Assembly: GCF_009769735.1 (NCBI RefSeq) | Contig: NZ_WSRO01000002.1 | Coordinates: 1,922,001 to 1,986,000, forward strand | Origin: Streptomyces sp. BA2 | GTDB lineage: Bacteria > Actinomycetota > Actinomycetes > Streptomycetales > Streptomycetaceae | Length of the DNA stretch: 64,000 nucleotides | Direction: 5' to 3' | In this document: piece after piece, positions 1 through 64,000 of the stretch | Numbering within the stretch: the first letter of the stretch is position 1 | Layout: each line of letters begins with the position of its first letter | Notes under the pieces: model-generated | The model's input: only the letters and a program-made list of their open reading frames with translations | Told to the model about the DNA's origin: nothing | The model's database searches: none | Program-made: the position numbers and the translations under genes

Positions 1-966
1 ATCACGTACGCCGTCTTCACCGTCGCCTGCGGCTTCGCGCCCAACTACGAGACGCTGCTGGTCTTCCGCGCCCTCCAGGGCCTCGGCTTCGGCGGCGAGT
101 GGGCGGTCGGCGCGATCCTGGTCGCCGAGTACGCCACCGCGAAGAACCGCGGCCGCACGCTCGGCGCGATCCAGAGCTCCTGGGCGGTCGGCTGGGCGCT
201 CGCGGTGATCGTCTACACCCTGGTGTTCCAGTTCCTCGACGAGGACATCGCCTGGCGCGTGATGTTCTGGACGGGTGCGCTGCCCGCCCTGCTCGTCGTC
301 TACGTACGCCGCAATGTGCACGATGCCCCGGAGGCGGCGGCCGAGCGGCAGAAGAGCGCGCACAAGGGGTCGTTCACGGCGATCTTCAAACCCGGTCTCC
401 TGCGCATCACGCTCTTCGCGGTCCTGCTGTCCACCGGCGTACAGGGCGGCTACTACACGCTCGCCACCTGGGTGCCCACGTACCTGAAGACCGAGCGCGG
501 ACTCACGGTGGTCGGCACGGGCGGGTATCTCACGTTCCTGATCTCCGGTGCCTTCATCGGCTATCTGGCCGGGGGCTATCTCACCGACGTGCTCGGCCGC
601 AAACGCAACATCACCCTCTTCGCGTTCCTCTCCGCGGCCAGCATCCTCGCCTACACGAACATCCCGGAGGGGGCCAACGGCCTTCTCCTTGTGCTCGGTT
701 TCCCGCTCGGCTTCTGTATGTCGGCCATCTTCAGCGGCTTCGGTTCGTTCCTCAGCGAGCTCTACCCGGCCGCCGTGCGAGGCACGGGGCAGGGCTTCAC
801 GTACAACACCGGTCGCGCCGTGGGCGCCGTCTTCCCCACCATGGTCGGCTTCCTGGCCGACAGCTGGGGCGTGGGCGGTGCGCTGGTCTTCGGTGCGATC
901 GGCTACGCCATCGCCGTACTCGCGCTGTTCGGGCTGCCCGAGACGCGCGGGAAGGAGCTGGTGTGA
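1..966 (+). CDS. MFS transporter, 5' end outside the window
   Basis: This is the C-terminal 321 residues of a major facilitator permease; the frame is open from base 1 and stops at 964-966. Hydrophobic helices alternate with charged loops. The visible part opens in a helix followed by the motif RALQGLGFGGEWAVG, typical of the metabolite:H+ symporter branch, and a conserved R-G-R-T loop. The stop overlaps the pxpA start (GTGA), so it is translationally coupled to the 5-oxoprolinase genes. That context suggests it imports 5-oxoproline or a related carboxylate; the substrate is inference. The start codon and the first helices cannot be seen. Confidence 0.9.
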   Translation: MTYAVFTVACGFAPNYETLLVFRALQGLGFGGEWAVGAILVAEYATAKNRGRTLGAIQSSWAVGWALAVIVYTLVFQFLDEDIAWRVMFWTGALPALLVVYVRRNVHDAPEAAAERQKSAHKGSFTAIFKPGLLRITLFAVLLSTGVQGGYYTLATWVPTYLKTERGLTVVGTGGYLTFLISGAFIGYLAGGYLTDVLGRKRNITLFAFLSAASILAYTNIPEGANGLLLVLGFPLGFCMSAIFSGFGSFLSELYPAAVRGTGQGFTYNTGRAVGAVFPTMVGFLADSWGVGGALVFGAIGYAIAVLALFGLPETRGKELV

Positions 967-1736
967 GCCCCTCGGCCGACGCCGTGATCGATCTGAACGC
1001 CGACCTCGGCGAGGGCTTCGGCCACTGGCGGCTGACCGATGACGAGGGGCTGCTCTCCGTCGTCACCAGCGCCAATGTGGCCTGCGGCTTCCACGCCGGG
1101 GACGCGGCCACCATGCGCCGCGTGTGCGAGCAGGCCGCCGAACGCGGGGTGCGGATCGGCGCCCAGGTCTCCTACCGCGACCTGGCGGGCTTCGGGCGCC
1201 GCTCCATGGACGTCCCCGCCGATGAACTGGCGGCCGAAGTGGCGTACCAGATCGGCGCCCTGGAGGTCTTCGCGCGGGCGGCCGGCACGCGCGTGTCGTA
1301 CGTGAAGCCGCACGGCGCGCTCTACAACCGCGTCGTCCACGACGAGGACCAGGCGCGCGCCGTCGTCGAGGGGGTCCTTCTGGCGGATGACGGGCTGCCC
1401 GTCCTCGGGCTGCCCCGATCGCGCTTCCTGGAGGTGGCCGACAAGGCCGGCCTTCCCGTCGTCACCGAGGCGTTCGCCGACCGGGCGTACACCCCGGAAG
1501 GGACGCTCGTCCCGCGCGGCAGCGAGGGTGCCGTCATCACGCAGGCGGAAGCCGTCGTCGAACGCTCCGTGGGCATGGCCCGGTTCGGGGCCGTCACCGC
1601 GCAGGACGGCCGGCGGATCGACGTCCGCGCGCGCTCGCTGTGCCTGCACGGCGACACCCCGGGGGCGGTGGCCCTGGCCCGGCAGGTCCGGGCACGCCTC
1701 GAAGCGGCGGGCGTCCGGGTGGAGGCCTTCGCGTGA
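963..1736 (+). CDS. pxpA: 5-oxoprolinase subunit A (LamB/YcsF family)
   Basis: The 257-residue product is a LamB/YcsF protein, the PxpA subunit of the ATP-dependent prokaryotic 5-oxoprolinase that returns 5-oxoproline (pyroglutamate) to glutamate. It opens with the family signature DLNADLGEGFG and carries the conserved NVACGFHAGD and VKPHGALYN segments; its length is normal. The GTG start at 963 lies in the stop of the upstream permease and the stop lies in the GTG of pxpB. The family assignment is firm; the function follows from the intact A-B-C set beside it. Confidence 0.95.
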   Translation: MSPSADAVIDLNADLGEGFGHWRLTDDEGLLSVVTSANVACGFHAGDAATMRRVCEQAAERGVRIGAQVSYRDLAGFGRRSMDVPADELAAEVAYQIGALEVFARAAGTRVSYVKPHGALYNRVVHDEDQARAVVEGVLLADDGLPVLGLPRSRFLEVADKAGLPVVTEAFADRAYTPEGTLVPRGSEGAVITQAEAVVERSVGMARFGAVTAQDGRRIDVRARSLCLHGDTPGAVALARQVRARLEAAGVRVEAFA

Positions 1737-2383
1737 GGGTGCTTCCGGTCGGCGACCTGGCGCTGCTCGTGGAACTCGCCGACGGCGACGAGGCGCAGGC
1801 GCTCCACGCCGAGCTGCTGCGCCGCAGGGCCGCCGGCCTGATCCGCGTACGGGAGATCGTGCCCGCGGCCCGCACGGTGCTCCTGGACGGCCTTGACGAC
1901 CCCGGCCGCGTCGGCGCGGATCTTGCCGCCCTGGAGATCCCGCCTCTCTCCGCACGCGCGGAGGAGGTACGGGAGATTCCGGTCCGCTACGACGGGCCCG
2001 ATCTGGCGGACGTGGCAGCGCACTGGGGGGTGCCGGTGGCGGAGGTGGCGCGGATCCACGCGACGACCGAATTCCGGGTCGCCTTCTGCGGGTTCGCCCC
2101 TGGCTTCGGCTATCTCACCGGGCTGCCGGAGCGCTACGACGTGCCTCGCCGGGCCACGCCGCGTACGAGCGTCCCGGCCGGCAGCGTCGCCCTGGCGGGG
2201 CCGTACACGGGGGTGTATCCGCGCGCCTCGCCCGGCGGCTGGCAGCTGATCGGCACGACCGATGCCGTGCTGTGGGACCACGCGCGCGTGCCTGCCGCGC
2301 TGCTCACGCCGGGGGTGCGGGTGCGCTTCGTGCCCCGCTCGTTCGGGATCCGCTCGTTCGGGCCGGGCTCGGAGGCACGATGA
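1733..2383 (+). CDS. pxpB: 5-oxoprolinase subunit B (KipI-like)
   Basis: The 216-residue carboxyltransferase-domain protein corresponds to PxpB/KipI. Diagnostic segments are EIPVRYDGPDLADVA in the middle and FAPGFGYLTGLPE followed by PRRATPRTSVPAGSVA, including the family's glycine-rich active-site loop. GTG at 1733 overlaps the pxpA stop and the TGA at 2381 overlaps the ATG of pxpC, so A, B and C form one coupled unit. In Bacillus the homologue was described as a kinase inhibitor, but next to A and C the 5-oxoprolinase role is preferred. Confidence 0.94.
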   Translation: MRVLPVGDLALLVELADGDEAQALHAELLRRRAAGLIRVREIVPAARTVLLDGLDDPGRVGADLAALEIPPLSARAEEVREIPVRYDGPDLADVAAHWGVPVAEVARIHATTEFRVAFCGFAPGFGYLTGLPERYDVPRRATPRTSVPAGSVALAGPYTGVYPRASPGGWQLIGTTDAVLWDHARVPAALLTPGVRVRFVPRSFGIRSFGPGSEAR

Positions 2384-3249
2384 CGGACCGTGCCTTCGCT
2401 GTCGTACGGTCCGGGGCGCTGACCACCGTGCAGGACCAGGGCCGCCCCGGTCACGCGCATCTCGGGGTGCCGCGCTCCGGGGCCCTCGATCCGGCCGCGG
2501 CCCGCCTCGCCAACCGCCTCGTCGGTAATCCGTCCGACGCCGCCGTCCTGGAGACCACCCTCAACGGCTGCTCCGTGCGACCGCGTTGTGCGGTCACGGT
2601 GGCGGTCGTGGGCGCGCCCTGCGCGGTGACGGTCGACGGCCGCCCGGCGGCGTGGGGGGCGCCCGTGCGGGTACCGGCCGGTGCGCTGCTCGACGTCGGA
2701 GCGGCCGTCTCCGGAGTACGTTGCTATGTCGCGTTCGGCGGCGGGGTGACCGTCGAACCGGTGCTCGCCAGCCGCTCAACGGACCTGCTCTCCGGGCTCG
2801 GCCCACCGCCGCTCGCGGACGGAACCGTCATCCCTCTGGGGAGCGCTGCCGCGCCCCACGCGCGCGTGGACACCGCCCCGCACCCCGCGCCGCCCCGCGA
2901 GCTGATCCTGAGGGTGACGCCAGGACCGCGCGCCGACTGGTTCACTCCCTCTGCCGTGCGCACGCTGACCACGCGCGCGTACCGCGTGTCCTCGGCGAGC
3001 AACCGCATCGGCCTGCGCACCGAAGGGCCGTCCCTGGAGCGGGCATTCACCGATGAACTCCCCAGCGAGGGCATGGTCATCGGCGCCGTCCAGGTACCGC
3101 CGGACGGCCTGCCCGTGGTGTTCCTCGCCGATCACCCGACGACCGGCGGCTATCCGGTGATCGCGGTGGTCAGGGAGGCCGACCTGGCCGGTGCGGCGCA
3201 GGCCGTGCCCGGGACGCCGCTCCGTTTCGTCCCGGCGGCACGGCGCTGA
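2380..3249 (+). CDS. pxpC: 5-oxoprolinase subunit C (biotin-dependent carboxyltransferase-like, KipA)
   Basis: The 289-residue product is the PxpC/KipA subunit, which pairs with PxpB. It begins with VRSGALTTVQDQGRPG and contains GVPRSGALDP, then VTPGPRADWF and the C-terminal SEGMVIGAVQVPPDGLPVVF and DHPTTGGYPV motifs conserved in the family. The ATG at 2380 overlaps the pxpB stop. It is the last gene of the permease-pxpABC unit. Its TGA is also the first three bases of a tandem repeat that fills the whole convergent gap. Confidence 0.94.
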   Translation: MTDRAFAVVRSGALTTVQDQGRPGHAHLGVPRSGALDPAAARLANRLVGNPSDAAVLETTLNGCSVRPRCAVTVAVVGAPCAVTVDGRPAAWGAPVRVPAGALLDVGAAVSGVRCYVAFGGGVTVEPVLASRSTDLLSGLGPPPLADGTVIPLGSAAAPHARVDTAPHPAPPRELILRVTPGPRADWFTPSAVRTLTTRAYRVSSASNRIGLRTEGPSLERAFTDELPSEGMVIGAVQVPPDGLPVVFLADHPTTGGYPVIAVVREADLAGAAQAVPGTPLRFVPAARR

Positions 3250-3306
3250 GGACTCCTGAGGACTCCTGAGCTCTGCTGAGGTCTCCTCAGATCTCCTGAA
3301 GTCTCC
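3247..3306. repeat. Six tandem 10-bp repeats filling a convergent intergenic gap
   Basis: Six decamers run without interruption: TGAGGACTCC twice, then TGAGCTCTGC, TGAGGTCTCC, TCAGATCTCC and TGAAGTCTCC. The first TGA is the pxpC stop and the array ends at the first base of the complement of the SGNH hydrolase stop. The fourth and fifth units form the palindrome CTGAGG-tct-CCTCAG. The region may act as a weak bidirectional terminator. Confidence 0.9.
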
Positions 3307-4148
3307 TACGCCGCGTCCGGCTGCTCGGCCGCGGTGAGTGCGGCGAGGGCCGCCGTCACCGCGTGCGTGGCGCTCAGGTCGAGCCGGGCGCTGCTGCCCC
3401 GCACCTGATGACGTACCTCGTCGGCAGCGAGGGTGAGCAGCTGGGGCAGCAGATCCGTGCACCGGCGCGCCACCCAGCCGGTCCCCGCGGTGGCCAGCCA
3501 CAGCAGGCTCGCCGACCGGGTGGGCGACGGCAGTTGGGGCTCGCACGAGGGCGGACTGCCCGCCGCGAGGCCCCGGGCCGCGAGCAACGCGTGGAAGCGG
3601 GCGGCGACGAGACGGTGGCCCCGCTCGCCGGGGTGCAGCCGGTCCGCGCTCCACAGGGTGCGGTCGGCCACCCACTCGTCCTCCGCGAGGTGCAGGTGGA
3701 CGGCGCCGTAGCGCTCGGACAGCGCGTGTACGACGGCGTTGACTGCGCGTTGCCGCCTGGCCAGTGGACGGGCCAGCGCCCCCGGGAGGCCGAGCATGGC
3801 CCCGGGGTCGGGAAGGCAGGCGGTGAGCAGCTGGGCTCCTTGCTGTGCGCAGGCGCCGTAGATCTCGTCCAGCCGCGCGGCCACGGCACGGATGTCGAAC
3901 GTACAGCGGAGGGTGTCGTTGACGCCGACGACTACGGAGACCAGGTCGGGCCGCAGCTTCAGCGCCTCGGGCAGCTGCCGGTTCAGCACGTCCGAGGTCT
4001 GGGCTCCGCTGACGGCGACGTTGTGGAACTCGACGTCACCGCAGGACGGGGCGAGCAGCGCGGCCCACCCCCGCCACCCCTCCCCCACGGGGTCCCCGAT
4101 ACCCTCGGTGAGGGAGTCCCCCATGGCGACGAAACGCAGCGGCTTCAC
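3306..4148 (-). CDS. SGNH/GDSL family hydrolase
   Basis: The 280-residue SGNH hydrolase carries all family blocks: the nucleophile S12 in GDSLTEG, N77 in GVND, and the D169/H172 pair in DRLHPGERGH. No signal peptide is evident, so it is predicted cytoplasmic. The GTG start at 4148 overlaps the stop of the upstream glycosyltransferase, making it the third gene of a coupled set. An esterase or deacylase acting on the product of the two glycosyltransferases is a reasonable inference; the substrate is unknown. Residues after about 200 show no recognised motif. Confidence 0.9.
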   Translation of the reverse strand: MKPLRFVAMGDSLTEGIGDPVGEGWRGWAALLAPSCGDVEFHNVAVSGAQTSDVLNRQLPEALKLRPDLVSVVVGVNDTLRCTFDIRAVAARLDEIYGACAQQGAQLLTACLPDPGAMLGLPGALARPLARRQRAVNAVVHALSERYGAVHLHLAEDEWVADRTLWSADRLHPGERGHRLVAARFHALLAARGLAAGSPPSCEPQLPSPTRSASLLWLATAGTGWVARRCTDLLPQLLTLAADEVRHQVRGSSARLDLSATHAVTAALAALTAAEQPDAA

Positions 4149-5371
4149 GAGGCACGTCCCTCGCGGGAAGCATGCCCGCCGCCAGGAGCTCCGGCTCCGA
4201 GCCCCGCCTCATGCGCCCCCAAGAACGCCGCGACCGCCCCCTCCCACCCGAAGCACTCCGCACGCGCGCGTGCCGTCTCCCTGCGGGCATGCTCCGGGCG
4301 AGCCAGGAGAGCCTGGGCGGCGGTCGCGAACGCCTCGCCGCTGTCCGTCGCCACCGCGCCCGCACCGCCCACGATCTCCGGAAGCGCCGACGACGCGCTG
4401 GCCACCACCGGCGTACCGCACGCCAGCGCCTCCAGGGCCGCGAGCCCGAACGTCTCGCAGGGGCCGGGAGCGAGGCAGACGTCAGCCGTGGCCTGCAGTG
4501 CCCCCAGGGCAGCACGGTCCGCGAGGTGCCCCAGGAACGTCACGGGCAACCGCCGGTCGCGCGCCCGCAGTTCGAGACGGGCACGCAGCGGCCCGTCCCC
4601 CGCCACCACAAGGACCGCCGGAACACCCCGGCCGCGGAGCGCCTCCAGGGCGTCCAGCGCCGTACCCGGCCGTTTCTCCACGGACAGCCGGGAGCAGAGC
4701 ACAAGGAGCACCTCGCCCACTCGCGCGTGGCGGGCACGCACGCGTGGATCACGCAGGCCCGGACGGCTGCCCACGAGGTCCACACCGAGTGGCGCGCGGA
4801 CGACATTGCGCGCCCCGATGCGGACGAACTCACGCTCGGCCCACTCCGTGGTGCACACGACCCGCGCATAGGCGTGCGCGGTACGGGAGTTGAGGGCGTC
4901 GGCCGCACGCAGGGCGGCCTGCTCGGGCATGCCCCAGGAGCTGAGGACGCCGTGCGCCGTCTCGTGGGAGACCATCACGGCCGGGATCCTGCGGTGCCTG
5001 GCCCAGGCGCCGGTCCAGCGCAGGGTCGTGCGGTCGGAGACCTCGATGCGGTCGGGGGCCAGGCGTTCGAGGACCCGGGCCACCCTTCGGCGGTCCGTGA
5101 GGACGCGGTAGCCACCGGTGCCGGGCAGCAACGGGCCCGGCAGGGTCACGATGCGGCCCTGGTCGGTGTCACGGATCCCGGCCCGCTCGCCGGGCACGAT
5201 CAGTACGGGCTCGTGCCCGACCGCGCGGTAGCCGCGCCCCAGCTCCCGCAGCGCGGTGCGCAGTCCGCCCGACGAAGGGGCGACGAAGTTCGCGAGCCGC
5301 ACGATGCGCAGCGCATCGGAACGCGGCCCGCCGGGCCGCACCGTGGACTCCCTGTAGAGGGCCGCCCTCAT
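4145..5371 (-). CDS. GT4-family glycosyltransferase
   Basis: The 408-residue GT-B glycosyltransferase shows the GT4 hallmarks: an N-terminal acceptor domain with a glycine-rich loop (SSGGLRTAL), VVAGDGPLR in the nucleotide-sugar domain, and the E-x7-E motif CETFGLAALEALACGTPVV. It starts four bases inside the stop of the upstream glycosyltransferase. The pair resembles actinobacterial mannosyltransferases that build glycolipids, but donor and acceptor cannot be read from sequence. No membrane segment is seen, so it is cytosolic or membrane-peripheral. Confidence 0.9.
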   Translation of the reverse strand: MRAALYRESTVRPGGPRSDALRIVRLANFVAPSSGGLRTALRELGRGYRAVGHEPVLIVPGERAGIRDTDQGRIVTLPGPLLPGTGGYRVLTDRRRVARVLERLAPDRIEVSDRTTLRWTGAWARHRRIPAVMVSHETAHGVLSSWGMPEQAALRAADALNSRTAHAYARVVCTTEWAEREFVRIGARNVVRAPLGVDLVGSRPGLRDPRVRARHARVGEVLLVLCSRLSVEKRPGTALDALEALRGRGVPAVLVVAGDGPLRARLELRARDRRLPVTFLGHLADRAALGALQATADVCLAPGPCETFGLAALEALACGTPVVASASSALPEIVGGAGAVATDSGEAFATAAQALLARPEHARRETARARAECFGWEGAVAAFLGAHEAGLGAGAPGGGHASREGRAS

Positions 5372-6498
5372 GCCGCCACCGCCGTCCGCGCGGCGAGCAC
5401 CTCGGCGTAGTGGTCGACGAGCTGCTCGCCCACCGCCTCCCAGGTCCGCCCCTCGACGGCCGCGCGCCCGGCCCTGCCGTACGCGGCGCGCAGCCCCGGA
5501 TCGGCGGCGAGCGCCCAGACCGCGTCACGGACCGCGAGGGCGTCCTGGGGCGGCACCAGGACTCCGGTGCGGCCGGGCAGGACGAGGTCGAGCGGTCCTC
5601 CCGCGGCGGGCGCGACCACCGGCACACCGCTGGCCATGGCCTCCTGCACGGTCTGGCAGAACGTCTCGTAGGGGCCGGTGTGCACGAAGAGGTCCAACGA
5701 GGCGAAGATCCGGGCGAGTTCGCTCCCGGTGCGGCGCCCCAGCATGACGGCGCCCGGCAGGGCCGCCCGCACGGAGGCCTCGCTGGGCCCGTCGCCGACG
5801 ACGACGAGCCGCACGCCTTCCAGGGCGCACACCCCGGCAAGGAGTTCGACCTGCTTCTCGGGAGCGAGACGCCCTACGTAGCCGACGATCAGCTCACCGT
5901 TCGGCGCCAGTTCACGGCGTACCGCCTCATCCCGAAGGGAGGGCCCGAACCGGGCGGTGTCCACACCGCGTGGCCACAGCCGCACCCGTGGCACCCCGTG
6001 CGTCACGAGATCGCGCAGGGCGGCGGATGACGGGGCGAGGGTGCGGTCGGCCGCGGCGTGGACGGCGCGGATGCGGCGCCAGGCTGTGGACTCCCCCATC
6101 CCCATGTACGTACGGGCGTAGCCGCCCAGATCCGTCTGGTAGACGGCGACGGCGGGTATGCCCAGGCGCGCGGCGGCCGCCATGCCGCGCACGCCGAGGA
6201 CGAACGGGCTGGCCAGATGGACGACTTCGGCCCGGTGCGCGCTCAGCGCAGCCGACAGCCGGCGGCTGGGCAGCGCCACCCTGACCTGCGGATATCCGGG
6301 AAGGGGCAGGGAGGGGACGCGGATGACGGGGCAGGGCGCACTGGCATCGGCTGCGGCGTCCGCCCCAGCCGCGGGGGCCGGGGCGATGACCAGGGGGTCG
6401 TGACCGCGGGCGGCGAGCTGCCGGGCGGTCTGCAGGGCGCAGTGCGCCACGCCGTTGACGTCGGGAGGGAAGGATTCGGTGACGATGACGACACGCAT
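5368..6498 (-). CDS. GT4-family glycosyltransferase, PimB/MgtA-like
   Basis: The 376-residue GT4 glycosyltransferase has an N-terminal TESFPPDVNGVA segment, the GYVGRLAPEKQVELL hinge, VVVGDGPSEA, and the E-x7-E motif YETFCQTVQEAMASGVPVV. Its N-terminal layout resembles GDP-mannose-dependent alpha-mannosyltransferases of mycobacteria and corynebacteria (PimB/MgtA group). It is first in a three-gene coupled operon with a second GT4 and an SGNH hydrolase. No strong ribosome-binding site precedes its ATG. Confidence 0.9.
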   Translation of the reverse strand: MRVVIVTESFPPDVNGVAHCALQTARQLAARGHDPLVIAPAPAAGADAAADASAPCPVIRVPSLPLPGYPQVRVALPSRRLSAALSAHRAEVVHLASPFVLGVRGMAAAARLGIPAVAVYQTDLGGYARTYMGMGESTAWRRIRAVHAAADRTLAPSSAALRDLVTHGVPRVRLWPRGVDTARFGPSLRDEAVRRELAPNGELIVGYVGRLAPEKQVELLAGVCALEGVRLVVVGDGPSEASVRAALPGAVMLGRRTGSELARIFASLDLFVHTGPYETFCQTVQEAMASGVPVVAPAAGGPLDLVLPGRTGVLVPPQDALAVRDAVWALAADPGLRAAYGRAGRAAVEGRTWEAVGEQLVDHYAEVLAARTAVAA

Positions 6499-6580
6499 AC
6501 CCGTGTTGTCGTCGCGCGGGGCGTGGTCACGTCAACGTGGATCTTTCCTGGCGAGGAACGTCCCATGAGCGTTCCCCTCC

Positions 6581-6603
6581 GCGCGCCCCCGGAGAGGGCG
6601 CGC
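6581..6603 (-). terminator. Hairpin downstream of the HEAT-repeat gene
   Basis: An 8-bp perfect GC stem (arms 6581-6588 and 6596-6603, 7-base loop) begins four bases beyond the TGA of the HEAT gene on the minus strand. It lacks a U tract, as is usual for Streptomyces terminators. It separates that transcript from the glycosyltransferase operon. Confidence 0.6.
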
Positions 6604-6606
6604 CGG

Positions 6607-8025
6607 CTATACCTCGGCCGCGTCGGGGCCGATTCTGCTCCGTACCGCCGTCTGTACCTCGTCCTCCTCGGCGGGGTCAGCGGCGAGCCTTCTGAGCTGG
6701 GTGACCACGCGGGCGTCGCCGGTCTCGGCGTGCCGTGCGGCGACCTCGCGGGTGGACTCCTCGCAGTCCCACAGGCATTCGACGGCGAATCCGGCGGCGA
6801 AGGAGGGGTCGGTGGCGGCGAGCGCGCGGGCCGCGCGGCCGCGCAGGTGGGACGAGGCGGTCTCGCGGTAGACGTGGCGAAGGACGGGGGCCGCGCAGGC
6901 GATGCCGAGCCGTCCGGCGCCGTCGACGAGTGTCCAGAGGGTCGGCGCGTCCGGGCCTTCGCCGCGGACGGCTTCGCGGAGCGCGGCGAGCACGAGCTTG
7001 CTGTCCTGGGCGCCGCCTCTGCAGGCGAGCACCCGTCCGGCGGCGGCGCCGAGCGCGTCGGGCCGCTGGACCCAGCGGCGGGCCCGCTCCACGGCGGCGA
7101 CGCTGCGCATCCGCTCGAAGGCCTCGGCCGCGGCGTCCACGACGGCCCGTGACGGGCTCTCCACCCCGAACTCGATCAGGTTGAACACATCGGGATCGTG
7201 GGCGTCGGCGAGGTAGCGCAGGGCCGTGCCGCGCGCCCCGTCGGAGCCGTTGCGGGCGGCTTCCAGGATCTCGGCGCGGTCGTCGGGCCCGGCGACCGCG
7301 CTCAGGCAGCGGGCGGCGGGCACGTGCAGGACGGCGCCGCGTTCGAGCCCTTCCTGTGCCCAGTCGAAGACGGCCTGGACGCTCCAGCCGGGACGTGGCC
7401 CCGATGGCCGCATCTGTCGCTGCCAGCGGTCGAAGGAGCCCTGTTCCCGTGCGGCTCTCACGCGCTTGCCGACGGCATCCCGGGGGTCCTCCTCCCACAG
7501 CCGCCAGGGCCGTGGTTCGTAGGCGTCGCGCACGGCGGCGGCCAGTTCGGCCTCGCCCTCCGCGTCCGAGGGGAATCTGGCGAGCACGGGCACGGCGAGG
7601 GCCCGCAGGCCCGCGTCGTCGTCCCGCAGCGCCAGTTCGTCCAGGGCCCAGGCCCAGTTGGCGCCGAACGCCGCGTACCGCCGCAGCAGTTCGAGGGCGT
7701 CGTGCCTGCCGTACGAGGCGAGGTGCCCCAGGACCGCGAGCGCGAGCCCGGTGCGTGAGTCGTCCGTGTTCAGGACGTCCTCGGCATCGAAGAGATGCCG
7801 CTCGATCTCCTCGATCCCGCCGCGGAGATCGAGGTAGAGGCGGGCGTAGTAGAGGGAGCGGTTCTCCACCTGCCAGTCGTGGCGTGGGTCGTGGAGCACG
7901 CAGGTCTCGAGGGCGGCGAGCGCCTCTGAGCGGGGTGCGGTGAGTGCGTGCAGCGTGCCGTCGCCGCGGCCCCGCTGCAGCAGGCCGAGCAGCGTACCGC
8001 TGGGCGCTATGACCGGATCGAACAT
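6607..8025 (-). CDS. HEAT-repeat protein
   Basis: The 472-residue protein is built of alpha-helical HEAT/PBS-lyase-type repeats, with recurring blocks such as ARNGSDGARGTALRYLADA and ASSHLRGRAARALAATDPSF. It has no signal peptide or membrane segment and looks like a cytosolic scaffold; no enzymatic residues are apparent. The ATG at 8025 is chosen because GAGG lies nine bases upstream; an ATG fifteen bases earlier (8040) has no ribosome-binding site. It lies downstream of an ankyrin-repeat gene and a possible 19-codon ORF on the same strand. Its role is unknown. Confidence 0.85.
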   Translation of the reverse strand: MFDPVIAPSGTLLGLLQRGRGDGTLHALTAPRSEALAALETCVLHDPRHDWQVENRSLYYARLYLDLRGGIEEIERHLFDAEDVLNTDDSRTGLALAVLGHLASYGRHDALELLRRYAAFGANWAWALDELALRDDDAGLRALAVPVLARFPSDAEGEAELAAAVRDAYEPRPWRLWEEDPRDAVGKRVRAAREQGSFDRWQRQMRPSGPRPGWSVQAVFDWAQEGLERGAVLHVPAARCLSAVAGPDDRAEILEAARNGSDGARGTALRYLADAHDPDVFNLIEFGVESPSRAVVDAAAEAFERMRSVAAVERARRWVQRPDALGAAAGRVLACRGGAQDSKLVLAALREAVRGEGPDAPTLWTLVDGAGRLGIACAAPVLRHVYRETASSHLRGRAARALAATDPSFAAGFAVECLWDCEESTREVAARHAETGDARVVTQLRRLAADPAEEDEVQTAVRSRIGPDAAEV

Positions 8026-8071
8026 GGGAAACAGCCTCACATCAAGCGTCGACGCAACCGGGAATCGTGAA

Positions 8072-8131
8072 TTACCTGGCCGTGCGCCAACACGTCGGGC
8101 CGCCCGCCGTCTCTTGCTTGTTGTAGACCAT
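8072..8131 (-). CDS. Possible 19-residue peptide gene between ankyrin and HEAT genes
   Basis: An ATG at 8131 preceded by AGAGG (three bases away, with GAGAGG further back) opens a short frame, MVYNKQETAGGPTCWRTAR, ending in TAA at 8072. Sixteen of eighteen sense codons after ATG end in G or C, as in real genes here. It lies 46 bases before the HEAT gene start. It could be a leader peptide controlling that gene or an independent microprotein; the single Cys-Trp pair is notable. Only conservation can settle it. Confidence 0.45.
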   Translation of the reverse strand: MVYNKQETAGGPTCWRTAR

Positions 8132-8164
8132 CTTCCTCTGCCTCTCGTCGGTGGCCCCTGGGGT

Positions 8165-8183
8165 CCCGGACGGGAGGTCCGGG
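8165..8183 (-). promoter_or_regulatory. Hairpin upstream of the small peptide ORF
   Basis: A perfect 7-bp inverted repeat (CCCGGAC and GTCCGGG, loop of five) lies 34 bases before the 19-codon ORF on the minus strand, between it and the ankyrin gene stop at 8327. It has no U tract. It may terminate the ankyrin transcript or structure the leader of the peptide/HEAT transcript. Nothing else was recognised between 8184 and 8326. Confidence 0.4.
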
Positions 8184-8326
8184 GGCGGGCCGTTCACGGT
8201 CCGCGCGGTGCGGCAACATCTGCCCCGCCGTCGCGTCCGTAAATCACGTCGTCATGATGACCCAGCGGTTCAGCCCGCCGCGACCACATTTCCAGCGCCC
8301 CCGTTGTTGCTGGTCAGGTACCCCGT

Positions 8327-8719
8327 TCAGGCGGCTCCGAACAGCTCGAGCAGCTCCGTCTTGGCGAACATCCTGGCGGTGTCCACCGCCGACGGCGTGC
8401 CCGCGGCAGGATCCGCGCCTCCGTCGAGCAGCGCCCGGATCACGGCGTCCTCGCCCTTGAAGACGGCGCCCGCGAGCGGAGTCTGCCCCCGGTCGTTGGC
8501 ACGGTTGGCGTCACCGCCCCGCTCCAGGAGGGCGCGGACGGCGTCCGCGTGGCCGTGGTAGGCGGCGAGCATCACGAGCGAGTCGCCGCTGTCGTTCGTG
8601 AGGTTGGCCGGAACGCCGGCGTCCACGTACGCGGCGAGGGCCGCGGTGTCGCCCTGGCGCGCCAGATCGAAGATCTTGGTCGCCAGCTCCACGACTTCCG
8701 GGTCGGGGGCTTCGCTCAT
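8327..8719 (-). CDS. Ankyrin-repeat protein
   Basis: The 130-residue protein has about three ankyrin repeats: helices following GDSLVMLAAYHGHADAV, RGQTPLAGAVFKGEDAV and a C-terminal partial repeat. Such small ankyrin proteins are binding modules with no enzymatic site. The ATG at 8719 (MSEAPDPE) is preferred over upstream in-frame starts because the conserved fold begins there and AAAGG precedes it. It is encoded upstream of the HEAT-repeat gene on the same strand, suggesting shared expression. Partner and function are unknown. Confidence 0.85.
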   Translation of the reverse strand: MSEAPDPEVVELATKIFDLARQGDTAALAAYVDAGVPANLTNDSGDSLVMLAAYHGHADAVRALLERGGDANRANDRGQTPLAGAVFKGEDAVIRALLDGGADPAAGTPSAVDTARMFAKTELLELFGAA

Positions 8720-8911
8720 GGACCAGACCGCCTTTCGACTGCGGGGTGACTCGGAGGGGCCGTACGGCGCCGAGTGCAGCCGTACGAGTGAATCGACAGG
8801 GTACTGCCCGTCCGGGTACATGACGGGGCGCGCCCGCGGCAAAGATCACGGAGGCACCCGGACGCTCTTCGAACCCGCGCTCGGACGGCCAAGGAAGCCT
8901 CCACCATTCGA

Positions 8912-8932
8912 GGGAAATTCAGGAAAATTCCC
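8912..8932. promoter_or_regulatory. A-rich inverted repeat in the 8720-9017 gap
   Basis: Between the divergent ankyrin (start 8719) and membrane-protein (start 9018) genes, GGGAA at 8912-8916 is mirrored by TTCCC at 8928-8932 around an AT-rich core. The following stretch to 8965 is the most AT-rich of the gap and is the likely promoter region, though no clean -35/-10 pair stands out. The rest of the 298-base gap holds no recognisable feature. Confidence 0.35.
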
Positions 8933-9017
8933 CCATTTGCACCTTTTATCGTATGGATACATGCTGTGAACCTGGAACAACTCATGGTGACTGTCCCCAC
9001 CAACCAGGAGAACCGTC

Positions 9018-9212
9018 ATGATCCTTTCCATCTCGGGCGTCGTGCTGCTCGGCATCATCGTCTTCCTGTTCTTCCGCAAGGACGGCCTCAAGGCGTCCCA
9101 CGCGGTGGTCTGCGCACTCTTCGGCTTCTTCATGGCGGGCACCGCAATCGCTCCGAGCATCAAGGCCGGCAGCGCGAGCCTGGCGAGCCTCCTCGGCGGG
9201 ATCAAGTTCTGA
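9018..9212 (+). CDS. Small two-helix membrane protein
   Basis: The 64-residue protein has a hydrophobic segment at about residues 3-20 (ending in FLFFRKD) and a second at about 28-46, with a short polar tail. A good AGGAG lies before the ATG. It sits 45 bases upstream of an FtsK-like ATPase in the same direction, and the pair looks like one operon. Small membrane proteins paired with FtsK/TraB-like ATPases are also seen in Streptomyces conjugation loci, but no other transfer gene is present. Function unknown. Confidence 0.8.
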   Translation: MILSISGVVLLGIIVFLFFRKDGLKASHAVVCALFGFFMAGTAIAPSIKAGSASLASLLGGIKF

Positions 9213-9257
9213 CGCCTCCTCCCCCCTGTCGTACGTCCGCACCACCTGGAGACTGAC

Positions 9258-10877
9258 GTGGCCCGGCGCCCCCTCCCCCGCATCCTGAGCAACGGCACCG
9301 CCTCGATCGCCCGGAGCCGGGAGTTCGCACGGTCGGCCGCCGACAGCGCCACCGACGTCCTCCACCCGCTGATCACGATCACTCGTGGACTGCGCCGGCT
9401 GGCAGTGGCCGGGCGGCGCAAGTGGGCCGACACCCCCAAGGACAAGCGCGGCCCGCTGATGTTCCTCGTGGCCTCCGTCGTCCTGGTCGTGGCCCTCATG
9501 CCGTACGGTCCACTGCTCGCCGCCATCTGCCTGATGGCGGCCGCCGCGTGGACCGGCAGGGAACGGACGGAGCCCGCGCCCACGGGCCCCGACGAGGCAC
9601 AGACCCAGCGCCTGCAGTCCCTCTACGAAGCGCTCGTGCCGTACTTCTCCGTCCCCGAGGACCCGGCGCCGCTCTTCGCGCACGGTGGCGAGTGGGACAA
9701 GGCCCTCACGTCGTACGAGTTCGACGACGACGGACGTGTCTCCCATCTGGTGGTGCGCTACCCCGCGTACTTCACGGACGGCGAGGCCGAATCCCGTACG
9801 CGGATCGAGCAGTTGCTGCACGCCAAGTCGGGGCGCGGCCGTGAGTACCACTTCGAGTGGGACGAGGAGGGCAACCAGCTCACGGTGCACGTGCTGCCCC
9901 CGCTGCCCACCGACATCGCGGCCCAGCGGTTCGTCACCGCCCCCGGCGAGACCGTGCTCGGCTTCACCGACCCCACCGGCGTCCAGCGCACCCTCCCCGT
10001 GGCGGACGGCGACGCACAGCGCGACGTGCCCCCCGTCGTCTGGCGCACCGGCCCCCGCTCCACCGAACCGCACCTCCTGGTGGTCGGCGAACCCGGCAGC
10101 GGCACCACCACCCTGCTGCGCTCCATCGCCCTCCAGGCCCTCCTGCACGGCGACGTCCTGATCGTCGAGGGCAGCGGCATCGGCGACTACGCCTGCCTGA
10201 CCGGACGTGACGGCGTCCTGGCCATCGAGTGCGGACTCGCCGGGGCCCTGGCCAGCCTGGAGTGGGCGGCGCACGAGACGGAGCGCCGCCTGATCTCCGC
10301 CAACCGCGCCCGGCAGGCGGGCCACCCCGCCCCGGAGGACACGAAGCGCCCCCTGTGGATCCTCATGGACCGCCCCAGCGTGCTCGGTCACCTCGCGGCG
10401 GCGGACGGCCGCAAGGACCCTCAGTCGCTGCTCCAGGTGCCGCTGCGGCACGGCAGGGCGGCCAATGTCACGGTCGTCGTGGCCGACCAGTTCGACAGCC
10501 TGGACTCCCTGAGCGACCCCGTGCGCCAGCACACACGCGCGCGCGTGGTCCTAGGCCCCACGACGCTCGACCAGGTCGAGGACATCCTCGGGGTGCCGCC
10601 GCGCACGACGCCCACGTCCGACGTCCCGCCCGGCCGCGGCTACGCCCGGCTCGGCACGGGCCCGGTGCACCGGCTCCAGGTGCCCGCCACGCCCGATCCG
10701 TACGACGACGCGACGAGCGAGGCGCACCGGCAGGCGGTGACGGAGCTGCTGCCCGCGCGGAGCACCCCCGCCGACGCCGGAACGGGCACAGAGGTCGCCC
10801 CCGATGCCGATGCCGAAGCCGACACCGCGGCGACGAAACCGGGCCCGCAACCGGAGCCCGTGCCCGCCGAAGGCTGA
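9258..10877 (+). CDS. FtsK/TraB-like membrane ATPase with degenerate Walker A
   Basis: The 539-residue protein has two hydrophobic segments around residues 70-95, a middle domain, then an FtsK/SpoIIIE-type ATPase region. The P-loop at 277-285 reads GEPGSGTTT, so threonine 283 replaces the lysine needed for normal ATP binding; a Walker-B-like LWILMD follows. The C-terminal 50 residues are Ala/Pro/Asp-rich and disordered. GTG at 9258 has GGAG upstream. It follows a small membrane protein gene and converges on yczR. It may be an inactive or regulatory relative of DNA translocases; no transfer genes or attachment sites accompany it. Confidence 0.8.
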   Translation: MARRPLPRILSNGTASIARSREFARSAADSATDVLHPLITITRGLRRLAVAGRRKWADTPKDKRGPLMFLVASVVLVVALMPYGPLLAAICLMAAAAWTGRERTEPAPTGPDEAQTQRLQSLYEALVPYFSVPEDPAPLFAHGGEWDKALTSYEFDDDGRVSHLVVRYPAYFTDGEAESRTRIEQLLHAKSGRGREYHFEWDEEGNQLTVHVLPPLPTDIAAQRFVTAPGETVLGFTDPTGVQRTLPVADGDAQRDVPPVVWRTGPRSTEPHLLVVGEPGSGTTTLLRSIALQALLHGDVLIVEGSGIGDYACLTGRDGVLAIECGLAGALASLEWAAHETERRLISANRARQAGHPAPEDTKRPLWILMDRPSVLGHLAAADGRKDPQSLLQVPLRHGRAANVTVVVADQFDSLDSLSDPVRQHTRARVVLGPTTLDQVEDILGVPPRTTPTSDVPPGRGYARLGTGPVHRLQVPATPDPYDDATSEAHRQAVTELLPARSTPADAGTGTEVAPDADAEADTAATKPGPQPEPVPAEG

Positions 10878-10915
10878 CGCCTCCCGTAAGCCTGGGCGCC
10901 TCCCGTAAGCCCGGG
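10878..10915. repeat. Two tandem 19-bp repeats filling a convergent gap
   Basis: Units 10878-10896 and 10897-10915 are identical except for one base (CGCCTCCCGTAAGCC followed by TGGG or CGGG). They begin at the first base after the ATPase stop and end three bases before the yczR stop, so they make up nearly the whole intergenic region. Confidence 0.9.
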
Positions 10916-10918
10916 CGC

Positions 10919-12418
10919 TCAGGCCACGAAGGCCCTCGGCGTCTCCACGCCCGCACCGGCCCCTGTCTCCACCAGACGCGCGGCCGCGGCCAGGCGCACC
11001 GCCGCCTCTTCGGCCACCGCGCCTCCCACGGTGAACGGCAGCCGCACATACCCCTCGAAGGCTCCGTCCACGCCGAAGCGCGGCCCTGACGGGACCCTGA
11101 CCCCCACCCGCTCGCCCACCTCGGCGAGGCGGGAGCCGGAGAGGCCGCCCGCGCGCGCCCACAGGGTGAGGCCGCCCGCCGGTACCGCGAACTCCCAGCC
11201 GGGCAACTCGCGGCGGACGGCGGCGACCAACGCGTCGCGGTTCTCGCGGGCCTGGGCCCTGCGCACCTGCACGGCCGACTCCCAGCCGCCGGTGCTCAGG
11301 AGCCAGTTCACGGCCAGCTGTTCCAGTACGGGGGTGCCCAGGTCGGCGTACGCGCGCGCCGAGATCAGGCTGCGGATCACGTCGGGCGCGGCCCGCACCC
11401 AGCCGATGCGCATGCCCGCCCAGAAGGCCTTGCTGGCCGAGCCGACGGTGATGACGGTCGAGCCCGCGGGGTCGAAGCCGCAGACGGGGCGCGGCATCGT
11501 CAGGTCGTCGTCGAGCTGAAGCTCGATCATGGTCTCGTCGACGACGAGGACCGTTCCCGCGGAGCGCGCGGCGTCGACGAGCTTGCGCCTCTGGTCCTCG
11601 TCGGCGAGCGCGCCCGTGGGGTTGTGGAAGTCCGCGACCACGTAGGCGAGCCGGGGCGCCGCGTCGCGCAGCACCTGCCGCCAGCGGTCCATGTCCCAGC
11701 CTTCGAGCCCCTCGGACATGGCGACGGGGACCAGGCGGGCGCCCGTCTCGCGCATGAGCTGGAGGATGTTGGCGTACGACGGGGACTCGACCGCGATGCG
11801 TTCGCCGCGCGGTGCGAACAGGTGGCAGATCGCGTCGATGGCGCCCATCGCGCCGGTCGTGACCATGATCTGTTCGGGCATCGTCGGGATGCCGCGTGCG
11901 GTGTAGCGCTCGGCGAGCATCTGGCGCAGCGCGGGCAGCCCTGCCGGGAAGTCGCCGTGCGTGTGCGCGTACGGAGGCAGTTCCTCCAGGGCGCCCTGGA
12001 CGGCGCGGGTGAGCCAGGGCTCCGGGGCGGGCAGTGCCGCGCAGCCCAGGTCGATCATGGAGCCGAGCGCCTCGGGCGGCAGGGGTTCAAGGCCGCGCGC
12101 GGGCAGGGGGTTGCCGGCCGGGACTGCGGTCCAACTGCCCGCTCCCCTGCGGGACTCCAGGAAGCCTTCGGCGCGCAGCGCTTCGTACGCGGCCGCGACC
12201 GTGGTCCGGCTGACGACGAGGGAGGCGGCCAGTTCGCGCTCGGCGGGCAGCCGCGCGGCGACCGGGACGCGGCCTTCGAGGACGAGCATGCGGATGCCGT
12301 CGGCGAGGGCGCGGTAGGCGGGCGGGCGGCGCGTGCCGGGGCCCGCGGGGCGCGTCTGCTGAGAGGTGAGCAGCCGGGCGAGCTGTGTCGAGCCCACCGC
12401 CGAAGTCCACTGAGCCAT
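10919..12418 (-). CDS. yczR: MocR-type regulator (GntR HTH fused to aminotransferase fold), YczR-like
   Basis: The 499-residue protein has an N-terminal GntR winged helix (about residues 33-97, including RLPAERELAASLVVSRTTV) joined to a fold-type I aminotransferase domain. The PLP site is intact: HNPTG at 265-269, Asp in VVDET, and Schiff-base lysine K330 in SASKAFWAGMRIGW. Such MocR proteins are usually PLP- or amino-acid-responsive regulators of the adjacent divergent gene. Here that neighbour is yczE, the conserved YczR-YczE pairing. AGGAAGG lies upstream of the ATG. Likely autoregulated from the shared intergenic region. Confidence 0.9.
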   Translation of the reverse strand: MAQWTSAVGSTQLARLLTSQQTRPAGPGTRRPPAYRALADGIRMLVLEGRVPVAARLPAERELAASLVVSRTTVAAAYEALRAEGFLESRRGAGSWTAVPAGNPLPARGLEPLPPEALGSMIDLGCAALPAPEPWLTRAVQGALEELPPYAHTHGDFPAGLPALRQMLAERYTARGIPTMPEQIMVTTGAMGAIDAICHLFAPRGERIAVESPSYANILQLMRETGARLVPVAMSEGLEGWDMDRWRQVLRDAAPRLAYVVADFHNPTGALADEDQRRKLVDAARSAGTVLVVDETMIELQLDDDLTMPRPVCGFDPAGSTVITVGSASKAFWAGMRIGWVRAAPDVIRSLISARAYADLGTPVLEQLAVNWLLSTGGWESAVQVRRAQARENRDALVAAVRRELPGWEFAVPAGGLTLWARAGGLSGSRLAEVGERVGVRVPSGPRFGVDGAFEGYVRLPFTVGGAVAEEAAVRLAAAARLVETGAGAGVETPRAFVA

Positions 12419-12442
12419 GATTCCCAGTCCACCTTCCTGGAA

Positions 12443-12459
12443 TTGGCCATGGTTGGCAT
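12443..12459. promoter_or_regulatory. Candidate YczR operator: TTGGC direct repeats
   Basis: The 100-base gap between yczR and yczE holds two direct repeats, TTGGCCAT (12443-12450) and TTGGCAT (12453-12459), ten bases apart, about one helical turn. MocR regulators commonly bind direct repeats in the divergent promoter. The assignment is inference from position and pattern. Confidence 0.45.
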
Positions 12460-12518
12460 CCCTTTACGAGCCACAGAGTGTCATGCGTCAGGCCACTACC
12501 ACCAGCAGGGGGGACCTC

Positions 12519-13175
12519 TTGTCCACGACGAAGCCACACCTCACACGTCGGCTCATCCAGCTGTACGTCGGCCTGACGCTCTACGGCGCGAGCTCCGGGC
12601 TCCTGGTGGTGGCCGGGCTCGGCCTCGAACCGTGGAACGTGCTGCATCAGGGCCTCGCCGAGCTGACGGGGATGTCCATCGGCGTCGTCTCGATCTTCAT
12701 CGGCGCCGCGGTGCTTCTCCTGTGGATCCCGCTGCGGCAGCGCCCCGGCCTGGGCACCGTCTCCAACGTCTTCGTCGTCGGCCTGGCCATGGACGGCACC
12801 CTCGCGCTGATGCCGGACGTGCACGCGCTCGGCGGCCGCATCCCGCTCCTCGTGGCGGGGATCGTCCTGAACGGCGTGGCGACCGGGCTCTACATCGCGG
12901 CGAAGTTCGGGCCAGGCCCCCGGGACGGCCTGATGACGGGCCTTCATCAGCGCACCGGCCGCTCGATCCGGATGATGCGGACGCTGGTCGAGGTGGCCGT
13001 GGTCGCCACCGGCTTCGCGTTCGGCGGCACGGTGGGCATCGGTACGGTCCTGTACGCGCTGGCGATCGGCCCGCTGGCCCAGTTCTTCCTGCGCTTCTTC
13101 GCCGTCCCCGCTCCATCCGGGGGAGGCGTCGTGGCTGCCGGCGGTCAACCGGAGCAGGCGATACTGCAGCGGTGA
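12519..13175 (+). CDS. yczE: YczE-family integral membrane protein
   Basis: The 218-residue protein has about five or six hydrophobic helices and the family segments GLGLEPWNVLHQG and GPGPRDGLMTGL. The TTG at 12519 is chosen because AGGGGGG lies just upstream and the length then matches Bacillus YczE (about 215 residues); an ATG at 12483 is an alternative. It is divergent from its presumed regulator yczR, and its stop overlaps the GTG of the glycerophosphodiesterase gene. The biochemical role of YczE is unknown; it was linked to lipopeptide production in Bacillus. Confidence 0.88.
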   Translation: MSTTKPHLTRRLIQLYVGLTLYGASSGLLVVAGLGLEPWNVLHQGLAELTGMSIGVVSIFIGAAVLLLWIPLRQRPGLGTVSNVFVVGLAMDGTLALMPDVHALGGRIPLLVAGIVLNGVATGLYIAAKFGPGPRDGLMTGLHQRTGRSIRMMRTLVEVAVVATGFAFGGTVGIGTVLYALAIGPLAQFFLRFFAVPAPSGGGVVAAGGQPEQAILQR

Positions 13176-13939
13176 CCACGCGCGTACGCCATCCCTATCT
13201 CGACCATCCCGGCCCGCTCGCCTTCGCCCATCGCGGCGGGGCGGCGGACGGCCTGGAGAACACCGCCGCCGCGTTCCGGCGCGCGGTCGGCCTGGGGTAC
13301 CGCTACATCGAGACGGATGTGCACGCCACGTCGGACGGCCGCCTCGTGGCCTTCCACGACGCGACGCTCGACCGGGTGACGGACGCGGCCGGGCAGATCG
13401 CCGACCTCCCGTGGAGCGCCGTGCGCCACGCGCGCGTGGCGGGCAGTGAGCCGGTGCCCCTCTTCGAAGAGCTCCTGGAGTCCTTCCCCGACGCCCGCTG
13501 GAACGTGGACGTCAAGGCCGAGCCCGCCCTGCTCCCGCTCATGGACCTGCTGCGCCGCACCGGTGCCTGGGACCGCGTGTGCGTCGGCTCGTTCTCCGAG
13601 GCTCGTGTGGCAAGGGCACAGCGGCTCGCAGGCCCGCGACTCGCCACCTCGTTCGGCACGCGCGGCGTGGCGGCCCTGCGGCTGAACTCGTACGGCGTCC
13701 CCGCCGTCGTGCGCCGCTCCGCGGTGTGCGCGCAGGTGCCCGAGACGCACGGCGCGATCAGGGTGGTGGACCACCGCTTCGTCCGCGCGGCCCACGCGCG
13801 CGGGCTTCAGGTGCACGTGTGGACGGTCAACGACGCCGAACGCATGGCCGCTCTTCTCGACCTCGGTGTAGATGGCATCATCTCTGATCACATCGAGACG
13901 CTGCGCGAAGTGCTGAAGGACCGGGGAGCCTGGGCCTGA
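13172..13939 (+). CDS. Glycerophosphodiester phosphodiesterase
   Basis: The 255-residue GDPD-family enzyme hydrolyses glycerophosphodiesters to glycerol-3-phosphate and an alcohol. The catalytic HRGG appears near residue 17, followed by ENT, the metal ligands in ETDVHATSDG, the second histidine in FHD, and the C-terminal VWTVND. No signal peptide is present, so it is predicted cytoplasmic. GTG at 13172 overlaps the yczE stop. From memory this gene lies near rbpA in S. coelicolor too. Confidence 0.92.
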   Translation: MTTRVRHPYLDHPGPLAFAHRGGAADGLENTAAAFRRAVGLGYRYIETDVHATSDGRLVAFHDATLDRVTDAAGQIADLPWSAVRHARVAGSEPVPLFEELLESFPDARWNVDVKAEPALLPLMDLLRRTGAWDRVCVGSFSEARVARAQRLAGPRLATSFGTRGVAALRLNSYGVPAVVRRSAVCAQVPETHGAIRVVDHRFVRAAHARGLQVHVWTVNDAERMAALLDLGVDGIISDHIETLREVLKDRGAWA

Positions 13940-13987
13940 CCGCCTCCGGGGCGGCAGCGGACCACGGGGACCAGCGAGGGGGCACGG

Positions 13988-15340
13988 GTGGGCACCGACA
14001 CCGTGCGGGCAGTGCCACCGGCCGACGAGAGCGCCGCCGGGCGACGGCGGGAGCAGCGCGGCTGGTACGTCTACGACTGGGCGTGCTCGGTCTACTCGAC
14101 GAGCGTCCTGACGGTGTTCCTCGGCCCGTATCTGACGGAGATCGCCAAGTCGGCCGCGGACGGCGACGGATACGTCCACCCGCTGGGCATCCCGGTCAGT
14201 GCCGGGTCCTTCTTCGCGTACGCGGTGTCGGCGTCGGTGATCGTGTCGGTCTTCGTCATGCCCCTCGCGGGCGCCGCGGCCGACCGCACGGGCCGCAAGA
14301 AGCCGCTGCTCGCGGTGGCCGCCTATCTGGGGGCCGCGGCGACGGCGTGCATGTTCTTCCTGGACGGCGACCGCTATCTCCTCGGCGGCTTCCTGCTGAT
14401 CGTCGCCAATGCCTCGCTCGCCGTCTCGATGGTGCTCTACAACGCCTATTTGCCGCAGATCGCCCCTCCACAGGAGCGTGACGCGGTCTCCTCGCGCGGC
14501 TGGGCGTTCGGCTACGCGGCGGGCGCGCTGGTCCTGGTGGCGAACCTGGTCCTGTTCCTGGCCCATGACACCTTCGGTGTCTCGGAGTCGACCGCCGTGC
14601 GCATCTGCCTGGCGTCGGCGGGCGTGTGGTGGGGCGCTTTCACCCTCGTACCGCTGCGGCGGCTGCGTGACCGCAAGGCGCCGCCTTCGGAGACGTCGGC
14701 CCGCGGCTGGCGGCAGCTGGCGTCGACCGTGCGCGACATGCGCCGCCATCCGCACACGCTGTCCTTCCTGCTCGCCTATCTCGTCTACAACGACGGCGTG
14801 CAGACCGTGATCTCCCAGGCGTCCGTGTACGGCTCCGAAGAGCTAGGCCTGGACCAGTCCACGCTGATCGTCGCGGTCCTCCTGGTCCAGGTGCTCGCGG
14901 TGGCGGGGGCGCTCGCCATGGGGCGCCTCGCACGGACGTACGGCGCCAAGCGCACCATCCTCGGCTCGCTCGTCGCGTGGACGGTGACGATCGGGGCCGG
15001 GTTCTTCCTGCCCGCGGGCGCACCGGTGTGGTTCTTCGTGCTCGCCGCGGGGATCGGTCTGGTGCTCGGCGGTTCGCAGGCGCTCTCGCGGTCACTGTTC
15101 TCGCATCTGGTGCCCGCGGGCAAGGAGGCCGAGTACTTCTCCGCGTACGAGATCAGTGATCGCGGCATGGCCTGGCTCGGGCCGCTGATCTTCGGCCTGA
15201 CGTACCAGCTCACGGGGAGCTACCGGGACGCGATCGTCTCGCTCGTGGCCTTCTTCGTGATCGGTTTCGTGCTGCTCGCGCGGGTACCCGTACGGCGTGC
15301 GATCCGCGACGCGGAAAATCCCGTACCCGCCAGGATTTAG
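13988..15340 (+). CDS. MFS transporter of the UMF1/Atg22-like group
   Basis: The 450-residue, roughly twelve-helix permease has the start typical of this group (RGWYVYDWACSVYSTSVLTVFLGPYL), an MFS signature loop AADRTGRKKPLL, and a long central loop before helix 7. The family includes vacuolar amino-acid effluxers and uncharacterised bacterial exporters; the substrate here is unknown. GTG at 13988 follows a GAGGGGG ribosome-binding site. It lies 48 bases after the glycerophosphodiesterase and upstream of the separate rbpA promoter region. Confidence 0.88.
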   Translation: MGTDTVRAVPPADESAAGRRREQRGWYVYDWACSVYSTSVLTVFLGPYLTEIAKSAADGDGYVHPLGIPVSAGSFFAYAVSASVIVSVFVMPLAGAAADRTGRKKPLLAVAAYLGAAATACMFFLDGDRYLLGGFLLIVANASLAVSMVLYNAYLPQIAPPQERDAVSSRGWAFGYAAGALVLVANLVLFLAHDTFGVSESTAVRICLASAGVWWGAFTLVPLRRLRDRKAPPSETSARGWRQLASTVRDMRRHPHTLSFLLAYLVYNDGVQTVISQASVYGSEELGLDQSTLIVAVLLVQVLAVAGALAMGRLARTYGAKRTILGSLVAWTVTIGAGFFLPAGAPVWFFVLAAGIGLVLGGSQALSRSLFSHLVPAGKEAEYFSAYEISDRGMAWLGPLIFGLTYQLTGSYRDAIVSLVAFFVIGFVLLARVPVRRAIRDAENPVPARI

Positions 15341-15426
15341 CAACTGAAGCCAAAGGGCGGTAGTGTACGCGTTTGGCCTACCAGGCGGACCGTTACTGCG
15401 CGCTGGAGATTCAGAATCGCTGGGTG

Positions 15427-15444
15427 ACATCTGCTAGCAGATGT
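15427..15444. promoter_or_regulatory. Perfect 18-bp palindrome upstream of rbpA
   Basis: ACATCTGCTAGCAGATGT is perfectly self-complementary and lies 66 bases before the -35 of the sigma-R promoter. It is not GC-rich and has no U tract, so an operator for a dimeric regulator is more likely than a terminator of the upstream MFS gene. Confidence 0.6.
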
Positions 15445-15509
15445 GACAAACCGGGCGCTGGTGGGTACAACAAGGGGCGGCATACGACGGCGACGCATGA
15501 CCCTGAACG

Positions 15510-15535
15510 GGAATCTTTACCGCCGACCGGACGTT
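15510..15535 (+). promoter_or_regulatory. Sigma-R promoter of rbpA
   Basis: GGAAT at 15510-15514 and GTT at 15533-15535 are separated by exactly 18 bases, an exact match to the GGAAT-N18-GTT consensus of the thiol-stress sigma factor SigR. rbpA is an established SigR target in S. coelicolor. The start of transcription would fall near 15541, giving a leader of about 55 bases. Confidence 0.88.
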
Positions 15536-15596
15536 GACCGGATGACGACGACAGCGACACCTGTCCTGTGGGCGACAAGCCCGGGAGGCACAATTC

Positions 15597-15971
15597 ATGA
15601 GTGAGCGAGCTCTTCGCGGCACGCGCCTCGTGGTGACCAGCTACGAGACCGACCGCGGCATCGACTTGGCTCCGCGCCAGGCCGTGGAGTACGCATGCCA
15701 GAACGGACATCGATTTGAGATGCCGTTCTCGGTAGAGGCGGAAATCCCGCCGGAGTGGGAGTGCAAGGTCTGCGGGGCCCAGGCACTCCTCGTAGACGGC
15801 GACGGACCTGAAGAGAAGAAGGGCAAGCCTGCGCGTACGCACTGGGACATGCTCATGGAGCGCCGTACTCGGGAAGAACTCGAGGAGGTCCTGGAGGAGC
15901 GCCTCGCGGTTCTCCGTTCAGGAGCCATGAACATCGCGGTGCATCCGCGGGACAGCCGCAAGTCCGCCTGA
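15597..15971 (+). CDS. rbpA: RNA polymerase-binding protein RbpA
   Basis: The 124-residue protein is RbpA, which binds RNA polymerase and the principal sigma factors and stabilises open complexes. The zinc-ribbon residues C34, H38, C56 and C59 are present (YACQNGHRF and ECKVCG), followed by the basic linker and the C-terminal sigma-interaction domain (THWDMLMERRTREELEE). A strong GGGAGG precedes the ATG. It is expressed from its own SigR-type promoter and ends at a strong hairpin shared with convergent fxsA. Confidence 0.97.
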   Translation: MSERALRGTRLVVTSYETDRGIDLAPRQAVEYACQNGHRFEMPFSVEAEIPPEWECKVCGAQALLVDGDGPEEKKGKPARTHWDMLMERRTREELEEVLEERLAVLRSGAMNIAVHPRDSRKSA

Positions 15972-15993
15972 GGGCGAACTGAACAACACCGCA

Positions 15994-16038
15994 CACGAAG
16001 GCCGGGGCCACTGCTGAGCAGTGGCCCCGGCCTTCGTG
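15994..16038. terminator. Strong bidirectional terminator between rbpA and fxsA
   Basis: A perfect 21-bp stem (15994-16014 with 16018-16038, three-base loop TGA) begins 22 bases after the rbpA stop. It lies 31 bases beyond the fxsA stop on the other strand and can serve both convergent genes. Confidence 0.9.
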
Positions 16039-16069
16039 CTGTACCTGCCCTGTTCCGGCGGGCCGCCGC

Positions 16070-16651
16070 TCAGCGGGGCGGCAGCTGCGGGTCGTCCGGG
16101 TGCGAGCCGCGCGACGGCCGCTCGTCGTCCCTGATGACCTCGCCCTGGACGACCTTGCCGTCAGGGCGGTGCATGCGCGCCTGCTGGAAGGCGTCGCCGA
16201 GGCCGCCCTGCGTGGTGGCCTCCCGGACCTTGCGCTCGAAAGTCTTCTCCGCCTTACGGCTGACGGCCTTCTGGACGGGCGGCACCAGCAGGAGCAGTCC
16301 CAGGGCGTCGGAGATCAGCCCCGGCAGGATGATCAGCAGGCCGCCCAGCATCGTCAGGGCATTGCCGCCGCCCCGCTCGGAGGGATGCGGCGCCAGACCG
16401 CTCTGCTGCTGTTGCACCGCCTCGCTCAGCTCGCGGAAGGCGCGGCGCCCGGCGTGCTTGATGACCATGCCGCCGAGCACGACACCGGCCACGAGCAGCA
16501 AGAACACCGTGAGCCCGCCGGCGGCGCCCGCCACGACGGTGAGCAGCCAGATCTCCAGGACCAGCCACGCGGCGATGCCGAGCGGCAGGAACCTGAGGAC
16601 GCGGGAGCGCCGGGGCCGGGCGGGGTGGGTGGGCGGTACGCCAGTCGTCAT
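16070..16651 (-). CDS. fxsA: FxsA family membrane protein
   Basis: The 193-residue FxsA-family protein has three or four membrane segments near the N-terminus (around residues 20-65) and a further one around 100-120 in the motif LTMLGGLLIILPGLISDALGLLLLVP, characteristic of the family. The C-terminal third is charged and cytosolic. In E. coli FxsA relieves F-plasmid exclusion of phage T7; in actinobacteria the role is unknown. It is convergent with rbpA and lies downstream of ppm1 on the same strand. Confidence 0.92.
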   Translation of the reverse strand: MTTGVPPTHPARPRRSRVLRFLPLGIAAWLVLEIWLLTVVAGAAGGLTVFLLLVAGVVLGGMVIKHAGRRAFRELSEAVQQQQSGLAPHPSERGGGNALTMLGGLLIILPGLISDALGLLLLVPPVQKAVSRKAEKTFERKVREATTQGGLGDAFQQARMHRPDGKVVQGEVIRDDERPSRGSHPDDPQLPPR

Positions 16652-16711
16652 GGCTCCAGTGTGCCTGGGCCAGGCTCAGACCGGCATAAGGGAGTGATCA
16701 GTAAACGACCG

Positions 16712-16738
16712 CGGGAGCGACGGTCAGAGGGGCTCCCG
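16712..16738 (-). terminator. Weak hairpin after ppm1
   Basis: A 7-bp inverted repeat (CGGGAGC at 16712-16718, GCTCCCG at 16732-16738) follows the ppm1 stop by 11 bases on the minus strand. It may attenuate read-through into fxsA. Confidence 0.4.
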
Positions 16739-16749
16739 GGCGGTCCTTC

Positions 16750-17589
16750 TCAGAGCTTCTTGCGGTCCTTCGGGAGCTCCTGCGCCCCTTCCGCGTCCTT
16801 GCGGCCCAGGGCACGGCCCACGCGGCCCACCCGCTCGCCCACGCCCCACGCCGTGACGCGCCACAGCGCCTCGGCGACGATGTCCTGGCTCATCTTGCTG
16901 TCGCCGTGCTCCCGCTCGACGAAGGTGATCGGCACCTCGACGACGTGATAGCCGGTCTTGATCGCGCGGCGCGCCAGGTCGACCTGGAAGCAGTAGCCCT
17001 GCGATGCGACCTCGTCGAGGCCGATGCCTTCGAGGGTCTCGCGGCGGAAGGCGCGGAAGCCGCCGGTGACATCGCGGATCGGCACGTCGAGCATCAGCCG
17101 GGAGTACGTGCTGCCGCCGCGCGAGATGATCTCGCGGTACTTGGGCCAGTTGACGATCCGTCCTCCCGGCACCCAGCGCGAGCCGAGGACGAGGTCGGCG
17201 CCCTTGAGCGCGGTGAGCAGCCGGGGCAGCTCCTCGGGCTGGTGGGAGCCATCGGCATCCATCTCGACGAGCACTCCGTAGCCGTTGTCCAGGCCCCACT
17301 GGAAGCCCGCGAGATAGGCCGCGCCGAGGCCTTCCTTGCCCTTGCGGTGCAGTACGTGGACGTGGTCGTCGTCGGCCACGAGCTCATCGGCGATCTTGCC
17401 GGTGCCGTCGGGGCTGTTGTCGTCGGCGACGAGGATGTGCGCCTCGGGCACGGCGAGCCTGACACGACCGACGATGGACTGGATGTTCTCCGCCTCGTTG
17501 TAGGTCGGAATGATCACCAAGGCCAGGCCGAGCGGGCCGAACTGCCTCCCCTGGTCACCGGTTTCGGAGACCCCACCGCCGTCGTTCAC
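16750..17589 (-). CDS. ppm1: Polyprenol-phosphate mannose synthase
   Basis: The 279-residue GT2 enzyme transfers mannose from GDP-mannose to polyprenol phosphate, the donor for protein O-mannosylation; the S. coelicolor homologue is needed for infection by phage phiC31. Motifs are IIPTYNEAENI near residue 27, DDNSPDGTG at 56-64 and the metal-binding DAD at 111-113. It lacks the C-terminal membrane domain found in fused versions. GTG at 17589 is set by AAGGGG five bases upstream; the longer upstream frame is non-coding. Confidence 0.93.
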   Translation of the reverse strand: MNDGGGVSETGDQGRQFGPLGLALVIIPTYNEAENIQSIVGRVRLAVPEAHILVADDNSPDGTGKIADELVADDDHVHVLHRKGKEGLGAAYLAGFQWGLDNGYGVLVEMDADGSHQPEELPRLLTALKGADLVLGSRWVPGGRIVNWPKYREIISRGGSTYSRLMLDVPIRDVTGGFRAFRRETLEGIGLDEVASQGYCFQVDLARRAIKTGYHVVEVPITFVEREHGDSKMSQDIVAEALWRVTAWGVGERVGRVGRALGRKDAEGAQELPKDRKKL

Positions 17590-17941
17590 TACTGCCCCTT
17601 CGTTCGTACGCAGAGGACCACCATAATGGCCGCCTCCCGCACGGCCACGGCGGCACGGGCGGTTGATGGGGGGAGTACTGCGGATCGGGGCCCGGCACCC
17701 TTCGGGCCGACCTGGGGCCCGCTGGCTGCGGGTCGACCGAGAGCCGTTGTCTACTGAGCGTCCGGGCCCCACCCGGGTCACACCTGCCGGCCCGGTGGAA
17801 CGTTCCCTCGCGTCCGCGGCGCGGGCGCTGGACCTGGCTCCCAGTGGTGGTGCGCCGGTGCGGCACACCGCCCATGGCCCAGCGGCGTTCGACGGCTGCG
17901 TGGAATTTCTCCGGTCGGACGTCCTTTGGTGGACCCGGCCG

Positions 17942-17972
17942 AACCTACCGGCCGACGGCCGCGTTCTGTCAA
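17942..17972 (-). promoter_or_regulatory. Candidate ppm1 promoter in the 17590-18081 gap
   Basis: On the minus strand TTGACA (17972-17967) is followed after 19 bases by TAGGTT (17947-17942), a good housekeeping-type pair with slightly long spacing. It would give ppm1 a leader of about 345 bases, from which no gene or clear structure could be read. The remaining bases of the gap beside the amidohydrolase stop hold nothing recognisable. Confidence 0.55.
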
Positions 17973-18081
17973 TAGCCGTTTGACCTGGGCCGATTCCAAA
18001 GACAGCCAGGTCAGTGCCGAGGATACGCAGGTCGTGCGACGCGACAACGGGCCGCGATCGGCGGTACGCACCGCCGGGACA

Positions 18082-19725
18082 TCACTCGTCCGGCCGTACG
18101 AAGACCGGCTGTCCGAAGACCACCGTGCGCAGGCAGACGGGGAGTTCGGCGCCCGGGGTCAGGTCGGGCAGCCCCGGCGTGCCGGAGCGCGGATCGGTCG
18201 ACCAGCGCGCGACCCGGTCGTCCGGGGCCTGGACCACGAGCTCCGCGGCGCGCCAGACGGCGTAGTCGGCGGGCGCCCCCGGTACCAGGACGCCGGCGTC
18301 GTCACGGCCGATGGCCCGCCAGCCGCCCCGGGTGTGGGCGGTGAACGCGGCGCGCACCGACACGCGGTGCTCAGGGGTCTGATGGAACGCGGCGGCGCGG
18401 ACGGTGCCCCAGGGGTCGAGCGGGGTGACGGGGCTGTCGGAGCCGAAGGCGAGCGGCACGCCGGTGCGCAGGAGGGCCGCGTACGGGTTGAGGGTGCGGG
18501 CCCGTTCGGCGCCGAGGCGCTGGACATACATGCCGTCGTCGCCGCCCCACAGGGCGTCGAAGGCGGGCTGCACGGAGGCGGTGAGGCCGAGCTCCGCGAA
18601 GGCGGCGATCGTCTCCGGGGTGAGCATCTCGGCGTGCTCGACGCGGTGCCTTGCCGCGCGGACGCGGGCCAGGCCGACCTTCTCGGCGGCGGCACGGATC
18701 CCCTCCACGACGGCCGTCACCGCGGCGTCGCCGATGGCGTGGAAGCCCGCCTGGACCCCTGCCTCGGTGCAGGCGACGACGTGCGCGGCGACGGCGGCGG
18801 CGTCCAGATAGGCGGTGCCGCTGTGACCGGAGTCGGCGTACGGCTCGTGCAGGCAGGCGGTGTGCGAGCCGAGCGAGCCGTCGACGAAGAGGTCACCCGC
18901 GGCGCCGACCGCCCCCAGTTCCTTTGCACAGGCGACGCCTTCCTCGCCCTGCTGTGCCCAGTAGCCGACGACGCGCGGCCCGGCCTCGTCGGCGGCGAGG
19001 CGAAGCAGCCCCGTCAGGTCGTCCTCGCCGGAGATCTCGGGGCCCGCGCACTCGTGCACGGAGCCGATGCCGAGGGACGCGGCATGCTTCAGGGCCGCGC
19101 GCTGGGCCTCGGTGCGCTGCTGCGGGGAGAGCGCGCCGAGTGCGGCGGCGCGCACCGCGTGATGGGCGTCGGCGGTCAGCGGTGCGTCCGGGTGGAAGCC
19201 CGTGCGCCCGGTGACGCCGGGGACGAGGTCGAGCAGCGCCGTGGTGACGACGGCCGAGTGGACGTCGATGCGGGAGAGGTAGAGGGGACGGCCGCCGGCC
19301 GCCTCGTCGAGTTCCGCGCGCGTGGGCGGACGGCCGCCCGCCCAACGGGCCGCGTCCCAGCCGTGGCCGAGGAGGACACGGTCGTGCGGCCGGGCGGCGG
19401 CGTGTTCGCGTACGAGAGCGAGGGCGTCGTCGAGGGAGCGTGCACCCGTCAGATCGAGTCCCGTCAGGGCGAGTCCGGTCGACGTGGTGTGCACATGCGC
19501 ATCGGTGAACGCGGGGGTGACGAGCGCCCCTTCGAGGTCGACGACCTCGTCCACGCCGTCGGCGAAGGCGTCGGCCGCGCCCTCGGATCCCACCCATGCG
19601 ACGTGCCCGCGTTCGACGACCATGGCCGTGGCGAACGGATCGGCGGGACTGTGGACCTCGCCACCGCGCAGCAGCACGGTGCGGTGGCCCTGAGGGCCGT
19701 TCTGGGGGGTGGTGCTCTCGCTCAT
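18082..19725 (-). CDS. Amidohydrolase family protein (YtcJ-like)
   Basis: The 547-residue metal-dependent amidohydrolase belongs to the amidohydrolase-3/YtcJ group. The metal site shows HVH at 77-79 (FTDAHVHTTSTG), histidines in GFHAIGD and HRVEHAEML, and aspartate in AFGSDSPVTPLDP. These enzymes hydrolyse amide or related bonds; the substrate is unknown. No signal peptide is present. It lies downstream of an Lrp-type regulator with a 57-base gap on the same strand. Confidence 0.9.
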   Translation of the reverse strand: MSESTTPQNGPQGHRTVLLRGGEVHSPADPFATAMVVERGHVAWVGSEGAADAFADGVDEVVDLEGALVTPAFTDAHVHTTSTGLALTGLDLTGARSLDDALALVREHAAARPHDRVLLGHGWDAARWAGGRPPTRAELDEAAGGRPLYLSRIDVHSAVVTTALLDLVPGVTGRTGFHPDAPLTADAHHAVRAAALGALSPQQRTEAQRAALKHAASLGIGSVHECAGPEISGEDDLTGLLRLAADEAGPRVVGYWAQQGEEGVACAKELGAVGAAGDLFVDGSLGSHTACLHEPYADSGHSGTAYLDAAAVAAHVVACTEAGVQAGFHAIGDAAVTAVVEGIRAAAEKVGLARVRAARHRVEHAEMLTPETIAAFAELGLTASVQPAFDALWGGDDGMYVQRLGAERARTLNPYAALLRTGVPLAFGSDSPVTPLDPWGTVRAAAFHQTPEHRVSVRAAFTAHTRGGWRAIGRDDAGVLVPGAPADYAVWRAAELVVQAPDDRVARWSTDPRSGTPGLPDLTPGAELPVCLRTVVFGQPVFVRPDE

Positions 19726-19782
19726 GGGACCAGTCTGGCCCCTCCGGGTGCGGGCCCCGCCCTGGGGTCGCCCGCGGGCGGC

Positions 19783-20223
19783 TCAGACCTGCGGGGGCCG
19801 GGCCTCGTACGGCGTGGAGAGCACGACCGTGGTCCGTGTGGAGACGCCCGCGAGCGCTCGCAGGCGACTCAACAGGTGCTCGAGCTCCAGTGGAGTAGCG
19901 ACGCGCACCTTGAGGATGTAGTTCTCGTCGCCCGCCACGCTGTGGCACGCCTCGATCTCCGGGACGCCGGCGAGGCGTTCGGCGATGTCGTCGGGTGCGC
20001 TGGGGTCGAACGGCTTCACCGAGATGAACGCCGTGAGCGGCAGGCCGACGGCCTCCGCGTCCACCACCGCGGCATATCCGCGGATGACGCCGCGCTGCTC
20101 CAGGCGGCGCACCCGCTGGTGCACGGCCGATGTGGACAGGCCCGTGGCCTTGCCCAGGTCGGTGTAGCTCATCCGCCCGTCCTTGACGAGCAGCTGCACG
20201 ATCTGTCGGTCCAGCTCCTCCAT
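19783..20223 (-). CDS. Lrp/AsnC family transcriptional regulator
   Basis: The 146-residue regulator has an N-terminal winged helix (GRMSYTDLGKATGLSTSAVHQRVRRLEQRGVI begins near residue 16, described here in shortened form) and a C-terminal RAM ligand-binding domain from about residue 65. It precedes the amidohydrolase on the same strand and is divergent from a small conserved gene. A quasi-palindrome in the divergent gap may be its site. The ligand is probably an amino acid. Confidence 0.93.
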   Translation of the reverse strand: MEELDRQIVQLLVKDGRMSYTDLGKATGLSTSAVHQRVRRLEQRGVIRGYAAVVDAEAVGLPLTAFISVKPFDPSAPDDIAERLAGVPEIEACHSVAGDENYILKVRVATPLELEHLLSRLRALAGVSTRTTVVLSTPYEARPPQV

Positions 20224-20292
20224 GCGCTGAACCTACAGGGCTCTTGATCCCTTCGGATACCGGTAGGCGCGACGGCGGCATCTTCGCCGGGC

Positions 20293-20310
20293 ATGTGACG
20301 AACGCCACAT
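20293..20310. promoter_or_regulatory. Inverted repeat between lrp and the divergent gene
   Basis: ATGTG (20293-20297) and CACAT (20306-20310) flank an eight-base centre. Lrp-type regulators bind such degenerate palindromes, and the site lies 70 bases upstream of the lrp start. The 199-base divergent gap shows no other clear element. Confidence 0.4.
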
Positions 20311-20422
20311 ACCTATGACCGTGTCCAAAGGGATGCCACGATTACCTCTACGACGGGACGGGAAGTGCTTGCTGTGGTCGAGGCCGCAGCGCCTTCTCGG
20401 CCCACCCAAGGGGGAGAATCCC

Positions 20423-20866
20423 ATGCAGAACTTGAAGCGCCCCGGTCGCCCTGCCCGCAGCAAGCAGCAGCGCTCCGATGAATCCGCGTCCGCACCCGTA
20501 TCGGAGGGCGTCGAACCGGCTGAGACCGAGTTCGACGCGTACGACACCTTCGAGATGTACCGGGTGACGTGCCCCGACTGCGCGCAGCCGATCGCGCTCC
20601 TGGCCGACGAGGACGTCCTGCCCGAGCACGCGCTGTGTGCCCAGCCGTGGAACCCGTTCGGGCTCACGGTGTGTGCGGGCACGGGTCGCGCCGCGGCCGA
20701 CGCCGAGCCCGCTGACGAGTCGATGGAGGCTCAGGAGCAGGACACCGCCCTGCTCCTGACACTCCCTCAGGGGCTCGACTGGCGGACGCAGCCCTTCTCG
20801 CACGTCGGCGGCCAGGGCACGCGCCCGCGTCGCGTGCCCGAGCAGGACCACCGCTCCGCGGCCTGA
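20423..20866 (+). CDS. Conserved hypothetical protein with a CPDC motif
   Basis: The 147-residue acidic protein has a basic, disordered N-terminus (about residues 1-35) and a compact middle with CPDC and, further on, single cysteines in HALC and TVCAG that could form a small metal site. No enzyme family was recognised and there is no signal peptide. The ATG at 20423 is preferred over an in-frame ATG at 20315 because AAGGGGGAG lies just upstream. Its stop is four bases from that of a convergent phosphotransferase gene. Confidence 0.75.
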   Translation: MQNLKRPGRPARSKQQRSDESASAPVSEGVEPAETEFDAYDTFEMYRVTCPDCAQPIALLADEDVLPEHALCAQPWNPFGLTVCAGTGRAAADAEPADESMEAQEQDTALLLTLPQGLDWRTQPFSHVGGQGTRPRRVPEQDHRSAA

Positions 20867-20870
20867 GGCC

Positions 20871-21962
20871 CTACCAGTAGCTGCCCTGCACCATGGCCGC
20901 CAGGCTGGCGTGGTGCAGGATCAGCGTGTCCGGGTCCTCGGGTACCGCGGCCTCGCCGAAGTGCACCTGGCGGTAGGCGACGCGCAGCATGACGATGGCG
21001 TGCCGCAGCGCCGCGTACAGCGTGTGGAAGTCCATGAACCGCGGTGTGTGGCCGGTGAGCCCTGCGTAGCGCTCCTCGATGTGGTCGCGGCGCAGGAAGT
21101 CGGGCAGGCCGTCCTGCCCGAAGCTCACCGTCAGGTCCTGGAAGAAGCGGTGCAGATAGACCATCCAGCCGAGGTCGACCTCACGGGGTGCGAGCGCCGC
21201 CATCTCCCAGTCCAGTACGGCCGCGGGGTCGAAGCCGTCGTAGATGACGTTCCCGATGCGGGCGTCGCCCCAGTTGAGGACGGGCTCACCCTCGTCCTGA
21301 GGCCACCACGCTTCGAGCCGGTCGAAGGCACTCTCGATGAGGGGCGAGCGGGGCAGTCCGTCGACCACCCAGTCGTAGTAGGCGCGTTGGGCGGCCACGT
21401 GCCGCCGCAGCGGGCTGCCCTCGCCGGGCAGGGCGAGGAACTCGGCCTCTTCGACGGGCACTTGGTCGTGGAGGTGCGCGATCAGCCGGATCGAGGCTTC
21501 CTCCAGGTGCGCGCGTTCGGCGTCGCTCGCGGAATGCAGCCAATTCCCCTCGTACGTATAGGGCATGACGTCCGGCGGCACGCGCCCCTCGACCCGCTCC
21601 ATGACGAAGAAGGGCGCGCCTAGCGGCCCCGGGTCCTCCTCCAGCCACAGCACACGCGGCACAGGCAGGTCGGTGTGTTCGGCGACGAGCCGCATCGTGC
21701 GGTGCTGGCGCGGCAGGTCGTAGACCGGGAAGATCGTGTACGCCGCCGGGTCCGCCGCCACGCGCAACGCGCAGGCCCGCAGCGGTGGTTGAGGGTGCTC
21801 GATGTCGAAGAGCAGGGTCTCGCTCGACATGCCGTTGGACTCGGGGACCCGCACGCCGGTGGCCTTGGCGCCGGGCAGCCGCGCGGCGAGCCAGGCCGTG
21901 AGCCTGCGGGTGAGCTCCTCCGGGTCGCGGGTGGTGGTGCGGGGGCGGGGTGCTGTGGCCAT
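20871..21962 (-). CDS. Phosphotransferase family protein (aminoglycoside phosphotransferase-like fold)
   Basis: The 363-residue protein has the APH-like kinase fold: an N-terminal lobe with SSETLLFDI, the catalytic-loop equivalent LNWGDARIGNVIYDG, and the metal-binding VLDWEMA. In actinobacteria and in ACAD10/11-like proteins this family is associated with acyl-CoA or hydroxyacyl metabolism rather than antibiotic resistance, which fits the acyl-CoA dehydrogenase nearby. ATG at 21962 has AGAGGAG seven bases upstream. It is 13 bases downstream of a second gene of the same operon. Confidence 0.88.
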   Translation of the reverse strand: MATAPRPRTTTRDPEELTRRLTAWLAARLPGAKATGVRVPESNGMSSETLLFDIEHPQPPLRACALRVAADPAAYTIFPVYDLPRQHRTMRLVAEHTDLPVPRVLWLEEDPGPLGAPFFVMERVEGRVPPDVMPYTYEGNWLHSASDAERAHLEEASIRLIAHLHDQVPVEEAEFLALPGEGSPLRRHVAAQRAYYDWVVDGLPRSPLIESAFDRLEAWWPQDEGEPVLNWGDARIGNVIYDGFDPAAVLDWEMAALAPREVDLGWMVYLHRFFQDLTVSFGQDGLPDFLRRDHIEERYAGLTGHTPRFMDFHTLYAALRHAIVMLRVAYRQVHFGEAAVPEDPDTLILHHASLAAMVQGSYW

Positions 21963-21975
21963 CGCGGGGCTCCTC

Positions 21976-23103
21976 TCAGGGCGCGACCGAGTCGAAGCCG
22001 GTGAAGCCGCTGGGGTCGTGGCGGCCGAAGCTGCCGTGCTCGAAAATTCCGTACCCCGTCCGCCCGTTGAGGGTGAAGCGTGCGGCGTGGTCGATGACTC
22101 CGTACGCGGCCCGGGGATGTGCCTTCGGGTCCGACAGGTCGTACACACGGCGGTCGGTCCAGCCCCGCCCCTGCCAGGTGCCGTGCTGCCAGTCGTCCGC
22201 GGGCGGGTAGCCGGCGCCCACGGCGAGCGGCAGGGAGGCGAGGACCTCGACGCCGAGCTCCAGGGGCTTGCGGTCTTCGGGGTCGGTGAGGTGGATGACG
22301 GCGCGCTCGGGGTGCCGGGTGCCGGAGCGGTAGGTGATGTCGGCCTGGGGCCAGCCGAGTTGGCGATCGCGAACGCCGGGGCGTACGAGCGTGGCGTCGT
22401 TGAGGGAGCGGTAGCCGTCCGCGTCCTCCTGGGCGATGACCATCAGGAAACGGTCCTCGAAGCGCACCGGGCTCCAGATCCAGTGGAAGCCCTCGGTACC
22501 GAACTCCTCCTCAAGGCGCCCGCGTTCCTCGCCGGGTATGGGCCGCACTCCCCAGCTGCGGTCACGGGTAGCGGTCCACTCCCCCGCCGTCACCGGGATG
22601 TCCTCGCCGCCGACACGGATCGTCCCGGCGCAGCCGCCCGCCTGGACGAAGCGGCGCCCTTCGAGGGAGAGCCGGTCGCCGCGCCGCTGGATGTGGTGCG
22701 GCTCCCAGAGGGCGGGGAAGGAGGCGGTCCACGTGATGTCGTACGAGAGGGACTCGGGGTCGTCGGGATCGGCGGCGCACGTCAGGCGCAGCCGCCGCAG
22801 CGGTTCCTCGACGGTGATGGTCAAGGGACCGACGGAGAGGTTCATCCGATCGTCGCCGAGCGCGTCCGACGCGCGTACGACATGGAGCGCATCTCCTCTG
22901 CGCAAAGTGGCGTACGCGTCGATCACACCGACGTTCGGATAGACGCCGAGCCCGAGGATGAGGAGCGCGCGCCCCTCGTGGTCGAAGAGATGGAAGATGC
23001 AGCGGTCGTAGGCGTTGCGGTCGCCCGTCGCGACCTGCTTCATGGACAGCGGCACCTGATGGACCGGGTACTCGTCGAGCGGGACGGGGCGGTCGTCTGC
23101 CAC
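21976..23103 (-). CDS. Conserved hypothetical protein, partner of the phosphotransferase
   Basis: The 375-residue protein has no recognised catalytic motif; it is rich in beta-strand-like segments and resembles two-domain lipocalin-like proteins (DUF7064/7065 type) that in actinobacteria accompany APH-like phosphotransferases. The GTG at 23103 is chosen because AGGGAGG lies six bases upstream; an ATG 21 bases earlier lacks such a site. It lies directly upstream of the phosphotransferase. A role with lipid-like substrates is inference only. Confidence 0.8.
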   Translation of the reverse strand: MADDRPVPLDEYPVHQVPLSMKQVATGDRNAYDRCIFHLFDHEGRALLILGLGVYPNVGVIDAYATLRRGDALHVVRASDALGDDRMNLSVGPLTITVEEPLRRLRLTCAADPDDPESLSYDITWTASFPALWEPHHIQRRGDRLSLEGRRFVQAGGCAGTIRVGGEDIPVTAGEWTATRDRSWGVRPIPGEERGRLEEEFGTEGFHWIWSPVRFEDRFLMVIAQEDADGYRSLNDATLVRPGVRDRQLGWPQADITYRSGTRHPERAVIHLTDPEDRKPLELGVEVLASLPLAVGAGYPPADDWQHGTWQGRGWTDRRVYDLSDPKAHPRAAYGVIDHAARFTLNGRTGYGIFEHGSFGRHDPSGFTGFDSVAP

Positions 23104-23362
23104 GGCAAACCTCCCTGGGCGCACGGCAGTTGGCTGGCGCGGGGCGGATACCGGGCCCCCGACGCGGAGTTGACGGTACGTCAGACCGTCTGCCGGAGCC
23201 AGACACGTGTCAGCCCGCGTTCAGGGAGCCGTGGGCCCGCCCGGCTCGCGGGGGACACGGGGCATCGCGGGGCCCACCCCGGGCTCCGCACGGGCATTTC
23301 GCGAACTGACGCTCGAATCCGAAGGGCGGTGACCTGGCCACCGCGCCGCGCGTTGGCCCCGT

Positions 23363-23677
23363 ATGACCACCCCCACGCCGATGCCCATGGCGCCCCCGCC
23401 GACCGGCCGCCGCAGGCGCACCCTCCTGACGGCTCCCCCGCCCCCCGCAGAATCGGTTCCCCAGCGTCCTCAGCAGCCGCATCCCCAGCAGTACCAGCAG
23501 CCGCAGCCGCCGCACCTCCAGGATCCGCCCATCTACCGCGCCCTCATCCGGAACTGGGCCGAGCGGGGCAAGACCCTGCCGGGGCGCCACGACCCGGAGT
23601 GGGTGCGGCTCGCCGCGCCTCCGGTCAGGCTCGGACAGTTCAGCGCGAGTCGGGACCCGCGAGGTGACGGGCGATGA
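23363..23677 (+). CDS. Small proline/glutamine-rich hypothetical protein
   Basis: The 104-residue protein has a disordered Pro/Gln-rich N-terminal half (runs such as QPHPQQYQQPQPPH) and a basic, probably folded C-terminal segment starting DPPIYRALIRNWAERGK and ending near GRHDPEW. No ribosome-binding site precedes the ATG, so translation may be leaderless. Its last 38 bases overlap the 3' end of the convergent acyl-CoA dehydrogenase gene. The preceding gap 23104-23362 shows no clear element. Function unknown. Confidence 0.65.
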   Translation: MTTPTPMPMAPPPTGRRRRTLLTAPPPPAESVPQRPQQPHPQQYQQPQPPHLQDPPIYRALIRNWAERGKTLPGRHDPEWVRLAAPPVRLGQFSASRDPRGDGR

Positions 23678-24815
23678 CCATCCGCTGGATCTGATTGGTC
23701 CCCTCGACGATCTGCAGCACCTTGGCCTCGCGCATGAAGCGCTCCACGGGGAAGTCCGCGGTGTAGCCATAGCCGCCGAGGACCTGCACGGCGTCCGTCG
23801 TGACCTTCATCGCGGCGTCCGTGCACATCAGCTTGGCCATGGCCGCCTGCTTGGAGAACGGCCTGCCCGCGTCGCGCAGCCGCGCCGCGGCCAGATAGAG
23901 CGCCCGGCCCGCCTCGATCTGCGTCGCCATGTCCGCGAGCATGAACCGAAGGCCCTGGAAGTCCGCGATCGGCCGCCCGAACTGCCGCCGCTCGGTGGCA
24001 TATCGAAGCGCCTCGTCGAGCGCCGCCTGCGCCACGCCGATCGCACAGGCCGCGATGCCGAGCCGCCCGCCGTCGAGCGCGGAGAGCGCGATCGCGAAGC
24101 CCTGGCCCTCCTCGCCGATGCGGCGGGCGTCACAGACCCGCACCCCGTCGAAGTTGATCTGAGCGGTGGGCGAGCCCTTCATGCCCATCTTCTTCTCGGG
24201 CACCGCCGCGTTCAGGCCTTCGGCGTCGCCCGGCACCAGGAACGCGGAGATACCGCGGGCACCTTCGCCGCCGGTGCGGGCGAGGACGGTGTAGAAGTCG
24301 GCGACTCCGCCGTGCGTGATCCACGCCTTGGTCCCGCTGATCACCCAGTCCTCGCCGTCCCGCACGGCCTTCGTGCGCAGGGAGGCCGCGTCCGAGCCCG
24401 ACGCCGGCTCGGAGAGGCAGTACGCCCCGAGCAGTCCGCCGCCCAGCATCGCGGGCAGGTGCTCGGCCTGCTGCTCCTTGGTGCCGTAGCCCGCGAGCGC
24501 GTGGCAGGACAGGGAGTGGACGCTGACGCCGAGGCCGACGGTGAGCCGGGCCGCGGCGAGCTCTTCCAGGACCTGGAGATAGACCTCGTACGGCTGGTCG
24601 CCGCCGCCGAATTCGGAGACGTACGGAAGACCGAGCAGGCCGGACTCGGAGAGGAGTGCGAAGACCTCGCGCGGGAAGCGCCCCGCGTCCTCCTCCTCGG
24701 CCGCGCGGGGAGTGATCTCCCGCTGGACGATTTCACGGACGAGCGAGAACAGATCCCTCGCCTCGTCCGTGGGCAGCTGACGGTCCACCGGCTGCTGCAA
24801 GGTTCGCTCAGGCAT
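23640..24815 (-). CDS. Acyl-CoA dehydrogenase
   Basis: The 391-residue flavoenzyme carries the acyl-CoA dehydrogenase signatures: AYCLSEPASGSDAASL, the FAD-binding WITHGG segment, and the C-terminal QVLGGYGYTADFPVERFMREAKV and IVEGTNQIQRMVIARHL. The E in VEGTN is the position of the catalytic glutamate in the short-chain group. It introduces the alpha-beta double bond in fatty- or branched-acyl-CoA oxidation. ATG at 24815 with GGGAGG upstream is favoured over an earlier in-frame ATG at 24872. Confidence 0.94.
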   Translation of the reverse strand: MPERTLQQPVDRQLPTDEARDLFSLVREIVQREITPRAAEEEDAGRFPREVFALLSESGLLGLPYVSEFGGGDQPYEVYLQVLEELAAARLTVGLGVSVHSLSCHALAGYGTKEQQAEHLPAMLGGGLLGAYCLSEPASGSDAASLRTKAVRDGEDWVISGTKAWITHGGVADFYTVLARTGGEGARGISAFLVPGDAEGLNAAVPEKKMGMKGSPTAQINFDGVRVCDARRIGEEGQGFAIALSALDGGRLGIAACAIGVAQAALDEALRYATERRQFGRPIADFQGLRFMLADMATQIEAGRALYLAAARLRDAGRPFSKQAAMAKLMCTDAAMKVTTDAVQVLGGYGYTADFPVERFMREAKVLQIVEGTNQIQRMVIARHLAGPDSR

Positions 24816-24946
24816 GGCGATCGATCCTCCCTTTCGGCACTGCGGCGGACCCGCGGGGTAGTGCGGCGCCACCGTGTCTCACGGCCCGGCCGATGGCGCG
24901 CTTCCGGGTCGCGGAAGGCGCTGTGACCAGCGGCTGTGGCGCGTTG

Positions 24947-24975
24947 AGTATGCCCGATCGGCGGCAGCCAGTCAC
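24947..24975 (-). promoter_or_regulatory. Candidate promoter of the acyl-CoA dehydrogenase gene
   Basis: On the minus strand GTGACT (24975-24970) and CATACT (24952-24947) are 17 bases apart. Just upstream is an AT-richer stretch with TTAAC and TTACT that could bind a TetR- or FadR-type repressor. This accounts for the left part of the 376-base gap to the chitinase gene. Confidence 0.4.
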
Positions 24976-25029
24976 TAGTTAACGACCGCTTACTCAAAAG
25001 ATAGCCGACGCCCGCAAGAGGGGCGCGGA

Positions 25030-25073
25030 ATTGGTCCGAACCATTGACCCCACTGGTCTAGTCCTCCTAGAGT
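25030..25073 (+). promoter_or_regulatory. Chitinase promoter with two DasR-like (dre) sites
   Basis: ACTGGTCTAGTCCTCC at 25052-25067 matches the first ten bases of the DasR element ACTGGTCTAGACCACT and lies between TTGACC (25044-25049) and TAGAGT (25068-25073), which are 18 bases apart. A second, weaker site, ATTGGTCCGAACCATT, is centred 22 bases upstream at 25030-25045 and overlaps the -35. DasR represses chitin genes in Streptomyces until glucosamine phosphates accumulate, so the chitinase is probably in the DasR regulon. Confidence 0.82.
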
Positions 25074-25191
25074 CCAGCCGAGCGCCTTACCGCGTTCATG
25101 CCAATTCAACGTTCATCGACGTCGCGCTGGCATTTGCAGGTCAGCAGCACCATGTCCCCCCATGCGCCCTCTCCCCCCACGAGGAGAAACG

Positions 25192-26436
25192 ATGCTCAGA
25201 CCGCACCTCCCCCGCGCCCGGTTCCGGGCGCTCATCGCCACCGCGTGTTGCGCCGTCCTCGGCGCAGGCCTGCTCGCCGGCGCGGGCAGCGCCGCCGCCG
25301 AGCAGGACAAGGACTCCGCGACGAAGGCCGCGGCCGGCTCCAAGGTCGTCGGGTACTTCACCGAGTGGGGCGTCTACGACCGGAATTACCACGTCAAGAA
25401 CATCGAGACGTCCGGCTCGGCAGGCAAGCTCACGCACATCAACTACGCCTTCGGCAACGTCCAGGGCGGCAAGTGCACGATGGGCGACGCCTACGCGGCG
25501 ACCGACAAGGCGTACACCGCCGACCAGTCCGTCGACGGTGTCGCCGACACCTGGGACCAGGACCTGCGCGGCAACTTCAACCAGCTGCGCAAGCTCAAGA
25601 AGGCCCATCCGGATCTGAAGGTCCTGTGGTCCTTCGGCGGCTGGACCTGGTCCGGCGGCTTCACCGAGGCCGCCAAGAACCCGGCCGCCTTCGCCCAGTC
25701 CTGCTACGACCTGGTCGAGAACTCCAAGTGGGCCGACGTCTTCGACGGGATCGACATCGACTGGGAGTACCCGGGCGCCTGCGGTCTGACCTGTGACACC
25801 AGCGGGCGCGCGGCGTACAAGGACCTGATGTCCGCGGTGCGTTCGAAGTTCGGCGGCGACAACCTCGTCACCGCGGCGATCCCGGCCGACGCCGAGGACG
25901 GCGGCAAGATCGACGCCGCCGACTACGCGGGCGCCGCCCAGTACGTCGACTGGTACAACCCGATGACGTACGACTACTTCGGCGCCTGGGAGGCGAAGGG
26001 TCCGACCGCCCCGCACTCGCCGCTGAAGACGTACGAGGGCGCTCCCAAGGCGAACTGGAATACCGACGCGACGATTCTGAAGCTCCAGGGTCTCGGCGTC
26101 CCGTCCGAGAAGCTACTGCTCGGCATCGGCTTCTACGGCCGCGGCTGGACAGGCGTCACGCAGAAGGAGCCCGGCGGCACCGCCACCGGGGCCGCCGCGG
26201 GCAAGTACGAGGCGGGCATCGACGACTACAAGGAACTCAAGGCCAAGTGCCCGGCCAACGGCACGGTCGGCGGGACCGCGTACGCGCACTGCGGGACCAA
26301 CTGGTGGAGCTATGACACCCCGGCGACCATCGCGGGGAAGATGGACTACAAGAACCAGGCCGGTCTTGGCGGCACCTTCTTCTGGGAGCTCAGCGGCGAC
26401 ACGGCGGACGGCGAACTGATCAAGGCCATCAACTAG
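25192..26436 (+). CDS. chiD: Secreted GH18 chitinase
   Basis: The 414-residue enzyme has a Sec signal peptide (to about residue 36, AGSAAAEQ) and a single GH18 domain with no binding module. The catalytic motif DGIDIDWE is intact with E192 as acid; SFGGWTWSGGF and YNPMTYDYFGAW are further conserved segments. It cleaves beta-1,4 bonds of chitin outside the cell. GAGGAG precedes the ATG at 25192. The position between acyl-CoA dehydrogenase and DUF6230 genes matches chiD (SCO1429) as I recall it, which is the basis of the symbol. Confidence 0.93.
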   Translation: MLRPHLPRARFRALIATACCAVLGAGLLAGAGSAAAEQDKDSATKAAAGSKVVGYFTEWGVYDRNYHVKNIETSGSAGKLTHINYAFGNVQGGKCTMGDAYAATDKAYTADQSVDGVADTWDQDLRGNFNQLRKLKKAHPDLKVLWSFGGWTWSGGFTEAAKNPAAFAQSCYDLVENSKWADVFDGIDIDWEYPGACGLTCDTSGRAAYKDLMSAVRSKFGGDNLVTAAIPADAEDGGKIDAADYAGAAQYVDWYNPMTYDYFGAWEAKGPTAPHSPLKTYEGAPKANWNTDATILKLQGLGVPSEKLLLGIGFYGRGWTGVTQKEPGGTATGAAAGKYEAGIDDYKELKAKCPANGTVGGTAYAHCGTNWWSYDTPATIAGKMDYKNQAGLGGTFFWELSGDTADGELIKAIN

Positions 26437-26455
26437 TCGATGGCGCGTGTGAGTT

Positions 26456-26483
26456 GGGGCGGGAGCCGGACGGCTCCCGCCCC
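26456..26483. terminator. Terminator of the chitinase gene
   Basis: A perfect 12-bp GC-rich stem (26456-26467 with 26472-26483, four-base loop) followed by TTCCT lies 20 bases after the chitinase stop. It can also serve the convergent TetR gene ending at 26508. Confidence 0.92.
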
Positions 26484-26507
26484 TTCCTCATGGTCGTCGA
26501 AGGGCCC

Positions 26508-27170
26508 TCACGGCCGCGACGGGGCCGGGAAGGACGGCTCGAAGGCCTCGATGACGCGCAGGGTGTCGCCGAGGGTCCGCACGAGGAGGTCGCAGACCGT
26601 CTCGCGCGGCAGACCCCGCTGACCGATCCAGTCGAGCGTGACTCCCTCGACGCTGCACAGCCAGCCGAGCAGCGCGGTGCGCGCAAGCTCCGGGATGTCG
26701 CGGCGGCCATACGCCCCGTCGGCGATCGCCCCGATCAAGGCCTCGCGCACACCGTCGCGTATGGCGTGCACCTCGGCGTCGAAGCCGACACCGCCGCTGA
26801 TGATGGTGCGGTACGCCGCCTGGTGGTGCTCGGCGTAGCGCAGATAGCCCTCGATGGTGCTGTGCACGCGCTCCACGGGCGGCAGGTCGTCGTGGCGCCC
26901 GGCGCGCGCGACCAGTTCCGCGACCGAGTCCTCGATGATCGCGAGGTAGTAGCCGCGCTTGGACTTGAAGTAGTAGTAGATCAGCCCCTTGGCGACGGAC
27001 GCCTGCTTGGCGATGTCATCCATCGACAGCGCGTCGTACGACGTGTCGGCGAACAACTTCCGCCCGATGGTGATGAGTTCGGCGCGGCGCGCCACGGATC
27101 TGTCGGTGCCGCGCGCCTGCGGGCGAGCGTCCGCGGGACGGCCGGTGCCGCGCTGTTGACTATTATTCAA
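26508..27170 (-). CDS. TetR family transcriptional regulator
   Basis: The 220-residue regulator has the TetR helix-turn-helix near residues 40-70 (LFADTSYDALSMDDIAKQA then VAKGLIYYYFKSKRGYY) and an all-helical ligand domain. TTG at 27170 is chosen because AGGG lies seven bases upstream; an ATG 90 bases earlier would add a low-quality N-terminus. It is divergent from the DUF6230 gene at 27305, which may be its target. The AT-rich start region with TTGA/TCAA arms (27155-27170) could be an autoregulatory site. Confidence 0.88.
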   Translation of the reverse strand: MNNSQQRGTGRPADARPQARGTDRSVARRAELITIGRKLFADTSYDALSMDDIAKQASVAKGLIYYYFKSKRGYYLAIIEDSVAELVARAGRHDDLPPVERVHSTIEGYLRYAEHHQAAYRTIISGGVGFDAEVHAIRDGVREALIGAIADGAYGRRDIPELARTALLGWLCSVEGVTLDWIGQRGLPRETVCDLLVRTLGDTLRVIEAFEPSFPAPSRP

Positions 27171-27304
27171 TTTCGGCCCTAGTCTCCAACTGCCTCGGGA
27201 ATCCGCAGTATGGCAGAAGCACGCCACCTGCCGTTTCCGCGCCCGAAGGCGCGCATCCACGCACTCCCCCTACGCACATGGACCGCCGTACGGGAGGAAG
27301 ACTT

Positions 27305-27919
27305 ATGAGCGCAGCGCGTACCCCCTTGCCCGAGGGCAGAACCTCCTGGAAGAAGACGGCCGTCGTGGCACTGCCGGCCGTCCTGGCCGTCGGCGCGATG
27401 GCCTCCGTGATGGCCGAGGGGGCGCTCGCCGCCTCCTTCGCCGTCTCCGGCACCAGCTTCCAGGTGTCATCGGGCAAGCTCACCAGCGAGGGCCTGTCCT
27501 CCTACGTACAGACCGACCGGGACATCGACGGCAAGGGGCACCCGGTGGCGCTCCTCGGGATCGGTGACGCGACCCTGTCCGACATCTGCCAGGCCGCCGA
27601 GGTCAAGACCCCGGTCGGCAACGTGGTGTTCAAGCTGACCGCGGGCGGCCCGGCGGGGAATGTCACCGCGAGCAATCTCATCATCGACGGCGAGGACCTG
27701 GAGGGCGACGCCCGCTTCGGCACGGCGGAGATCGGCCGGGACGCCTCGACCCTCGACGAGGTGCCCGGAATCAAGGGCGAGAAGGGGAAGTTCGGGCTGC
27801 AGGCCGGGGACATCACCGTCTCCGGGGTGAAGTCCAACGCCTGGTCGGCGACCGGCGGGAACTTCCGGCTCAAGGGCATGAAGGTCGATGTCAGCATCGG
27901 CGGCAAGAAGTGCTTCTGA
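27305..27919 (+). CDS. DUF6230 family protein
   Basis: The 204-residue protein has one hydrophobic N-terminal segment (about residues 18-40, ending GALAASF), consistent with export or anchoring, and a beta-rich remainder with one cysteine near the middle (SDICQAAE) and one near the end (KKCF). A GGGAGGAAG site precedes the ATG. It overlaps the DUF6114 gene by ten bases, the usual actinobacterial pairing. The function of the pair is unknown; the downstream protein shares the segment-like repeat of beta structure. Confidence 0.88.
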   Translation: MSAARTPLPEGRTSWKKTAVVALPAVLAVGAMASVMAEGALAASFAVSGTSFQVSSGKLTSEGLSSYVQTDRDIDGKGHPVALLGIGDATLSDICQAAEVKTPVGNVVFKLTAGGPAGNVTASNLIIDGEDLEGDARFGTAEIGRDASTLDEVPGIKGEKGKFGLQAGDITVSGVKSNAWSATGGNFRLKGMKVDVSIGGKKCF

Positions 27920-28914
27920 CCGGCGGCCGAAGAGCCGGAGTCAGAGCGTGGGGAAGGGACGGCGGCGGCTGGCTGGACAAGCGGCTGCCACTGCCGGAAG
28001 CGCGCCGGGTGCTGCGCAGGTGGCGGCGCACACGGCCCTTCTGGGGCGGCCTGCTGCTGGTTCTCGGCGGCGCGGAACTCCTCCTCGTGCCTCTCTCGCC
28101 CCTGACGGTCCTGGTCAGCCTGGGGCTCGGCGGGCTCGCGGCGATCGGCATCGGGCTCGCACTGATCGCCGCCGGGATCTTCCTGTGGCTGCTGCCGCAC
28201 GCCCACCACTATGTGAGCGTCAACGCCCTGATCCTGTCGGTGCTTTCGTTCGCGGCCACGAATCTCGGCGGGTTCCTGGTGGGCATGGTGCTCGGCATCG
28301 TCGGCAGCGCGATGGGCTTCGGGTGGACGGCGGTGCCCGAGGGCGCCGAGGAGGATCCTGAGCGGCCGAAGGTGCGGGACGGGCAGGGCACGCGGACGCT
28401 CGGCGTGCTGCTTCCGGTGGTCATCGTGGGGGCGACGCTGTGGGGCGGGACTCCGGCGAAGGCGGCTCCCGACGCAGCGGTCAAGGCGGCTCCCGGCGAG
28501 GCGATCGTGGCGGCCCGCACTCCGCCGACGGTCACCACCACGCTCTTCTCGCCGCAGGGGTTCCTCCTGGCCGGCGTGCGCGAGATCCCAACGGCTGACG
28601 GGCCGTTGAAGGTCATGGTGCTGAAGATGAAGGCCGCCTCGCTGACCGACTACCGGCTCACGACGCGCGACGGGAGCGAGGAACTCGCCCTGGGCGCCGA
28701 CACCTTGGACCTCAGCGGCTCGGTCACGCTCTATCTGACCAAGTTCAAGGGCTGCCTGGAGGGGCTGCTCTGTCTGACCTTCACGCCCGACAAGCTGCCG
28801 GTGCCGCCCGTCGTGCCGCCGTTCGTCTTCATGACCGACGTACAGGCCGAACAGGCCCTGGTCACTTCGGACTTGATCGTCGCGGGCGGACTCACCCTGA
28901 AGGCGTCGACATGA
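27910..28914 (+). CDS. DUF6114 family membrane protein
   Basis: The 334-residue protein has about four membrane helices in its first 130 residues (WGGLLLVLGGAELLLVPLS and similar), a fifth near residues 155-175, and a C-terminal beta-rich domain related to that of DUF6230 (VMVLKMKAASLTDYRL). GTG at 27910 overlaps the DUF6230 stop and no later good start exists, so translation is probably coupled. The role is unknown. The gene ends in a 14-bp tandem duplication. Confidence 0.85.
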   Translation: MLLTGGRRAGVRAWGRDGGGWLDKRLPLPEARRVLRRWRRTRPFWGGLLLVLGGAELLLVPLSPLTVLVSLGLGGLAAIGIGLALIAAGIFLWLLPHAHHYVSVNALILSVLSFAATNLGGFLVGMVLGIVGSAMGFGWTAVPEGAEEDPERPKVRDGQGTRTLGVLLPVVIVGATLWGGTPAKAAPDAAVKAAPGEAIVAARTPPTVTTTLFSPQGFLLAGVREIPTADGPLKVMVLKMKAASLTDYRLTTRDGSEELALGADTLDLSGSVTLYLTKFKGCLEGLLCLTFTPDKLPVPPVVPPFVFMTDVQAEQALVTSDLIVAGGLTLKAST

Positions 28915-28928
28915 AGGCGTCAGCATGA
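28898..28928 (+). repeat. 14-bp tandem duplication bridging two genes
   Basis: TGAAGGCGTCGACA (28898-28911) is followed directly by TGAAGGCGTCAGCA (28912-28925). The duplication creates a five-codon frame, MKASA (28911-28928), whose ATG overlaps the DUF6114 stop and whose TGA overlaps the ATG of the next gene. Confidence 0.85.
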
Positions 28929-29845
28929 TCCAGATCCAGGCCGCCCTCTTCTGGGCGTACGCGATCGGCGCGACGTTCGCGCTCTCCGCCGGGCGGCAGC
29001 TCCAGGTGTGGGAGCGGATCAACGCGGGCGAGGGGCCGCGCACGCGCAGCCGCGCCGCCAATCCGTATCTGGCGCTCACCGCGCTGTTCGCGGCGGTCCT
29101 GATGGTGCCGACGGGTCTCTTCCTGCTCTGGCAGAACCCCGCGTGGGCGACGATGCACGTCGCGGGCGGGCACGACGACGTGTGGGCGGGGTTCGTGCTC
29201 TTCTACGCGGGCGGGATTCCCGTCGCCGCGATCATCGGGTTCCTGGTGGCGCAGGGGCTCGTCCTGGTGGGGGCGGGCTACTGGGCGTATCTCCAGTGCG
29301 TGGGCGGGTACTTCCTGCTGTTCGGGACGCTGGTCCACGGCTGGGACGGCAGGGGGTACGAGCGGTTCTTCTCCCCCGAGGCCCGGGACTTCGCGGGCTG
29401 GCGGCAGGACAGCGTGGTCAACCACGTACTGGACTTCGCGACGTCCGGGACGTTCCTCGCGCTGCTAGTCTTCGGCGCGGCCGTGATCGGCACGATGCTG
29501 TTGACGGAGATCGGCTGGCTGATGGAGGGCTGGTCGCTGCCGGGCGCGGACGAGGACCGGAAGGTGCACCGGTTCCTGGCGATCGCCATCGCGGCGGCCG
29601 GGGTCTACGGCCTGCCGTTCGTCGGCGCGCTCGTCGCGAGCGTCCTCGTCCGCCTCCTGGGCGGGTGGATCGGCCTGCCGCTGTTCGCGGTCGTCGCGGG
29701 GCTCACGCTGCTGTCGCGGCGCTCGCCCGTGCGCTGGCTCTACGGTCTGGTGGGCGTGGTGCACCGGCACTGGCGGGCGGATCTCGATCCGGGGCAGGCC
29801 TACGACGGTCAGGAGACCGGGGTCACATCAGACCGGTCTGCGTGA
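28925..29845 (+). CDS. Polytopic membrane protein of unknown function
   Basis: The 306-residue protein has about seven or eight hydrophobic helices and a central polar loop containing HGWDGRGYERFFSPEARDF. The sequence is aromatic- and glycine-rich and matches no transporter family that I recognise. It follows the DUF6230-DUF6114 pair with coupled translation, so the three likely work together in the membrane. The ATG at 28925 has AAGG seven bases upstream. Its 3' end overlaps a small convergent gene by 23 bases. Confidence 0.75.
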   Translation: MIQIQAALFWAYAIGATFALSAGRQLQVWERINAGEGPRTRSRAANPYLALTALFAAVLMVPTGLFLLWQNPAWATMHVAGGHDDVWAGFVLFYAGGIPVAAIIGFLVAQGLVLVGAGYWAYLQCVGGYFLLFGTLVHGWDGRGYERFFSPEARDFAGWRQDSVVNHVLDFATSGTFLALLVFGAAVIGTMLLTEIGWLMEGWSLPGADEDRKVHRFLAIAIAAAGVYGLPFVGALVASVLVRLLGGWIGLPLFAVVAGLTLLSRRSPVRWLYGLVGVVHRHWRADLDPGQAYDGQETGVTSDRSA

Positions 29846-29978
29846 CGAGCATCGCGAGGACGACGACGAGCGTCCAGCCGAGGACGTGCTCCAGCACCTT
29901 CGGGCCGTCTTCCTTGGGGCCGCCGGTGCGGGTGGTCGCTCGGGGCTGTGCGGTGGCAGTGGCTGTGGCAGCGGTCAT
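29823..29978 (-). CDS. SCO1431-family small membrane protein
   Basis: The 51-residue protein has a Thr/Ala-rich N-terminus and one C-terminal membrane helix after the conserved segment GPKEDGPKVLEHVLGW, ending in MLVTQTGLM. It matches the small family named after SCO1431. The ATG at 29978 is preferred over an in-frame ATG at 30062 because the upstream extension is unlike the family. It overlaps the convergent membrane gene by 23 bases. Function unknown. Confidence 0.8.
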   Translation of the reverse strand: MTAATATATAQPRATTRTGGPKEDGPKVLEHVLGWTLVVVLAMLVTQTGLM

Positions 29979-30097
29979 GGCATCACTCGATACGTATGCG
30001 TCACGCCTCTCGACGCGACGTCCGGCAGCGGACTCCCCCCACTGACCCATCCACCTTGCCATCGGATTCCGCGGTCGCGGGCGAGAGCTTGGTCACT

Positions 30098-30109
30098 AAC
30101 CGGCCGGTT
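30098..30109. promoter_or_regulatory. 12-bp perfect palindrome before the M1 peptidase gene
   Basis: AACCGGCCGGTT is perfectly palindromic and lies 140 bases before the M1 peptidase start in the divergent gap 29979-30248. It could be an operator. Confidence 0.4.
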
Positions 30110-30137
30110 CCCGTGCAACTCGGGCCCAGTGCCGTGC

Positions 30138-30197
30138 GTCTCAGTACGAGTGGTGGGGCACATCCACGTCTCGCTACGGGTGGTGGGACACCCCCAG
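30138..30197. repeat. Two tandem 30-bp repeats upstream of the M1 peptidase gene
   Basis: Units 30138-30167 and 30168-30197 share 23 of 30 bases, with the conserved core TACGnGTGGTGGG followed by CAC. They end 51 bases before the ATG, a position suitable for a repeated regulator-binding site or a leader duplication. Confidence 0.75.
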
Positions 30198-30248
30198 GCG
30201 CACCCCCCGCCGACTCGTCCGCGCAACCTTCCGACCGAAAGGTTTCCG

Positions 30249-31748
30249 ATGAGCACGCACCGGACGCACCGGCCGTACCGGACGCCCCGCCGCAGAGCGC
30301 GGCTCGCCCTCGCGGCCGCCGTCACCGTGACGGCGGCTCTCACCGGCACGGCGTCGCAGGCCGCGCCGTCCGCACCGGGGACACCGTCACCCGGCGCGCC
30401 CGGCCTGGGCGACCCGATGTTCCCGCTGGACGGGAACGGCGGATACCGCGTCGACCGCTACACCCTGGACTTCGACTGGCAGGCCCCGAAGACACCGTTC
30501 GAGGCGACGGCGACGATCAGGGCCACCGCCACACAGTCGCTCTCCCGCTTCAATCTGGACTTCGGGGGCAACACCCTGCACGGCGTGAAGGTCGACGGCT
30601 CAGCGGCGCGCACGTCCCGCGCCGGGGACGAGCTGACGGTCACGCCCAAGTCCCCGATCGCGAAGGGGCGTACGTTCACCGCGAAGGTCACGTACACCGC
30701 CGACCCGACGCAGACGCGGCACCGTGACGACGCCATCGAGGACTACGGCTGGATACCCACCCCCGACGGCACGGTGGTCTACCCCCAGCCGAACGGGGCC
30801 CGGCTGATCTTCCCGGCCAACGACCACCCGAGCCAGCGCGCGCCGATCACCTTCCGCATCACCACGCCGAAGGATCTGACGGCGGTCGCGAACGGCAGGC
30901 TGGTCGACCGCGCGGAGCGGCCCGGTGACCGGGTGCGCTGGACGTACGACTCCGAACAGCCGCTGTCCACGCAGCTGGTGCAGCTGGCGGTCGGCAAGTT
31001 CAAGCTGGTGGACGGCAAGGGCCCGGGCGGCCTGCCGCTGCGCGACGTGGTCCCGGAGGCCTTGGTCGAGCCGACGGCGGAGTACCGCGAACTCACGCCC
31101 GACCACCTCACCTGGCTCCAGGAAAAGCTCGGCCCCTACCCCTTCAACCGCTACGGCCTCCTGGTCGGCGACACGGACCTGGCAGTCGCCCTGGAGACCC
31201 AGACTCTCTCGCTCATCCCGAAGGCCGACCTCCTGGGCACGAAGGTCGACGCCGAGCGGAACATGGTGCACGAACTGACCCATCAGTGGTTCGGCGACAG
31301 CGTGGCCCTGAAGAGCTGGTCCGACCTGTGGGTGAGCGAGGGGCACGCCCGCTTCTACGAGCGGATGTACTCCGAGGAGCACGGCGGCGACAGCTTCGAG
31401 GCCGCCATGAAGACGGCGTACGCCGCTCACGACCAGTGGCGCCACGACTTCGGCGCCCCCGCGGAGCCGACCGAGCCGAACCTCTTCAAGCGCATGCGGT
31501 ACGACGGCTCGGCCCTGGTCCTGTACGCCCTGCGGGAGCAGGTCGGCAACGCGAAGTTCGAGAAGATCGAGCGGGCGTGGCTGAGCGAATTCCGCGGAAG
31601 GACCGCGAGCACGCAGCAGTTCATCGACCTGGCGTCGAAGACCGCGGGCGAGGACCTGGAAGCCTTCCTGCGACCGTGGCTGTACGGCTCGAAGACGCCG
31701 CCGATGCCGGGGCATCCGGACTGGGTGGTGGACCCGGTCAAGGGCTGA
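30249..31748 (+). CDS. Secreted M1 family metallopeptidase
   Basis: The 499-residue gluzincin peptidase has a Sec signal peptide (basic start, hydrophobic 17-33, cleavage after about 39 in SQAAPSA), an N-terminal beta domain and a catalytic domain. The zinc site is H341-E-x2-H345 in HELTHQWFGD with E364 in VSEGHARFYE. The exopeptidase motif GAMEN of classical M1 enzymes is replaced by ALETQ at 314-318. It is extracellular and probably acts on peptides. AAAGG precedes the ATG. It is monocistronic, with a small gene 127 bases downstream. Confidence 0.92.
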   Translation: MSTHRTHRPYRTPRRRARLALAAAVTVTAALTGTASQAAPSAPGTPSPGAPGLGDPMFPLDGNGGYRVDRYTLDFDWQAPKTPFEATATIRATATQSLSRFNLDFGGNTLHGVKVDGSAARTSRAGDELTVTPKSPIAKGRTFTAKVTYTADPTQTRHRDDAIEDYGWIPTPDGTVVYPQPNGARLIFPANDHPSQRAPITFRITTPKDLTAVANGRLVDRAERPGDRVRWTYDSEQPLSTQLVQLAVGKFKLVDGKGPGGLPLRDVVPEALVEPTAEYRELTPDHLTWLQEKLGPYPFNRYGLLVGDTDLAVALETQTLSLIPKADLLGTKVDAERNMVHELTHQWFGDSVALKSWSDLWVSEGHARFYERMYSEEHGGDSFEAAMKTAYAAHDQWRHDFGAPAEPTEPNLFKRMRYDGSALVLYALREQVGNAKFEKIERAWLSEFRGRTASTQQFIDLASKTAGEDLEAFLRPWLYGSKTPPMPGHPDWVVDPVKG

Positions 31749-31875
31749 GGCCCCTGCTCACCCGGCCCGTCGTCCGGCGGCGGCGTTCGTGTGAAGTGCG
31801 CCATCGATCGCTTGTACGGCGGGATCCGCGGGTGATCCGGGGTTACGTTGGGCTTCCGCCGAGCTGGGAGGTCTC

Positions 31876-32064
31876 ATGTCGAACGACGAGGTCTACGACG
31901 ACGAGCAGGAGCGGAGACGACCGCCACTGCTGGGCACGGAGATGCGGGAGGCGACGTTGCCCGACGGCACTCAGGCGGTGGTCGTGGTACAGGCCGGCAC
32001 GTCCCAGGCCGAGGTGGACGAGAAGGCCGCACGGATGCGGCGGGGTACGCCCGAGGGGAAGTAG
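31876..32064 (+). CDS. Small acidic hypothetical protein
   Basis: The 62-residue protein is acidic at its start (MSNDEVYDDEQERRR) with a short beta-prone middle (ATLPDGTQAVVVVQAGT) and a basic tail. GGGAGG lies five bases before the ATG and codons are typical of the genome. It ends 14 bases before a strong terminator. No family was recognised. Confidence 0.72.
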   Translation: MSNDEVYDDEQERRRPPLLGTEMREATLPDGTQAVVVVQAGTSQAEVDEKAARMRRGTPEGK

Positions 32065-32078
32065 TAACCCCTACAGTC

Positions 32079-32119
32079 ACCGACGGCCCCTCCCGGATGT
32101 GCGGGGAGGGGCCGTCGGT
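32079..32119 (+). terminator. Terminator after the small acidic protein gene
   Basis: A perfect 16-bp stem (32079-32094 with 32104-32119) with a nine-base loop starts 14 bases after the TAG stop region of the 62-residue gene. Confidence 0.92.
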
Positions 32120-32121
32120 GT

Positions 32122-32196
32122 GCTGTACAGATCGACAAGCGGACCTTCAAGGAGTGGCTGGACCTGCACTTGACCGGTCTGGCCTCCATCCGCTGA
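32122..32196 (+). pseudogene. Coding remnant without a start codon
   Basis: Directly after the terminator arm a short frame reads QIDKRTFKEWLDLH, then LTGLASIR and a TGA at 32194. Nineteen of the twenty codons from GAC to CGC end in G or C, as in real genes, but there is no start codon and the frame is blocked upstream by the terminator. It looks like the surviving C-terminus of a lost gene. No parent family was recognised. Confidence 0.45.
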
Positions 32197-32245
32197 CCTA
32201 CATGCCGCTGGTCATGCACGCCACCCGCATCCACTGCGCCACCCC

Positions 32246-32289
32246 GCACGAAGGCCCCCTCTCCGCTGTGTGGAGAGGGGCCCGCGTGC
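32246..32289. terminator. Terminator of the C39-like peptidase gene
   Basis: An imperfect stem with outer arms GCACG (32246-32250) and CGTGC (32285-32289) and a 9-bp inner stem CCCCTCTCC/GGAGAGGGG lies just beyond the minus-strand stop at 32294. It may act in both directions. Confidence 0.8.
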
Positions 32290-32293
32290 TACC

Positions 32294-33658
32294 TCAGTGG
32301 ATCCCCACGTCGGCCAGCGCCGCCTTCTGCTTTGTCGAGAGTTTCGTCGGGAAGTACAGGTAGCAGACGCCTCCCGTGCCGGAGACCACCTTGCCCGTGG
32401 AGTTGTAGCGCTTCGTGCGGAGCCAGATGTTTTCCCACTCGCGGCGCTTGTAGATCCGGCGCACCGCCGAATTGCTCGGTGATGCCGGGTCGTTGGCGAT
32501 CACGCCGCCCTTCGGCGTGAAGCCGATCACCGTCATCAGGTGGCCCGCCGTGCCGTAGCCGGCGCCCGTCAGTTCCTCCTTGAGGAACGACTGCGACGTT
32601 ATGACCGGGATGCCCGCCGCGATCAGCGACTCCAGTTCGGTGAGTGAGGCGAGGCGGGTGACGACGCCCTGCATGTCCTTGTACGTGGACGCGTACGCCG
32701 CGTTGAAGGGCCAGTTGCCGCAGCCCGCGTACTGGTAGTCGAACGTGTAGCGCGCCGCGTGGCACACCTGAGGGTCCGCGTAGGACGGGTCGACCCAGGC
32801 GAGGTCGTCCGCCGTCGGCTTGCGGCCCCAGTACTCGATGATCATCTGCGAGGAGGTGGGGCTGCACCAGGCCTCGCCGCCGTTGTCGTACTCCGGGTAC
32901 TGGCCGACGTGGGTCTCCTGCGAGTAGCGCGGGACCGTCAGCTCCTTGGCGAGCCCCGGCTCGGACGCCGGGACGGTGAAGCGGTCGGGGACGGCGGACG
33001 CCATCGCGCCGAGCCGCCACACAGTGGGCGTCGCCGTGGCGCCCGGCTTGCGGTACAGGGTCAGGCGCAGCCGGTACGAGACGAGGCGAAGCCCCGTCGT
33101 CGTGTCGTCGATGGAGAAGGTGTCCGTCCAGATGCTCGACTTTCCGTCGCTCTGGTCGTCGACCGACGTACGGCGGATGTCCTTCTCCTTGTCGTCGCCC
33201 GAGGCCCAGCGGCCGAGGACGTACCAGGGAGTTTTCGCCTTGTCCGAGTACGTTCCCTGGATCTCCACCTGGAGCCACGTGCCGGTGGGCGTGCGGGCGT
33301 TCCAGGAGGCGACGACCTCCGTCGCGGGGACGGTGGGACGGTGCACGGGCGAGGTCCACCGGGCGTACTCCCAGGTGGCGGTCTTGCCGGTGTGCGGGTC
33401 GGCGTAGTCGGTGCGGCCCGCGGCCTCGGCGATCTCCACGGCCGGGCGGGCTCCGGAGACGGCACGGGTGCCCTCGGCGGTGCCGGCGCTCCAGTCCGCG
33501 TGCGAGGCCCAGAAGCGGTTGTTCACGGGCCGCTTCGCGCGCGGCGCCGGGCGCAGGCCGCCCGAGGCGAGCGCCGGGCTCGCGGTGGCGGCCAGCGCTG
33601 CCACGGCCGCGGCCGCGGTCAGGACGGTTCTGCGGGACATGTCATCAGCTCGGTCCAT
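32294..33658 (-). CDS. Secreted C39-like papain-fold peptidase
   Basis: The 454-residue protein starts with a twin-arginine-like signal (SRRTVL at 8-13, hydrophobic to about 32). Residues 40-235 form a beta-rich domain, and the C-terminal domain is a C39-like peptidase with C265 in GGEAWCSPTSSQ, H373 in GHLMTVIGF and D390 in ANDPA. It is predicted to be exported and to cleave peptides or a cell-wall linked substrate. The first ATG (33658) has a G-rich site upstream; an ATG at 33640 is possible. Confidence 0.88.
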   Translation of the reverse strand: MDRADDMSRRTVLTAAAAVAALAATASPALASGGLRPAPRAKRPVNNRFWASHADWSAGTAEGTRAVSGARPAVEIAEAAGRTDYADPHTGKTATWEYARWTSPVHRPTVPATEVVASWNARTPTGTWLQVEIQGTYSDKAKTPWYVLGRWASGDDKEKDIRRTSVDDQSDGKSSIWTDTFSIDDTTTGLRLVSYRLRLTLYRKPGATATPTVWRLGAMASAVPDRFTVPASEPGLAKELTVPRYSQETHVGQYPEYDNGGEAWCSPTSSQMIIEYWGRKPTADDLAWVDPSYADPQVCHAARYTFDYQYAGCGNWPFNAAYASTYKDMQGVVTRLASLTELESLIAAGIPVITSQSFLKEELTGAGYGTAGHLMTVIGFTPKGGVIANDPASPSNSAVRRIYKRREWENIWLRTKRYNSTGKVVSGTGGVCYLYFPTKLSTKQKAALADVGIH

Positions 33659-33864
33659 GGCGGGGACCCCCAGTCGACGTGGGCTCCGGACGGGTCCGGA
33701 AGGGGCAGGTCAGGTGCACGGCGGTAGGCCAACTATGGCTGCTCCACGCCGACTTCTGCCAGCGCTTCGACCACCACCGCGTCCGCCAATATTGGCCTCG
33801 ACCACTGGCGTGAGCTGCGACGGCGCGCGGAGCGGAGGATTCCGCACCCGTACGCTTGCCGGTG

Positions 33865-34515
33865 ATGACCGCACACGCCACTCCCGCCCCCCTGTCCCGC
33901 CTCGCCGCGGAGCTGCTGCGCCTGCCGCCCTCCTGCGGCCCCGTCCGCCTCGTCGCGGTCGACGGGCACGCGGGCTCCGGAAAGTCGACCTTCGCCGACC
34001 GCCTCGCCGAGGCCCTGGGCGGCGCGCCCGTCCTGCGTCTCGACGACATCGCGAGCCATGACGCGCTGTTCGACTGGACGGAACGGCTGCGGCGGCAGGT
34101 CATCGTGCCGCTCTCGCGCGGCGAAACGGCGCACTACGAGACGTACGACTGGCACGCGCGCCGCTTCGGCCCCGGGATCCGCACCCTGCCGCCCGCGCCC
34201 GTGGTCCTCGTCGAGGGGGTCGGCGCGGGCCGCCGCGCGCTGCGCCCGTTCCTGGCGCGGCTGCTGTGGATGGAGCTGCCCCGCGACGAGGCCTGGGTCA
34301 GGGGGCGTGATCGGGACGGCGCGGTCCAGAGCGAGTTCTGGGACGGGTGGGAACCCGCGGAGCGCCGGCACTTCGCGGAAGACCCTTCGCGCCCCTTCGC
34401 TCAGTCTTTGGTGCGACAGTGGCGCGAGGGATATGAGGTGCTGCGGGGGCCGAATGAGACGGCTGCGCAGAGCCAAGCCATCACACAGGGTGATGGACCA
34501 GAGGCGATCCGCTGA
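33865..34515 (+). CDS. Uridine kinase-like P-loop nucleoside/phosphotransferase
   Basis: The 216-residue P-loop protein resembles uridine kinase-like ATPases of actinobacteria. The Walker A motif GHAGSGKST lies near residue 40, followed by LDDIASHDALFDW, YDWHARRF and the Walker-B-like VVLVEGVGAGRRAL. The true substrate is unknown. The start is uncertain: ATG 33865, GTG 33862 and TTG 33856 are adjacent and no clear ribosome-binding site is present. The last 20 residues are rich in Gln and look non-conserved. Confidence 0.82.
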   Translation: MTAHATPAPLSRLAAELLRLPPSCGPVRLVAVDGHAGSGKSTFADRLAEALGGAPVLRLDDIASHDALFDWTERLRRQVIVPLSRGETAHYETYDWHARRFGPGIRTLPPAPVVLVEGVGAGRRALRPFLARLLWMELPRDEAWVRGRDRDGAVQSEFWDGWEPAERRHFAEDPSRPFAQSLVRQWREGYEVLRGPNETAAQSQAITQGDGPEAIR

Positions 34516-34640
34516 ACCTCGCAAAGAGCGCTCCCAGAAGTTCGAGCCAGTTTCCATAGAGTGCCTCAACTCGGCTTGACCGAGGGCCCTTACAGGACTT
34601 ACGTTCTGAATGTGCGGCCTTTCGGGGTCGCCCGCAGACG

Positions 34641-34678
34641 CGAAGCCCCCGGTTGTTCCCCCGTGATCGGGGGCTTCG
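34641..34678 (+). terminator. Terminator in the 34516-34948 gap
   Basis: An 11-bp stem (34641-34651 with 34668-34678) followed by TT lies 126 bases after the kinase stop. It resembles terminators found after stable RNA genes, but no tRNA cloverleaf could be drawn in 34520-34640. A small hairpin (CTCGG-CCGAG, 34568-34582) precedes it. The rest of the gap to 34948 shows a possible -10 (TACGAT near 34808) and nothing else. Confidence 0.8.
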
Positions 34679-34948
34679 TTCTGCCCTCCGACCTCGCATT
34701 CCGGACGCTGCGAGCCGCCTTTCGCTCACCCTCGGTGACGACGAGGCCCCCTTCACCTGCCTGATCCCTCGCTGCGGCACCCTACGGCCGAGCGCTCCCC
34801 CGCAGGTACGATGCCTTTCGGTGCGTTTTACGGACGGCTGCTCTGCGCACCGGCTCAACGTCCGTCCGCAGCACGGCGGTTCAGCGAAGTTGCCGACGGG
34901 CACCGGTCCGGCGGTACACAAACGGGGGCACGGTTTGTGGGGGACGTG

Positions 34949-36820
34949 ATGGACTTCGACGCGGTGGGCTCACCCGCCCCGGCCGACCTCGCCTGGCTGA
35001 GGGGCGTCGACGCCTACACGATGGGCGCCTATCCGCAGGCGGAGGAGGAGTTCCGGGCCGCGGTGCGCATCGATCCGGGGATGGCCGACGGCTGGCTCGG
35101 GCTGCACGCACTGCGCATCGACACGACGACGGCACTCCTTCGGATGTTCCAGCACCGGGACAGGTTCGGGGAACAGCGCACCCGGCACGGGCGCACGCTC
35201 AACTCCTGGTACTGGTTGGGCTGGTGGGTGCAACCGGTCCTGGAGAGCACGCGCGACCTGCTGCTCGCGCACGCCTCGCACTGGCTCGACGGACGCCATG
35301 TCCCTGAGCTCGACCGGGCGTTGGCGGGTCTGCCGCCGGTCGACGCGGACCCGCAGGTGCGGTTCCTGCACGCCTGCCGGTCCTATCTGGTCAAGGACTG
35401 GGAGCAGTTGGTCCGGCACACGGACTCGCTGATCGACGACGCGATGCTGGGCATCGAGGCGGGCCTCTTCGGAGGCATGGCCCGCGTACGTCTGGAGATG
35501 TACGGCCAGGCGGAGCCGCTGCTCTCCGCGGCCCTGATGCGGTGCCGCAGCGAGCAGCCGCAGCGCAAGGAGCTGCGCTACTGGCTGGCACGCGCGCACG
35601 AGGGCACCGGCCGCTCGGCCGCGGCCCTGCCGCTCTACCGGGCGGTGCACCGGGTGGATCCCTCCTTCATGGACACCTCCGCGCGGCTCGCGGCGATCTC
35701 CGAGGGCGACGGGTACGACGAGGTCACCGACCTGGCGGCGATCGCCCTGACCGGCTTCGGACAGGACGTGATCGACGGCCCCGACGGGATCGATCCGCTC
35801 TTCGGCACGGAGGGCCGCGATCTGAAGGTCACCGAGCCCGAACTGCCGCCCACCGGCGGCCCCGCCGAGACCGACTCGGTGCGCGAGAAGGCCGTGATCC
35901 CCATCCAGCCCGGTCTGTCGCAGCTGCCGCCGGGCCCCACCGACCCCGCCCTCCTGGAGGCCGCGCTCGCCGAACTGGAGGGAATGGTCGGCCTCGAACC
36001 GGTCAAGCGGCAGGTCAAGGCCCTCTCGGCGCAGCTGAACATGGCGCGCCTGCGGGCCGCGCAGGGGCTGCCCGTACAGCCGCCGAAACGACACTTCGTC
36101 TTCTCAGGACCCTCGGGCACCGGCAAGACCACCGTGGCCCGCATTCTCGGGCGTGCGTTCTACGCGCTCGGCCTGCTCGGCGGCGACCATCTGGTGGAGG
36201 CGCAGCGCGCCGACCTGGTCGGCGAGTATCTGGGCCAGACCGCCGTGAAGGCCAACGAACTGATCGACTCGGCGATCGGCGGCGTCCTCTTCGTGGACGA
36301 GGCGTACTCCCTCTCCAACTCGGGCTACGGCAAGGGCGACGCGTACGGCGACGAAGCCCTCCAGGTCCTGCTCAAGCGCGCCGAGGACAACCGCGACCAC
36401 CTGGTCGTGATCCTCGCGGGCTACCCCGAGGGCATGGACCGTCTCCTGGCCGCCAACCCCGGGCTCTCCTCCCGCTTCACGACCCGCGTGGACTTCCCCT
36501 CGTACCGCCCCTTGGAGCTCACGTCCATCGGCGAGGTCCTGGCGGCCGACAACGGCGATGTGTGGGACGAGGAGGCGCTCGACGAGCTGCGCTCCATCAG
36601 CGGGCACGTCGTCGACCAGGCGTGGATCGACGAACTGGGCAACGGCCGCTTCCTGCGCACGCTCTACGAGAAGAGCTGCGCCTACCGCGACCTGCGGCTC
36701 TCCGGCTATCCCGGCGCGCCGAGCCGCGACGACTTGTCGACACTGCGGCTGCCTGACCTGATGCAGGCGTACGGCGAGGTGCTCTCGGGGCGGGGGCCGC
36801 AGAGCCCGCCGGGGATCTGA
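34949..36820 (+). CDS. EccA/CbxX-type AAA+ ATPase with TPR domain
   Basis: The 623-residue protein has an N-terminal TPR-like helical domain (about residues 15-270), a linker, and a CbxX/CfxQ AAA+ domain. Walker A is GPSGTGKTT starting at G387, Walker B is VLFVDEAYSL with D450 and E451, and the arginine-containing SRFTTRVDFPSY follows. This layout is that of EccA of type VII secretion, but no other ESX gene is nearby, so a general remodelling role is as likely. ATG 34949 has GGGGG five bases upstream; GTG 34946 is possible. Confidence 0.9.
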   Translation: MDFDAVGSPAPADLAWLRGVDAYTMGAYPQAEEEFRAAVRIDPGMADGWLGLHALRIDTTTALLRMFQHRDRFGEQRTRHGRTLNSWYWLGWWVQPVLESTRDLLLAHASHWLDGRHVPELDRALAGLPPVDADPQVRFLHACRSYLVKDWEQLVRHTDSLIDDAMLGIEAGLFGGMARVRLEMYGQAEPLLSAALMRCRSEQPQRKELRYWLARAHEGTGRSAAALPLYRAVHRVDPSFMDTSARLAAISEGDGYDEVTDLAAIALTGFGQDVIDGPDGIDPLFGTEGRDLKVTEPELPPTGGPAETDSVREKAVIPIQPGLSQLPPGPTDPALLEAALAELEGMVGLEPVKRQVKALSAQLNMARLRAAQGLPVQPPKRHFVFSGPSGTGKTTVARILGRAFYALGLLGGDHLVEAQRADLVGEYLGQTAVKANELIDSAIGGVLFVDEAYSLSNSGYGKGDAYGDEALQVLLKRAEDNRDHLVVILAGYPEGMDRLLAANPGLSSRFTTRVDFPSYRPLELTSIGEVLAADNGDVWDEEALDELRSISGHVVDQAWIDELGNGRFLRTLYEKSCAYRDLRLSGYPGAPSRDDLSTLRLPDLMQAYGEVLSGRGPQSPPGI

Positions 36821-36838
36821 GGCCCCCGCCCCGCCCGC

Positions 36839-37915
36839 TCATACCAGGGCGCCGTCCCGGGCTTCCTGAGGCTTGCGGGGCACCGCGACGCGGTGCGCCG
36901 GGTCGCGGACCTCGCCGACCAGGAGCTCCAGTACGTCCTCCAGGGCGACCAGGCCGAGCACCTTGCCCGACGCGTCGGCGACCTGCGCCAGGTGCGTCGC
37001 GGCGCGGCGCATCACCGTCAGGGCGTCGTCCAGGGGGAGTTCGGCGCGCAGCGTCGTCATCGGGCGCCAGACCTGCTGCGGCACCGCGCGGTCCGTGTCC
37101 GCGCCCTCGGTGAGATCGAGTACGTCCTTGACGTGGAGGTAGCCCATGAAGGCGCCGTTCTCCGCGCAGACCGGGAAACGGGAGTAGCCGGTGCGCCCGG
37201 TGAGTTCGATGACCTGGGCCGGGGTGACCCCGGCGCCCACGGTCACCAGCGAGGCCCGGTCGAGCAGGACGTCCGTCACCTGGCGCGAACCAAGCTCCAG
37301 GGCGTCCTCGAGGCGCTCCTGCTCCTCGGGGTCGAGCAGCCCCGCCTGGCCCGAGTCGCCGACGAGGCGGTTGAGCTGCTCGCTGGTGAAGACGGCCTCG
37401 ACCTCGTCCTTGGGCTCGACCCCGAAGAGCTTCAGTACGAGCCGTGAGCACGCCCCGAGCGCCACCGTGACCGGGCGACAGAGGCGGGCGAAGGCGACGA
37501 GGCCGGGGCTGAACCAGAGCGCGGTCTTCTCGGGGGCGGCCATCGCGAGGTTCTTCGGGACCATCTCGCCGACGACGAGGTGCAGGAAGACGACCACGGC
37601 GAGCGCGATGGCGTACCCGAGCGGATGGATCGCCCCCTCGGGGATGTGCGCCGCCTCGAAGACGGGCTCCAGGAGATGCGCGACGGTGGGCTCGGCGACC
37701 GCGCCGAGCGTCAACGAGCACACGGTGATGCCGAATTGGGCGGCCGCCATCATCTGCGGCAGGTGTTCGAGGCCGTAGAGGACCTGGCGGGCCCGCTTGG
37801 TGTCCAGCGGTTCGATCTGGCTGCGGCGCACGGAGACGAGCGCGAACTCGGCCCCCACGAAGAAGCCGTTGGCGAGGACGAGGAGCAGGGCGAACAGGAG
37901 TTGGAGCATGCTCAT
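36839..37915 (-). CDS. CNNM/CBS-domain membrane protein (CorC/HlyC-like)
   Basis: The 358-residue protein has an N-terminal CNNM domain of four hydrophobic segments starting LLFALLLVLANGFFVGAEFAL, with VGEMVPKNLAM, and two CBS domains from about residue 200. Unlike its neighbour it lacks a C-terminal CorC_HlyC domain. Such proteins are linked to magnesium or cobalt transport. Its ATG overlaps the stop of the second CNNM gene (ATGA), so the two are coupled and probably form a heteromeric complex. Confidence 0.92.
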   Translation of the reverse strand: MSMLQLLFALLLVLANGFFVGAEFALVSVRRSQIEPLDTKRARQVLYGLEHLPQMMAAAQFGITVCSLTLGAVAEPTVAHLLEPVFEAAHIPEGAIHPLGYAIALAVVVFLHLVVGEMVPKNLAMAAPEKTALWFSPGLVAFARLCRPVTVALGACSRLVLKLFGVEPKDEVEAVFTSEQLNRLVGDSGQAGLLDPEEQERLEDALELGSRQVTDVLLDRASLVTVGAGVTPAQVIELTGRTGYSRFPVCAENGAFMGYLHVKDVLDLTEGADTDRAVPQQVWRPMTTLRAELPLDDALTVMRRAATHLAQVADASGKVLGLVALEDVLELLVGEVRDPAHRVAVPRKPQEARDGALV

Positions 37916-39291
37916 CGGGCGGCCTCCGCCACGCTCATGGCTTCTGTGACAGCCGCGGCTTCTGCGACAGCCACGACTTCCGTGACAGCCGCGGTCCGTA
38001 CGAGCCGTACCCGCGCGGCGCGGTAGTGGTCCACCTGGCGCACCGCGAGTCGCCAGCCCGGGAGTTCGGCGCGGTCGCCGGGGGCGGGGATGCGGCCGAG
38101 GAGATCGGCGACGAGCCCCGCCACGGTCTCGTACGGCCCCTCGGGGACGTCGAGTCCAATCCGCTGGAGGGTGTCGACGCGGCAGCTGCCGTCGGCGTCC
38201 CACGCGGGGCGCCCGTCCTCGGCCGGTGCCGCGGCGATCTCGGGCAGGTCAAGGAGGTCGTGCTCGTCGCGGACCTCGCCGACGAGTTCCTCGACGATGT
38301 CCTCCAGGGTGACCACACCGGCCGTGCCGCCGTACTCGTCGACGACGACGGCTATCGGCTGCTGGCTGCGCAGCTGCTCCAGGAGCTGCTGCACGGGCAG
38401 CGTCTCGGGGACCAGGAGCGGCGCCTGCGCGATGCGGCCGACGGGTGCGCGCAGCCGCTCGTGGGCCGGCACCGCGAGGGCGTCCTTGAGGTGCACCATG
38501 CCGACGATCTCGTCGATGCGCTCGCGGTACACGGGGAAGCGCGAGAGCCCGGTGGCGCGGGTCAGGTTCACCACGTCCTCGGCGGTGGCCGACGTCTGCA
38601 GCGCGCTGACCTTCACGCGCGGGGTCATGACGTGCTGCGCAGTCAGCTCGCCGAGGGAGAGCGTGCGCACGAACAGGTCCGCGGTGTCCTGTTCGAGGGT
38701 GCCTGCCTGCGCCGAGTGCCGGGCGAGGGAGACCAGTTCGCCGGGGGTACGGGCCGACGCCAGCTCCTCGGCCGGCTCGACGCCGAGGAGCCGTACGAGC
38801 CGGTTGGCCGTGGCGTTCAAGAGGGAGATCACGGGCCTGAAGAGGCTCGCGAACACATGCTGCGGGCCCGCGACGAACCGTGCGACCTGGAGCGGCTTGG
38901 ACACCGCCCAGTTCTTCGGGACCAGCTCGCCGATCACCATCTGCACAGCGGACGCCAGAAGCATCCCGACGACTACGGAGACGCCCGGTACGGCGCCTTC
39001 CGGAAGGCCGGTCGCCGTGAACGGGCCCGCGAGCAGATGCGCGAGGGCGGGTTCGGCGAGCATGCCGACCACGAGCGAGGTGATGGTGATGCCGAGCTGG
39101 GTGCCGGAGAGCTGGAAGGACAGCTCCTTGAGGGCATCGACGACCGTACGGGCCCGTCGGTCGCCTTCGGCTGCGGCCTTCTCGGCGTCCGGGCGCTCCA
39201 CGGTGACGAGCCCGAACTCGGCGGCCACGAAGAAGCCGTTGGCGAGAATCAGCAGGAATGCCGCCCCGAGAAGCAGCAGGGAAGTCGTCAT
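37912..39291 (-). CDS. CNNM/CBS/CorC-domain membrane protein
   Basis: The 459-residue protein has the same CNNM start (LLLILANGFFVAAEFGLV, then IGELVPKNWAV), two CBS domains (TPRVKVSAL to VVDEYGGTAGVVTLEDIVEELVGE) and a CorC_HlyC domain to about residue 425. The last 24 residues before the final Arg are four Ala/Val/Glu hexapeptide repeats absent from typical homologues. AGGGAGG lies seven bases before the ATG at 39291. It is first in the two-gene unit. A magnesium-related efflux role is known for the family. Confidence 0.92.
   Translation of the reverse strand: MTTSLLLLGAAFLLILANGFFVAAEFGLVTVERPDAEKAAAEGDRRARTVVDALKELSFQLSGTQLGITITSLVVGMLAEPALAHLLAGPFTATGLPEGAVPGVSVVVGMLLASAVQMVIGELVPKNWAVSKPLQVARFVAGPQHVFASLFRPVISLLNATANRLVRLLGVEPAEELASARTPGELVSLARHSAQAGTLEQDTADLFVRTLSLGELTAQHVMTPRVKVSALQTSATAEDVVNLTRATGLSRFPVYRERIDEIVGMVHLKDALAVPAHERLRAPVGRIAQAPLLVPETLPVQQLLEQLRSQQPIAVVVDEYGGTAGVVTLEDIVEELVGEVRDEHDLLDLPEIAAAPAEDGRPAWDADGSCRVDTLQRIGLDVPEGPYETVAGLVADLLGRIPAPGDRAELPGWRLAVRQVDHYRAARVRLVRTAAVTEVVAVAEAAAVTEAMSVAEAAR
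37918..37989 (-). repeat. 18-bp coding repeat: four hexapeptides at a protein C-terminus
   Basis: In protein order the units are AVTEVV, AVAEAA, AVTEAM and SVAEAA, each encoded by 18 bases. The three upstream units are 75% or more alike at DNA level (GCGGCTGTCACAGAAGCC type). The array ends one codon before the stop and carries the start region of the next gene. Confidence 0.85.
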
Positions 39292-39489
39292 GCCGCCGCC
39301 TCCCTGGTCTGACCTGTCCCGGTATGTCGGGAGGGGGCGGCGCATGTACTACAGGACGAACCGTCCATCGCCGGAGGGAGTCACTCCTCGGGTAGCAGGA
39401 GCCCCTGTGGACCGGGCGGGCCCGACAGGGGCGGGGCGGCACACCATGCGTGCCCCGCCACCAGATTAATCAAGACCCGGCCCGAAGCG

Positions 39490-39927
39490 TCAGCCCTGCG
39501 GGGTGCGGGCGTCGGCGAGGGCACGCAGCGCGCGGGCGTCGCTGATGGCCCGCTGCTTGGCGATGCCCGGCTGGATGCCCATGGCCGGAAGGCTGGTGCC
39601 GTCGCTGAGGTTGAGGAACACCCACGGGTCGCCGGGGCGCAGGTTGACCTGAACGATCTCGGCCCAGGCCAGGTGCCTGCTGGTGGCGATGTTGACGACG
39701 GTCACGCCGGACTCGTCGGCGACCACCTTGGGCCTGCTCAGGAGCATGAGCACACCGAAGAGCAGCGCGCCGGTGAAGATGAAGCTGAGCCGCTCCCCCG
39801 AGCTGAGGCCCGGGATGAGCAGGGAGATCACCGTGAGGACCACGAAGATCGTGGCGCCCGCGGTGAGCAGGACGGCCCGGGTCCGCTTCGGCCGGAAGGT
39901 GACGGGCAGGGCGGGGAGCTCAGACAT
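39490..39927 (-). CDS. PH-domain membrane protein
   Basis: The 145-residue protein has two hydrophobic segments (about 17-38 and 48-64) followed by a small beta domain of the bacterial PH type (VVADESGVTVVNIATSRHLAWAEI region) found in many actinobacterial membrane proteins. It follows hisG by 21 bases on the same strand but is unlikely to act in histidine synthesis. The 198-base gap above it (39292-39489) holds an imperfect GC-rich inverted repeat around 39430-39465. Confidence 0.82.
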   Translation of the reverse strand: MSELPALPVTFRPKRTRAVLLTAGATIFVVLTVISLLIPGLSSGERLSFIFTGALLFGVLMLLSRPKVVADESGVTVVNIATSRHLAWAEIVQVNLRPGDPWVFLNLSDGTSLPAMGIQPGIAKQRAISDARALRALADARTPQG

Positions 39928-39948
39928 GAGGCGGATTCTCCTGCCGGT

Positions 39949-40797
39949 TCAGAGGCGGCAGGCGTGGATGGCCGTGGTCAGGATGGCCCGCGCCCCGATG
40001 GCGTACAGGTCGTCCATGATCCGCTGGGCCTCCTTGGCCGGGACCATGGAGCGGACGGCGACCCAGCCCTCGTTGTGGAGGGGCGAGATGGTCGGCGACT
40101 CCAGGCCCGGGGTGAGGGCGACGGCCTGCTCCAGGTGCTCGGCCCGGCAGTCGTAGTCCATCATCACGTAGGCGCGGGCGACCAGGACGCCCTGCAGGCG
40201 GCGCAGGAACTGCTCGACCTTGGGGTCGTCGGTCTCGGCGCCGGTACGCCGGATGACGACCGCCTCGGACTTCATGATCGGCTCGCCGAACACTTCGAGG
40301 CCCGCGTTGCGCAGCGAGGTGCCGGTCTCCACGACGTCCGCGATGACCTGGGCGACACCCAGCTCGATGGCGGTCTCGACGGCGCCGTCCAGGTGGACGA
40401 CGGAGGCGTCGATGCCGCTGTCGGCGAGGTGCTTGGCGACGATGCCCTCGTACGAGGTCGCGACGGTCTTGCCCGCGAGATCCGCGATGGTGCTCGCCGT
40501 GCCCGGCTTCGCGGCGAAGCGGAAGGTGGAGCGTGCGAAGCCGAGCGGCAGGATCGTCTCGGCGTTCGCGCCGGAGTCGATCAGGAGGTCCTGACCGGTG
40601 ATGCCGATGTCGAGCTTGCCGGCCGAGACATAGATCGCGATGTCCTTGGGCCGGAGGTAGAAGAACTCGACTTCGTTGTCCGGGTCGACGAGGACGAGCT
40701 CCTTGGACTCCTTGCGCTGCTGGTATCCGGCCTCATGGAGCATCGCCGACGCAGGTCCGGACAGTGAACCCTTGTTGGGGACGGCGATGCGCAGCAT
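39949..40797 (-). CDS. hisG: ATP phosphoribosyltransferase
   Basis: The 282-residue enzyme catalyses the first step of histidine synthesis, joining ATP and PRPP. It is the long form: PRPP-binding segments include IADVVETGTSLRNAGL, and the C-terminal regulatory domain starting near residue 210 holds the histidine-feedback site. It opens with LRIAVPNKGSLSGPA. hisE lies 52 bases upstream. The other his genes are elsewhere. Confidence 0.97.
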   Translation of the reverse strand: MLRIAVPNKGSLSGPASAMLHEAGYQQRKESKELVLVDPDNEVEFFYLRPKDIAIYVSAGKLDIGITGQDLLIDSGANAETILPLGFARSTFRFAAKPGTASTIADLAGKTVATSYEGIVAKHLADSGIDASVVHLDGAVETAIELGVAQVIADVVETGTSLRNAGLEVFGEPIMKSEAVVIRRTGAETDDPKVEQFLRRLQGVLVARAYVMMDYDCRAEHLEQAVALTPGLESPTISPLHNEGWVAVRSMVPAKEAQRIMDDLYAIGARAILTTAIHACRL

Positions 40798-40849
40798 GAG
40801 GACGGATTCCTTTGCGTTGAGGGGAGTTGGAGGCGGTGGGGCGTACGGC

Positions 40850-41122
40850 TCAGAGGTGGGCGTACACGTCGTCGAGGGAGATTCCGCGGGCGACCATCAT
40901 CACCTGCACGTGGTAGAGGAGCTGGGAGATCTCCTCGGCCGCGGCTTCCTTGCCCTCGTGCTCGGCGGCCATCCAGACTTCGGCGGCCTCCTCGACGACC
41001 TTCTTGCCGATGGCATGGACGCCCTTGTCCACCAGCTCGGCGGTGCGCGACGTGGCGGGGTCGCCGTTGGCGGCCTTGTGCTGGAGCTCGGCGAAGAGCT
41101 CCTCGAAAGTCTTCTTGGACAT
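40850..41122 (-). CDS. hisE: Phosphoribosyl-ATP pyrophosphatase
   Basis: The 90-residue MazG-like all-helical enzyme hydrolyses phosphoribosyl-ATP to phosphoribosyl-AMP, the second step of histidine synthesis. The acidic metal-binding motif is visible as [12 protein letters not shown] and [17 protein letters not shown] at 41122 gives the standard length; a longer open frame upstream lies antisense or out of frame to ribH. It is 35 bases downstream of ribH, so histidine genes sit at the end of the riboflavin operon. Confidence 0.96.
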
Positions 41123-41157
41123 GATGTCGCTTACTTTACGCGGCTCCTCGACCCCGC

Positions 41158-41643
41158 TCACCGCCAGGGTTCGGAGATCGTACGCAGCGTGGTCGCGGTG
41201 GCGACGGCCGCGGTGACCGCTTCGTGCCCCTTGTCCTCGCGCGAGCCCTCGATGCCCGCCCTGTCCAGGGCCTGCTCCTCGGTGTCGCAGGTGAGGACGC
41301 CGAAGCCGACGGGCACTCCGGTGTCGATGCTGACCTGGGTAAGGCCCTGGGTGACGCCCTGGCACACGTACTCGAAGTGCGGGGTTCCGCCGCGGATGAC
41401 GACGCCGAGGGCCACGATCGCGTCGTAGCCACGGCCCGCGAGTACCTTTGCGACGACCGGCAGCTCGAAGCTCCCGGGGACGCGCAGGACGGTCGGCTCG
41501 TCGATGCCGAGTTCGTGCAGGGCGCGCAGCGCGCCGTCGACGAGGCCGTCCATGACCTTCTCGTGCCACTGGGCGGCGATCACCGCGACCCGCAGGTCTC
41601 CGCAGTTCTTCACGCTCAGTTCGGGTGCACCCTTGCCGCTCAC
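41158..41643 (-). CDS. ribH: 6,7-dimethyl-8-ribityllumazine synthase
   Basis: The 161-residue enzyme condenses the ribityl-pyrimidine with dihydroxybutanone phosphate to give lumazine, assembling as a large icosahedral or pentameric particle. Conserved segments are [29 protein letters not shown] and [11 protein letters not shown]. It is the last riboflavin gene of the operon; a 21-bp tandem repeat separates it from ribBA. Confidence 0.97.
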
Positions 41644-41659
41644 GCGCTTCTCCTGGTCG

Positions 41660-41701
41660 CTCGAAAGTTCTTTGTACGTTCTCGAAAGTTCTTCGTACGT
41701 T
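41660..41701. repeat. Two tandem 21-bp repeats between ribBA and ribH
   Basis: Units 41660-41680 and 41681-41701 differ at one base and contain CTCGAAAGTTCTT. They occupy most of the 60-base gap between the ribBA stop (41704) and the ribH start (41643). Their AT content is higher than the surroundings. Confidence 0.9.
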
Positions 41702-41703
41702 GC

Positions 41704-43005
41704 TTACTGATTGCCGCAGGCGGACACCTCGGGGGTGGTGTCAAGCCAGGGCAGGTCGTGCCCCATCCGGTCCCGCTTGGTGCGCAGGTAGCGGAGGTTG
41801 TGCTCGCCCGCCTGGACCGCCATGGGCTCGCGTCCGGTGACCTTCAGGCCGTGCCGGATCACCGCGTCGGTCTTGTCGGGGTTGTTCGTCATCAGGCGCA
41901 CGCTGCGGACGCCGAGGTCGTCCAGGATCCGCGCGCCCGCGCCGTAGTCCCTGGCGTCGGCGGGCAGGCCGAGTTCCAGGTTGGCGTCCAGGGTGTCGCT
42001 GCCGCGCTCCTGGAGTTCGTAGGCGCGCAGCTTGGAGAGCAGGCCGATGCCGCGCCCTTCGTGGCCGCGGAGGTAGACCACGATGCCGCGTCCCTCGTCC
42101 GTGATGCGCCGCATGGACGCCTCAAGCTGGGGGCCGCAGTCGCAGCGAAGGGAGTGGAAGACGTCGCCGGTCAGACACTCGGAGTGGATGCGGACGAGGA
42201 CGTCGTCGCCCTCGCCGACCTCGCCGTGGACGAGGGCGACGTGCTCGACGCCGTCGACGGTGGAGCGGTAGCCGTACGCCGTGAAGTCGCCGAAGGCGGT
42301 GGGCAGGCGGACCTCGGCCTCGCGGCGGACCGTGGGCTCGGAGCTGCTGCGGTAGGCGATCAGGTCCTCGATGGAGATGATCGTCAGGCCGTGCTTGCGG
42401 GCGAACGGGATCAGCTCCGGCAGGCGGAGCATCGTGCCGTCCTCGCCCGCGATCTCGACGATCGCGCCGGCCGGGCGCAGGCCCGCGAGGCGGGCCAGGT
42501 CGACCGCGGCCTCGGTGTGGCCGTTGCGGACCAGGACGCCACCGGACTTGGCGCGCAGCGGGAAGATGTGGCCCGGCCGCACGAAGTCGGTGGGCTCGTA
42601 CGTGCCCGCGGCGAGCATCTGGAGCGTGATGGCGCGGTCGGCGGCCGAGATGCCGGTGGTGACGCCGTGCGCGCCGCTCGCGTCGACGGAGACGGTGAAG
42701 GCCGTCCGCATCGACTCGGTGTTGTTCTCGACCATCTGCGGGAGCTGGAGGCGGTCCAGCTCGTCGCCCTCCATGGGCGCGCAGATCAGGCCGCGGCACT
42801 CGCTCATCATGAAGGCGATGATCTCGGGCGTGGCCTTCTCGGCCGCGATGACGAGGTCGCCCTCGTTCTCGCGGTCCTCGTCGTCGACGACCACGACGGG
42901 CCGCCCGGCGGCGATGTCGCGGATGGCCGCCTCGACGGGGTCAAGGGCGAGGTCCGAGGCGTCCTCTTCGTGACCCGTGCTGTACCAAACAGGTGCCGCA
43001 GTCAT
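41704..43005 (-). CDS. ribBA: Bifunctional DHBP synthase / GTP cyclohydrolase II
   Basis: The 433-residue fusion has 3,4-dihydroxy-2-butanone-4-phosphate synthase first (about 20-220: [30 protein letters not shown]) and GTP cyclohydrolase II second (about 225-425: zinc cysteines in [17 protein letters not shown], then [13 protein letters not shown]). It supplies both precursors of riboflavin. ATG at 43005 overlaps the ribM stop (ATGA) and has AAGGAG upstream. Confidence 0.97.
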
Positions 43006-43658
43006 GCCGGGGCTCCTTCCATGACGGGCTGCGAGGCCTGCGAGGACGCAGAGCGCGACCGCAGCCACCAGTCGCGCATGCCCCACAGGACGAGCGCGAG
43101 GTAGATGACGTACACGAGGCCGGAGAAGGCCAGGCCACTGCTGAACGCGAGCGGTACCCCGACCACGTCGACAAGCAGCCAGGCGAACCAGAACTCGACC
43201 AGGCCGCGGGCCTGGGCGACCATCGCGGCGAGCGTGCCGACGAAGATGTAGGCGTCGGGCCAGGGGTTCCAGGACAGGTCGGGGACGGCGGAGAACAGGG
43301 CGCCGACCGCGAGGGTGCCGACGGCCGTGCCGCCGATGAGCACCCCGCGCTCCTTCCACGTCGCGAACCGGACGGCGATGGAGCCGTCCTGCGCCTGCTG
43401 CTTTCCGTCTCTCCACAGGCGCCAGCCCCACAGGGCGACGCCGATGACGAGCAGCTGCTTGCCGACGCCGCCGGAGAGGTGGGCGGACGCGTAGGCGCCG
43501 ACGAGGATGACGCCGGAGAGGAACTGGGCCGGCCAGGTCCATATGGAGCGCCGCCAGCCGAGCGCGAGGGCGATCAGGCCGATGGTGTTGCCCACCATGT
43601 CGGACCAGATCACGTGCTGCCCGAAGGCCGTGAAGGCTTCGGAGTTGAGCCAGTTCAC
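43002..43658 (-). CDS. ribM: Riboflavin/roseoflavin-type transporter RibM (PnuX, PnuC family)
   Basis: The 218-residue protein has about six or seven helices of the PnuC fold, with [20 protein letters not shown] and [22 protein letters not shown]. Within FMN-riboswitch operons of actinobacteria this PnuC member (PnuX/RibM) imports riboflavin rather than nicotinamide riboside. GTG at 43658 has AGGAGG seven bases upstream and overlaps the ribE stop; its own stop overlaps ribBA. The arrangement ribE-ribM-ribBA-ribH matches that described in Streptomyces davawensis. Confidence 0.93.
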
Positions 43659-44290
43659 TTGGTGGCCTCCTGAGCGGGAGCGGCGGCACTTTCGGTGCGG
43701 ACGCGGTCGCCGAGCATCCGCTCGACGTACTTCGCGATGACGTCCACCTCGAGGTTGACCGGGTCGCCGGGCTGCTTGATGCCGAGCGTGGTCAGGGCGA
43801 GGGTGGTGGGGATGAGGCTGATGGTGAAGTAGTCGATCCCGGCGTCGACGACCGTCAGGCTGACGCCGTCGACGGTGATGGAGCCCTTCTCCACGACGTA
43901 GCGGGAGAGGTCCGCGGGGAGCGAGATCTTGACGATCTCCCAGTTCTCGGAAGGCTTGCGCTCGACGATCTCGCCCGTGCCGTCGACGTGTCCCTGCACG
44001 ATGTGGCCGCCGAGGCGGTCGCCCACGGCGGTGGGCCGCTCCAGGTTGACCCGCGATCCCGCCGCGAGCGCGCCGAGGCTGGAGCGGTTGAGGGTCTCGG
44101 CCATCACGTCGGCGGTGAACTCGTCGCCCTCGTGCTCCACGACCGTCAGACATACGCCGTTGACCGCGATGGAGTCGCCGTGCTTCGCGCCGTCGGTGAC
44201 GACGGGGCCACGGACGCGGAAGCGGGATGCGTCGTCCAGGTTCTCGACGGCGGTGATCTCGCCCAGCTCTTCGACGATTCCGGTGAACAC
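43655..44290 (-). CDS. ribE: Riboflavin synthase, alpha subunit
   Basis: The 211-residue enzyme dismutates two lumazines to riboflavin. It has two lumazine-binding repeats: the first begins [12 protein letters not shown] with NGVCLTVV, and the second near residue 100 has [12 protein letters not shown] and [10 protein letters not shown]. It starts one base after the ribD stop and its stop overlaps ribM. Confidence 0.97.
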
Positions 44291-44291
44291 T

Positions 44292-45404
44292 TCAGTGCTC
44301 CTTCGCTACGAGGGCTACAGGGGTCGCGGTGACGCGCAGATCAGGGCCGATGCGGACGGTCTCGCTCACGTCGAGCCGCAACGCATCGGTGACGGTCGTG
44401 ATTCCGCCGCCGGTGAGGGCTGCGGGGCCCGCGCCGAGCAGGACGGGGGCGAGGTAGGCGACGACGCGGTCGACGGCGCCCGCGGCGACGAAGGCTCCGG
44501 ATAGCGTCGGCCCGCCTTCGAGGAGGACGGAACGCACCCCGCGCGCGTGCAGCTCGTCGAGGAGGGCCCGGATGTCCAACCCACCGTCCGCGCGCGGGAT
44601 TCGGACCGTCTCGGCCTCCCCTTGCGTGGTCACGTTGTCGGCGACGGCGATGAGGGTGGGTGCCGCGTCGTCCAGGACGCGGGCGCCGGGTGCCACCGCG
44701 GTGCCGTTCGTGTCGACGACGACGCGCAGGGGCTGTACGGCGCCTTCGATGCCCCGCACGGCGAGGTGCGGGTCGTCGGCGCGCTGGGTGCCGGAGCCGA
44801 CGACCACCGCGTCGCACTCGGCGCGCAGCCGGTGGACGTCGGCGCGGGCCCCGGCGGAGGTGATCCAGCGGCTGCTGCCGTCGGCGGCGGCGATGCGGCC
44901 GTCGAGCGTCGCGGCGTACTTCCAGGTGACGTGGGGGCGGCCGAGCCGTACGGAGGTCAGCCAGGCGGCGTTGACCGCGGCGGCCTCGTCCTCCAACAGG
45001 CCCGCGCGCACGTCGACTCCGGCGGTACGCAGTCGCTGCGCGCCCCCGGTCGCGGAGGGGTTCGGGTCGCCGACCGCGTAGACGACGCGGGCGATCCCGG
45101 CGTCGATGAGCGCCTGGGCGCAGGGGCCGGTGCGTCCGGTGTGGTTGCAGGGTTCGAGGGTGACCAGGGCGGTGGCGCCGCGGGCCTGTTCGCCGGCCGC
45201 GCGCAGGGCGTGGACCTCGGCGTGCGGGCCGCCGGCGCGCTGGTGGTAGCCCTCGCCGAGGGTCTCTCCGGAGGCGTTGACGATCACGCATCCGACGACC
45301 GGGTTCGGGCTGGTGGAGCCGAGCCCGAGGGCGGCGAGCATGATGGCACGGCGCATGGCGGCGAGCTCGTGCTCGTTCGCTGCTGCTGCGTGTGCGGTGG
45401 CCAC
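44292..45404 (-). CDS. ribD: Bifunctional pyrimidine deaminase / reductase RibD
   Basis: The 370-residue enzyme performs deamination and side-chain reduction in riboflavin synthesis. The zinc deaminase site is HAE at 61-63 with C86 and C95 (EPCNHTGRTGPC); the reductase domain begins near residue 150 (WKYAATLDGRIAAADG). GTG at 45404 follows AGGAGG five bases upstream; the longer ATG at 45542 would start inside the leader. It is the first gene after the FMN riboswitch. Confidence 0.96.
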   Translation of the reverse strand: MATAHAAAANEHELAAMRRAIMLAALGLGSTSPNPVVGCVIVNASGETLGEGYHQRAGGPHAEVHALRAAGEQARGATALVTLEPCNHTGRTGPCAQALIDAGIARVVYAVGDPNPSATGGAQRLRTAGVDVRAGLLEDEAAAVNAAWLTSVRLGRPHVTWKYAATLDGRIAAADGSSRWITSAGARADVHRLRAECDAVVVGSGTQRADDPHLAVRGIEGAVQPLRVVVDTNGTAVAPGARVLDDAAPTLIAVADNVTTQGEAETVRIPRADGGLDIRALLDELHARGVRSVLLEGGPTLSGAFVAAGAVDRVVAYLAPVLLGAGPAALTGGGITTVTDALRLDVSETVRIGPDLRVTATPVALVAKEH

Positions 45405-45576
45405 CGGGTCCTCCTGCCTCAAGGGGCACGGACTCCGGGGCCTGTCGATGACGACAGAATGTACGGACTGCGGCGCCGGGAGCGACGCCGGAAACGAGAC
45501 CTCTCCCCGGGAAACCCGCATGGACGGGTATCCCAAAAACAAGCCACTCGGCGACGCGCACGAATGCCCGCCCGCC

Positions 45577-45703
45577 GCGCACTGCCTCCCATCCGGACTT
45601 TCACCGTCGGTCCAGGAATTTCACCTGGTCAACCGGCCGCTGGAGGCGACCGGGTCGCGGACTGTAACCGCCGGTTCGGAATTACACCGACCCCGGAGTG
45701 CGC
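45577..45703 (-). promoter_or_regulatory. FMN riboswitch (RFN element) of the rib operon
   Basis: On the minus strand the P1 stem (AGTGCGC at 45703-45697 with GCGCACT at 45583-45577) encloses the conserved segments GGGGTCGGTGTAATTCC, ACCGGCGGTTACAGTCC, GTGAAATTCCTGG, CGACGGTGAAAGTCC and GGATGGGAGGCAGTG. FMN binding would shut off the operon. It lies 172 bases before ribD; that leader (45405-45576) holds a T5 run and a hairpin of ACCCG and CGGGT around 45517-45532 that could be the expression platform. No clean promoter was identified in 45704-45843. Confidence 0.96.
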
Positions 45704-45843
45704 TGCTTTTGGTACGAGGCCAGTGTGCCACGCCTGATCGACGCCCATACGGGCGAATCCCTGTGGCCTGGCTCACAGCAGCGCGTAACAGGGCTCTGAC
45801 CGGCGGTGACGGTCGGCCGGGCTTGCGCGAGGCCGGTCGCGGG

Positions 45844-47007
45844 TCAGTGTCGCGGCCCGAACACCTCGTCCTGCGCCGCGTCCCTGGCGGCGAGCAGCGC
45901 GCCCCGCAGCACCGCCGAGCCGCCGAGCGCGCTCGCGCGCACCTCGGTGCGCAGCGGTGACATGGCGGCGACGCGGTCGGCCACACGGGTGGCGAGGGCG
46001 TCGCCGCCCGCACGGCCGATCTCACCGCCGAGGACGACGCAGCCGGGGTCGAGGATCGCGGCCATGGCGGCAGCGCCGATGGCGACGCGGTCGGCGGCGG
46101 CGTCGAGGAAGGCGTCGTTGCCGGTTTCGACGGCGTGCCGTACGAGGTCCGCGGCCTCGTCCCCGGCCGCTGCCGCGAGGCCGTGCTCCGCGCCGAGTTC
46201 GCGGAGTGCGGCGGCGCAGGCCAGCGAGTGGAAGCCGCCCTCGCAGCCGGTGGCGGAGGGCAGCATGTGCGTGCCGGGCACCGGAAGGAAGCCGATCTCC
46301 CCGGTGCCGCCGGACGCTCCGCGGCGCAGGCTTCCGTCGAGCACGACGGCGGCGCCGACGCCTTCGCCGAGCCAGAGGAGGACGAACGTGTCGCGGTCGT
46401 GGGCGGCGCCGTCGCGCTGTTCGGCGCGGGCGGCGAGGTTGGTCTCGTTCTCCACGAGGACGCGGGCCGGGAGCCGCTCCTGGAGGGCTCCGGCGAGACG
46501 GCGGTGCCAGGCGGGGAGCGAGGTGGTGTCGCGCAGTTCGCCGGTGGCGGGGTCGATGAGGCCGGGGGCGCCGATCGCCACGGTGTGCAGCCGCTCGACG
46601 CCGCCGTCCCGGGCGGTGCGCTCCACGAGGGCGACGGCCCGCTCGACGGCGGGCCCGGTGCCGGTGTCGGCTCCGATGGGCGCGGAGGCCTCGGAGAGCA
46701 CCGCGCCGAGCAGATCCGTGACGACCACGGAGACGCCCCCGGTGCGTACGTCGAGGGCGGCGAGGTGCGCCCGGTCGGCGACGATCCCGTACAGCCGGGC
46801 ATTGGGGCCGCGGCGCTGGGCACCCGCCTCCCCCACGACCGCGATCAGGCCGGAGCCCTGGAGGCGCTCGACCAGGTCGGCGACCGAGGGCCGCGAGAGG
46901 CCGGTCAGCTGCTTCAACTGGTTGGCCGTCAGCGGTCCTTCGCGCTGCAGGAGCCCCAGGGCGAGCCGGTCGTTGATGGCCCGGGCGGTGCTCGGTGATG
47001 CGGGCAT
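45844..47007 (-). CDS. ROK family transcriptional regulator
   Basis: The 387-residue regulator has an N-terminal winged helix (LTANQLKQLTGLSRPSVADLVERL near residues 26-50) and a ROK domain. The kinase-type ATP site is degenerate, as usual for regulators, while the zinc-site region appears as TGCEGGFHSLAC. Ligands are normally sugars or sugar phosphates. It is divergent from an MFS gene, and a palindrome between them is its probable operator. Confidence 0.92.
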   Translation of the reverse strand: MPASPSTARAINDRLALGLLQREGPLTANQLKQLTGLSRPSVADLVERLQGSGLIAVVGEAGAQRRGPNARLYGIVADRAHLAALDVRTGGVSVVVTDLLGAVLSEASAPIGADTGTGPAVERAVALVERTARDGGVERLHTVAIGAPGLIDPATGELRDTTSLPAWHRRLAGALQERLPARVLVENETNLAARAEQRDGAAHDRDTFVLLWLGEGVGAAVVLDGSLRRGASGGTGEIGFLPVPGTHMLPSATGCEGGFHSLACAAALRELGAEHGLAAAAGDEAADLVRHAVETGNDAFLDAAADRVAIGAAAMAAILDPGCVVLGGEIGRAGGDALATRVADRVAAMSPLRTEVRASALGGSAVLRGALLAARDAAQDEVFGPRH

Positions 47008-47036
47008 GCCGGGGATCCTTCCATAAAGCTGCTATT

Positions 47037-47057
47037 TATCAGGCAGGGTTCCTGATA
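47037..47057. promoter_or_regulatory. Inverted-repeat operator between ROK and MFS genes
   Basis: TATCAGG (47037-47043) and CCTGATA (47051-47057) form a perfect 7-bp inverted repeat with a seven-base spacer in the 98-base divergent gap. TAGTTT at 47056-47061 could be a -10 for the MFS gene, which the site would overlap. Confidence 0.75.
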
Positions 47058-47105
47058 GTTTACGTCGCCGTAGCGGGGCGGCACCTCGGGAGGGGCGGAG
47101 CATCG

Positions 47106-48299
47106 ATGAGTGAAGTGACCTACGACGTACGTCAGTTGAAGCGGGCGCGGTACGCCGTGGCCGCCGTCTTCTGTGTGCACGGCGCCGTCACCGGCTCCTT
47201 CGCGACCCGCGTGCCCTGGATCCAGGAGCACGCCGGCCTCAGCGCCGGACTCCTCGGCCTCGCCCTCGCCTTCCCCGCGATCGGCGCCTCCGTGGCGATG
47301 CCGCTCGCCGGCTGGGTCAGCCACCGCTTCGGCGCCAGGACGGCGCTGCGCGGCCTTCTCGCCCTGTGGACGATGTCGCTGATCCTGCCCTCGCTCGCGC
47401 CGAACCTCCTGACGCTCTGCTTCGCCCTGTTCGTGTACGGCGCGACGGCGGGCATGTCGGACGTGGCGATGAACGCCCTCGGCGTCGAGGTCGAGACCCG
47501 GATGAAGAAGTCGATCATGTCGGGACTGCACGGCATGTGGAGCGTCGGCGCCCTGATCGGCTCCGCGGCCGGCACCGTCGCCGCGCACCTGGGCTCGGAC
47601 GCCCGCCTTCACCACGCGCTCGCCGCCGTGGCCCTCACCGTGATCGGCCTCGTCGCCTGCCGGGGCGTGCTCGATCTCCAGGCGGCACCCGAGGAGTCGG
47701 CGCCGCCGCGCTTCTCGCTGCCGCCCAAGTCGGCGCTCCTGATCGGGGCGGTCGGCTTCTGCGCGGTCTTCGCGGAGGGCGCGAGCCTCGACTGGTCGGC
47801 GGTCTATCTGCGGGACGTCCTGGACAGCTCGGCCGGTGTCGCCGCCGCGTCCACGACCGGTTTCACGCTCACCATGGCGATCGCGCGGCTCGCGGGCGAC
47901 GCGGTGGTGGACCGCTTCGGGGCGGTCCGCACGGTGCGCGTCGGCGGCGTGGTCGCGGCGCTCGGCGGCCTGCTCGTGGTGGTGGCGCCGCATCCGGCGG
48001 TCGCCATGGGCGGGTTCGCGCTGCTCGGACTCGGCATCGCGGTCGTGGTGCCGCTCGCGTTCGCAGCGGCAGGACGCAGCGGCCCCAACCCGAGCCAGGC
48101 CATCGCGGGCGTCGCCACGATCACGTACACATCGGGCCTGATCGCCCCGTCCGCGATCGGCACGCTCGCCGACGCGACGAGCCTCGTGGTCTCCTTCGGC
48201 CTGGTGACGGTGCTCGCCTGCGGACTCGCGGTGTTCGCGGGGGTCCTGCGTACGGGCGGCCGCGAGGCCACTCCGGTCGCTCCCGCGAACATCCCGTGA
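47106..48299 (+). CDS. MFS transporter, probable ROK regulator target
   Basis: The 397-residue permease has about twelve helices and resembles the sugar-type MFS group near FucP/YbjJ-like proteins (VTGSFATRVPWIQEHAGLSAG, MSDVAMNALGVEVE, HGMWSVGALIG). ATG at 47106 has GGAG five bases upstream; an earlier ATG lies in the operator region. Divergent pairing with the ROK gene suggests induction by its own substrate, perhaps a sugar; this is inference. Confidence 0.88.
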   Translation: MSEVTYDVRQLKRARYAVAAVFCVHGAVTGSFATRVPWIQEHAGLSAGLLGLALAFPAIGASVAMPLAGWVSHRFGARTALRGLLALWTMSLILPSLAPNLLTLCFALFVYGATAGMSDVAMNALGVEVETRMKKSIMSGLHGMWSVGALIGSAAGTVAAHLGSDARLHHALAAVALTVIGLVACRGVLDLQAAPEESAPPRFSLPPKSALLIGAVGFCAVFAEGASLDWSAVYLRDVLDSSAGVAAASTTGFTLTMAIARLAGDAVVDRFGAVRTVRVGGVVAALGGLLVVVAPHPAVAMGGFALLGLGIAVVVPLAFAAAGRSGPNPSQAIAGVATITYTSGLIAPSAIGTLADATSLVVSFGLVTVLACGLAVFAGVLRTGGREATPVAPANIP

Positions 48300-48386
48300 G
48301 AAACCATGGAACTTATGCCGGATTAACATTGCGCTGACTCATTCAGGTCTTGACAAAGTCGGGCGCACAGAAGGCGGAACAGAACC

Positions 48387-49802
48387 ATGGATCTCGGCGT
48401 GCGCTGGAGACTGCACGGCGACGGGCGCACCCCCGCGCCCGGAGCCGTCGTCCGTCCCGACGAGCGGCTCTCGTGGCCGCGCACCTTCGGGCTCGGCGCC
48501 CAGCACGTGGTCGCCATGTTCGGCGCGTCCTTCGTGGCGCCCGTCCTGATGGGCCTCGACCCGAACCTCGCGATCATGATGTCGGGCGTAGCGACGGTCA
48601 TCTTCCTGCTCGCCACGCGCGGCCGGGTGCCCAGCTACCTGGGCTGTTCGCTCTCCTTCGTGGGCGTGGCCGCGGTCATCCGCGCGCAGGGCGGCTCATC
48701 GGCGACCGTGACGGGCGCGGTCTTCGTGGTCGGCGCCGCGCTCTTCCTGGTGGGCCTCGCCGTCCAGAAGTTCGGGGCGCGGATCATCCACGCCGCTATG
48801 CCGCCGATCGTCACCGGCGCCGTCGTCATGCTGATCGGCTTCAACCTGGCGCCGGTCACCGCCTCCACGTACTGGCCGCAGGACCAGTGGACGGCGCTCC
48901 TGGTGATGCTGTTCACCGGTTTGGCCGTGGTGTGCCTGCGCGGATTCTGGTCACGCGTCGCGATCTTCCTCGGCCTGATCTTCGGGTACGCCCTGTCCTG
49001 GGTCCTCGACCTGACCTTCGGCAAGATCCACTCGGCGGACGGCTCGGGCAAGGTGGTCGACCACTGGCGCCTTGACCTCTCCGCCGTCGGCAACGCCGAC
49101 TGGATCGGCCTGCCGTCCTTCCACGCGCCCAGCTTCGAGTGGTCGGCGATCCTCGTCGCGCTGCCCGTCGTCATCGCGCTGGTCGCCGAGAACGCCGGGC
49201 ACGTCAAGGCGGTCGGGGAGATGACCGGCGACTCCCTGGACGACAAGCTCGGCACCGCGATCTCCGCCGACGGCGCCGCCTCCATGCTGTCCACGGCGGT
49301 GGGCGGCCCGCCCAACACGACGTACTCCGAGAACATCGGCGTGATGGCCGCGACCCGCGTCTACTCCACGGCCGCGTACTGGGCCGCCGCGTGCTTCGCC
49401 CTGCTCTTCGGCCTCTGCCCCAAGTTCGGCGCGGTCGTGGCGGCCATCCCCGGCGGCGTCCTCGGCGGCATCACCGTCATCCTCTACGGCATGATCGGCC
49501 TGCTCGGCGCCCAGATCTGGATCAACGCCAAGGTGGATCTGCGCAATCCGCTGAACCTCGTCCCGGCCGCGGCGGGCATCATCATCGGCGTCGGCGGCGT
49601 CTCTCTGAAGATCACCGACAATTTCGAGCTGAGCGGCATCGCGCTCGGCACGATCGTCGTCATCACCGGCTACCACGTCCTGCGCGCCTTCGCCCCGCCG
49701 CACCTCAAGACGCAGGAACCGCTGCTGGATTCGGGCACGTCCACGTACGACGAGGGCGAGGACGGCCCGGAAGCGAGCGCTCAGCCGCGCGCCAAGTCGT
49801 AG
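48387..49802 (+). CDS. NCS2 family uracil/xanthine permease
   Basis: The 471-residue protein belongs to the nucleobase-cation-symport-2 family (UraA type). Hallmarks are LGAQHVVAMFGASFVAP in the first helix, the substrate-site glutamate in VAENAGHVKAVGEM, and GGPPNTTYSENIGVMAATRVYS. Uracil is the likeliest substrate. It lies 87 bases after the MFS gene and overlaps the convergent GH6 gene by 22 bases. TTGACA at 48352-48357 may belong to its promoter, though no good -10 follows. Confidence 0.93.
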   Translation: MDLGVRWRLHGDGRTPAPGAVVRPDERLSWPRTFGLGAQHVVAMFGASFVAPVLMGLDPNLAIMMSGVATVIFLLATRGRVPSYLGCSLSFVGVAAVIRAQGGSSATVTGAVFVVGAALFLVGLAVQKFGARIIHAAMPPIVTGAVVMLIGFNLAPVTASTYWPQDQWTALLVMLFTGLAVVCLRGFWSRVAIFLGLIFGYALSWVLDLTFGKIHSADGSGKVVDHWRLDLSAVGNADWIGLPSFHAPSFEWSAILVALPVVIALVAENAGHVKAVGEMTGDSLDDKLGTAISADGAASMLSTAVGGPPNTTYSENIGVMAATRVYSTAAYWAAACFALLFGLCPKFGAVVAAIPGGVLGGITVILYGMIGLLGAQIWINAKVDLRNPLNLVPAAAGIIIGVGGVSLKITDNFELSGIALGTIVVITGYHVLRAFAPPHLKTQEPLLDSGTSTYDEGEDGPEASAQPRAKS

Positions 49803-51010
49803 GCGTAGCCGGGCGTGAACGTCCCGGGCGCGCCCTTGCAGCCGTCGGACTCGCCCGGCAGTTTGATCCACAGATAGGCGTCGACGCGGGCCTGGCCGGT
49901 GCGCAGCGTCGGGCTCTGCCCGAGCCCCCGGCCCGCCGGGTCGCACCACTCACCGTCGGCCGGGGCGCCGTTTCCGTTGCGGCTCGTGTCGATGACGGCG
50001 CCGAGGCCCGCCGGGCCGCCGAGTGCGGACAGGACCTTGCGGGCGTAGGCGGCTTCGTCGTCGGTGCGGTGGAAATTCGAGACGTTCGTGAAGACGCCGT
50101 CGGACGACGCGGGCGAGGCCGCGCCCGCCGCACGCAGCCGACCGGCCTGCTTGACCGCGGCGTTCCAGCCGGAGTGCCCTGCGTCGTAATAGACCCTGGC
50201 CTTGGGGTTGGCGTCCTTCAGGGTGCGGCCCGCGCGGGCGAGCGAGGCGAAGCGTGCGGTGCGCTCCTTGGCCGAGAGGCACTCGGAGAGCGCGATCGCG
50301 TCCGGTTCGAGGATGACGATGACCTCGCCGGAGCCGAGGCCCGCGGCGAACTTCCCGATCCACGCCTCGTACGCGGCGAGGTCCGGCGCCCCGCCCTGCG
50401 ACGCGCCCCCGCAGTCGCGGTCCGGTATCGCGTACGGCACGACGACGGGCACCCTGCTCCCGGCGTTCGACGTCACCGCGCGCACCCGTGAGGTGATGGT
50501 CCCCGGCGCGTACTCCGCGAACCAGACGGCGGCGGGGCGGTCGGCGATCCGTGACTCGATGAGCGGCCTGCGCGGGTCGCCGCGGTTCGCCCTGACCCAG
50601 TCAAGGACCTGGGAATCGCCGTGACGGTAAAGGGAGTTGGCCTTCGGCGCGGCGGTGCTCGGCTTCTTCGGGCGCTGCGTCGACGGCTTCGGTTTCGGCT
50701 TCGGGGCCGCGGAGGACTTCGCCGGGGACGGCTTCGCCGATGTCTCCGACGCGGACGGCGTCGGCACCGCGGGCAGCGGTTCGAGCGTCGGCGACTTCGT
50801 CACCTTCGGGCGCGCCTGCTCCTTGCCGCCGCCCTCGTCCAGGGCGGACACCATTCCGGTGACGGTGCCGACGGCGGCCACGACCGAGGCCGCGGCGACC
50901 ATGACCCCGCGGCGGGCGGCGCGCCTCCGTCCGGCGCGTCGTCCGGCCCCCTGTCCGGCTCGTCGTCGGGCCCGTCGTCCGGCGCGATGTCGTGCGCGGT
51001 CGCCTGACAC
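49781..51010 (-). CDS. GH6 family glycoside hydrolase (cellulase-like), membrane anchored
   Basis: The 409-residue protein has an Arg-rich cytosolic N-terminus (residues 1-35), a hydrophobic anchor or signal (about 36-56), a long Pro/Ser/Lys linker (60-120) and a GH6 domain. GH6 motifs are PVVVPYAIPDRDCGGASQGG (first catalytic Asp), VIVILEPDAI (catalytic acid) and WCDPAGRGLG. It should act on beta-1,4-glucans outside the membrane. GTG at 51010 follows GGAGG nine bases upstream. Confidence 0.88.
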   Translation of the reverse strand: MSGDRARHRAGRRARRRAGQGAGRRAGRRRAARRGVMVAAASVVAAVGTVTGMVSALDEGGGKEQARPKVTKSPTLEPLPAVPTPSASETSAKPSPAKSSAAPKPKPKPSTQRPKKPSTAAPKANSLYRHGDSQVLDWVRANRGDPRRPLIESRIADRPAAVWFAEYAPGTITSRVRAVTSNAGSRVPVVVPYAIPDRDCGGASQGGAPDLAAYEAWIGKFAAGLGSGEVIVILEPDAIALSECLSAKERTARFASLARAGRTLKDANPKARVYYDAGHSGWNAAVKQAGRLRAAGAASPASSDGVFTNVSNFHRTDDEAAYARKVLSALGGPAGLGAVIDTSRNGNGAPADGEWCDPAGRGLGQSPTLRTGQARVDAYLWIKLPGESDGCKGAPGTFTPGYAYDLARG

Positions 51011-51158
51011 AGTACGGTTCCTCCCCCTCCCCCGTGTCCCCCTGACACGGCGTGCCGGCTCCCCTCCCCAGGGGCACACACGGTCGGCGTTCCCTCGTTC
51101 TGGGGAAGCGGCCGGTGCGGTGGCACTCGGGTCAGCCTAGGACTGGGACCCTGCCACC

Positions 51159-51863
51159 ATGGCGCAGTTGGAGCGGTTCGCGGAGTTCACAGGCCCGGCA
51201 CACGGGGTTGACGGCGTGGTGACGCGGATGCGCGCGCTGGGCGCGGGATTCCCCTCGGGTGACGGGGTCGGGGTCTTCAACCGGGTCTATCTGTCGGTCA
51301 CCGAAGAGGTCGGCAGGCACGTCGACAGCGGCCATTTTCCGGACACGGGAGCCGCGATCACGCTGGACGTCCTGTTCGCCGAACGCTATCTGCGGGCCGT
51401 CGACGCGGTGGCCGCCGACCGCAGGCCGCCCGCCTGCTGGCGCCCGCTGTTCCAGCTCCGGCGCCATCCCGGTGTACGTCCTCTGCAGTTCGCCCTCGCG
51501 GGCATCAACGCGCACATCGGGCACGACCTTCCACTGGCCGTCATGGACGCCTGCCGTACGCTCGGCTGCGAACCGGCGGACCTGGAGGACGAGTTCGACC
51601 GTGTGGGCGACATCCTCGTATCGCTGGAGGAGAGCATCCGCGAAGAGCTGATGCCGGGCCCCGACCTTTTCCAGATCGCCGACCCGCTCACCCACCTGCT
51701 TGGTTCCTGGAGCCTGGAGCGGGCCAGGGACAGCGCATGGGCGACGGCCCTGACCATGCGGGCCCTGGATGAACTGCCCTCCGTCGCCGAGGAGTTCAGG
51801 GAGCGCCTGGACGGAGCGGTCGGCCTGGTGGGCCGCATGCTGCTCACGCCCCTGCCGGACTGA
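51159..51863 (+). CDS. DUF5995 family protein
   Basis: The 234-residue mostly helical protein matches the DUF5995 family, with FNRVYLSVTEEVG, FLAERYLRAVDA-like FAERYLRAVDAV and the conserved ALAGINAHIGHDLP, whose histidines could bind metal. No signal peptide is present. It is divergent from the GH6 gene and 88 bases upstream of an F420-type oxidoreductase. Function unknown. Confidence 0.86.
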   Translation: MAQLERFAEFTGPAHGVDGVVTRMRALGAGFPSGDGVGVFNRVYLSVTEEVGRHVDSGHFPDTGAAITLDVLFAERYLRAVDAVAADRRPPACWRPLFQLRRHPGVRPLQFALAGINAHIGHDLPLAVMDACRTLGCEPADLEDEFDRVGDILVSLEESIREELMPGPDLFQIADPLTHLLGSWSLERARDSAWATALTMRALDELPSVAEEFRERLDGAVGLVGRMLLTPLPD

Positions 51864-51951
51864 TCCGGCCACGGTGCGCCGGCCGCCGAGGAACTCCCCG
51901 ACGATCGCTGTACGTTGAAGGTAGTGACCCCGGATGCGAAGGAGCACCAAC

Positions 51952-52884
51952 ATGGCCACACGACTCGGGCTCAGCCTCCCGCAGGGCCGGCAGTACAGCA
52001 TCGGACGTGACGTCCCGGCTGTCGCCCGCGCGGCGGAGGAGATCGGTTACGAGAGCCTGTGGGTCTACGAACGCGTCCTGTTCCCCGAGCCCGCGACCCA
52101 GGGGCTGTACGGCATCGAGGGCCTGCCCTGGCCGGACACGTACCGCTCGGTGCCCGATCCGCTGATCACGCTGACCCTGGCCGCGGCCGCCACGGAGCGG
52201 GCCCGCCTGGGCACCAGCGTCCTGATCGCCCCGCTGCACGTGCCGTTCCAGCTGGCGCGCTCCCTGGCCACGTTGGACGCGGCGAGCGGCGGCCGCGTCG
52301 TCGCGGGCTTCGGCACAGGCTGGTCCCACGACGAGTACGCGGCCTCGGCGGTGGCCCCCTTCGAGAAGCGCGGCAAGGTCCTGGACGAGCTGATCGACGT
52401 CTGCCACGCGGTGTGGGGCCCGGACCCCGTGTCGTACGAAGGGGAGCTGACCACGATCGCTCCCTCCGTGGTCGGCCCCAAGCCCGCGCGCCCCATCCCG
52501 ATCCTGCTGCCCGCGGGCAGCCCGCGCGCCCAGCGCAGGCTCGTCGACCGCGCCGACGGCTGGATGCCGGTGGGCATGGGCGCCGAGAAACTGGCCGAGC
52601 AGGCCCAGGAGCTGAAGGACCTGGCCGCCGAGCGGGGACGCACGGAACCGGTCCAGAGCGTCCTGCGTGCCAACGCCCGGTACACGGCGAAGGCGTACGA
52701 GGGCGAGAAGCGCGCGCCCTTCCGGGGCAACGTCGCGCAGATCGTCGAGGACCTGGAGGCGCACGCCTCGACGGGTGCGGTGGAGGAGATCCTCATCGAG
52801 CTGCAGGGGAGCACGCAGGACGCGGAGGAGCTGAAGGATCTGGCGGCGGAGGTGTACGAGGCGGCGAGGGCGGCGGGGATCTAG
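51952..52884 (+). CDS. LLM class F420-dependent oxidoreductase
   Basis: The 310-residue luciferase-like TIM-barrel protein has RLGLSLPQGRQY at its start, ARLGTSVLIAPLH and GGRVVAGFGTGWSHDEY, typical of actinobacterial F420-dependent oxidoreductases. The substrate is unknown. AAGGAG precedes the ATG at 51952. The stop is immediately followed by a repeated Streptomyces intergenic element and the convergent davB gene. Confidence 0.9.
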   Translation: MATRLGLSLPQGRQYSIGRDVPAVARAAEEIGYESLWVYERVLFPEPATQGLYGIEGLPWPDTYRSVPDPLITLTLAAAATERARLGTSVLIAPLHVPFQLARSLATLDAASGGRVVAGFGTGWSHDEYAASAVAPFEKRGKVLDELIDVCHAVWGPDPVSYEGELTTIAPSVVGPKPARPIPILLPAGSPRAQRRLVDRADGWMPVGMGAEKLAEQAQELKDLAAERGRTEPVQSVLRANARYTAKAYEGEKRAPFRGNVAQIVEDLEAHASTGAVEEILIELQGSTQDAEELKDLAAEVYEAARAAGI

Positions 52885-52949
52885 GGCCCCGAAGGGGCGC
52901 GGGGAACTGCGCGATCAGCCACGACGGCCCGGCAGGTCCCCACGCGCCC
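52885..52949. repeat. Common Streptomyces intergenic repeat element
   Basis: The stretch containing GAAGGGGCGCGGGGAACTGC is, from memory, a high-copy extragenic repeat of Streptomyces genomes. GGGCGCGGGG (52895-52904) can pair with CCCCACGCGCCC (52938-52949) with one bulged A, so it could also terminate the two convergent genes. Confidence 0.75.
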
Positions 52950-52966
52950 TGAGCTCAACGGCGGTG

Positions 52967-54676
52967 TCAGTCCTCAGGCAGCTCCACGGGAGCAATCTCG
53001 TCGTACACATCCCCGGGCCCGGGGTTGGTGGCGTCGGTCGCACCCCCGAAGTGGTGCATAACCCCCCACACCGCGTTCAGCGCGGTCTGCACCGCACCCT
53101 CGGCCCACCCCGCCGTCCAGGAGATGTCATCCCCGGCGAGGAAGATGCCCCGCTTGTCCTCGGGCAGCGACTCCTGCATGAAGTGCGTGAACAGGCGCCG
53201 CTGGTAGCGGTAGTGGCCGGGCAGGTTCGCCTTGAAGGCGCCCATGAAGTACGGCTCGTTCTCCCACGACACCGTCACCGGGTTGCCGATGATGTGCTTG
53301 CGGATGTCGACCTTGGGATAGATCTCGCCGAGCGACTTGAGCATGACCTCCATGCGCTCGTTCGCCGACAGGGGCAGCCACTTCAGGCTGTCGTCGCACC
53401 AGGTGTAGGAGAGACAGATGACGGCGGGCTTGTCCGGGCCGTCGTCGAGCAGGTACGTGCCGCGCGTCATCCGGTCGGTGAGCGTCATCGACATGACGTC
53501 CCGGCCGGTCGGGTTCCCCCTGTCGTCGACGGCCTTGTCCAGCCAGAACGGCCGGTCGACCGGCACGAAGAGCTTCGAGGACTCCATGTAGTGGGTCCGC
53601 TCCATCGCCGTCCAGTGATCGATGGGGAAGAGCGTGTCGTCGCACGCGATCTTCGAGAGCAGCATCCAGGACTGGGCGGTGAAGATCGCCGCCTGGAAGG
53701 TGCGGATGTCGCCCGAGGCGTCGGTGACGGTGACGCGGTTGCCCGCGGTGCGGTCCAGACGGGTCACGGCGGGCTTCGGCACACCGCCCTCGTGCAGCGA
53801 GCTCAGGGACGTGCCGGGCTCCCAGTGCACGATCTTCTGCGGCTCGCGGTCCCACATGCGAAGGGGCAACTGCTGGCTGCCGCCGACGATGCCGCGGTGG
53901 TGGTCGTCGGCCTCGGTGTAGACGACGCGCAGGATCTCCAGGATGGAGTTCGGGAAGTCGGTGTCCCAGCCGCCCGTGCCGAAGCCGACCTGGCCGAAGA
54001 TCTCGCGGTGCCGGAAGGACTTGAAGGCCTCGGACTCGCAGAGGAAGCCGTAGAAGGTCTGGTTGTCGAGCTTCTCGACGAGCTTGGACCAGATCTCGCG
54101 GATCTTCGGTACGTCGCGCTCGCGCAGGGCGCGGTTCATGTCGGAGAAGTCGGCGCCCTCCTCCAGGCAGGAGTTCCAGGCGTTCATCACGTCGCGGTAG
54201 ACCTGGGGCAGGTCGTCGACGGACGTCGCGTAGTGGGACTCGCCCTTGAGGTCGACGACCGTCGAGGGCGTCGACTCCGCGAGGGGGTTGGGGAACGGCT
54301 GGGTCTTGAGGCCCACCAGGTCGATGTAGTGCTGGAGCGCCGTCGAGGACGGCGGGAAGCGCATGGCGCCCATCTCGGCGGTGAGGTCGCCGTCGCAGCC
54401 CTCGAAGCCGACGGTGCGCAGCCGGCCGCCGATCTGGTCGGCCTCGTAGACGACGGGCTTGAGGCCCATCTTCATCAGTTCGTACGCGGCCACGATGCCG
54501 GACAGGCCGCCGCCGATGACCGCGACCTCCGTGCCGTGCTCGGTCGCGGGTATCTGGCCGAGGCCCGCCGGGTGGGCGAGGAAATCGTCGTACGCGTAAG
54601 GGAAGTCCGGACCGAACATGGTGATCGGCGGCTGCGCGTCGGTGTGCTGGACGGCGTTGGGCACCGTGGACGTCAT
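52967..54676 (-). CDS. davB: L-lysine 2-monooxygenase-like FAD amine oxidase
   Basis: The 569-residue flavoenzyme has the FAD dinucleotide fold GGGLSG at 55-60, VYEADQIGGRL, and a C-terminal FAD segment FLAGDDISWTAGWAEGAV. Overall it aligns closely with Pseudomonas DavB, as I recall it (PFPNPL, GQVGFGTGGWDTDFPNS, GDVYDEI). DavB oxidatively decarboxylates lysine to 5-aminovaleramide. The related tryptophan monooxygenase IaaM is the main alternative. It is 65 bases downstream of davA on the same strand, with AAGGAG before the ATG. Confidence 0.85.
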   Translation of the reverse strand: MTSTVPNAVQHTDAQPPITMFGPDFPYAYDDFLAHPAGLGQIPATEHGTEVAVIGGGLSGIVAAYELMKMGLKPVVYEADQIGGRLRTVGFEGCDGDLTAEMGAMRFPPSSTALQHYIDLVGLKTQPFPNPLAESTPSTVVDLKGESHYATSVDDLPQVYRDVMNAWNSCLEEGADFSDMNRALRERDVPKIREIWSKLVEKLDNQTFYGFLCESEAFKSFRHREIFGQVGFGTGGWDTDFPNSILEILRVVYTEADDHHRGIVGGSQQLPLRMWDREPQKIVHWEPGTSLSSLHEGGVPKPAVTRLDRTAGNRVTVTDASGDIRTFQAAIFTAQSWMLLSKIACDDTLFPIDHWTAMERTHYMESSKLFVPVDRPFWLDKAVDDRGNPTGRDVMSMTLTDRMTRGTYLLDDGPDKPAVICLSYTWCDDSLKWLPLSANERMEVMLKSLGEIYPKVDIRKHIIGNPVTVSWENEPYFMGAFKANLPGHYRYQRRLFTHFMQESLPEDKRGIFLAGDDISWTAGWAEGAVQTALNAVWGVMHHFGGATDATNPGPGDVYDEIAPVELPED

Positions 54677-54741
54677 GGGGTACGGACTCCTTGCGGGAAC
54701 GGCAGAAAGGAAGAGAGGGGAAGCTCAGGGGGCGGCGGGGT

Positions 54742-55539
54742 TCAGATCAAGGACGCGTACAGACCCGGGCGGCGGTCGCGCAGGTAGGGGTTGGCCTCGC
54801 GCGACGCGGCGAGGAAGGCCGGGTCGGCGTCGGCGAACACCAGCTGCTCCTCCCGTCCGGCGCGGGTGCGCGCGACTCCGTCAGGTCCTGCCAGCGTGGA
54901 GAGGCCGACGAACTCGAACTCCCCTTCCTTGCCGACCCGGTTGACGTACGCGACGTACATCTGGTTCTCGAAGGCCCGCACCGGCACGACCGACTCGGCG
55001 ACGAACTGGAAGGGGTGCATCTGGGCCGTGGGCACGAGCAGCAGGTCGGTGCCCGCGAGGGCGTGCGCGCGGACGTTCTCCGGGAACTCCACGTCGTAGC
55101 AGATCATCAGGCCGATCCGCAGGCCGCCCAACTCCGCCTGTACGACGGCCTGTTCACCGGGGGTGAAGTGGTCGCGCTCGAAGCAGCCGAAGAGGTGGGT
55201 CTTGCGGTAGTTCGCGAGGCGCGAGCCGTCGGGGCCGATCAGCTGGACGGAGTTGAAGACCTGCTCCCCGTCCCGTTCCGGGTAGCCGTAGGCGATCGCG
55301 ACGCCGTGGCGTACGGCGGTCTCGGCGATCGCGGCGGCCGACGCCCCGTCGGCGGCCTCGGCCAGACGCGGCACGTCGTCGCCGATGGCGTACCCGGTGA
55401 GGTACAGCTCGGGCGCCGCAAGCAGCCCGGCCCCCGCCGCCGAGGCACGGCCCGCGGCGTCGTCGAGCGCCTTGAGGTTCTCGGCGACGGATCCGAGCTG
55501 CCCGGAACTCTGGAGCAGGGCGGTGCGCAGCGCAGGCAT
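54742..55539 (-). CDS. davA: 5-aminovaleramidase-like nitrilase-superfamily amidase
   Basis: The 265-residue carbon-nitrogen hydrolase has the E44-K113-C147 triad (APELYLTGY, NYRKTHLFG, LMICYDVEFPEN). It resembles DavA, which hydrolyses 5-aminovaleramide to 5-aminovalerate and ammonia, the step after DavB. GAGG lies six bases before the ATG at 55539. With davB downstream it forms a two-gene operon. If davB were an IaaM homologue, this would be the amide hydrolase of that route. Confidence 0.86.
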   Translation of the reverse strand: MPALRTALLQSSGQLGSVAENLKALDDAAGRASAAGAGLLAAPELYLTGYAIGDDVPRLAEAADGASAAAIAETAVRHGVAIAYGYPERDGEQVFNSVQLIGPDGSRLANYRKTHLFGCFERDHFTPGEQAVVQAELGGLRIGLMICYDVEFPENVRAHALAGTDLLLVPTAQMHPFQFVAESVVPVRAFENQMYVAYVNRVGKEGEFEFVGLSTLAGPDGVARTRAGREEQLVFADADPAFLAASREANPYLRDRRPGLYASLI

Positions 55540-55621
55540 GGCGGATCCTCGGGGCGTACGAAGGGGCAGGTGGGGTCCGTTAGACGGTACGGTCGGCGGC
55601 CCTGTCCGGACAAGGCGCGAG

Positions 55622-55681
55622 CGTTGCGGGCTGATGCGCGATCTGTTGCGCTCTGCGGGTCCCGAGCGGCGATTCGTTGCG
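55622..55681 (-). promoter_or_regulatory. Three GTTGCG repeats upstream of davA
   Basis: CGTTGCG at 55622-55628, TGTTGCG at 55644-55650 and CGTTGCG at 55675-55681 (read on the plus strand) lie 83 to 142 bases above davA, at intervals of 22 and 31. The distal copy continues as TGGCGG. The same motif occurs three times above the permease-lrp operon. The rest of the 55540-55814 gap shows nothing else. Confidence 0.65.
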
Positions 55682-55814
55682 TGGCGGCGTGGGACCGGGG
55701 TCGTAGCGGTGTCCACCGCCGGGCGCAGGGGGTACGGAGGTGTTCCCCGCCGCGCGGGGGAGGCGGATTGCCGCCCGTGGCCGGACGTGCCGGGACCCCC
55801 TACCGCGAGACCGT

Positions 55815-55841
55815 GATCTCGCCCGGAAGGACCGGGTGAAC
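55815..55841 (+). promoter_or_regulatory. Stem-loop element 1 upstream of the first secreted paralogue
   Basis: CCCGGAAGGACCGGG (55822-55836) forms a five-base stem and sits in a 27-base block. The block is repeated before the second paralogue at exactly the same distance (22 bases) from the start codon. Confidence 0.7.
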
Positions 55842-55863
55842 GGCACGCATCAGGAGGCTTCCC

Positions 55864-56484
55864 GTGAGCCGCAACGCAAGCACCCGGATCGCTGACAGCC
55901 GCCCGACCAGCACCCGCGGCAGGGTGATCGCCGTAGGGACCGCCCTGCTGCTCTCCGTGGGGGCGGTGGGAGCGGCCGTCGCGTCGGACGACGGCGGGAC
56001 CCGCGAGGCCACCTCGAAGACCCAGGCCCGGGAGGCCGCCGCCCTCACCGGCAGCGCGAAGCTGTACCGCAAGACCACGGAGGACGTGACGTTCACCTTC
56101 GACGCCCATCTCGCGCGGCGCGACACCATGCGCCCGGACAAGGCGACCGGCACCTTCCGCTTCGTCCACCTCGACAAGCCGGGTGGCAAGGGCGGCTGGG
56201 CGAAGGGCCGTATCGACTGCCTGATGACGGGCGGCAAGGTCGCCACGGCGACCGGCGTGATCACGGACACCAATCTCAAGGAGATCAAGGGCGGCCGCGT
56301 CGGCTTCACGGTCCACGACCAGGGCAGGCACGACCGCGTGGGCTACAGCTGGGCCTCGGTCGGCCGCCCCGACGGGACCAAGAAGCTGCCCAAGTGCACG
56401 AGCGCGGCCCCTTTCGAGAAGGTCAAGCAGGGCACAGGCGACTTCAACGTCAAGCCCTGGCACCCCACGTACCCGACCGACTGA
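55864..56484 (+). CDS. Secreted protein of unknown function, paralogue 1
   Basis: The 206-residue protein has a signal peptide (hydrophobic about 20-40, ending AAVASDD). The mature part shares REAAALTG, TFDAHL, DCLMTGGKVAT, TVHDQG and GYSWA with the gene that follows. Two cysteines (DCLM and PKCTSAAPF) are conserved in both and probably form a disulfide. GTG at 55864 has AGGAGG seven bases upstream. It lies on the opposite strand to the flanking amino-acid genes. No enzyme motif was recognised. Confidence 0.82.
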   Translation: MSRNASTRIADSRPTSTRGRVIAVGTALLLSVGAVGAAVASDDGGTREATSKTQAREAAALTGSAKLYRKTTEDVTFTFDAHLARRDTMRPDKATGTFRFVHLDKPGGKGGWAKGRIDCLMTGGKVATATGVITDTNLKEIKGGRVGFTVHDQGRHDRVGYSWASVGRPDGTKKLPKCTSAAPFEKVKQGTGDFNVKPWHPTYPTD

Positions 56485-56577
56485 CCCATCGGGCAGGCCC
56501 GGCGTCGCCTCCGCCGCACGGCGGAGGCGGTCACCCCCTTACGCACGATGCACCGGGCATCGGCCCACGGGAGTGTG

Positions 56578-56604
56578 GATCACGCCCGGAGGGACCGGGC
56601 GGAC
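56578..56604 (+). promoter_or_regulatory. Stem-loop element 2 upstream of the second secreted paralogue
   Basis: CCCGGAGGGACCGGG (56585-56599) is the counterpart of the element before paralogue 1. The two leaders align without gaps up to the start codon, including the final CTTCCC. Confidence 0.7.
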
Positions 56605-56626
56605 CACAGCCAGACAGGGGCTTCCC

Positions 56627-57193
56627 ATGAACCGCCGCTCCACCCTCATCCGAGTCGTCGCCGCAGGTGCCGTGCTCCTCGCACTCGCCGGAGCCGTGGG
56701 CCCCGCGACCGCGTCGGACGCCGCCCCGCGCCCCGGCCGCGAGGCCGCGGCCCTGACCGGAACCGCCAAGCTGGACCGGCCGGCAGGGGACGAAGCCACC
56801 ATCACCTTCGACGCCCATCTGGACGCCGCGGGCCAGAACGACCCCAGGACCGCGTACGGCACCATCAAGTTCAGCCACTACATGGAGAACCCCGAGTTCG
56901 GCGGCTCCGCCGAGGCGCGCGTGGACTGCCTGCTGACCGGCGGGAAGGTCGCCACGGTGTCGGCGGTCGTCACGAAGGCGGACGGCGGCCTCAAGGGGGC
57001 GATCGGCAAGCGCGTCGGGATGACGGTCCACGACCAGGGCAAGCAGGACCGCTTCGGGTACAGCTGGGCCATGGTCGGCATCCCGAACGACCTGCCGGAC
57101 GACATGCCCAAGTGCGTGAGCGCGGCCCCGTTCGACAAGACCGCGCCCGGCAGCGGCGACCTCCGCGTACGCCCGATGGAGCGTCGCCCGTAA
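56627..57193 (+). CDS. Secreted protein of unknown function, paralogue 2
   Basis: The 188-residue protein has a signal peptide (about 1-31, ending GPATASDAA) and is about half identical to its upstream neighbour, keeping GREAAALTG, DCLLTGGKVAT, MTVHDQGK and PKCVSAAPF with both cysteines. ATG at 56627 is chosen by homology with the first copy; AGGGG is seven bases upstream. A tandem duplication including the leader is evident. Function unknown. Confidence 0.82.
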   Translation: MNRRSTLIRVVAAGAVLLALAGAVGPATASDAAPRPGREAAALTGTAKLDRPAGDEATITFDAHLDAAGQNDPRTAYGTIKFSHYMENPEFGGSAEARVDCLLTGGKVATVSAVVTKADGGLKGAIGKRVGMTVHDQGKQDRFGYSWAMVGIPNDLPDDMPKCVSAAPFDKTAPGSGDLRVRPMERRP

Positions 57194-57231
57194 GGCGGCT
57201 CACCGGCCGCGGCGGACCCGCGGTCGAGGTG

Positions 57232-57687
57232 CTACGCAGGCGCCCCGGAAGAAAACCTCCGCATCAAGGGTGAGAGCACCAGCACGGACTTCGTCCGCTC
57301 CACGAAGTGCTCGCCCGCGATGCGTTCGAGCACCCGCTCGAAATGCCGCATGTCGGCGGCGAAGACCTGGACGACGGCGTCCGCCTCCCCGGTGACGGTG
57401 GAGGCGGACGCGATCTCCGGATACCGCTCGAGGCCACGGCGAATGGCCTCGGGCGAGGTGTTGCGACGGCAGTAGATCTCGATGAACCCCTCGGTCTCCC
57501 AGCCGAGCGCGGCCGGGTCGACCCGCACGGTGAATCCCGTGATGGCGCCGGTCTCCCGGAGCCGGTCCACGCGCCGCTTCACGGCGGGCGCGGAGAGCCC
57601 GACCAGCTGGCCGATGTCGGCGTAGGAGCGGCGGGCGTCCTCGGCGAGGGCGTGCACGATGCGTTCGTCGAGATCGTTCAGTCGCAC
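57232..57687 (-). CDS. Lrp/AsnC family transcriptional regulator
   Basis: The 151-residue regulator has an N-terminal winged helix (ARRSYADIGQLVGLSAPAV near residues 18-36) and a RAM domain with VTGEADAVVQVFA, the usual ligand-site glycine region. GTG at 57687 lies ten bases after the stop of the amino-acid permease, so the two share a transcript. It is a good candidate to control the permease and davAB through the GTTGCG repeats, perhaps with lysine as ligand. Confidence 0.93.
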   Translation of the reverse strand: MRLNDLDERIVHALAEDARRSYADIGQLVGLSAPAVKRRVDRLRETGAITGFTVRVDPAALGWETEGFIEIYCRRNTSPEAIRRGLERYPEIASASTVTGEADAVVQVFAADMRHFERVLERIAGEHFVERTKSVLVLSPLMRRFSSGAPA

Positions 57688-57697
57688 TGGGGGTGGA

Positions 57698-59182
57698 TCA
57701 CTTCTCTGCGGAGGCCAATCGGGAGCGGCTCATGCCGTACAGGAAGTAGAACACGAGGCCGACGGCCATCCAGACACCGAAGACCGTCCAGGTGATGGAG
57801 TCGAGGCTGAACATGTTGTACGCGCAGAAGCCGAAGCCGAGGACCGGGAAGAGCCAGCCCAGCGGCACGCGGAAGGTGCGCGGCATGTCCGGGCGGGTCC
57901 GGCGAAGGACGATCACGGCGATGTTGACCAGGCCGAAGGCGAAGAGCGTACCGATGCTGGTGGCGTCGACGAGCTTGCCGAGCGGGATGACCGAGGCGAG
58001 CGCGGCGCAGAACAGCGACACGATGACGGTGTTCACGCGGGGCGTGCCGGTCTTCTTGCTGACCTTGCCGAAGGCCTTCGGCACCAGGCCGTCGCGGGAC
58101 ATCGCGAACAGGACGCGGGTCTGGCCGTAGAGGACGGTCAGGACGACGGACGCGATGGAGATGACGGCGCCGGCGGCGAGCAGCGTGCCCCAGAAGTTCT
58201 GGCCGCTGACGTCGTTCATGATCGCGGCGAGCGTGGCCTCGGAACCCTCGAAGTCCTTCCAGTTCCAGGCGCCGACGGCGACGGCCGCGACGAGGACGTA
58301 GAGGGCCGTGACGATGATCAGCGAGAGCATGATCGCGCGGGGCAGGTCGCGCTGCGGGTTCTTCGCTTCCTCACCGGCGGTGGAGGCGGCGTCGAAGCCG
58401 ATGTACGAGAAGAAGAGGCTCGCGGCGGCGGCGCTGACGCCGGCCGTGCCGAGCGGCATGAAGTCGGAGTAGTTGCCGGACTTGAAACCCATGAAGCCGA
58501 TGGTGCAGAAGAGGATCAGCGCGGCGATCTTCACGATGACCATGATCGTGTTGGCCGTCGCCGACTCCTTGGCGCCGCCGAGCAGGAACACCATGGCGAG
58601 CAGCACGACGATCAGGCCGGGCAGGTTGATGATGGCGCCGTCGACCTCGCCGGGAGCCGCCGAGAGGGCGTCCGGGATCGTGACGCCGATGGTCCCGTCG
58701 AGCAGTTCGTTGAGGTACTCGCCCCAGCCGACGGCGACGGCCGCGACCGAGACTCCGTACTCCAGGACGAGGCACCAGCCGCAGACCCAGGCGACGAGTT
58801 CACCCATCGTTGCGTACGCGTACGAGTAGGAGGAGCCCGCGACCGGTATGGAGCCGGCGAGCTCGGCGTACGACAGCGCGGAGAAGAGCGCGGTGAGGCC
58901 GGCGATCACGAAGGAGATGGTGACGGCGGGCCCGGCCTTGGGGACGCTCTCGCCGAGGACGACGAAGATGCCGGTGCCGAGCGTGGCGCCGATGCTGATC
59001 ATGGTCAGCTGCCACATGCCGAGGGAGCGCCGCAGCGAGCCGCCCTCACCCTGGCCGCCCTCCGCGACCAGGAGTTCCACCGGCTTGCGCCGCATCAAGC
59101 GGGCTCCGAACCCGGTGGCCCCCGGGGGGCTTGGGCGGTTCTGCGGGGGTGCGCCTTGGTCGAGCACGCGTGGCTCCTTCAT
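57698..59182 (-). CDS. APC superfamily amino acid permease (cationic type)
   Basis: The 494-residue transporter has twelve or more helices. The APC site motif MISIGATLGTGIFVVLG lies at about residues 61-77, and FFSYIGFDAASTAGEEAKNPQRD is typical of the CAT/YfnA group. Import of lysine or another cationic amino acid fits the davAB genes nearby. The first ATG (59182) has no good ribosome-binding site; an ATG at 59095 preceded by GGAG is a possible true start. It is followed by its lrp gene. Confidence 0.92.
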   Translation of the reverse strand: MKEPRVLDQGAPPQNRPSPPGATGFGARLMRRKPVELLVAEGGQGEGGSLRRSLGMWQLTMISIGATLGTGIFVVLGESVPKAGPAVTISFVIAGLTALFSALSYAELAGSIPVAGSSYSYAYATMGELVAWVCGWCLVLEYGVSVAAVAVGWGEYLNELLDGTIGVTIPDALSAAPGEVDGAIINLPGLIVVLLAMVFLLGGAKESATANTIMVIVKIAALILFCTIGFMGFKSGNYSDFMPLGTAGVSAAAASLFFSYIGFDAASTAGEEAKNPQRDLPRAIMLSLIIVTALYVLVAAVAVGAWNWKDFEGSEATLAAIMNDVSGQNFWGTLLAAGAVISIASVVLTVLYGQTRVLFAMSRDGLVPKAFGKVSKKTGTPRVNTVIVSLFCAALASVIPLGKLVDATSIGTLFAFGLVNIAVIVLRRTRPDMPRTFRVPLGWLFPVLGFGFCAYNMFSLDSITWTVFGVWMAVGLVFYFLYGMSRSRLASAEK

Positions 59183-59230
59183 CGCTGCCGGTCAGGGCGG
59201 CGGGACCGGCGGCAGCTCCCACGCATGGAT

Positions 59231-59255
59231 GGGGACCGCCGAGCAGGCGGTCCCC
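59231..59255 (-). promoter_or_regulatory. Strong hairpin in the permease leader
   Basis: A perfect 10-bp stem (59231-59240 with 59246-59255, loop GAGCA on the plus strand) lies 49 bases before the permease start. It could attenuate transcription of the permease-lrp transcript or protect its 5' end. Between it and the start nothing else was recognised. Confidence 0.6.
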
Positions 59256-59335
59256 GCCACACCACGTACAGCGGATGACTCTATGAGGCGCGCTTCACGT
59301 ACGTAATGCAGCAACCTTGCGCAGCCCCGCATGAT

Positions 59336-59393
59336 CGTTGCGTACTTCCCTTTCCTGCGGGTCTTCGTTGCGCGGTCCGTTTCGTCCGTTGCG
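59336..59393 (-). promoter_or_regulatory. Three GTTGCG repeats upstream of the permease-lrp operon
   Basis: CGTTGCG occurs at 59336-59342, 59366-59372 and 59387-59393, at intervals of 30 and 21. The distal copy continues as TGGCGG, as in the distal davA copy. An inverted half-site pair GCAA-cc-TTGC lies at 59311-59320. The 314-base gap otherwise holds the start region of the divergent LLM gene. Confidence 0.65.
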
Positions 59394-59496
59394 TGGCGGG
59401 GCTCCGGGGGAAGCGATTGACACTTCGTCAGATCTCCCTCATCGTGCACCTCGGTCGACAGGTCGTGCGCCCCGGTCGAGAGGGAGGCAGCAGGCG

Positions 59497-60612
59497 ATGG
59501 ACCTCGATGTGCTGTACGAGATCGACGTACCGAAGCCCTGGAACGGACCCCATCCGCACGGCCAGCGCACCGCCGAGCAGCGCGCCTACCGCGAGGCCGT
59601 GGAACAGATCCGGCTCGCGGACCGCGTAGGTTTCCGCACGGTGTGGGCCGTGGAGCACCACTTCCGCGAGGGCCGCTCGCACTGCCCCGCCCCCGAAGTG
59701 CTCCTCGGGCATCTCGCGGCACTCACCGAGCGGATACGCCTCGGCTTCGGCGTCACGCTCACCCCCTTCGGCTTCACACCTCCGCAGCGGATAGCGGAGA
59801 AGGTGGCGGCGGTGGACGTGCTCTCGGAGGGCCGCGTGGAGTGGGGCACGGGCCGCTCAACACCCATGGAACAGACGGCCTTTGGCGTCGACAGGGAGCA
59901 GTCGCGGTCCGACTGGCGCGAGGCGATCGAGATCGTGACGGGCATGTGGCGCGAGGAGTACTTCGCGTACGAGTCCGAGCGGTTCTCCTTCCCCCGCCGG
60001 ATGGTCACACCGAAGCCGGTCCAGGACCCGCACCCGCCGTGCTGGATGGCGGCGACATCCCCCGGCTCGGCGGAGGTGGCGGGCGCCGCGGGCCTCGGGC
60101 TGCTGTCGTTCTCGATCATGCAGCCGCTGGAGGCGATGGCCCGCCAGGTCGCCGCCTACCGCGCGGCGGCGCGCACGCCGGCCCCCATCACGGATGTCAC
60201 CACGGACCGCGTCAGCGCGTACACGCTGGTGCATGTGGCGGACCGACCCTCGCGGCGGGTCTGGGACTCGGTGGCCTGGTGGTACCGCAACCTGGCCCAG
60301 TTCACGCTCGACTGGGAGCTGCCGCACCTGACCCCCGAGGAGCGCGAGCGGACCTTCCCCTTCCTCACCCCGATCATCGAAGGGAACGTCCCCGTCGAGG
60401 AGTTCGACGACGGCGACATGATCCTCATCGGCGACGCGGAGACCATCGTCCGCAAGGCGAAGCGCTACGCCGACCTCGGCATCGACCAGCTCATCTGCTA
60501 CGTCCAGTGGGGGTATCTGGAGCACCGGGAGATCCTGCGCACGATCGAGATCCTGGGCAAGGAAGTCATCCCGGAACTGGCGTCGTACCGGCCGCGGCGG
60601 GCGGCACCGTGA
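59497..60612 (+). CDS. LLM class flavin-dependent oxidoreductase
   Basis: The 371-residue luciferase-like monooxygenase has VWAVEHHFREGRSHCPAPEV, IRLGFGVTLTPFGFTPPQRIAEKVA and SEGRVEWGTGRSTPMEQ, the luciferase family substrate and flavin regions. AGGGAGG is nine bases before the ATG at 59497. Its stop overlaps the SDR gene (GTGA), which overlaps an SGNH hydrolase gene, so the three make a coupled catabolic unit of unknown substrate. Confidence 0.9.
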   Translation: MDLDVLYEIDVPKPWNGPHPHGQRTAEQRAYREAVEQIRLADRVGFRTVWAVEHHFREGRSHCPAPEVLLGHLAALTERIRLGFGVTLTPFGFTPPQRIAEKVAAVDVLSEGRVEWGTGRSTPMEQTAFGVDREQSRSDWREAIEIVTGMWREEYFAYESERFSFPRRMVTPKPVQDPHPPCWMAATSPGSAEVAGAAGLGLLSFSIMQPLEAMARQVAAYRAAARTPAPITDVTTDRVSAYTLVHVADRPSRRVWDSVAWWYRNLAQFTLDWELPHLTPEERERTFPFLTPIIEGNVPVEEFDDGDMILIGDAETIVRKAKRYADLGIDQLICYVQWGYLEHREILRTIEILGKEVIPELASYRPRRAAP

Positions 60613-61430
60613 GCGAGGAGCCCCTCGACACGGTCGACTCATCCCCCGTCCCCGACTACGCGGCGCTCCACCGCCTGGACGGCCGTGGCTTCGTCCTGCT
60701 CGGCGCGGGCAACGGCATCGGCCGCCAGACCGCGCACGCGCTCACGGCGGCGGGCGCGCGGGTCCTGTGCGTGGATCTCGACAAGGGCCGCGCCGACGCG
60801 GTAGCGGCCGAGACGGGCGGCATCGCGTACGTCGCGGACGTGACGCGGCGCGAAGAAGTACGGGAGCTCTTCGCTTACGCACGACGGGAGTTGGGCGGAG
60901 TCGGCGGGGTCATCGACATCGTGGGCATGGCCCGCTACGCCCCTCTGGACGAGCTGGACGACGCGTCCTGGGACTGGCACTTCTCCCTCGTCCTACGGCA
61001 CGCCTGGCTGGCGGTCCAGTACGGCGGTGAGGCGCTCGCCGAAGCGGGCGGCGGGCCCCTCGTCTTCGTCGCGTCGGTGTCGGGCCTGACGGCGGCGCCC
61101 CTGCACGCGGCATACGGGGCGGCCAAGGCGGGCCTGATCTCCCTGGTCCGCTCGGCGGCGGTGGAGTACGGCCCGCGCGGGGTACGGGTGAACGCGGTGG
61201 CGCCAGGCGTGGTGTGGACCCCGCGGGTGGCGGCCCTGATCGGCGAGGAGGGACGCGCCCGCAACGCCGGCAACGCCCCGCTGAACCGGGTGGCCGAGAC
61301 ATCTGACATCGCGTCGGCCCTCCTCTTCTTCGCCTCGCCACTCTCCTCGTACGTCACCGGGCAGACGCTCGTCGTGGACGGCGGGGTCGGCGTGAAGTTC
61401 CCGTATCCGACCATCGGGGGCGCACGGTGA
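60609..61430 (+). CDS. Short-chain dehydrogenase/reductase
   Basis: The 273-residue SDR has the nucleotide-binding GAGNGIG near residue 33, the catalytic Ser in FVASVSG, and Tyr-x3-Lys in AAYGAAKAG. The acidic residue in CVDLDKGRAD favours NAD. The C-terminus ends in the usual VVDGGVG. It is coupled at both ends to the LLM oxidoreductase and the SGNH hydrolase genes and probably oxidises or reduces their intermediate. Confidence 0.92.
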   Translation: MSEEPLDTVDSSPVPDYAALHRLDGRGFVLLGAGNGIGRQTAHALTAAGARVLCVDLDKGRADAVAAETGGIAYVADVTRREEVRELFAYARRELGGVGGVIDIVGMARYAPLDELDDASWDWHFSLVLRHAWLAVQYGGEALAEAGGGPLVFVASVSGLTAAPLHAAYGAAKAGLISLVRSAAVEYGPRGVRVNAVAPGVVWTPRVAALIGEEGRARNAGNAPLNRVAETSDIASALLFFASPLSSYVTGQTLVVDGGVGVKFPYPTIGGAR

Positions 61431-62746
61431 GGGAGTTCGTGCGGGGCGCGCCCTGGTGGACCGAGGACGGCCGTGTGGTGCGCGCCGATCCGGCCGACCG
61501 CGACCGGCTCCCCGGGGACACCTGGGAGCGCGCGGGCCTCCCGGCCGGGGTGCGGCTGGAGTTCACGGCGCGCGGAGTGAGCGCCGTGGAGGTCACGTAC
61601 ACCGCAACACCCCCATCACAAACAGACACGTACCGCACAACACCCCCTGTCTTCACGCTCCTGACAGCCTCCGGAGGAGGTTTCCGCACGGGGGCGAACG
61701 GTGACACGGAGTCCGTCGACACATCCACACCGCACGGCGCCTGGGGCACCGGCGCGGAGGCGAGCGGAGACACGGAGAACACCAGCACACCGGCACCACA
61801 GAACGCGGGCGACACCCGCGCGAAGGCAGACGACCGGGCGGAGAATGGCGTCGCCCCGTCGCAACAGGGCGGGAACACGGCGACCCCCGGCGCACCCACA
61901 CCGCACGGCGCCGAGGGCACCCGCGCAGAGTCAGACGACCGGACAGACAACGGCGACACCCCCGCACGACGGCGCGGAGACACGAGAACCACCAACGCAC
62001 CCACACCACCCGACGCCCGCGCACAAGGCCCCCTCGACACCCCAGCTGCGCCCGGCTCCCACTCGGTGTGGGTTCAACTCCCCCACGCCGACGGGGACTT
62101 CGTCCTCCACCTTCCCGAGACGCTGCGTCCCGTGCTCACCGGCCTGCGGCCCGTCGGGGGCGGCGTGCTCACGCCCCGCCCCAGGCAGCCGCGCTGGCTC
62201 GTGTACGGCGACTCGATCGTCGAGGGCTGGTCGACGAGCCGCCCACACCTGGCGTGGCCCGCGCTCGCGGGACGCGCCCTCGGGGTGGAGACGGTGAACC
62301 TCGGGTACGCGGGCGCGGCACGCGGGGAGCTCGCGTCCGCCGAGCAACTCGCCTCGCTGGACGCCGACTTGATCACCGTCGCCTTCGGCACGAACTGCTG
62401 GTCGCGTACGCCGCATTCCGCGCGGCTGCTGTACGAGACGGTGCGGGCGTTCCTTGACCTGGTGCGCCGGGGACACCCGGACACTCCCCTCCTGGTCGTC
62501 TCGCCCGTGGTCCGTCCGGACGCCGAGGCGGTGCCGAACGTGCTCGGCGCCACGCTCCGGGACCTGCGCACCGCCGTGGAGCGTGCGGCCCTGGACGCGG
62601 GGACCGAGCTGCTGCCGGGCGGCGGCCTCCTGGACGCCGGGCACCTGGTGGACGGAGTACACCCGGGAGAGGCGGGCCACGCCGTCCTCGCGGAGGCGGT
62701 GGCGTCAGCGCTGCGGAAGGGTCACTCACGGGCCGCTTCGTCGTAG
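61427..62746 (+). CDS. SGNH hydrolase with a repetitive low-complexity insertion
   Basis: The 439-residue protein has an N-terminal beta domain (1-85), an insertion of about 125 residues (86-212) rich in Thr, Asp, Ala and Pro, and a C-terminal SGNH hydrolase domain: S263 in YGDSIVEG, N323 in FGTNCW, and DGVHPGEAGH. The insertion contains degenerate repeats (GxxGTRAxxDDR, NGxxP, then APTP) of about 36 residues. No signal peptide is seen. GTG at 61427 overlaps the SDR stop. An esterase step is inferred. Confidence 0.87.
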   Translation: MREFVRGAPWWTEDGRVVRADPADRDRLPGDTWERAGLPAGVRLEFTARGVSAVEVTYTATPPSQTDTYRTTPPVFTLLTASGGGFRTGANGDTESVDTSTPHGAWGTGAEASGDTENTSTPAPQNAGDTRAKADDRAENGVAPSQQGGNTATPGAPTPHGAEGTRAESDDRTDNGDTPARRRGDTRTTNAPTPPDARAQGPLDTPAAPGSHSVWVQLPHADGDFVLHLPETLRPVLTGLRPVGGGVLTPRPRQPRWLVYGDSIVEGWSTSRPHLAWPALAGRALGVETVNLGYAGAARGELASAEQLASLDADLITVAFGTNCWSRTPHSARLLYETVRAFLDLVRRGHPDTPLLVVSPVVRPDAEAVPNVLGATLRDLRTAVERAALDAGTELLPGGGLLDAGHLVDGVHPGEAGHAVLAEAVASALRKGHSRAASS

Positions 62747-63141
62747 GCCTCGCGGGCGGCGGCGATGGCCGGGCGGTGGTCGATGGACCAGTCGGCGAGG
62801 GCCTTGACCAGGTGCGTGAGGCTGTGGCCCAGCTCGGTCAGCTCGTACTCGACCTGCGGTGGAATCGTCGGATACACCGTCCGCTTGACCAGGCCGTCGC
62901 GCTCCAGGCGGCGCACGGTGAGGGTGAGCATGCGCTGCGAGATGCCGCCGTGGATCCTGCGCTGCAACTCCTTGAACCGCAGGACACCCGAGGCGAGTTC
63001 GACCACCACGTACACGGACCACTTGTCGCCGAGCCGGTCGAGGACGTCACGCACCCCGCACTCGTCCTGCGGGGTCTCACAGCTGATCACCGGCTCGACG
63101 GGGGCCGGCGGGGTGGTTACCGCCGTGTGCCCTGCTGACAT
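62722..63141 (-). CDS. HxlR family transcriptional regulator
   Basis: The 139-residue winged-helix regulator shows the HxlR pattern: a cysteine before VRDVLDRLGDKWSVYVVVEL, RFKELQRRIHGGISQRMLTLTVRRLERDGLV and a helical C-terminus. Family members respond to aldehydes, quinones or redox change through cysteines (C21 and C28 here). It is divergent from a QorB-like reductase, the same pairing as ytfH-ytfG in E. coli, and overlaps the SGNH gene by 25 bases at its 3' end. Confidence 0.92.
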   Translation of the reverse strand: MSAGHTAVTTPPAPVEPVISCETPQDECGVRDVLDRLGDKWSVYVVVELASGVLRFKELQRRIHGGISQRMLTLTVRRLERDGLVKRTVYPTIPPQVEYELTELGHSLTHLVKALADWSIDHRPAIAAAREAYDEAARE

Positions 63142-63251
63142 GAAAGTGCCTCCTTATGCGCCTGCGGCGCCGCGACCACCATGGTCACGGGCCCGGTCAC
63201 CCGGCCCACCCGGACAGCGGGCACAACCACTCACCACGGGGGAACCTTCCC

Positions 63252-64000
63252 ATGCTCATGATCACCGGCGCCACGGGCGCCCTCGGCACGCTCGTCACCG
63301 CCCGCCTCGCGGACCGCGACGATGTCGTCATCGGCAGCCGCAGCCCCGCCCCCGGCGGACGCCGCGTCGACTTCGACGATCCGGCGACCCTGGACTTCAC
63401 CGGCGTCGACACCCTGCTGGTCATCTCCGCGGGCGCCGCCGAGGACGACGTGGTCATCACCCGCCACGAGGCCGTGATCTCCGCGGCCGAGAAGGCGGGC
63501 GTCGGCCACCTCGTCTACACCAGCCTCAGCGGCGACGGCGACCACCTGACGTACGCACTCGCCCACCGCTGGACCGAACGCAGACTGCGCGGCTCGTCGC
63601 TGGAGTGGACGGTCCTGCGCAACGGCCTGTACGCGGAGTTCCTCGCGGCCGTCGCCGCGCCCGGCCCCGACGGGACCATCGCCGCGCCGCTGGGGACGGG
63701 CCGCCTGGCCGCCGTGGCGCGCGAGGACCTGGCCGATGTCGCGGTGCGGGTGGCGACGGATCCGGCCCCGCACTCGGGCCGCACCTACGAGCTGGTAGGT
63801 GAACAGGCCCTGGGCGGAGCCGACTTGGCGGCAGCACTGGACGCGACGTACGAACCAGCCACGCTCGCCGCCACCCGCGAGGCGATCACCGCGGCCGGTC
63901 AGGCGCTGCCCTTCCAGGTACCGATGCTCCTGAGCACCTACTCGGCGATAGCGGGCGGCTTCCTGGACAGGACGGACGACGGAACACTGCGGTCCTTGCT
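63252..64000 (+). CDS. NmrA/QorB-like NAD(P)H quinone oxidoreductase, 3' end outside the window
   Basis: The visible 249 residues begin with the Rossmann motif MLMITGATGALGTLV and include IGSRSP in the cofactor loop, SAAEKAGVGHLVYTSL, WTVLRNGLYAEF and AREDLADVAV, typical of the QOR2/NmrA group of NAD(P)H-dependent reductases. The frame is open to the window end. Divergence from an HxlR gene suggests it is induced by electrophiles or quinones. The gap 63142-63251 has no obvious palindrome. Confidence 0.9.
   Translation, partial: MLMITGATGALGTLVTARLADRDDVVIGSRSPAPGGRRVDFDDPATLDFTGVDTLLVISAGAAEDDVVITRHEAVISAAEKAGVGHLVYTSLSGDGDHLTYALAHRWTERRLRGSSLEWTVLRNGLYAEFLAAVAAPGPDGTIAAPLGTGRLAAVAREDLADVAVRVATDPAPHSGRTYELVGEQALGGADLAAALDATYEPATLAATREAITAAGQALPFQVPMLLSTYSAIAGGFLDRTDDGTLRSL

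Follow-up and report, generated by a model that had tools for sequence, protein, structure and literature searches.

The window analysed is a stretch of 64,000 nucleotides from Streptomyces sp. BA2 (assembly GCF_009769735.1, contig NZ_WSRO01000002.1, positions 1,922,001 to 1,986,000 of the forward strand), and all positions given below are window positions. Two minus-strand operons, davA-davB and permease-lrp, were read at the locus; between them lie two plus-strand genes, related to each other, that encode small proteins. The davB-like gene (52967-54676, minus strand) encodes a 569-residue FAD amino-acid 2-monooxygenase with a PF01593 amine oxidase domain, proposed here from sequence comparison to be an arginine 2-monooxygenase, an activity that we take to be EC 1.13.12.1. 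The davA-like gene (54742-55539, minus strand) encodes a 265-residue amidase of the nitrilase superfamily (PF00795, carbon-nitrogen hydrolase), a proposed 4-guanidinobutyramidase. The Glu-Lys-Cys triad, a motif of the nitrilase superfamily, was visible by eye in the segments PELYLTGY, YRKTHLF and ICYDVEFPE. The second operon encodes an amino-acid permease (57698-59182, minus strand) that matched AA_permease_2, the cationic-permease C-terminal domain PF13906 and, above its cut-off, TIGR00909. A GTG near 59167 with AAGGAG upstream, noted by eye, is a plausible alternative start. The permease gene is followed by that of a 151-residue Lrp/AsnC-family regulator (57232-57687, minus strand; PF13404, HTH_AsnC, and PF01037, AsnC_trans_reg). 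The two small proteins (55864-56484 and about 56624-57193, plus strand) have N-termini that by eye are signal-like, and neither matched a Pfam or NCBIfam family. An earlier note on this DNA had described clustered DavB- and DavA-like enzymes, a cationic-type permease and an Lrp regulator, and all four were found where it placed them and in the families it named.

DavB was present in 145 of the 150 Streptomyces genomes sampled; the S. coelicolor homologue is presumably SCO1454, for which the literature search returned no match. Of 20 Streptomyces loci fetched with flanks, 19 had DavA by DavB, 18 had Lrp and 12 had the permease. Gene order is rearranged in family f17, and all four genes were found in 7 of its 9 loci, the remaining two lying on short contigs. 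The clustering of the four genes is greater than expected by chance.

Both operons are preceded by arrays of GCAAYR boxes. The davAB array (55622-55680, minus strand) comprises boxes starting at 55680, 55649 and 55627, spaced by 31 and 22 bp, and the permease-lrp array (59315-59392, minus strand) comprises boxes starting at 59392, 59371, 59341 and 59320, spaced by 21, 30 and 21 bp, the fourth reading GCAAGG. A putative davAB promoter, TTGTCC-N18-TACCGT (55584-55613, minus strand), was assigned by eye from the footprint directly downstream of the third box; a generic promoter scan found nothing for it. The sequence CTTGT begins 13 bp after the start of the third box in all 86 loci with an exact 31/22 array. 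The three-box array was found upstream of davA in 90 of 95 Streptomyces loci and in none of the shuffled controls. Within the 10-Mb genome, the three-box pattern (31/22 or 21/30 bp) matched only at the davAB and permease promoters. The reversed control pattern matched once in one scan of the same genome and not at all in the other; since the control also matched once, a chance match is unsurprising, and what counts is the position of the real matches before davA and the permease gene. In the multi-genome search, the matches listed included low-complexity runs rich in GGCAAC, and control matches in a minority of genomes. The genome-wide scan for the array pattern found no further regulon members. 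The davAB and permease-lrp operons thus look like one regulon, as the earlier note had supposed, and this is argued more strongly by the shared operator array than by clustering alone. The Lrp/AsnC regulator is, from its linkage, the proposed binder of the arrays. Neither the GCAAYR operator nor the gene assignment for DavB was found in the literature searched; the enzyme class itself is already known.

The best match of DavB among solved structures was 3we0 (E 2.5e-233; 58% identical over aligned columns), the L-amino acid oxidase/monooxygenase of Pseudomonas AIU813. The two enzymes share the flavin amine-oxidase fold and Arg102, Trp235, Asp238, Tyr416, Trp418, Phe473 and Trp516, and the active-site set of DavB reads RWDAHYWFAGW. 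In AIU813 it is Asp238 that holds the basic side chain, and its presence in DavB is compatible with lysine, ornithine or arginine as substrate. In favour of an auxin-type tryptophan enzyme, several public records name the protein tryptophan 2-monooxygenase, and 4iv9 was a weak match (E 2.8e-57). That assignment was rejected on Asp238, where a hydrophobic residue would be expected, and is most improbable because the tryptophan enzyme has Val at this position (PMC5832979). The adjoining amidase also speaks against it, being of PF00795 and not of PF01425, the amidase family that PMC12462448 gives as the partner of tryptophan-type enzymes.

The earlier note had instead proposed a true DavBA route in which lysine is converted through 5-aminovaleramide to 5-aminovalerate; such a route would lead on to glutarate. 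The identity to a measured lysine oxidase/monooxygenase and the seven retained residues are in its favour, as is the PF00795 partner, a family used in PMC12462448 to tell lysine-type from tryptophan-type enzymes; moreover, 3 of 120 listed homologues carry the source name lysine 2-monooxygenase. Against it, Cys254, Gln258, Pro514 and Ala515 of AIU813 are replaced by Ala, His, Ala and Gly, and at the 16 positions that separate the groups the window DavB is AIU813-like at none and arginine-context-like at 14. Position 515 is Gly in the window DavB and in all twelve arginine-context rows. The AIU813 pocket, as defined by Ala515 and Cys254, is not common to the window enzyme; position 254 is Leu or Phe in the rhodobacter members of the AIU813 clade, a clade in which measured activity belongs to AIU813 only. 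The arginine-type residues of the window DavB may be ancestral.

Position 516 was Trp in all 150 core-type rows, the window enzyme included, and Phe in all nine polyketide-cluster-type enzymes, of which L110, L113 and L114 were placed among the nine after their Phe516 had been noticed. These nine form one clade (support 89/78), and Trp516 versus Phe516 separates core-type from polyketide-cluster-type enzymes. The Trp that the window DavB has in common with AIU813 at this position counts against arginine, but Phe516 is not known to be a requirement for arginine 2-monooxygenases. Trp516 was dropped as a lysine marker since the ureohydrolase-linked enzymes of Tsukamurella, L104 and L111 also have Trp.

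In the tree, AIU813 and four rhodobacter enzymes formed a clade (100/100) with the window DavB outside it. The window clade was the weakly supported sister of the group holding AIU813, a placement that favours lysine. The f28, Tsukamurella and cluster-type enzymes branched outside the grouping of window and AIU813; this key fork is weak (80/86), and the tree is compatible with an arginine substrate. Operon partners of some relatives lean the same way. The Tsukamurella plasmid operon (L235) reads speB-permease-CN hydrolase-davB, and an XRE gene is divergent to it; locus L111 of f33 combines davA-davB and speB with two SSADH-like genes and one for a TPP enzyme, and in locus L104 of f28 a divergent speB adjoins davB. 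A ureohydrolase at these three loci argues against lysine, and all three ureohydrolases exceed the NCBI agmatinase cut-off. No ureohydrolase was found in the f17, Arthrobacter-type and core Streptomyces davB loci searched. The window permease is 60.5% identical to that of the Tsukamurella operon, and the window amidase is 53% identical to the Tsukamurella protein, compared with 38% for Paracoccus, 45% for Sulfitobacter and 34% for Ketogulonicigenium.

In Streptomyces sp. BA2 the amidase gene adjoins davB and a ureohydrolase gene is present unlinked (G000:C2:3625357-3626352), with guanidinobutyrate or agmatine as candidate substrate. A gene for a TPP enzyme neighbours this ureohydrolase gene. 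At a threshold of E <= 1e-60, a ureohydrolase was found in 43 of 45 genomes of the class with DavB and in 42 of 251 without; the two DavB-containing exceptions (G218 and G390) carry Phe516-type enzymes. Outside Streptomyces the counts were 16 of 18 and 42 of 250, respectively (Fisher p 4e-10, with relatedness ignored). Four davB-lacking Streptomyces genomes, each at least 98% complete, were without a ureohydrolase, and all 24 davB-containing genomes compared had a match. In the GabT tree these four grouped with G113 and G135 as a clade of six genomes; because G113 and G135 have davB as well as the ureohydrolase gene, the co-loss was probably one or two events. In f17 the ureohydrolase was common with or without davB. 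The genome also encodes one decarboxylase of the OKR_DC family, which includes arginine decarboxylases. Given this enzyme and the agmatinase cut-off passed by the relatives, the ureohydrolase may serve agmatine; through the same decarboxylase, lysine may take a cadaverine route.

Residues, the operon partners of some relatives and the ureohydrolase co-occurrence lean towards arginine over lysine. With DavB outside the AIU813 clade and devoid of its separating residues, and with a ureohydrolase co-occurring, the 5-aminovaleramide route found no support, and the lysine part of the regulon proposed in the earlier note is unlikely. A broad basic-amino-acid monooxygenase acting on arginine, lysine, ornithine and perhaps canavanine in a general scavenging module would be in accord with the cationic-permease domain, with Gly515, which would make the pocket wider, and with AIU813, for which Lys, Orn and, to a weak extent, Arg are substrates via the same Asp238 (PMC5832979). 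The tight co-occurrence with one ureohydrolase favours a single main substrate, and such breadth appears quite unlikely.

The locus is probably a regulon dedicated to breaking down a basic amino acid, with L-arginine the likeliest. Arginine would enter through the permease; the DavB-type flavoenzyme would convert it to 4-guanidinobutyramide by oxidative decarboxylation, and the DavA-type amidase would turn this into 4-guanidinobutyrate. The unlinked ureohydrolase would then yield GABA and urea, and GABA would enter succinate via GabT and a semialdehyde dehydrogenase. The Lrp-type regulator, probably arginine-sensing, would act on the helically spaced GCAAYR boxes of both promoters; its role as binder, its ligand and the sign of regulation are what we infer.

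An arginine-to-GABA pathway in S. griseus was reportedly described by Thoai and co-workers in 1966. The citing text terms it an oxidase/dehydrogenase pathway and gives no gene in the passage concerned (PMC2242806). For S. coelicolor, PMC3293853 states that arginine supports growth as sole carbon or nitrogen source, that there is no standard arginase gene, that the arginine deiminase genes are unresponsive and that gabT, alone among the decarboxylase-pathway homologues, is arginine-induced; a monooxygenase is absent from its main text. Evidence against arginine comes from S. lividans carrying the azalomycin cluster: azalomycin was produced only when 4-guanidinobutyramide was supplied, and the authors say that the S. 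lividans genome holds no arginine monooxygenase (PMC5082578). This result is consistent with lysine; if S. lividans carries the near-universal davB, too little product was supplied in the azalomycin strain. GabT is said to use aminovalerate as well (PMC9397018), which would also suit lysine. A search on lysine monooxygenase, aminovaleramide and lysine catabolism in Streptomyces returned no title or abstract opening that describes such a pathway.

If correct, the assignment would supply the genes of an arginine pathway that has been on record for Streptomyces for decades. The regulon offers a concrete candidate for an arginine route across the genus and a compact operator for the study of Lrp-type control, and revision of labels such as 'tryptophan 2-monooxygenase' is suggested. 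More tentatively, the near-universal two-operon arginine 2-monooxygenase regulon of Streptomyces, read by Lrp at three to four direct GCAAYR boxes two or three helical turns apart, may hold the genes behind the S. griseus pathway and be the counterpart, in catabolism, of the enzymes that make arginoketide starter units.

Compared with known systems, of which AIU813 (PDB 3we0, 5yb6-8) and DavBA of P. putida are among the closest, the window DavB resembles AIU813 in fold, FAD motif, the seven retained pocket residues and a paired nitrilase-type amidase. It differs in Ala254, His258, Ala514 and Gly515, in its position outside that clade, in its linkage to permease and lrp genes that have the same operator, and in the co-occurring ureohydrolase. 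Second Streptomyces copies, presumed from their neighbours to be arginine monooxygenases of the arginoketide (azalomycin) type, are about 62% identical to DavB and have Ala254 and Gly515 in common with it, and an amidase of the same family as DavA lies beside L110 and L113. Most of these copies adjoin, by eye, CoA-ligase-like or polyketide-synthase-like genes, and all nine have Phe516, whereas the window DavB is a Trp516 core gene near a permease-lrp operon. The S. griseus pathway, seen through the citing text (PMC2242806), is proposed to be the same as that of the window. The Tsukamurella plasmid operon brings together a permease, an amidase and a monooxygenase of the families seen here but differs in having the ureohydrolase inside it and a divergent XRE regulator instead of Lrp.

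The region contains two minus-strand operons, davA-davB (davA, 54742-55539; davB, 52967-54676; 65 bp from the DavA stop to the DavB start) and permease-lrp (permease, 57698-59182; lrp, 57232-57687). The products of both gave clear domain matches, confirming the earlier note's observation that a flavin amino-acid monooxygenase (DavB), a nitrilase-type amidase (DavA), an amino-acid permease and an Lrp/AsnC regulator are encoded together. Neither DavB nor DavA matched an NCBIfam model at or over cut-off. The closest solved structure to DavB is 3we0, the L-amino acid oxidase/monooxygenase of Pseudomonas AIU813 (E 2.5e-233, 58% identity); tryptophan 2-monooxygenase 4iv9 is a much weaker match (E 2.8e-57). 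Lysine- and tryptophan-type enzymes of Pseudomonas are reported to be distinguished by a PF00795 versus a PF01425 partner (PMC12462448). Public names among the 120 homologues listed are mostly generic, with several entries for tryptophan 2-monooxygenase and three for lysine 2-monooxygenase. The 10.04-Mb genome contains one close DavB homologue; four further matches are short, with identity not exceeding 42%. On the plus strand, at 55864-56484 and about 56624-57193, are genes for two small proteins that are related to each other, have signal-like N-termini and match nothing in Pfam or NCBIfam. Luciferase-like monooxygenase genes lie on both sides, at 51934-52884 and about 59485-60612 (both plus strand); of 20 Streptomyces loci, 4 contained the first and 1 the second.

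At E <= 1e-30, 145 of the 150 sampled genomes of the genus had a DavB match; across the class, at E <= 1e-40, 45 of 296 genomes did. In the 20 Streptomyces loci with flanks, DavA (19), Lrp (18) and permease (12) were encoded near DavB. The corresponding counts in a 101-locus set with DavB at least 80% identical, in which some genomes appear twice and some loci are clipped by contig ends or short flanks, were 98, 70 and 61, with the small proteins in 38 and 36. In family f17 the four genes occur in a different order and all are present in 7/9 loci, the remaining two being on short contigs.

Alignment of 26 davA upstream regions revealed recurrent GCGCAACGAATCG-like boxes, which in the window start 141, 110 and 88 bp upstream of davA and 210, 189 and 159 bp upstream of the permease gene, where a fourth box (GCAAGG) follows 21 bp further on. 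The array was present in 90 of 95 distinct full-length davA upstream regions, all from loci whose DavB shows 80% identity or more and chiefly from nearest relatives, and in 47 of 54 permease upstream regions; it was found in none of 50 dinucleotide shuffles of each set. In the 10-Mb genome the three-box pattern was confined to the davA and permease upstream regions; a reversed-pattern control gave one match in one scan and none in the other. A slightly tighter pattern was detected in at least 131 of the 150 genomes of the genus and, among the matches listed, in none of the five without DavB. The sequence CTTGT, a putative -35 element, starts exactly 13 bp from the start of box 3 in 86/86 loci with the exact 31/22-bp spacing; a generic promoter scan for davAB gave nothing. 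Natural rearrangements agree with the array being the davAB operator. In G012 (L230, L231), where davA and davB lie millions of bases apart, the array remained with davA, and in G045 (L052), where no DavA was found in the 19.5-kb locus, the array is directly in front of davB, ending about 0.36 kb from it. In 4/8 f17 regions upstream of davA, two boxes are spaced by 31 or 22 bp. Since the array is common to the davA and permease upstream regions, the regulon reading is strengthened. From gene linkage we infer that Lrp binds the boxes; two loci (L043, L046) keep the array while Lrp was not found in the locus.

The earlier note suggested lysine as the substrate. The AIU813 pocket is lined by Trp235 and Ala515, its Asp238 binds the charged group of the Lys, Orn or Arg side chain, and oxidase activity relative to Lys is reported as 31% for Orn and 6% for Arg (PMC5832979). 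The window's DavB retains Trp235 and Asp238, with Ala254, His258, Ala514 and Gly515 in place of the AIU813 residues. The same set is found in ureohydrolase-adjacent enzymes of Tsukamurella (operon speB-permease-CN hydrolase-davB, with a divergent XRE gene), f28 (L104) and f33 (L111, which also has two SSADH-like genes), all three ureohydrolases scoring over the NCBI agmatinase cut-off. It is likewise found in Arthrobacter-type and f17 enzymes, whose loci have no ureohydrolase. A further f28 enzyme (L105, G176) has Leu at 254, and its contig carries a ureohydrolase gene at a distance of about 9 kb. A distant homologue (L116, G390:C20; 37% identity) carries Phe238 and Glu254, and probably acts on a different substrate.

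The second copies found in Streptomyces share about 62% identity and are located beside CoA-ligase-like or polyketide-synthase-like genes (L035, L036, L037, L039, L040), as judged from translated ORFs without domain scans; L038 was placed by pairing with L036 in the tree. Phe516 occurs in these six and in L110, L113 and L114, versus Trp516 in 150/150 core-type rows, and is a possible marker of arginoketide clusters. No such neighbours were recognised at L110.

Sixteen columns separate five AIU813-like rows (5/5), among which a measured activity is known for AIU813 alone, from twelve rows of assumed arginine context (at least 11/12), namely the nine Phe516 rows, Tsukamurella, L104 and L111. At these columns the window's DavB is AIU813-like at 0, arginine-context-like at 14 and neither at 2; the arginine-context states may be ancestral. 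In a 49-row DavB tree, whose midpoint root falls next to a single very long outlier, AIU813 clusters with four rhodobacter enzymes (100/100), and Arthrobacter/f33 enzymes join this clade (100/99). The window's enzyme groups with f17 (99/90), as sister to that assemblage at just 80/86, and the Tsukamurella, f28 and nine cluster-type rows fall outside both, so the tree alone does not decide the substrate. Against the Tsukamurella amidase the window's DavA shows 53% identity, compared with 45% against that of Sulfitobacter, 40-41% against Arthrobacter-type, 38% against Paracoccus and 34% against Ketogulonicigenium amidases; the window's permease is 60.5% identical to that of Tsukamurella and about 60% to Arthrobacter-type permeases.

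Identity between the genome's own ureohydrolase and the one encoded in the Tsukamurella operon is 64%. Used as query (E <= 1e-60), the genome's own enzyme matched in 85 of 296 class genomes: 43/45 with DavB versus 42/251 without. The two exceptions with DavB (G218, G390) have the Phe516 type (L110, L113), and Trp516 was seen in 42 of the 43, the other (G164) being a partial match at a contig edge. Outside Streptomyces the counts were 16/18 versus 42/250 (Fisher p 4e-10; p 2e-4 in a rough genus-level count), both p values ignoring shared ancestry; in f17 ureohydrolase is common with or without davB. Among 30 chosen Streptomyces, all 24 davB-positive genomes had a match, although in G045 (68%) and G112 the top match reaches just 68-72% identity and could be paralogous. 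No match was obtained in the four genomes that lack davB and are at least 98% complete (G037, G120, G121, G375); two further davB-lacking genomes, at 78-82% completeness, do carry the ureohydrolase. The four genomes without it fall inside one six-genome clade of a GabT tree, so the pattern probably represents one or two events; GabT is retained in all four. At L241 (G000:C2:3616000-3635500) and L088 a TPP-enzyme gene adjoins the ureohydrolase gene. In L111 such a pair is located with davAB, its TPP enzyme (51% identical) matching 5-guanidino-2-oxopentanoate decarboxylase under cut-off. Based on the 0/16 AIU813-like and 14/16 arginine-context-like columns, the ureohydrolase neighbours of some relatives and the ureohydrolase co-occurrence, lysine is replaced as the proposed substrate by arginine, which we favour with moderate confidence.

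Arginine supports growth of S. coelicolor, for which the available text of PMC3293853 describes arginine deiminase genes as present and unresponsive, standard arginase genes as missing, and gabT as twofold up with arginine; the word monooxygenase is absent from its main text. GabT is reported to serve aminovalerate as well (PMC9397018). S. lividans carrying the azalomycin cluster required feeding of 4-guanidinobutyramide and is said to be without arginine monooxygenase (PMC5082578), which would be the strongest counter-evidence to arginine if S. lividans carries davB. The portions available of PMC8405998 and PMC12930585 held nothing further on Streptomyces, and an assignment of this core Streptomyces regulon with its operator was not found in the open-licence papers searched. 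The enzyme class and the pathway are already known. The arginine-to-GABA route is reported as first described in S. griseus (PMC2242806, citing Thoai 1966), the published first step to arginoketide starter units is an arginine monooxygenase (PMC5082578, PMC10322714), and the amidino group of desertomycin B is removed by the cluster ureohydrolase DstH (PMC4737276).
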